A DNA stretch of 20,248 nt from Saccoglossus kowalevskii. Its lineage: Eukaryota; Hemichordata; Enteropneusta; Harrimaniidae. The first letter of the stretch is position 1. Every line of letters begins with the position of its first letter. Shown here piece by piece: positions 1 to 20,248 of this stretch. Position numbers and translations under genes: made by a program. The stretch lies in NCBI RefSeq assembly GCF_000003605.2, contig NW_003126935.1, forward strand, positions 13,299-33,546, given 5' to 3'. A model generated the notes under the pieces. The model was not told the DNA's origin. It saw only the letters and a list, made by a program, of their open reading frames with translations, and searched no databases.

Positions 1-717
1 TCACATATACCCATGTCAGCATCACCAGAGATATTAAGAAACTTGACTAACTCAGCGGGAAGAAGTGCGTCTGGTGAGTGCAACTCAAAATCATCTGCAG
101 TAGGAGGCCAAGGAAGTGGTTGTGACTGATTGAATGCTTGATTCATTTTAGTACAAAGAAGCTCGGCCACTTCATGGTACTTGTCTTTTGATCCAAGCTT
201 ATATGCATATGTCACTACATCTGCAACAGACATGTTGGTACTGTACACCAGGTTATAGGTGATACAGCCTTTGTCACCTGGATTGACCTTTGCAAAGGCA
301 ATTGATTTATAAATGTCATGGTTCTCAAGACAATCCTTTAGCTTCTCACTCCTATAAGCTGGATTAGCAATCCCATGTCTTTCCAACTCTTGTATGTAAA
401 GAAGACACAGTGATGTTAGCTGCACAAGTACAGTATTGAAAGACTTGAGATGAGCATCAGTGATGCGACCTTGCTCTGTGTTGTACACATAGCGAGAGGA
501 TTGGGATTTATAACGCATGTCATTAACATACTGCAAATTGAATGACTTGCGACATGACTGGTGGGAATTTGCCTCTCGTGCAAACAAGTCTTCACCTTGC
601 ACCATCCGATGGAGACGGATATTCCCCACTTCTAGTGCTCTAGACTCTATCTGTTTCCAGATTGGTTCATAGAGGGTTCCACTCTTGTCCTTAAATACAG
701 GGAATTTACTACATCGC
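1..717 (-). CDS. Partial exon of an uncharacterised metazoan protein (HxSC family)
   Basis: The minus strand is open without a stop from the window edge to 770. From about 717 down it reads as a convincing protein of about 238 residues, and the C-terminus lies beyond the left edge. No in-frame ATG occurs upstream of 717. Instead a pyrimidine tract followed by AG (minus strand, around 718-735) makes a good splice acceptor, so this looks like an internal exon. Visible motifs are EVGNIRLHRM, then FAREANSHQSCRKSF near residues 55-69, and LLPAELVKFL near the C-terminal end. The 'AREA..H.SC...F' signature recalls a large, poorly characterised family repeated in cnidarian, mollusc and lancelet genomes, often next to transposons; this is recalled knowledge, not a search. 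The Cys/His spacing hints at metal binding. It could be a host gene or a domesticated or mobile ORF. I cannot name a function. Confidence 0.6.
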
Positions 718-1270
718 TCAATTGTAGAAAAAAATATTGCTTTGAAATACCATGCTATTTGGTATAAATGTTACTAATTTGGTTATACAATCCAATCTAT
801 TACCTGATTTTATCACAACCAGCACCAGACTTGTTGTGTGCCTGTGGATTAATAGGTAGTGTGAATCCTAAAAAACTATCCTCTGTATTACAGAAACAAA
901 TTGGATATACACATGGTTACTGCAATAGAGGTGACTATTCAGTTTTGTTGACCCAATGAAAGAGGCTATGATCGCCTTGGTTGACAATGCAAAATTATAC
1001 CACTTTAAATAAATGGAAAGGTTTATTTCGCCAAAATTGGAAAACTAATGTACTGAGAACAAAAACATGCCTTATTTCAACAAAAACTCACTGCACTTTG
1101 GATGCACAAAATCTACACGTGGATCGCATTAGATTGCGTGACAGTGAAATGTGTGAATCAGATATGCATATACTTAAATGACATGTTTATCATTGTTACT
1201 GGTCAGGTTGAATATATGTTACGATGCGGACATTTTATTGAAAATTATACACAGTTTGAAATAGTTATTG
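718..1270. other. Probable intron or intergenic stretch, no gene seen
   Basis: AT-rich sequence upstream (in the minus sense) of the exon at 1-717. The short plus-strand ORFs here have no recognisable motif, no splice context and no compositional bias. If the exon is internal, this stretch is intron. Confidence 0.4.
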
Positions 1271-1274
1271 CAGG

Positions 1275-2852
1275 TGTCGTCTGGTAAATTTGACACTATT
1301 GAGTTGTATCTTTTATTGTGTAATTAGAACATTTTATAGATTATCAGACGAACATGACATGCAGTGAGTTGTGTGGATGTGCTTTTTGCATACACTATAC
1401 TAACAGAGATAGCCGTAAAAGAGTTATGAAACTTATTTTGGCTCCTGAGTGAATGCGAGTATCACGTGATCACTTCGTGGAAGGGATGACGTCAGCGTAG
1501 TGAAGAGGACGAGGGGAACAATGGCTGCTCGTTAAGTGGAACCACGCCGTCCCGAGTTGACTGGTTGAAACGCGGCCTGAACCGATCAGCGCGACCAGAA
1601 AAGGCCATCGCCGATGGGACTGTGAGTTGAAGTCCCTGCTGAGTGACAGGTACATTTGTACCCGTGGGGCCTGAGTATTTCGAGTCGAACGACTAATAGA
1701 AGCAGTTGTGGGCGAGTGAAGTGAACTGGTTTTGTCAAGTTTGTGAAACTACTGTAAGCGCATGGGGCTACTTGAAAGTCAAAGGGACCTACGCTCCATC
1801 GCTACAGTTGTGAGGGTTTCGCCGTTGCTTTGATGTGATCGACGCCAGTATGCCATTGAGGGACTCGCCGCTACCGTAAGGAACTTGAAGATCAGGTTTG
1901 ATACTCGTTATTGACTAACAAAAGTTAACTTTGTGCGAACTGTCATACGATTTCGAACAGTGATCAGTTCCGTTACTCACATGTACACGCGCGACTGGAT
2001 GATTTTTGTGTGTTGAACCTTTGCGCTTGGAGGGACGTTTTTCGTTTGGCTTATTGTTAAAGTTAGCAATTTCGTGTGTTGTGCCCTACAAGACAGCAAA
2101 GATTGTGTGTACCTGACTGTGTGATGCTCGTCTGAAGTGAATATTAATTAGAGATTACATGTAATCAGTTAACTAGGGTTAGGGCTTTTACTGTTAGTAT
2201 ATTCATGGCATGTATAGTTTTATTAGGCTGTACGTTGTACTAAAGTTCATGCAGAATTTTATTGAGTTGTTGTACCAGTTAACTGTTGTTGTATTTACCT
2301 AACGAGAGATGTTCATAGCACTATAGTTATTGTTGTGTTTACGCTACATGTATATTGTTGGACATTGTGTATTTCTCTATTGAGTCGTACAACTTTAGTA
2401 ATTATTGTGATGAACATTGCTGTTAATTCTGTCAACCGGAAGTAATTATTATTGTGTGTATTACTGCCAATCCATGCATTTGTAGTGTTTATTATCATAC
2501 CATTGTTAGTTTATACTTCAGTGAGCGAGGTGCCAATTATTGTGTTATGTACAAACAATTATGTGTGCCCACTGTTGACCTTGGTTCACCTTTATAAATA
2601 TTGAATAGATGTTGTTGTTTACTAGACTTGTCTGTGTCGTTAATTAATGGTGTGAATGTCTCCCTGATTATAATATTCGATGTACGTTGTTACCTCGGTT
2701 TACCACTGGACTGCCGAATTGTCTCGACCGGAGTAAGAGATCCCTGGTAGTTATTGTATAGATACCAGTTAGTTGCCCTTCATATAAATTTTCCCTATCT
2801 GTCCACCTGTGATTTGAGCTAATCTAGTTTTAGGCAACTTATGGGTGTGACA
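1275..2852 (+). mobile_element. Putative long solo LTR with 4-bp target duplication
   Basis: The segment begins TGTCGTCTGG and ends GGGTGTGACA, the TGT...ACA form of LTR ends. It is flanked exactly by CAGG at 1271-1274 and 2853-2856. The first six bases (TGTCGT) and last eight (GTGTGACA) match those of the better supported LTR at 5220-5756. The 1578-bp interior has no long ORF. Its first half (about 1440-2050) is richer in G+C and CpG than the surroundings, and its second half is rich in GTT. A TATA-like TTTATAAATA lies near 2590. Orientation is assumed plus by analogy. A 4-bp match could be chance, so this rests on the combination of ends and flanks. No internal retroelement genes adjoin it, so it would be a solo LTR. 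Confidence 0.45.
1461..1494 (+). promoter_or_regulatory. E-box palindrome and full CRE site
   Basis: The 10-bp palindrome ATCACGTGAT (1461-1470) contains a CACGTG E-box. A full palindromic cAMP-response element, TGACGTCA, lies 17 bp further on at 1487-1494. Both sit in the CpG-richer first half of the putative LTR at 1275-2852, a plausible place for promoter activity. Function is inferred from motif identity only. Confidence 0.3.
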
Positions 2853-2856
2853 CAGG

Positions 2857-3168
2857 TTTAAATGATTTTTTTTTTAAATCATACAAATAACATTCTCATT
2901 GAATTCCCCATGTCCAAATTAAATGGAAAAATGTATTTGTTTGTTTCTGTAGGATGACTAGTTCAATAGTTGTACCGATTATTGTTTTCTGTAAAAATGC
3001 AAGATGGCCGTCAAAATGGCCACCTAGTGACGTCATGGGACAAAATTTGGCAATGGGAACATCAAAATTCCTGTACTAGACATCCTGAGGATTCAAAAAA
3101 TAAAAGTTAAAAAGTTAAAAAAATATATCATCGGGGTGCATGGGGACCCCTATTTCCTACTAGACTAT
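2857..3168. repeat. Low-complexity stretch with 'aagatggccg' repeat-like block
   Basis: Contains a short AT hairpin (ATGATTT, T-run, AAATCAT near 2862-2881), then 'aagatggccgtcaaaatggcc' and a second TGACGTCA at 3028-3035. The AAGATGGC/ATGGCC wording is typical of dispersed non-coding repeats in marine invertebrates. No gene is seen. Confidence 0.3.
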
Positions 3169-4152
3169 TTTTGCAAACTTCGTATATGGGCCCATTTAGT
3201 TATAAACCGACGTTAGCTTCACGTTAATGTCACACTATAGAAACAACCAAAAATATGTTGCTTGTTTTTGAGCGGAGCGGATCGCCAACCAGCCTACTGG
3301 CTTGTAATTTCCAGTGTTTCACGTATTATTTTTTCTCTGATTTTTTTGGCTTGGCCAATTTCGCTCAAACTTGGCAGGTAGGTCACACCTTCACCCTAGT
3401 TATTAGGAAAAGTCTAAAAAAAAAAATTGGCCCACCGTTGCCATAGCAACAACCAAAAACTGTTTTTTTTTGGATAGCTTCGCGCCAAATGTATCTCCCC
3501 CTACAAATTTGGGATAACACACCTCAGACATAGCTCATTCTACTCAGCTTGAGTGTGGGCACAAAGTTCCTATTTGAATTTTTGATATCTTTTTTCATTA
3601 CCGAGAAACTTGACCTCAAAGTTGGGATAACTTTTCACCAGCAACGGCTTTTAACTACTCTGTGTGTTTGTTTGTTTTTTTTGGCTTCGCTGATTTTGTT
3701 CATATTTGACAGGCAGGTCGTACCGTCACTAATTGAAAACAAATTCTGGCCCGCCACTGCCATGGCAACAACTTAATACGTTCGCCCCAAATTTATTACC
3801 TCCTACCAGTCTTGTAATAGCAGTACAGTGTTCATATGATCATGTTTATTTTTTATTTTTGCACCATTGCGCACTGGGAAGAGATCACCGGCGCCGACAT
3901 TGTTACACTATATCAACGTAATCCCAACGCAACTTTGAATGAACTGTAAATGCTGCCTTCAATCCAGAAAATACTATTGCAAAACATTTGGAAATAAGAA
4001 ATATAACAGCAGAATACGTCCTAGCAATAAAATAAAGTGACTTCTGAAGACTGAATGTTTTTTGCGAACTTCGTATACGGGGCTGGTTTTAGTTATAAAA
4101 CGACGCCAGCTTCTCGTCCATGTCCTACTATGGCAACAGCCGAAAACATGTT
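3169..4152 (+). repeat. Diverged direct-repeat complex, four modules
   Basis: The module at 3169-3260 recurs diverged at 4060-4152; both read TTTTGC.AACTTCGTATA.GGG, then TTAGTTATAAA.CGACG, and end in an (A)CTAT.G.AACA.CC motif. A second module at about 3339-3506 recurs at about 3670-3809: a T-run, GGCTT, AACTTGGCAGGTAGGTC or a variant, GGCCC.CC, then TGCCAT.GCAACAAC. All four modules close on a related 'CAT(A/G)GCAACA' motif. The short plus ORFs at 3255-3921 cross module borders and are not coding. The layout suggests a non-autonomous repeat that grew by internal duplication. Confidence 0.6.
3437..3450. promoter_or_regulatory. Perfect X-box-like (RFX) palindrome
   Basis: GTTGCCATAGCAAC fits the RFX X-box consensus GTNRCC(0-3N)RGYAAC on both half-sites. 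The equivalent place in the next module (3756-3769) keeps only one half-site. Binding is inferred from the motif alone. Confidence 0.3.
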
Positions 4153-4699
4153 TTATAAACTGGCTTGGCAATTCTCACCAACAATAAGACCATGTCACAG
4201 CATTTCGGCTACTTTTCCAACAAATCCAAAATCACTGGATAATTTTGTTTACTTTACATTTGTACTATGATTACAATTTAAGTTTTGATAATTTTAATGC
4301 ATACATGTACACTCACAAAAATACCCCCAAAATAAGAGAATTTAGTATGATAGCCTTGACAAAAAAGAATTATTTTTCCTTGTCTTAATATTGCATTTTT
4401 TTCTATCTGTGTAACTTCATGTGGAAATCCTGATGAGATTTAAAGTTCAGTTTACAACTAACGGTTTTACAATATTATTGTGAACTTGTCCATGGAGGCT
4501 GCAAATTAATAAATATTGTATTTACTGACATTTATTTTGTATTTACATTTGCAATGAGTTCCACAGTATCTTTTTCTTACTGGCGTGGCTACAGTGACTG
4601 TATAGTGTTTTTGTTTTGTCGATTGTTGTCAGTTGATTGTTTTGTGTTCTTGGAATTTTGTACAAAAATCAACAACGGTTAAATAGGTATGTTATTTAT
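4153..4699. other. AT-rich stretch without gene
   Basis: No coding signature, RNA gene or clear repeat was seen in this AT-rich stretch. Confidence 0.4.
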
Positions 4700-4735
4700 A
4701 AACAAACAAACAAACAAATAACAAATAAACAAACA
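4700..4735 (-). repeat. (TTTG)n-type tail, likely 3' end of the LINE
   Basis: The plus strand reads a run of AAAC/AAAT units, so the minus strand reads (GTTT)n. It follows the LINE stop codon at 4785 by about 50 bp on the minus strand. This fits the short tandem repeat tail on which many LINEs of the jockey/CR1/L2 groups end. It is taken as the 3' boundary of the element at 4700-6720. Confidence 0.5.
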
Positions 4736-4784
4736 CTGTAAAAATATAAAAGAAATGTTAGAAAAAATGTTAAATATTAAAAGT

Positions 4785-5214
4785 TTAATTTTTGTTTTCT
4801 GTTAAAATATCATTGATGAATTTTCCCAGGCTGTTGGTAATGAAACCATCATTTGAACTTAAAATTTGTTTGAACATGTTTTGTTCTGATAATGTTAGTA
4901 GACTATCATTATACAATGACAAAGTATTAATAAATTGTGTACGACTAGTTATTAACCTTTGGTTCTTACAAACCAATAATGCATATATTTCATCACCAAT
5001 AGCCTTGTCTTCACACAAATTACAAATTCTTTCCTCTGGAGGAATGCCTTTGTATCTTAACCTTTCAATTGGCAGCGTATGAGCAGAGATTCTAAATTTG
5101 ATTATACTTGTTCTATGACTAATATTTTTTACAAGTTCTAGATATGGCTCAAATTCATATTTTGATTTAAACGTCTTTTAAATGCGTAATTTATTATTTT
5201 CTATTTTTTGGAGG
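4785..5214 (-). pseudogene. C-terminal Cys/His region of the same LINE ORF2
   Basis: On the minus strand, in frame with the stop at 4785, the sequence reads SHRTSIIKFRISAHTLPIER, then PPEERICNLCEDKAIGDEIY and ALLVC. The 'SHR..I.KFRISAH.L.IE..RY...P..ER.C..C......DE...LLVC' layout is the known C-terminal zinc-knuckle-like tail of many non-LTR retrotransposon ORF2 proteins. Here the usual His of 'EYHFLLxC' is Tyr (EIYALLVC). One in-frame stop lies near 5183, upstream of the RISAH block. The product ends ILTENKN. It is the continuation of the reverse transcriptase fragment at 5797-6720, from which the solo LTR separates it. Confidence 0.75.
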
Positions 5215-5257
5215 GCTGGTGTCGTATACGACTTATTTACCACTTCCGTGTCACTGA

Positions 5258-5374
5258 GAATGTTCTAGAACCGTACTGTGTCTGGGTGGAATATTCTAGA
5301 TTTTGTTTAGAAAATGGTTGAATGGGTAATAGAACACTGTAGGAGGCAATAGAAGGTAATGGAACATTCTAGAA
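5258..5374 (+). promoter_or_regulatory. Three heat-shock-element-like sites
   Basis: The heat-shock factor consensus is alternating nGAAn/nTTCn units. 5258-5270 reads GAATGTTCTAGAA (three perfect units). 5289-5301 reads GAATATTCTAGAT (two perfect, third GAT). 5362-5374 reads GAACATTCTAGAA (three perfect). All share the core TTCTAGA. They lie 66-182 bp upstream of the TATA box at 5440-5447, as in heat-shock promoters. Confidence 0.6.
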
Positions 5375-5439
5375 ATTGGTAGTAAGTTCCAGACTCATTA
5401 TGTATGCTGATGTAATGGTCTATTTATAGACAGTGGGGG

Positions 5440-5447
5440 TATATATA
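5440..5447 (+). promoter_or_regulatory. TATA box of the LTR promoter
   Basis: TATATATA sits in a GGGGG...GGGG context, with an initiator-like TTCAG... stretch 12-25 bp downstream (5458-5475). It is in the expected U3/R position of the LTR at 5220-5756, downstream of the heat-shock-like sites. Confidence 0.55.
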
Positions 5448-5796
5448 GGGGAGTTGTTCAGCACTGAGTTCAGATCGGAGATCTCGTTGAATTGTATTGG
5501 AGTTTAAGTATCTAGTTATTAGAGTAGTGGAGTTTTATCGCGTTATTGTACTTGTTTGTACTTGTACTTTATTGTACTTATTGTATGTTTGCAGAGTATA
5601 ATAATACCAGTACCAGTTGAAACCTCATCTGTTGGCTCCGTGTTCGTGTTTTATCATCGCCAACAGGGAAGTCTTTCTGTAACTGTTGCCATTTTGGTAT
5701 TTGAACCATCACACCTGTACTATACCAATTACGGTAATAATACGTTGCGTGTGACAGCTGGCAACCACTGGTTATCAATATAGGTTTTCTGTAATT

Positions 5797-6720
5797 TCAT
5801 TTTTGTTTGTATACTATTGAACTCTGCATTATCATGTACATTGATATTTCCTGTAATTTGTTCATGAATGCTGTCCATGTGTTGCTTTCTGACTTGAATG
5901 CACATTGAACTAAAGGGCTACATTCTGGATTTAATATTCTCCTTTGGTATTTTAGCAATTGTGAACATATATCAGTGATGATTGGGTAGCTTCCAAGCTC
6001 TGCTCTAGAAGCAACTTTACTGGACCATTTATGTACACCGAGTGTTTGCTTGCAAAATTTGATGTGCAGTTGTTCAATTTGTAATTTGTCATTGAATAAT
6101 TTTTGAATGAATGAATCATTTGCAATAATGTTACAATTTTTTGATTTAAATAATTTAAAGTTAAAAGCTGCCCATACTTCTGATCCATACAATATGATTG
6201 GCAGAACTGTACTTCTGAATAGTTGTATTGCATTCTTTGGTGAAATGATATAATTGTGCAAGTTTAGTGTCTGTCTTAGTGCACCTAGGGCTCGCTGTGC
6301 TTTCATCACTAAGTTATCTATTGCTAGTTTAAAGTTTCCACTGCTATGAAAGATAATTCCTAGGTATGTATAAGTGGAAACTATCTGTATTTGCCTATTA
6401 CCTGAATAAAAATTAAAATTATGACCCATGATTTTACCCTTTTTATTAAATATTAATATTTTAGTTTTATTGATATTGACCTGCAATTTCCACTTTTCAC
6501 AATAACTGTTTAATTTGTTAATACTATTTTGAAGTCCTGTCTCTGAACCTGATAGTATTACAATTATATTATCAGACAAGTCATTTATAAATATGTTAAA
6601 CAGTAGTGGGCTTAAATTACATCCCTGTTTAACCCCACTAGCTGATACAAATGGTTTAGTGTAACCATTATTTGTTCTGATAGCATAACATAAGGTATTG
6701 ATGCAGATTCCTGGGCACAA
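5797..6720 (-). pseudogene. LINE reverse transcriptase fragment lacking the YADD box
   Basis: This 307-codon fragment covers the middle and thumb of a LINE reverse transcriptase, the enzyme that copies LINE RNA into the genome by target-primed synthesis. Residues 29-48 read GVKQGCNLSPLLFNIFINDL, the conserved block just ahead of the catalytic loop. Residues 59-80 continue with SETGLQNSINKLNSYCEKW, the block just after it, and YGSEVW follows near residue 178. The catalytic Y-A-D-D that belongs between these blocks is missing: IND-LSD is joined almost directly to IVILS, an in-frame loss of about 20 residues. The fragment is therefore catalytically dead. The first ATG (6720) is simply the first Met after truncation. 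A frameshift near 5797 ends the frame, and the protein resumes at about 5214. Jockey/CR1-like by motif style; the clade is not certain. Confidence 0.85.
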
Positions 6721-8065
6721 TTTTTTTTTTCTTAGGGAGACAGTCTTGGCTAGAGAGTGTTAAAGTTTCGGAGCATTGTCAATACTGGAACATACTCAAA
6801 TATCAATTTAAAATATAGGGTACCGATGCGTGCGTATGTGATTACAAGTCCCGAAAGTTTGTCACTATTGGTGTTATATGCAAATGAGTTGCTGGCCTTA
6901 GTTACAGTGCAGCGATGTGTGACTTCCTGTCCTCCACCCAATTAAATGTAACTTGTCTCAAGCGCTATCAACTAGTCTCGCAAACTAAAAAAAAGACGTA
7001 GACGCTTCCAGCATGCAAAGTGAATAAAAAAAACATACAGTTGATAAGTAAACGTTTTCACTCTTATTTCGCAACATGTCGATAACTTTCAGCCTGGCAA
7101 CTTCCAATGTTATCCTGAAGGCATTTTAATTAACGTCGCTTTCATAAAACGGGCATTATCTCTGTTCGTGACAGATTGAAAATTAAGTAGGTCACACAGT
7201 TTTTGTCAGTTTGAAGACGTCTCTACGAACAAAGGGACGTTTGGGCTTAATTTTAAAGCTTTGCACTCTCGAACAATTACATTCGAAGTGTGAAATACTG
7301 ACCGGGATGAATATACAGCACACATCCTGCTTGACAATTTTGTAATGTGAAAACAAAACATACTATATATATACGCCTGGACGCCCATTTGTTAATAAAC
7401 AACTGATAAACGCATGATTAAATTAAAATGGCTGTAACTGTCCTGAATTTAAACCTATATGTATTTATAAAAAGTTAAATATAGTGCATAATATGGGGAT
7501 CCCGTCATTACTTTTTTCACCATGTTTCTTTTTTATTATTTATGTACAGCCTTGCTAAATCTTGCTAAGTATTCAAAAGAGAGAATGTTTGTAACCTTGT
7601 TGTACGCGTACGTGTGTATTGTTATGTATTGAACACTGCGAGATCCCACGATATGCTGGGAATAGAACGTAATAACTGGACGAGTGTGGAAAACCTGCTA
7701 TGTAGTGCTGCTAATTTAAGTGGCTATTTTAGTAACACTGATGACCTGGGGTCACGTTCACCAGGAGCCGAGAACAAACTTCTTATTTATCGATTTTTAT
7801 GTTGACATTTGTTCCAAAAGTCTAGTTATTATATTAGAGTCTCAATTATTGTTATGAACATTAGCGAAGTGAAATATGAGAAATAATTCTTAGTTAGAAC
7901 TTTCGGTTATTCAGAGCGCATTATGAGAGTTGTTATGAACATCGTGACTGAATTATTATTATCGAACAACAAACATTCAGGATATATCATTGTACAAGAT
8001 TCGTGATTTATTTGTGTATACACTCTGATATCGGGAAATCGTTTATTACAAAATGTATGCACCAG
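6721..8065. other. Long stretch without recognisable gene
   Basis: Only short ORFs without motifs occur here. A POU octamer ATGCAAAT lies near 6880 and a GTACGCGTAC palindrome near 7602; both are isolated. The ORF at 7614-7805 starts at an ATG but shows no motif or splice context, and I do not call it a gene. Confidence 0.4.
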
Positions 8066-8305
8066 CTATTCTACAGTTATTGTCATTCGCGATGATTTCA
8101 CTCTGATTTGTAAGATAAATTCTCCATACTCTTCCATTACCCATGATACTGTTCGAGCCTCGTTGGTAGGTTTTTCTAGAATGTTCAAGATGTCGCTGAT
8201 GTAACAAGTGTTTGTAAACCGTTCCGTTGAAATAAAACAGAGTTTGTGTTCATCGAGAACCGTGAGTTTCTTCAGTGTCACTGGGAATGGGCGAAAACCT
8301 GTATC
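8066..8305 (-). CDS. Exon-like ORF of unknown function
   Basis: The minus frame from a good acceptor (TTTTGATACAG, at about 8299-8309) to the stop at 8066 gives about 78 residues of varied, protein-like composition. It begins near GFRPFPVTLKKLTVLDEHKL and ends KSSRMTITVE. There is no in-frame ATG near the start, so it would be a terminal exon reached by splicing. The acidic, mixed sequence (for example TVSWVMEEYGEFILQIRV) looks more like a real globular segment than random translation of AT-rich DNA. I do not recognise a family. It could equally belong to an unrecognised transposon. Confidence 0.3.
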   Translation of the reverse strand, partial: DTGFRPFPVTLKKLTVLDEHKLCFISTERFTNTCYISDILNILEKPTNEARTVSWVMEEYGEFILQIRVKSSRMTITVE

Positions 8306-8808
8306 AAAACATTAAACGTTCCCCACACGAGTACTGCTGCGATGTCGAAATTATGAAACCCCGCAACCATGTGAAAGCGACTGTGCCTCCAGCCAACTTG
8401 TGATTTCCATACTGCGATACTGTTTTAAATGTTTTATATTCGTTCATACAATAAATGTACTATTTATAGACAAATTTGCATCATTTAGACGTATAAAAAA
8501 ATGTCTAGTTGTTTATTTTGTGACTATATAGTAACGGATAAGTAAAGTCTGTGTTTATTATGGCGTACACTAAAATCGGTATCTATTACGCCGGTGACCA
8601 TTACATCACCTGTCTCTTTAGAATTCATATACGCGAATTAGTCGACACCCGTGCCTGTCAATCAAACATAGCCAACACGTTCTAGATGCAAACTCAAGAT
8701 TGTAGTCTTTCAACGGCAATGATTAACACCTGAATCGCACCTAGAAATAGTTTGTTTGTTTAAATACCGATCACAATCGAATTTAGATTTATATCCTCCG
8801 CATTAAAT
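8306..8808. other. No gene seen
   Basis: AT-rich sequence with no coding or repeat structure that I can support. Confidence 0.4.
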
Positions 8809-8812
8809 GTAG

Positions 8813-9455
8813 TATGATGAATTTGTTTTGCGTATCTGTTGATCGACTTATTTAGCTGATTACTAGCGAATGGCTGTGTTATGTCTGTCATCGTTTAGGC
8901 CAATGCGAGGTCCTGGACGGAACTCGACTCAGTGATTTGGAACTAATTACGATATAACCGTCGCTATTCGAACTACCATTTCTGACAGTTGGTATTCGCA
9001 GTTATTAATATAGTGAACGATTAATCAAAAGATATGACGTGTTCAGTACTTAGTGTGATTGGCTTTATGATTGAAGGTTACGCCCTAGAGTTTTTATACT
9101 GCTTTGTAATTGGTTAAGGTTTTGAAAGTGAATAAAGTTGTTTTGGGTTGGTCTTGGCGAGTACTCCGCGACAGACGCAGTCTTGGGGCAGTCTTGAGAC
9201 GCAGTCTAGAGAGAGTCTTGGGTCAGCCTTGCGATAGTCTTGGGGACTTTTCCTCAGGGCGCTGTGTCTTATAGAGTACCCGACTGACCGACTAAATACG
9301 AGAGTTGAAACGTAATTTGTTGTTTACGTCTATTTGACTGAAAGTATAAGTGACTTTCCCGATCCCGTACCTCAAGGAGACGAGATATAGAGACGAGACG
9401 AGATTTCCCCCTGGCAGGTGTGGAGAACCCATAGGAGAAGATTTCCCCCCTGATA
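8813..9455 (+). mobile_element. LTR-like element, copy A (643 bp)
   Basis: It begins TATGATGAATTTG and ends CCCCCCTGATA, flanked by GTAG at 8809-8812 and 9456-9459. It aligns along its length with the inverted copy at 11425-12082 and from 8930 onward with the copy at 12294-12761. LTR-like points are a polyadenylation signal (AATAAA within GTGAATAAAG, about 9130), no long ORF, no terminal inverted repeat beyond a few bases, and a short target duplication. The ORFs at 9292-9501 and 9350-9628 are incidental. An internal patch (about 9175-9245) repeats the wording CAGTCTTGGG several times. The family was not recognised. Confidence 0.65.
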
Positions 9456-9459
9456 GTAG

Positions 9460-11060
9460 ACAGGCCCAGTTGACTGACGGGGCATTTTTTGTTTTATACA
9501 ATAATTCCTTCGGAGTTTATAGAACCTCTCTCATCTATATTAAATGGTTTTTAATTCAACTATTGAGTCATTTCCCATCATACCACAGTATGAGTACGTT
9601 TGATCCCGACATTCAAACTATTGAATAGTCGGTATACTCCTACCGTTCGTAAGAACGAAAGAATAAATAATGACTTGGTTAACTTTGAACATTGGCGTTG
9701 CTTCGTGATTAAATTCTTTCTGTCGCCACCTCCATAAATTCAGCACTGAAAACAAGCTTTATTAGGTTAACGGATTGCATTTATCGTATTAAAACAAAAG
9801 AATCAGTAGCACAAGCAGACTTGATCAAAACGGCATTTGGTGCCCAGAACCTACACGCAGATCAACACGCAGACATCAGTGTTATGGTTTCGGCGTGCCC
9901 GCAAAACTTACCCGCAGATACGCTTTTGAGGTACTCGTAGTACATACCTCGATATTGCCCGAATTACCATGTGTTATTTATTTTATCACATCGACCAGAC
10001 ATCCACCATGCACAATCACATCTACCATACATCACTCACATCTGCTCTCCCACAAAATAACAACACTTTTATTGAAGTGGGTAATATTGTATTTTATGTA
10101 TTATAACAAGTTTCACATTACTGGATAACATATACTAGTATACATTGTATACAAAACTGCGAAATACACACAATAAATGCTATTTTCAGCAACGGATACT
10201 CTTTTTTAGTAACCGTGTTTCAGCAGTGTGGGCACTCAATTTATCGAGTATAAAACAATTGTTTGAATGAAGTGCGAAATTCTCAAACCGCTCGCCAGAT
10301 AAAAATTGTCAGGCTACCTTCGAAGTGACTGAAATTATTTTCTAACAAAAGTATCCCACCTTATATTCACAAGTCCCTGGGACCAGAAAGATTTTGTGAA
10401 ACAAATATCTATGACAATGCTTGAAAAAAAATCTTAAACTATATGCATGTAAAAAACAATTCTGAAACTTTCAGACCCCCTGAAAAAAAATGAAGACCGG
10501 ACAAAAAATAAAATTTTTAAAGAATGATTTTTATTGATCCTTTACCTCAACAATTTCATCAATTATGTTGTTTTAACAGTTCTTTCACAATGACTTTCTG
10601 CTGTATTTCTGTATAAACTAAAAATGCATGGTGTGCGCCTAACAGGCTGCCACTCACCGTTTGCTCTACAAACTGTTCTGGTTTATTGATCATCATCAAT
10701 GTTAAACCACTCAATTTTACCAGTCATCCTCTTATGAACTATTAGTGACCATACTGGATCGTCAATTGCGGTCGTCTATGCTACAGTTTTCACTGATTTC
10801 TACAAGTTTCGCGTCAGTGACTCAAGAAAGTTTTTCCAACATCAACCATCACTGTCTATTATTATGGTAATTCAAACTTACATAGACAATGGACTTCTTG
10901 AGAATCTTTACAAATACCAGTGCACCTGGAATTAGTAATGATCTACTCAACATTCCAAATGCTGGGTTTCTCTCTGTTGTGTTACTAATGACTTGTATGT
11001 ATATTCAAATGAAAAAATAAACCAATTTATGCAAGTAACCAACTACTCCATCTCCGGAAC
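9460..11060. other. Long stretch without recognisable gene
   Basis: No supported coding sequence. It includes a perfect palindrome TATACTAGTATA (10131-10142) overlapping GTATAC-ATT-GTATAC, and A-runs near 10420-10515. The last few hundred bases may be the decayed 5' part of the LINE that becomes readable at about 11069, but I cannot show it. Confidence 0.35.
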
Positions 11061-11068
11061 AATAGTAA

Positions 11069-12293
11069 TCAAGGTAAACTCAAATGCTCCCCCTCTGCCT
11101 GGCAAAGCATTATATTGTTGAACATAACATCGATGCACTAGCAATTACTGAGTCATGGCTAAAACCTACTGGTGATGAACCCGTCATCAATGAAGTAACA
11201 CCAACAGGATATTCATATAGTCATTTTCCACGTGTGAAATCTAAAGGAGGTAGGATTGCTTTCATATGTAAATCACAAATTAATGTCATCACCTGGAAAC
11301 CGCTACGTAATTTCACTACCTTTGAAGCTGTTGAAATCACACTTCGTCATCATGATAATACCTTTAAAATTATCATAATCTATAGATTCACCGTTTCAAA
11401 ATTCTTAGATGAATTTGGGTCTCTTATCAGGGGGAAATTCTCTCTCTCTGGGTTTCTCCACACTTGTCAGGGGGGAATATCGTCTCGTCTCTCTATCGCG
11501 TCCCCTTGAGGTGCGGGATCGGGAAAGTCACTAAAACTTTACAGTTAAATAAGACACACACAACGAAATACGTTTCAACTCTCGTCTTAGTCGATCAGTC
11601 GAGCACTCTATAAGACACAGCGCCCTGGGGAAAAATCCCCAAGACTATCGCAAGGCTGGCCCAAGACTGTGTCAAGACTCGCCCCAAGACTCTCTAGGAC
11701 TGGACTCTTAGACTGCCTCTGTCGTGGAGTACTCGCCAAGACCAACTCAAAACTCTCTTTATTCACTTTCAAAACTCTAACCAATTACAAAACAGTAAAA
11801 AGACTCTAGGGCGTAACCTTCAATCATAAAGCCAATCACACTAAGTACTGAATCCGTCATATCTTTTGATTAATTGTTCACTACATTAATAACTACGGAT
11901 ACTAACTGTCAGAAATAGTAGTCTGATTAGCGACGGTTATCTCGTAATTAGTTTCAAATCACTGAGCCAAGTTCCGTCCAAAACTTCAAATAGGCCTAAA
12001 CGATGACAGACATAACACAGCAATTCGCTAATAATCAGCTAATTAAATCGGTCAACAGATACGCGAAAACTAATTCATAACACTCTCCTGGAAACATCCT
12101 CTGTATATTTTAGCAGTCTGATTATTACTGGGATTTCAATTTCCATTGAACAACCTTATCATCCTCCACTGATCTTCATAGATATAAGGAATTAACTTGC
12201 AACCTCATTCAGTGGGTAAGTGTACCGACTCACAACCGCGGCCACATTCTGGATCTGGTTTTCACTAATATAGACACCATCATTGGTTCAGTT
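11069..12293 (+). pseudogene. LINE endonuclease (APE-type) fragment, split by LTR copy B
   Basis: The plus strand at 11105-11424 encodes IVEHNIDALAITESWLKPTG, then the GYSYSHFPR block, SKGGRIAFI, FTTFEAVEITL and IIIIYR, leading to FLDEFGSL. This is the order of the apurinic-type endonuclease of CR1/L2-type LINEs, which nicks target DNA; the Glu of ITESW matches the metal-binding Glu. The domain resumes after the LTR at 12087-12293 with the GDFN-like region and ..THNRGHILDLVFTN.. in shifting frames. One base seems lost in the codons for GDFN (about 12130), giving a frameshift. The final 'SDH' motif is missing, because the sequence changes to LTR copy C at about 12294. The ATG at 11084 is the first Met, not a shown start. 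The fragment is non-functional. Confidence 0.8.
11425..12082 (-). mobile_element. LTR-like element, copy B (658 bp), inside the LINE
   Basis: The element lies in reverse orientation: plus-strand ends are TATCAGGGGG and CATAACA, so in its own sense it runs TGTTATGAATTAG...CCCCCTGATA. It is flanked by CTCT at 11421-11424 and 12083-12086. The insertion splits a LINE endonuclease between FLDEFGS and the codons that follow, and the LINE frame fits again when the element and one CTCT are set aside, so both borders are firm. It aligns with copy A (8813-9455) throughout. In its own sense it carries an AATAAA signal, and an interrupted CCCCAAGACT-type repeat patch on the plus strand (about 11635-11705). 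Confidence 0.75.
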
Positions 12294-12761
12294 GACTCAG
12301 CGATTTGGAACTAATTACGATATAATACGCCATCCGGACAGCTATTTCTGATGTTTGGTATTTGCAGTTAGTAATATAGTGAACAATTAATCAAAAAATA
12401 TGACGTGTCCAGTACTTAGTGTGATTGGCTGTATGATTGAAAGCCACACCTTAGAGTTTTTAAACTTCTTTGTAACTGGTTAAGTTTTGATACGTAATAA
12501 ACAGTCTACGTCCTTGGTCACAGAGAGAGAGAGAGAACTCGGCGAAGCGTGAGAGTCTTAGTCAGTCCTGGGCAGAGACCCGACGAGGCAGTTTGCCACG
12601 GGCGTTCTCGATGTGGCTAAAGACTAGCTATTGAAACGTATTTCGTTGTGTGCGTCTATTTTACTGTAAAGCTCAAGTGACTTTCCCAGTCCGGTACCTC
12701 AAGCAGACAAGATACAGAAACCAGACGAGAATTCCCTCCTGACATGTGCTGAGAGAATCCG
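12294..12761 (+). mobile_element. LTR-like element, truncated copy C
   Basis: From GACTCAG at about 12294 this follows copy A from 8930 (GATTTGGAACTAATTACGATATA...), including the AGTACTTAGTGTGATTGGCT stretch, AATAAA (about 12497) and the GACTTTCCC...GGTACCTCAAG region. It lacks the first 115 bases or so and the CCCTGATA end; similarity fades at about 12761. The left junction with the LINE falls in GACTCAG, a string that fits both sequences. No target duplication is visible. A (GA)n tract lies at 12523-12535. Confidence 0.65.
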
Positions 12762-12774
12762 GGCATGTGTTTAA

Positions 12775-13041
12775 CACACGTTGACATCCTGTGAAGAACT
12801 GTCAAATGGCGAACTTGGAGCGACCGAATGTGTCTTTCTTGTGAACAGAACTAGCAGCTCGAAGGCAGAGACGAAACCGCGCTTGACGACTAACGCCTTT
12901 AACATTATGGCATCGATGAACAACGCTGAAGAGATGAAGATTTCTGAACCCCTTAGGAAGGATGAGTATCGAATAGGACTGAATAATCAAGGTGAATTGA
13001 GCGACCTTAAAGACAAGATGAGAAAGAACGACCCCGACTAA
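12775..13041 (+). CDS. ORF of unknown function next to LTR copy C
   Basis: An open frame of about 88 codons with balanced base composition, more GC-rich than its surroundings, and a polar, charged product. It includes SSSKAETKPRLTTNAFN, ISEPLRKDEYRIG and DLKDKMRKNDPD before the stop. The first in-frame ATG is at 12907, leaving only 44 residues, so either this is an exon fragment or the frame is fortuitous. It starts directly after the decayed end of LTR copy C, so it may be the leader or gag start of that element, or flanking DNA. No motif is recognised. Confidence 0.25.
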   Translation, partial: HTLTSCEELSNGELGATECVFLVNRTSSSKAETKPRLTTNAFNIMASMNNAEEMKISEPLRKDEYRIGLNNQGELSDLKDKMRKNDPD

Positions 13042-13249
13042 CGCGATAAAAGAAAAGAGGCTCCTAGACTTTGAATTAGAACTTCGGTTATTTGTGTATT
13101 GTATACAGAACTGCTCGCAGGACACTGTAACTCAAAGACGTTGAACTCTTTTTCAGAATCCTGGCATTATTGTTCTGTATGTATATTGCTTGCTTTTTAC
13201 TACCGTTTTTTCGAACGATTTCTTGGGGTATTGAATTGTATGTATGTGA

Positions 13250-13370
13250 GCGCCCAGATCTTTGTTTTGAACTGATATTTAGTGACGTGCGAGGTCCTTT
13301 ATAATGATTTAAGCTCATCATGATGGATATTAGGCGCTATACAAACTCTTAATTATTATTATAAACTATC
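13250..13370. repeat. SINE/LINE-tail-like block (GGCGCTATACAAA + TTATTATTA)
   Basis: GGCGCTATACAAACTCTTAATTATTATTATAA near 13331-13362 matches the style of the '(G/A)GCGCTATA(T/C)AAA' plus AT-rich tails that end many L2-type LINEs and the SINEs that use them. The body upstream was not recognised. Confidence 0.35.
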
Positions 13371-13715
13371 TCTAACAATGCATTTATTATAGATGGGGGT
13401 GGTGGATTGACGAACATATCACCGACTGAGGGCAGTATTGCATTAGCTAACTAAATACGTAACAGATGTATTATTCCGTGTTAAATAATTTCAGGTGTGA
13501 TCCCGATTGAAGTAAACACGGAAACAATATTGGAATACGAAACTCAATACAGCACTCAAATTTATCCGTAATTGGATTATTCACTAGTGTGATGGTGCTG
13601 TTTCGGGTTCTTTGTGGAAGCCTTCACCAGTCGGAACAGTACTTGACTGAATCGTTCAATTTATTTAGCTTTCAGAATGTCCGACATTATTACTTTCATT
13701 ATACAATTTAGTTAA
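13371..13715. other. 3' flank of the Penelope-like element, nothing coding
   Basis: Lies downstream, in the minus sense, of the stop that ends the Penelope-like coding remnant. It may hold the element's 3' UTR. No GIY-YIG endonuclease motif could be read in any frame. Confidence 0.35.
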
Positions 13716-14227
13716 AATGGAAAGTAATTCTTCGTCGTTTGGTGTGTCGTTTTTTCACGAGTTTGTCAGTACGTAGAGTAGAACTTGTAAGTTTATCTTT
13801 CATGTTAGTATTTCTACAAAATGCAATAAGGGGAGGATTTGGAAAAATGTTAATGGGTAACTGATCATTCCGAATTCAGTCCCAGTTTTTTAATAGGGCT
13901 TTTTTGAGCTTAGACCCTTGTATATAAGGGTTGAATCTAGTTGTGAATATCGTTTGCCCTTCATTATTAGGCATTGATTCACACAAATGTGAGATAGGAT
14001 TATCATGTTCATTAATTGAAGAGTATTATTTCGATATGATTATCACCTAATTTTCCAATAAATATATTACGTTTATGTAAGAAATCGTTTAGATTATTAC
14101 ATGTTCGAGCATACTGAATGGTTACGCCTTTAATAAATCCTTTGAATACCGATGTAGGGTGACAAGAATTACGTTTCAAAAATTGAAACGTTTCCGTTGT
14201 CTCGGTGTGCGTTTTCACGTAGATCAA
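13716..14227 (-). pseudogene. Penelope-like element, C-terminal (thumb) part
   Basis: 14012-14227 gives VKTHTETTETFQFLKRNSCHPTSVFKGF and IQYARTCNNLNDFLHKRN, like the 'T..HQYL...S.HP...K..I..G...R..R.CS....F' block. After a break, 13716-13935 gives FTTRFNPYIQGSKLK, then INIFPNPPLIAFCRNTNMKDKL, like the conserved '..F...P..AYRR..NL.D.LV' end of the Penelope reverse transcriptase. One in-frame stop lies between them. The basic tail KKRHTKRRR ends at a stop at about 13716. Confidence 0.65.
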
Positions 14228-14624
14228 GGTACGTGACTTGTGTCATGGAGTATTGGGCCGGTATTTGTAATTCAGGTACGGTACCATTAAATACCATGAA
14301 AATGTCATCTCGAAAACGATACCAAGTGTTAATATATCGAGCACCAAGTAGTAAAATTCGATTTCCCAGTAGGTGGAATGTAATGTCAGCAATATCCGGC
14401 AAAGATGGTGATCCCATGCTAACTCCACATGTTTGGGTACAATATTCATTATTTAACACGAATGTATTTCTTTTCAAAATGAATTCAAGGAGTGTAATTA
14501 TATATTCCAAAGTTAGTGGTTTCAAAAGACTATCATTGTGATTGTAATTCGATTGCATTGCATTAGCGGTTGCTCGGATCACTTCTTCGTGAACAGTATT
14601 AGTATACATTGATACGACGTCCAT
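14169..14624 (-). pseudogene. Penelope-like reverse transcriptase core
   Basis: The frame starts MDVVSMYTN (the 'D-V-x-S-x-Y-T-N' A motif with the first catalytic Asp), continues LLEFILKRNTFVLNNEYCTQ, then TCGVSMGSPSLPDIADI (the B motif), and RFRDDIFMVFNGT, where F-R-D-D stands for the usual YxDD catalytic box. The end reaches VTYLDLRENAH, the block in which other members have FLD. This 151-codon piece is the best preserved part of the element. Both catalytic Asp positions are intact here although the rest is broken. The plus ORF 14197-14541 is its shadow. Confidence 0.8.
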
Positions 14625-14735
14625 GGTTACTAGGACGTTATTTTCACTTGTATTATTATTGTATTATTTGGATACTTGTATAAAATCAGTAATATCTGAT
14701 ATTTTCTCTGTCGGACCAGAGCAACCACCGACTGA

Positions 14736-15228
14736 TTATTGGTCTACCGACGAATATACTGCCCTCTGGTGGTAGTTTTGTACTTTAGGCAGTAAATACC
14801 ACCGGAGCGTTCTATTAAACTTTCTAGTTTGATGGGTCTGTATCACATACGTGTCGCAATCGATTAATTCCATTTCTGTAACGAGCTCATGGACCACACT
14901 AGTTGTAACTATGGTATCGTTACCACTAATTTTAGTATAGTATTGGTCGTTGTTTAGTTGACGAAAACTTTCATTTATATAGTCAGTTGTATTCATGATT
15001 GCAATGCCACGACATTTGTTTTATTACAATTGTGTTATCATGATGTAGTCTATTTATTGCTGCTCTTTCGGCCGAATTCATGTTTTGTTTGGGTTTATTT
15101 GTAGTAATATTGGATATCTCGACTTTGGTTGCCTCAATGTGATTTTCGAGGCTACTGTTATGTGCGTGTGGTGGATTCCATGTTGATTTCATTTTGAAAG
15201 GATGTTGCTGAGCTTGTTTATTGCGCAT
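14736..15228 (-). pseudogene. Penelope-like element, region ahead of the RT core
   Basis: The frames at 14983-15228 and 14736-14996 give KSTWNPP..N, LENHIEATKVEI, NSAERAAINRLHHDNTIVIK, then NTTDYINESFRQLNNDQYY and WYLLPKVQN. They correspond to the Penelope layout '..L..L..N..I.I..ADKG...V......Y......L.D..YY....YxLPKIHK'. The ADKG position has been lost in the frameshift between the two frames, and LPKIHK reads LPKVQN. Just after it (about 14700-14745) the GRPIIS...PTEKISD region is readable only across frameshifts. Confidence 0.65.
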
Positions 15229-15516
15229 TTAATATTTGATACGCATTCTCCTAGATAGAAAGTGTGATAGGTTGGCTTAGGTGGGGTTGGTATAAATTTG
15301 TGTCCGTTGTCAAGGGCACTGACCTCTGTTGTGATTAGAATTTTACCCGAAACATTCTGAATAAAATTTGAGACCAACTGAGCTTGATCAGCCAACCGTT
15401 TATTTTTTAGTCAGTTTTGCATTGTATTTCTTTATTCGTTTGCATCTAGCAATGTGTTTCTTACGTGAGAAGTGTTTATAGTGTTTTATGTTATTGATTG
15501 CATGGACAGAGTGCAT
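15189..15516 (-). pseudogene. Penelope-like element, N-terminal pieces
   Basis: Two overlapping frames. 15400-15516 gives a basic 38-residue piece starting MHSVHAINN and rich in Lys/Arg/His. 15189-15395 gives LVSNFIQNVSGKI and then VSALDNGHKFIPTPPKP. The '..LNxGxxFIPTPP' string is a well-known landmark just ahead of the reverse transcriptase of Penelope-like elements. The frame changes after ECVSNIK. Confidence 0.6.
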
Positions 15517-15580
15517 AGTAATAACGGTAGTTCTTTTTTGGGAGAATGCGGTGGTTTGGTTTGTGTGCCGAAGTACTGGT

Positions 15581-15883
15581 TTATTTAAGTCTAGAAGTGC
15601 GTTTCCTGACTTTTCGAGGGTCCTGCACTCTTTTCCTTAGATTTTCAACAACCAGAGCCTGATGTTTTTCTCCAGCCAGGCGTTTGATATCTGCAAACGT
15701 TTCCTTCTCCTCCTTTACCAGAATGGTCTGGATTTTTTTCAGGTGGGCGGGTAAATAAATGTTAAGTAGTTTAGTGTACTGTCTGGGTTGAAAGATTGTG
15801 GTTTGGAAGAGAGAAGACATCCAGGAGGTGGACTGATAACAAAACCATTTCATGATGTTAAAGAGAGCTGTTGTACAAGTCAT
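15581..15883 (-). CDS. Hypothetical 100-aa ORF upstream of the Penelope-like element
   Basis: Minus-strand ORF ending VENLRKRVQDPRKVRKRTSRLK, preceded by LVKEEKETFADIKRLAGEKHQALV, a charged and probably helical stretch of about 50 residues. The N-terminal half (SSLFQTTIFQPRQYTKLLNIY) is less convincing. It lies just upstream, in the minus sense, of the Penelope-like remnants. It might be the start of that element's ORF, which often begins with a basic helical segment, or an unrelated exon. No motif is recognised. Confidence 0.3.
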   Translation of the reverse strand: MTCTTALFNIMKWFCYQSTSWMSSLFQTTIFQPRQYTKLLNIYLPAHLKKIQTILVKEEKETFADIKRLAGEKHQALVVENLRKRVQDPRKVRKRTSRLK

Positions 15884-15984
15884 CTACTTTACTTAAAATA
15901 CTGAAAAAAATAAAAACAACTGTTGAGTGCAAACACGAAATTAGAGACAAGGTCTGCTGAAAAAAAATCCATATCAGATAGGGG

Positions 15985-16260
15985 GAAAAAGTAGGCTTCA
16001 TGGAATACCATCTGGTCCCCTTGCTTTATTAATTATTAAGGTTTTTGTAATTCGTATTATTTCTGTTAATGTTAATATGGGTTTATTCATGTTTTGGTCA
16101 TTATCCATTTCATATTCTAAATCTGTTACATTTGTACTTTAGATTCTATTCCTTTCATTCTGTCAGATGTGGTGCTATTTGCTGTGTGGTATTTCGTTAG
16201 TTGTAATGGAGTTGGTTTTCTTTCAGAATTCTTGTTCATGTACATTCTTATTATACTGTC
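15985..16260 (-). pseudogene. LINE fragment, start of reverse transcriptase domain
   Basis: The minus strand reads DLEYEMDNDQNMNKPILTLTE, IIRITKTLI and then INKARGPDGIP, followed by a stop. 'NKA.GPDGIP' is the conserved first block of LINE reverse transcriptases. Upstream frames (to about 16260) read SERKPTPLQLTKYHTANSTT, with a stop between. This is a separate remnant from those at 4700-6720 and 11069-12293. About 30 codons of the RT domain remain. Confidence 0.65.
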
Positions 16261-17744
16261 AATTAATCAATTCGTGTTAATATTTGTAGATGTTTTTCTT
16301 TTTTCATTCGCTTTAACGCATTTCATGTGTATTATAGTGCTGATATGAATATTGAAGAAATCCAGTACAGGCTGGCATTTCTTTTGAGTTGTGAGTGTTA
16401 TCTGCCCCCTTTTTGTCATTATTCACTGTTTTTTGTTTTTGTTTTTTTTATTATTATGAGGAAACAAATTTGTAAGTGTTTCGAAAACTGTTAAACAGAA
16501 TTGCATTATTTTGCTTTAACCTGCTTTGGTCCTACATTTTTGATTAAAAGATTGTTCATACAAGTAACCAATTTTTAATATTATTGTCATCCAAATGTGT
16601 ATGATTTCTGCAAGGAATGCAATTTCTCTCATTTATCAGAGTTTAATACAGTATTTAATCACTTGTTCCGTGCGTGAAACTAAGAGGGGCCTAAAATTAA
16701 AGGGTGGTGGTCGTCGCACAGCGCGTGTTCTAATTTCATGATGTACCGGTAAACAAACAATGGACTTTACAGGCGTTGTAGTACGCTATGAGTCCCGTAT
16801 CGAACAGAGCGTACCGCCCTATTATTTAAATAGCAAATAGAGTCACTTATCCACATTTCGCTGTAAAAAGCAGACCTGATTTCAACATGGAATCAGACAT
16901 TTTAAGGTGCAATTTGACTGGAGTGTTACTTTCTATATACTGCTTGGTATCAATATTATACAGCATTAATATTAACGCTTATATTATATATTTTTCCTCT
17001 TATTTCTAACTAGTTGCTTATATTTTATTTTCAGGTTGTAACAATGTGCTCTCAATTCTTTATTATTAGAGCTTAGTTTTATTTGTCAGTGACTCTGGGG
17101 CCTTATCAACTGCCAGTTGAGCATTTTCAAAATGGACATTATTAAAGTTATGAGTTTATAAAATCTTTGCTCAACAAAGTTTTGTTAAAAGGAAACTTAG
17201 TACAGGTTAAGTTGTTTTACGTATTACAATGACTGGTACTTTTTACCAGAGCAATAATTCGATATGGTAAGACATTTGGCAGTGACATGAAAATGTTTAA
17301 TATAGAATAAAGAAATATGATTGAATAATTTACTACTGACTATTGTGTAATCTACAGTGCTATTTCATTTGCTCTGATAGCAGGTGAATTTACCGGCGAG
17401 GTCTCCCACACGTCTAACATTAAGAATAATCATCTGTGCCAGATCATGTAATGCTCTTACTCTGAAGGAACTATCTGTACTCACTGTGAATATTCTCATA
17501 ATACGAATTAGGTATGTTAGAAACAGGTTGTCATTGATGTACCCATTAAGTTACTTGAATCTTGACAGCATGCAGTATTTTATATACCGGTATAAAATAT
17601 ATTATATTTCAAATGACAGTTGAAACAACTGGATCACTCACAATGGCTCAATGATTGAAGAAACCAAGCAAAGACTATCAAGTAAGTTGCGTTACCATAT
17701 GGCCTCTATACTAAATAAAAACATTCAAGTAAATAATGTTTCAT
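16261..17744. other. No confident gene; weak 40-aa ORF at 16887-17009
   Basis: AT-rich sequence. The stretch 16680-16890 is richer in CpG and leads to an ATG in good context (AACATGG, 16887) that opens a 40-codon frame with a hydrophobic run (GVLLSIYCLVSILYSI). A possible donor (AAG|GTGCAA, about 16906) and a possible acceptor (TATTTTATTTTCAG, about 17034) are nearby. This could be the first exon of a gene, but there is no motif to support it. Confidence 0.2.
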
Positions 17745-18135
17745 GCTCCCCATGAGGACAGCGACAGTTTACACAGACTGCAAGAAGCTAGCTGGCACTC
17801 TTCCCTACAAGATTGACAACAGTTTACACACCAATGCAAGGAGCTTGCACTCACGTGACAATAATAGCTATTTACACACTGTACCAATGCGAGAGGGTTG
17901 TACTTTCCCCAGAGAATGAGGGCTATTCACACACCACTGAAAAAAGATTATTCCCCCCCCCCCATGATGAAGACAGTTTACCTTCACTAAAATGAGGTTG
18001 TACGCTAGTTTTACAAACTACTGCAAGATGATTGTATGCCCCCCCCTATGACAACAGCAGTTACATAACACTAAAAGAGGGATGTAATCTGAGAACGATG
18101 TCTGTTCACACACCACTGCACCATGAGTTACATTC
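17745..18135 (+). repeat. Degenerate minisatellite, period about 51 bp
   Basis: About seven to eight diverged units of the form CCCC.ATGA.GACAGC..GTTTACACACCACTGCAA.AGG.TTGTA. Clear unit starts are at about 17748, 17803, 17856, 17908, 17958, 18040 and 18093; the sixth (18008) is shortened. The unit joints contain C-runs (11 C at 17953-17963, 8 C at 18039-18046). The plus ORF 17813-17995 runs through it and is not coding. Confidence 0.65.
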
Positions 18136-18239
18136 ATAAATATCAACAATTGATAGTAATTTTTGTCTATATTTGCATGTAACAAGTCATTGAAAATGAC
18201 ACAGTCCCTGTTAAATTTGTGAAAGTTCTCTTTGTGCTC

Positions 18240-19400
18240 GTCATATTAAAGTGAAGGGGTTGTAGCGAGCGTGTCCTTGAAACTTGAGTCCAAAGTGGCG
18301 TATACAAAATATTGTTTATTTACATCAAATTCAAACATGTGTTGCGTGGCGACCCCTCCAGTTTAAGACATAGCAAAGAAAAACATAGATCACAAGTGAA
18401 AGCATGTCCAAGTTATCACATTTTAAACAAACAAGATGGCTGCCAGTCGGCCATATTTGATCAAATTGCAAATTGAATTGACATGTACATGTATCCATTT
18501 ATGACATGCTAAATATCAATGAAAATTATACATGGGTGACAGAGATATAGTAACATGGCCAAAAATAAAAACAGCTGTTATTCGGCCATCTTTGGTCTGA
18601 TTATGAAACAAAGTGACATGTATGATGTATGTGACAAATACGAATAAAAATGATACATAAATCTTGGAAATATAGTAGTAAGGCAAAAAAGTCAGATGGC
18701 TGTCAATCGGCCATCTTTGATCCGATTTTGAAACAAACTGTCATGGACATTTATCCTAACATGTATAAAATATGCAAATTTTGAATGAAAACTGACAAAG
18801 CATGTCCAAGATACCACATTTAAAAAAAAAACAAGATGCCTGCCAGTCGGCCATCTTTTATCCAATTGCAAAAAAAATTTGTCATGGACATGTATCCTAA
18901 CATGTATAATCTATGTACCAAGTTTGAATGAAAACTGACAAAGCATGTCCAAAATAACAGATTTTCAAAAAACAAGATGGCTACCAGTCGGCCATATCGA
19001 ATCACTAAACTACTGCTAGTGCATATGTTCCACATAAAGTACTAGGCACATGCAAAGAATGAACGAAAATTGGTCCAAAAGATTCTGAAATATGACTCTG
19101 CACGGATGCTTGCACAGACAGACTGAGGACATGTATCCTAACATGTATAATCTATGTACCAAATTTGAATGAAAACTGACAAAGCATGTCCAAAATACAA
19201 CATTTTCAAAAAACAAGATGGCTGCCAGTCGACCATATTGAATCAAATCGCTAAACCACTGCATGTGCATATGTCCCACATAAAGTACTAGGAATCGGTC
19301 CGACGGATTCTGAAATATGACTCCGGACAGACGTACGGACGCACGGACAGAGACCAAATTACAAGTCCCTGTTTTCGGACTTCGTCTGAACGGGGACTAA
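18240..19400 (+). repeat. Array of a repeat of about 140 bp ('aagatggctgccagtcggccat')
   Basis: Six core copies start at about 18431, 18571, 18691, 18830, 18972 and 19212. Each reads (A)CAAGATGGCTGCCAGTCGGCCAT, then TTTGAT..AATTG/TTTTGAAA, followed in the later copies by CATGGACATGTATCCTAACATGTATAATCTATGTACCAA and GAATGAAAACTGACAAAGCATGTCCAA. Copies five and six carry an extra tail (CACATAAAGTACTAGG...GATTCTGAAATATGACTC), and the last ends in a (GGAC/GCAC)GGACAGA run and 'ACAAGTCCCTGTTTTCGGACTTCGTCTGAACGGGGACT'. The minus ORFs 18820-19035 and 19016-19357 are read-through of the repeat. Confidence 0.75.
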
Positions 19401-20178
19401 TAAACTAATAATGAAAACAATATTTAAATTGAAATAATTCTTTATTTTTATTGTATCATATTTGCAAGCAAATACATTTTACACGAACACATAGCAGTGT
19501 ATAACAACAAATACTGGAAGCATTAATAAACAGCATGAATTTCTCATAATTTCTTTTGTACACATGTTGTATACATCGATATAAGAGACACATATTGAAC
19601 AGGACATGAAGCAGAAACAATTGCTTTTTAAAATTCCCTGATATTTAATCCCACTATAATTCTGATATTCAATCAAATAAGCTGAGTTTGAAAATGAACG
19701 ATTTTCCAGCAAACATTGAGTTCTAACACAACTTTTACATTTCTACTTATGAGAATCAGCAAAAATAAATTCAACCTCAATGAATAATTAATGCAATCAA
19801 AGAAAACATCAATGATGTAAGCATTAATTACATATTAACTCAATTAAAAAAATGTAAAAAATAAATAGTATGACAAAAATTGCATTGTAATTCATGTAAA
19901 AAGCATTGTAAACCAAGAAAAAATAAACATTTTAAGATAAAAACTAAATTTTGATTGATCAGTATTGAAAATACAAGAATTGTTAACCAAACTGCTGGTG
20001 TGAAATCCAATAGATTAATAGATTCTATTAATGATTGACCAAAATAAATAATTTGTAATAAATGTATATTGTGTGCATTTATTCAAATGATGAATGAAAA
20101 GTAAATGCTGATGCACTCCTCCATGTTTTCAAATGACTCCTACCCCTAAAGTACAACAGGTTATTCCAAAAACTGGGA
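19401..20178. other. AT-rich stretch without gene
   Basis: Very AT-rich, with only motif-less short ORFs. No coding, RNA or clear repeat feature is supported. Confidence 0.4.
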
Positions 20179-20248
20179 ATTCAGATTATTGAGGTTAGAC
20201 TGTACATACAGTACAATTTAAGCTCAGCCTAGGGGGTTCAGATTATTG
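20179..20248. repeat. Abutting transposon-end-like sequences at window edge
   Basis: TTCAGATTATTG occurs at 20180-20191 and again at 20237-20248. Between them ACTGTA-CA-TACAGT (20199-20212) forms an inverted repeat. The arrangement, ends with CAGT next to TA, resembles pogo/Tigger-type DNA transposon termini meeting at a TA target. The second copy is cut by the window edge. Confidence 0.3.

Follow-up and report, generated by a model that had tools for sequence, protein, structure and literature searches.

Perfect heat-shock elements in a young LTR retrotransposon family of Saccoglossus kowalevskii point to a probable ONSEN-like promoter driven by HSF in an animal LTR

A solitary long terminal repeat (LTR) in the genome of the hemichordate Saccoglossus kowalevskii contains several matches to the heat-shock element (HSE) bound by heat-shock factor (HSF), which raises the question of whether these sites belong to one insertion or to a whole retrotransposon family, and whether such a family could draw on the heat-shock response of its host. 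The window, that is, the whole stretch of 20,248 nt analysed here (G000:C1970:13299-33546), comes from an assembly of 572,110,611 bases in 4,830 contigs. It is established that heat activates certain plant retrotransposons, which in turn rewire the stress response; if an animal LTR family had tandem HSEs in hundreds of its promoters, it would be a testable case of heat switching on a mobile element, would hand out stress-inducible promoters, and through its hundreds of insertions would offer natural replicates for learning which genomic sites become HSF-responsive. The plant case is ONSEN (ATCOPIA78) of Arabidopsis, described in the sections of the source drawn on here as an LTR retrotransposon with an HSF-binding element in its LTR, for which HSF binding and heat induction were shown and a link both with the heat response of the host and with genes close to its insertions was proposed (PMC3907296).

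The LTR occupies positions 5220-5756 on the plus strand, has the ends TGTCG...TGACA, and is flanked by identical 5-bp target-site duplications GCTGG at 5215-5219 and 5757-5761, in agreement with the bordered solo LTR that an earlier note on this DNA had placed at the same coordinates. It is a clean insertion without an interior, for which LTR-LTR recombination is the simplest origin. The target was a LINE-type reverse transcriptase gene on the minus strand, its downstream part lying at 4785-5177 (no Pfam match of its own) and its upstream part at 5797-6759 (RVT_1, PF00078, E 5.5e-12); deletion of the LTR and one GCTGG in silico produced a single reading frame crossing the LINE junction. The RVT_1 part is in a different frame from the junction-crossing one, so the target LINE must itself be frameshifted, and none of the 17 stretches matching a peptide pattern in a scan of genome contigs encoded a relative of the LINE protein. 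The earlier length of 537 bp is true of the window copy and not of the family, since most of the other 39 copies compared with it measure about 500-511 bp; the window LTR is atypically long because of a private 30-bp insertion of short TTGTACTT-like repeats (5555-5584, plus strand), the columns of which are gaps in 97-100% of the other 39 copies, column by column. The promoter orientation was set as plus from the primer-binding site 3' of the LTR end in two copies with interiors (L003 and L012), and a TATA motif, GGTATATATAGG, lies at 5438-5449 (plus strand), identical in 53 of 62 copies.

With a perfect three-unit HSE defined as GAAnnTTCnnGAA (9/9 core bases), three sites were found on the plus strand of the LTR, 66-182 bp upstream of the TATA box: HSE1 (GAATGTTCTAGAA, 5258-5270) and HSE3 (GAACATTCTAGAA, 5362-5374), both perfect at 9/9, and HSE2 (GAATATTCTAGAT, 5289-5301), which matches 8/9 core bases and is mostly lost in one subfamily through a 13-bp gap. 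Positions and scores thereby reproduce the two perfect and one near-perfect elements that had been claimed, and the accompanying claim that chance placement was very unlikely also stood: when the LTR was shuffled 4,000 times with its dinucleotides preserved, no shuffle contained two perfect HSEs and 6 contained at least one. Furthermore, 72 perfect HSEs were counted in the 20,046 bases of 40 LTR copies, compared with 1 in 186,440 bases of non-LTR flanks.

The 40 copies are the best of 597 first-look candidates from a genome search with the LTR; all 40 that were scored matched. Identical 5-bp duplications stand directly at the aligned ends of 25 of them, which are thus solo-like, while two (L003 and L012) run on into an interior starting with TC followed by TGGGGGCTCGTCCGGGA; in the remaining 13 the aligned ends are not bordered by an exact duplication, and several of these copies are truncated or adjoin N. 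In both copies with an interior a primer site complementary to the 3' end of tRNA-Pro lies 2 bp past the LTR end, and the identity of the tRNA was established from two host genes containing the primer-site sequence (minus its first bases), both of which ARAGORN called tRNA-Pro. One contig (C1211) holds a 5' LTR (L047) and a 3' LTR (L081) about 5.26 kb apart, with the target duplication GTGAG and a purine-rich stretch preceding the 3' LTR. Across 504 aligned columns this pair shows 11 mismatches and 2 gaps, and the 40 copies depart from the commonest letters by 1.0-3.0%, which together indicate a fairly young family. TG...CA ends, target duplication, primer site, purine-rich stretch and paired LTRs are thus all present, as is expected of an LTR retrotransposon.

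In the interior of L012 a gag is encoded in pieces split by stops; its SCAN domain scores above the cut-off (PF02023, E 3.4e-8), its weakly matching zinc knuckle below it (E 0.031). Beyond a protease-like motif the frame runs into a piece that resembles an integrase leader; this piece had no Pfam match, and the remainder of L012 in that direction is N. Gmr1-like, SCAN-gag Ty3/gypsy elements have a SCAN gag, 5-bp target duplications and a primer site, and encode the integrase before the reverse transcriptase. The element described here is alike in the first three of these traits and is likely to be a Ty3/gypsy element of the Gmr1-like kind, a group in which we know of no HSEs. Membership in the ONSEN family proper (copia-type ATCOPIA78) is ruled out by the SCAN-type gag, which is not a copia gag, and the element is ONSEN-like in design only.

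To avoid bias towards the window copy, elements were also sampled by their primer site. The tRNA-Pro primer-site sequence occurs at 117 places in the genome with at most one mismatch, many of them in close arrays, and about 600 bases upstream were examined at 42 loci, comprising all 33 exact matches (31 newly fetched, plus L003 and L012) and 9 one-mismatch places among the matches listed; one-mismatch places in arrays were left out, as were C854:18790 and C3415:15276. The HSE-bearing LTR family accounts for 24 of the 42 loci, which hold 37 perfect HSEs (two in 14 loci, one in 9 and none in 1). The other 18 loci with the same primer site, most of which can be sorted into a few groups according to the bases adjoining it, contained no perfect HSE in 11,178 bases and five 8/9 matches confined to 3 loci. 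Perfect HSEs are therefore a trait common to this LTR family and without counterpart at the 18 other primer-site loci. As a side observation on the host, matches to the tRNA-Pro 3' end were clustered on one strand in contigs C117, C712, C1903, C2713, C3200 and C4053; two of these matches, one in C117 and one in C712, were tested and proved to be tRNA-Pro genes, which suggests that tRNA-Pro genes form large arrays in the host.

The 22 copies new from the primer-site loci were aligned with the 40 from the LTR search, giving 62 copies. HSE1 is perfect in 51 of these (17/24 with a primer-binding site, 34/38 others) and HSE3 in 54 (20/24 and 34/38); among the 24 primer-site-bearing elements, HSE1 is thus imperfect or lost in 7 and HSE3 in 4. 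At least one perfect HSE is kept in 61 of 62 copies, so that family members carry an HSF-type element in the LTR, the exception being L058, a primer-site-bearing element without a perfect HSE1 or HSE3. The outcome that the earlier note had named as counting against its proposal, a lack of conservation of the sites in other copies, did not occur. HSE2 is polymorphic: it scores 8/9 in 37 of the 62 copies and is absent, gapped or worse in 25, partly through the 13-bp gap of one subfamily, and none of the 40 scored copies has a perfect 13-mer there. Both a perfect HSE3 and the TATA run were scored in 18 primer-site-bearing copies. From the start of HSE3 to the TATA run, 14 of these copies have a distance of 78 bp and the remaining four 71, 76, 77 and 80 bp; the HSE1-HSE3 distance is more variable.

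We consider the most probable reading of these data, at a probability of roughly 0.6, to be a young, multi-copy LTR retrotransposon with an ONSEN-like LTR promoter driven by HSF in an animal, heat induction being predicted from the sequence. Under heat or proteotoxic stress, trimers of the host HSF would bind HSE1 and HSE3, with HSE2 as a dispensable third site, and the bound factor would switch on transcription from a TATA-directed start in the LTR, predicted at about 5465-5475; full-length copies could then transpose, so that the element would copy itself during the heat-shock response of its host. Each solo LTR left behind would be a portable HSF-responsive promoter or enhancer, with a possible selective advantage to the element and possible effects on nearby genes. 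The same sequence evidence would be expected if the sites were true HSF sites that act chiefly where HSF is active constitutively, in the germ line or in development, with heat incidental, and the germ line is where an element has to copy itself in order to be inherited; HSF, moreover, has germline roles in animals. The data at hand do not separate this alternative from the heat reading. Inducible promoters, however, typically have perfect three-unit sites in repeated form, and we regard the alternative as unlikely.

The earlier note had proposed to check whether the sites are conserved above neighbouring positions. Three tests gave no measurable excess. The 27 core columns of the three HSEs had a mean variability of 0.0158 versus 0.0189 elsewhere in 40 copies (MWU P=0.41). 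On a tree of the 62 copies, 3 internal-branch changes fell in the cores of HSE1 and HSE3 (18 columns), compared with an average of 4.1 for random pairs of U3 windows, 53.5% of which equalled or beat this pair for few internal changes (the other U3 columns, 195 in number, had 45 such changes, and the other columns overall, 462, had 81). Retention of the HSE1 and HSE3 words was ordinary (percentiles 0.38-0.75), and the HSE2 word was retained less than most words (percentiles 0.05-0.23). Purifying selection on the cores within this young family was thus not detected by any of the three tests, which have low power and detect only very strong selection because the copies are on average about 3% apart.

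This result bears on the proposal that the HSEs are passengers, acquired by a recent founder through chance or capture, needless for transcription and spread along with the element. The lack of excess conservation of the cores is what such an origin predicts, as are the loss of most of HSE2 from a whole subfamily and the existence of elements without HSE1 or HSE3. Two perfect sites in one LTR of 500 bp are, however, very unlikely to arise by chance, at least one of the sites persists in 61 of 62 copies, and one copy (L051) retains both HSE1 and HSE3 although the intervening sequence is partly missing. On balance the passenger origin appears improbable to us, and an LTR promoter responding to HSF continues to be preferred.

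A comparison with the heat-shock genes of the host points in the same direction. A search for HSP70 genes yielded 26 matches of exon size, which mostly belong to three genes with several exons (C449, C1346 and C3049). The gene on C1346, which we take from its N-terminal sequence to be of the cytosolic type, carries a single perfect HSE, GAATGTTCTGGAA, which precedes the ATG by about 318 bp and a TATA-like stretch by about 50 bp (the latter judged by eye); a partial fourth unit is suggested by an overlapping 8/9 match on the opposite strand. No perfect HSE was present in the upstream sequence fetched for the C449 and C3049 genes. The C1346 element equals HSE1 of the LTR in 12 of 13 letters, one spacer base being different, and this near-identity indicates that the LTR carries, in duplicate, a type of site found in the heat-shock gene family of the host. 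The three LTR sites also resemble one another, with 13 of 14 letters matching, and they may therefore be copies of one ancestral motif that was selected for any factor. On such a reading the repeated palindrome centred on TTCTAGAA would be bound by another protein, the HSE match being a coincidence of the motif of that protein, and HSF binding is itself a prediction. Against this stand the complete set of three GAA/TTC units, correctly spaced, in both HSE1 and HSE3 and the occurrence of the same 13-mer, save for one spacer base, upstream of the host HSP70 gene; we give little credence to a different factor and retain HSF as the probable regulator. As a separate observation, no intronless HSP70 was found among the 26 matches, in a search that scores only its best candidates; its absence would be unusual for an animal, if real.

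The contribution of the LTR to the perfect HSEs of the whole genome was then estimated from word counts. The pattern GAAnnTTCnnGAA occurs at 5,009 places (2,516 + 2,493) compared with 1,829 for the reversed pattern. The exact 13-mer of HSE3 occurs at 462 places (reversed control, 12) and that of HSE1 at 456 (reversed control, 10), so that the two together (918) make up about 18% of all perfect HSEs; among 100 of the 5,009 places listed, 21 were one of the two 13-mers (counted by eye). Same-strand pairs of perfect HSEs with 40-110 bases between them number 398, versus 31 for the reversed pattern, and among 100 pairs listed 94 belonged to this LTR and 6 did not (counted by eye). From these 13-mer and pair counts, together with the retention of the 13-mers, the family was estimated, very roughly, at ~550-600 LTRs or ~0.05% of the assembly. 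A 22-mer spanning HSE3 had no match in an IMG/VR scan. It would be a far larger claim that one LTR family took over much of the heat-shock cis-regulatory landscape of the animal, amplifies under heat and has put dozens of host genes under HSF control. We hold this to be doubtful; if true, an animal would have in an LTR family the equivalent both of ONSEN and of the Caenorhabditis Helitrons.

A few of the 918 places lie outside the LTR. One is at position 8174 of the window, where an HSE-like sequence that the earlier note had passed over, TTCTAGAATGTTCAAGAT, consists of three perfect units and a near-perfect fourth (8174-8191). A diverged relative of the LTR at 8150-8900, suggested by two short collinear matches, was rejected, its local score of 178 falling within that of shuffled sequences (mean 174, s.d. 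7.6). Perfect HSEs other than the 918 LTR-type words are still more than twice as numerous as the reversed control, and the recurrence of words such as GAAAATTCGAGAA and GAATATTCATGAA among the matches listed hints at other repeat families with HSE-like motifs.

Among known systems, ONSEN and the present family are alike in having an HSF-type element within the LTR, with HSF binding and heat induction being sequence-based predictions in the animal. They differ in that ONSEN belongs to the copia type, is found in a plant, numbers 8 copies in Col-0 and has LTRs devoid of CG sites (PMC3907296), whereas the animal element has a SCAN gag, hundreds of LTRs and, in the LTR studied here, 14 CpG. That HSEs can be borne by invertebrate transposons is already known in the form of the Caenorhabditis Helitrons, for which the portions of the report used here describe HSEs bound by HSF-1, with evidence from HSF-1 and polymerase occupancy and from expression (PMC6927752). 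The cross-species Helitron analysis in the same portions used the degenerate motif NGAANNTTCNNGAAN, which is also the one applied here, and attributed to Helitrons a 46.2% share of HSEs in C. elegans, compared with the share of about 18% found here (PMC6927752). In both cases transposons supply a large part of the HSEs of a genome; Helitrons, as presented there, are DNA transposons, while here the HSEs lie in an LTR promoter that has a TATA motif of its own. According to a review, an HSE in U3 of the bovine leukaemia virus LTR is activated by HSF1 in reporter assays (PMC10236774); that is one short element in an exogenous vertebrate retrovirus, as opposed to a genome-wide family. No report of HSEs in an invertebrate LTR retrotransposon family was found in the titles and abstracts that searches of open-licence literature brought up, which is weak evidence of absence, and an invertebrate counterpart of ONSEN is a plausible description of the family.

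Neighbouring exons encode 7tm_1, SRCR, TSP_1 and C-type lectin domains, in keeping with an animal genome. One of them, at L017:6371-6766 (plus strand), is an exon of a peptide-receptor-like GPCR resembling neuropeptide receptors (7tm_1, E 2.3e-12) and lies about 1.0 kb from an HSE-bearing LTR, which is on the 5' side of the exon and in the opposite orientation; this gene could exemplify a possible LTR-affected neighbour and is not evidence of regulation.

The window contains further repeats. A second reverse transcriptase fragment at 14169-14663 (minus strand) gave a weak RVT_1 match below the cut-off (E 0.0012) and looks Penelope-like. Degenerate direct repeats at 18345-19352, with spacings of about 125-141 and 241 bp, are minisatellite-like. 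Inverted repeats of up to 312 nt with 90% complementarity pair 8826-9430 with 11451-12068 at a distance of 2.6 kb, with a third related copy at 12294-12736, and these repeats possibly represent a foldback or terminal-inverted-repeat element.
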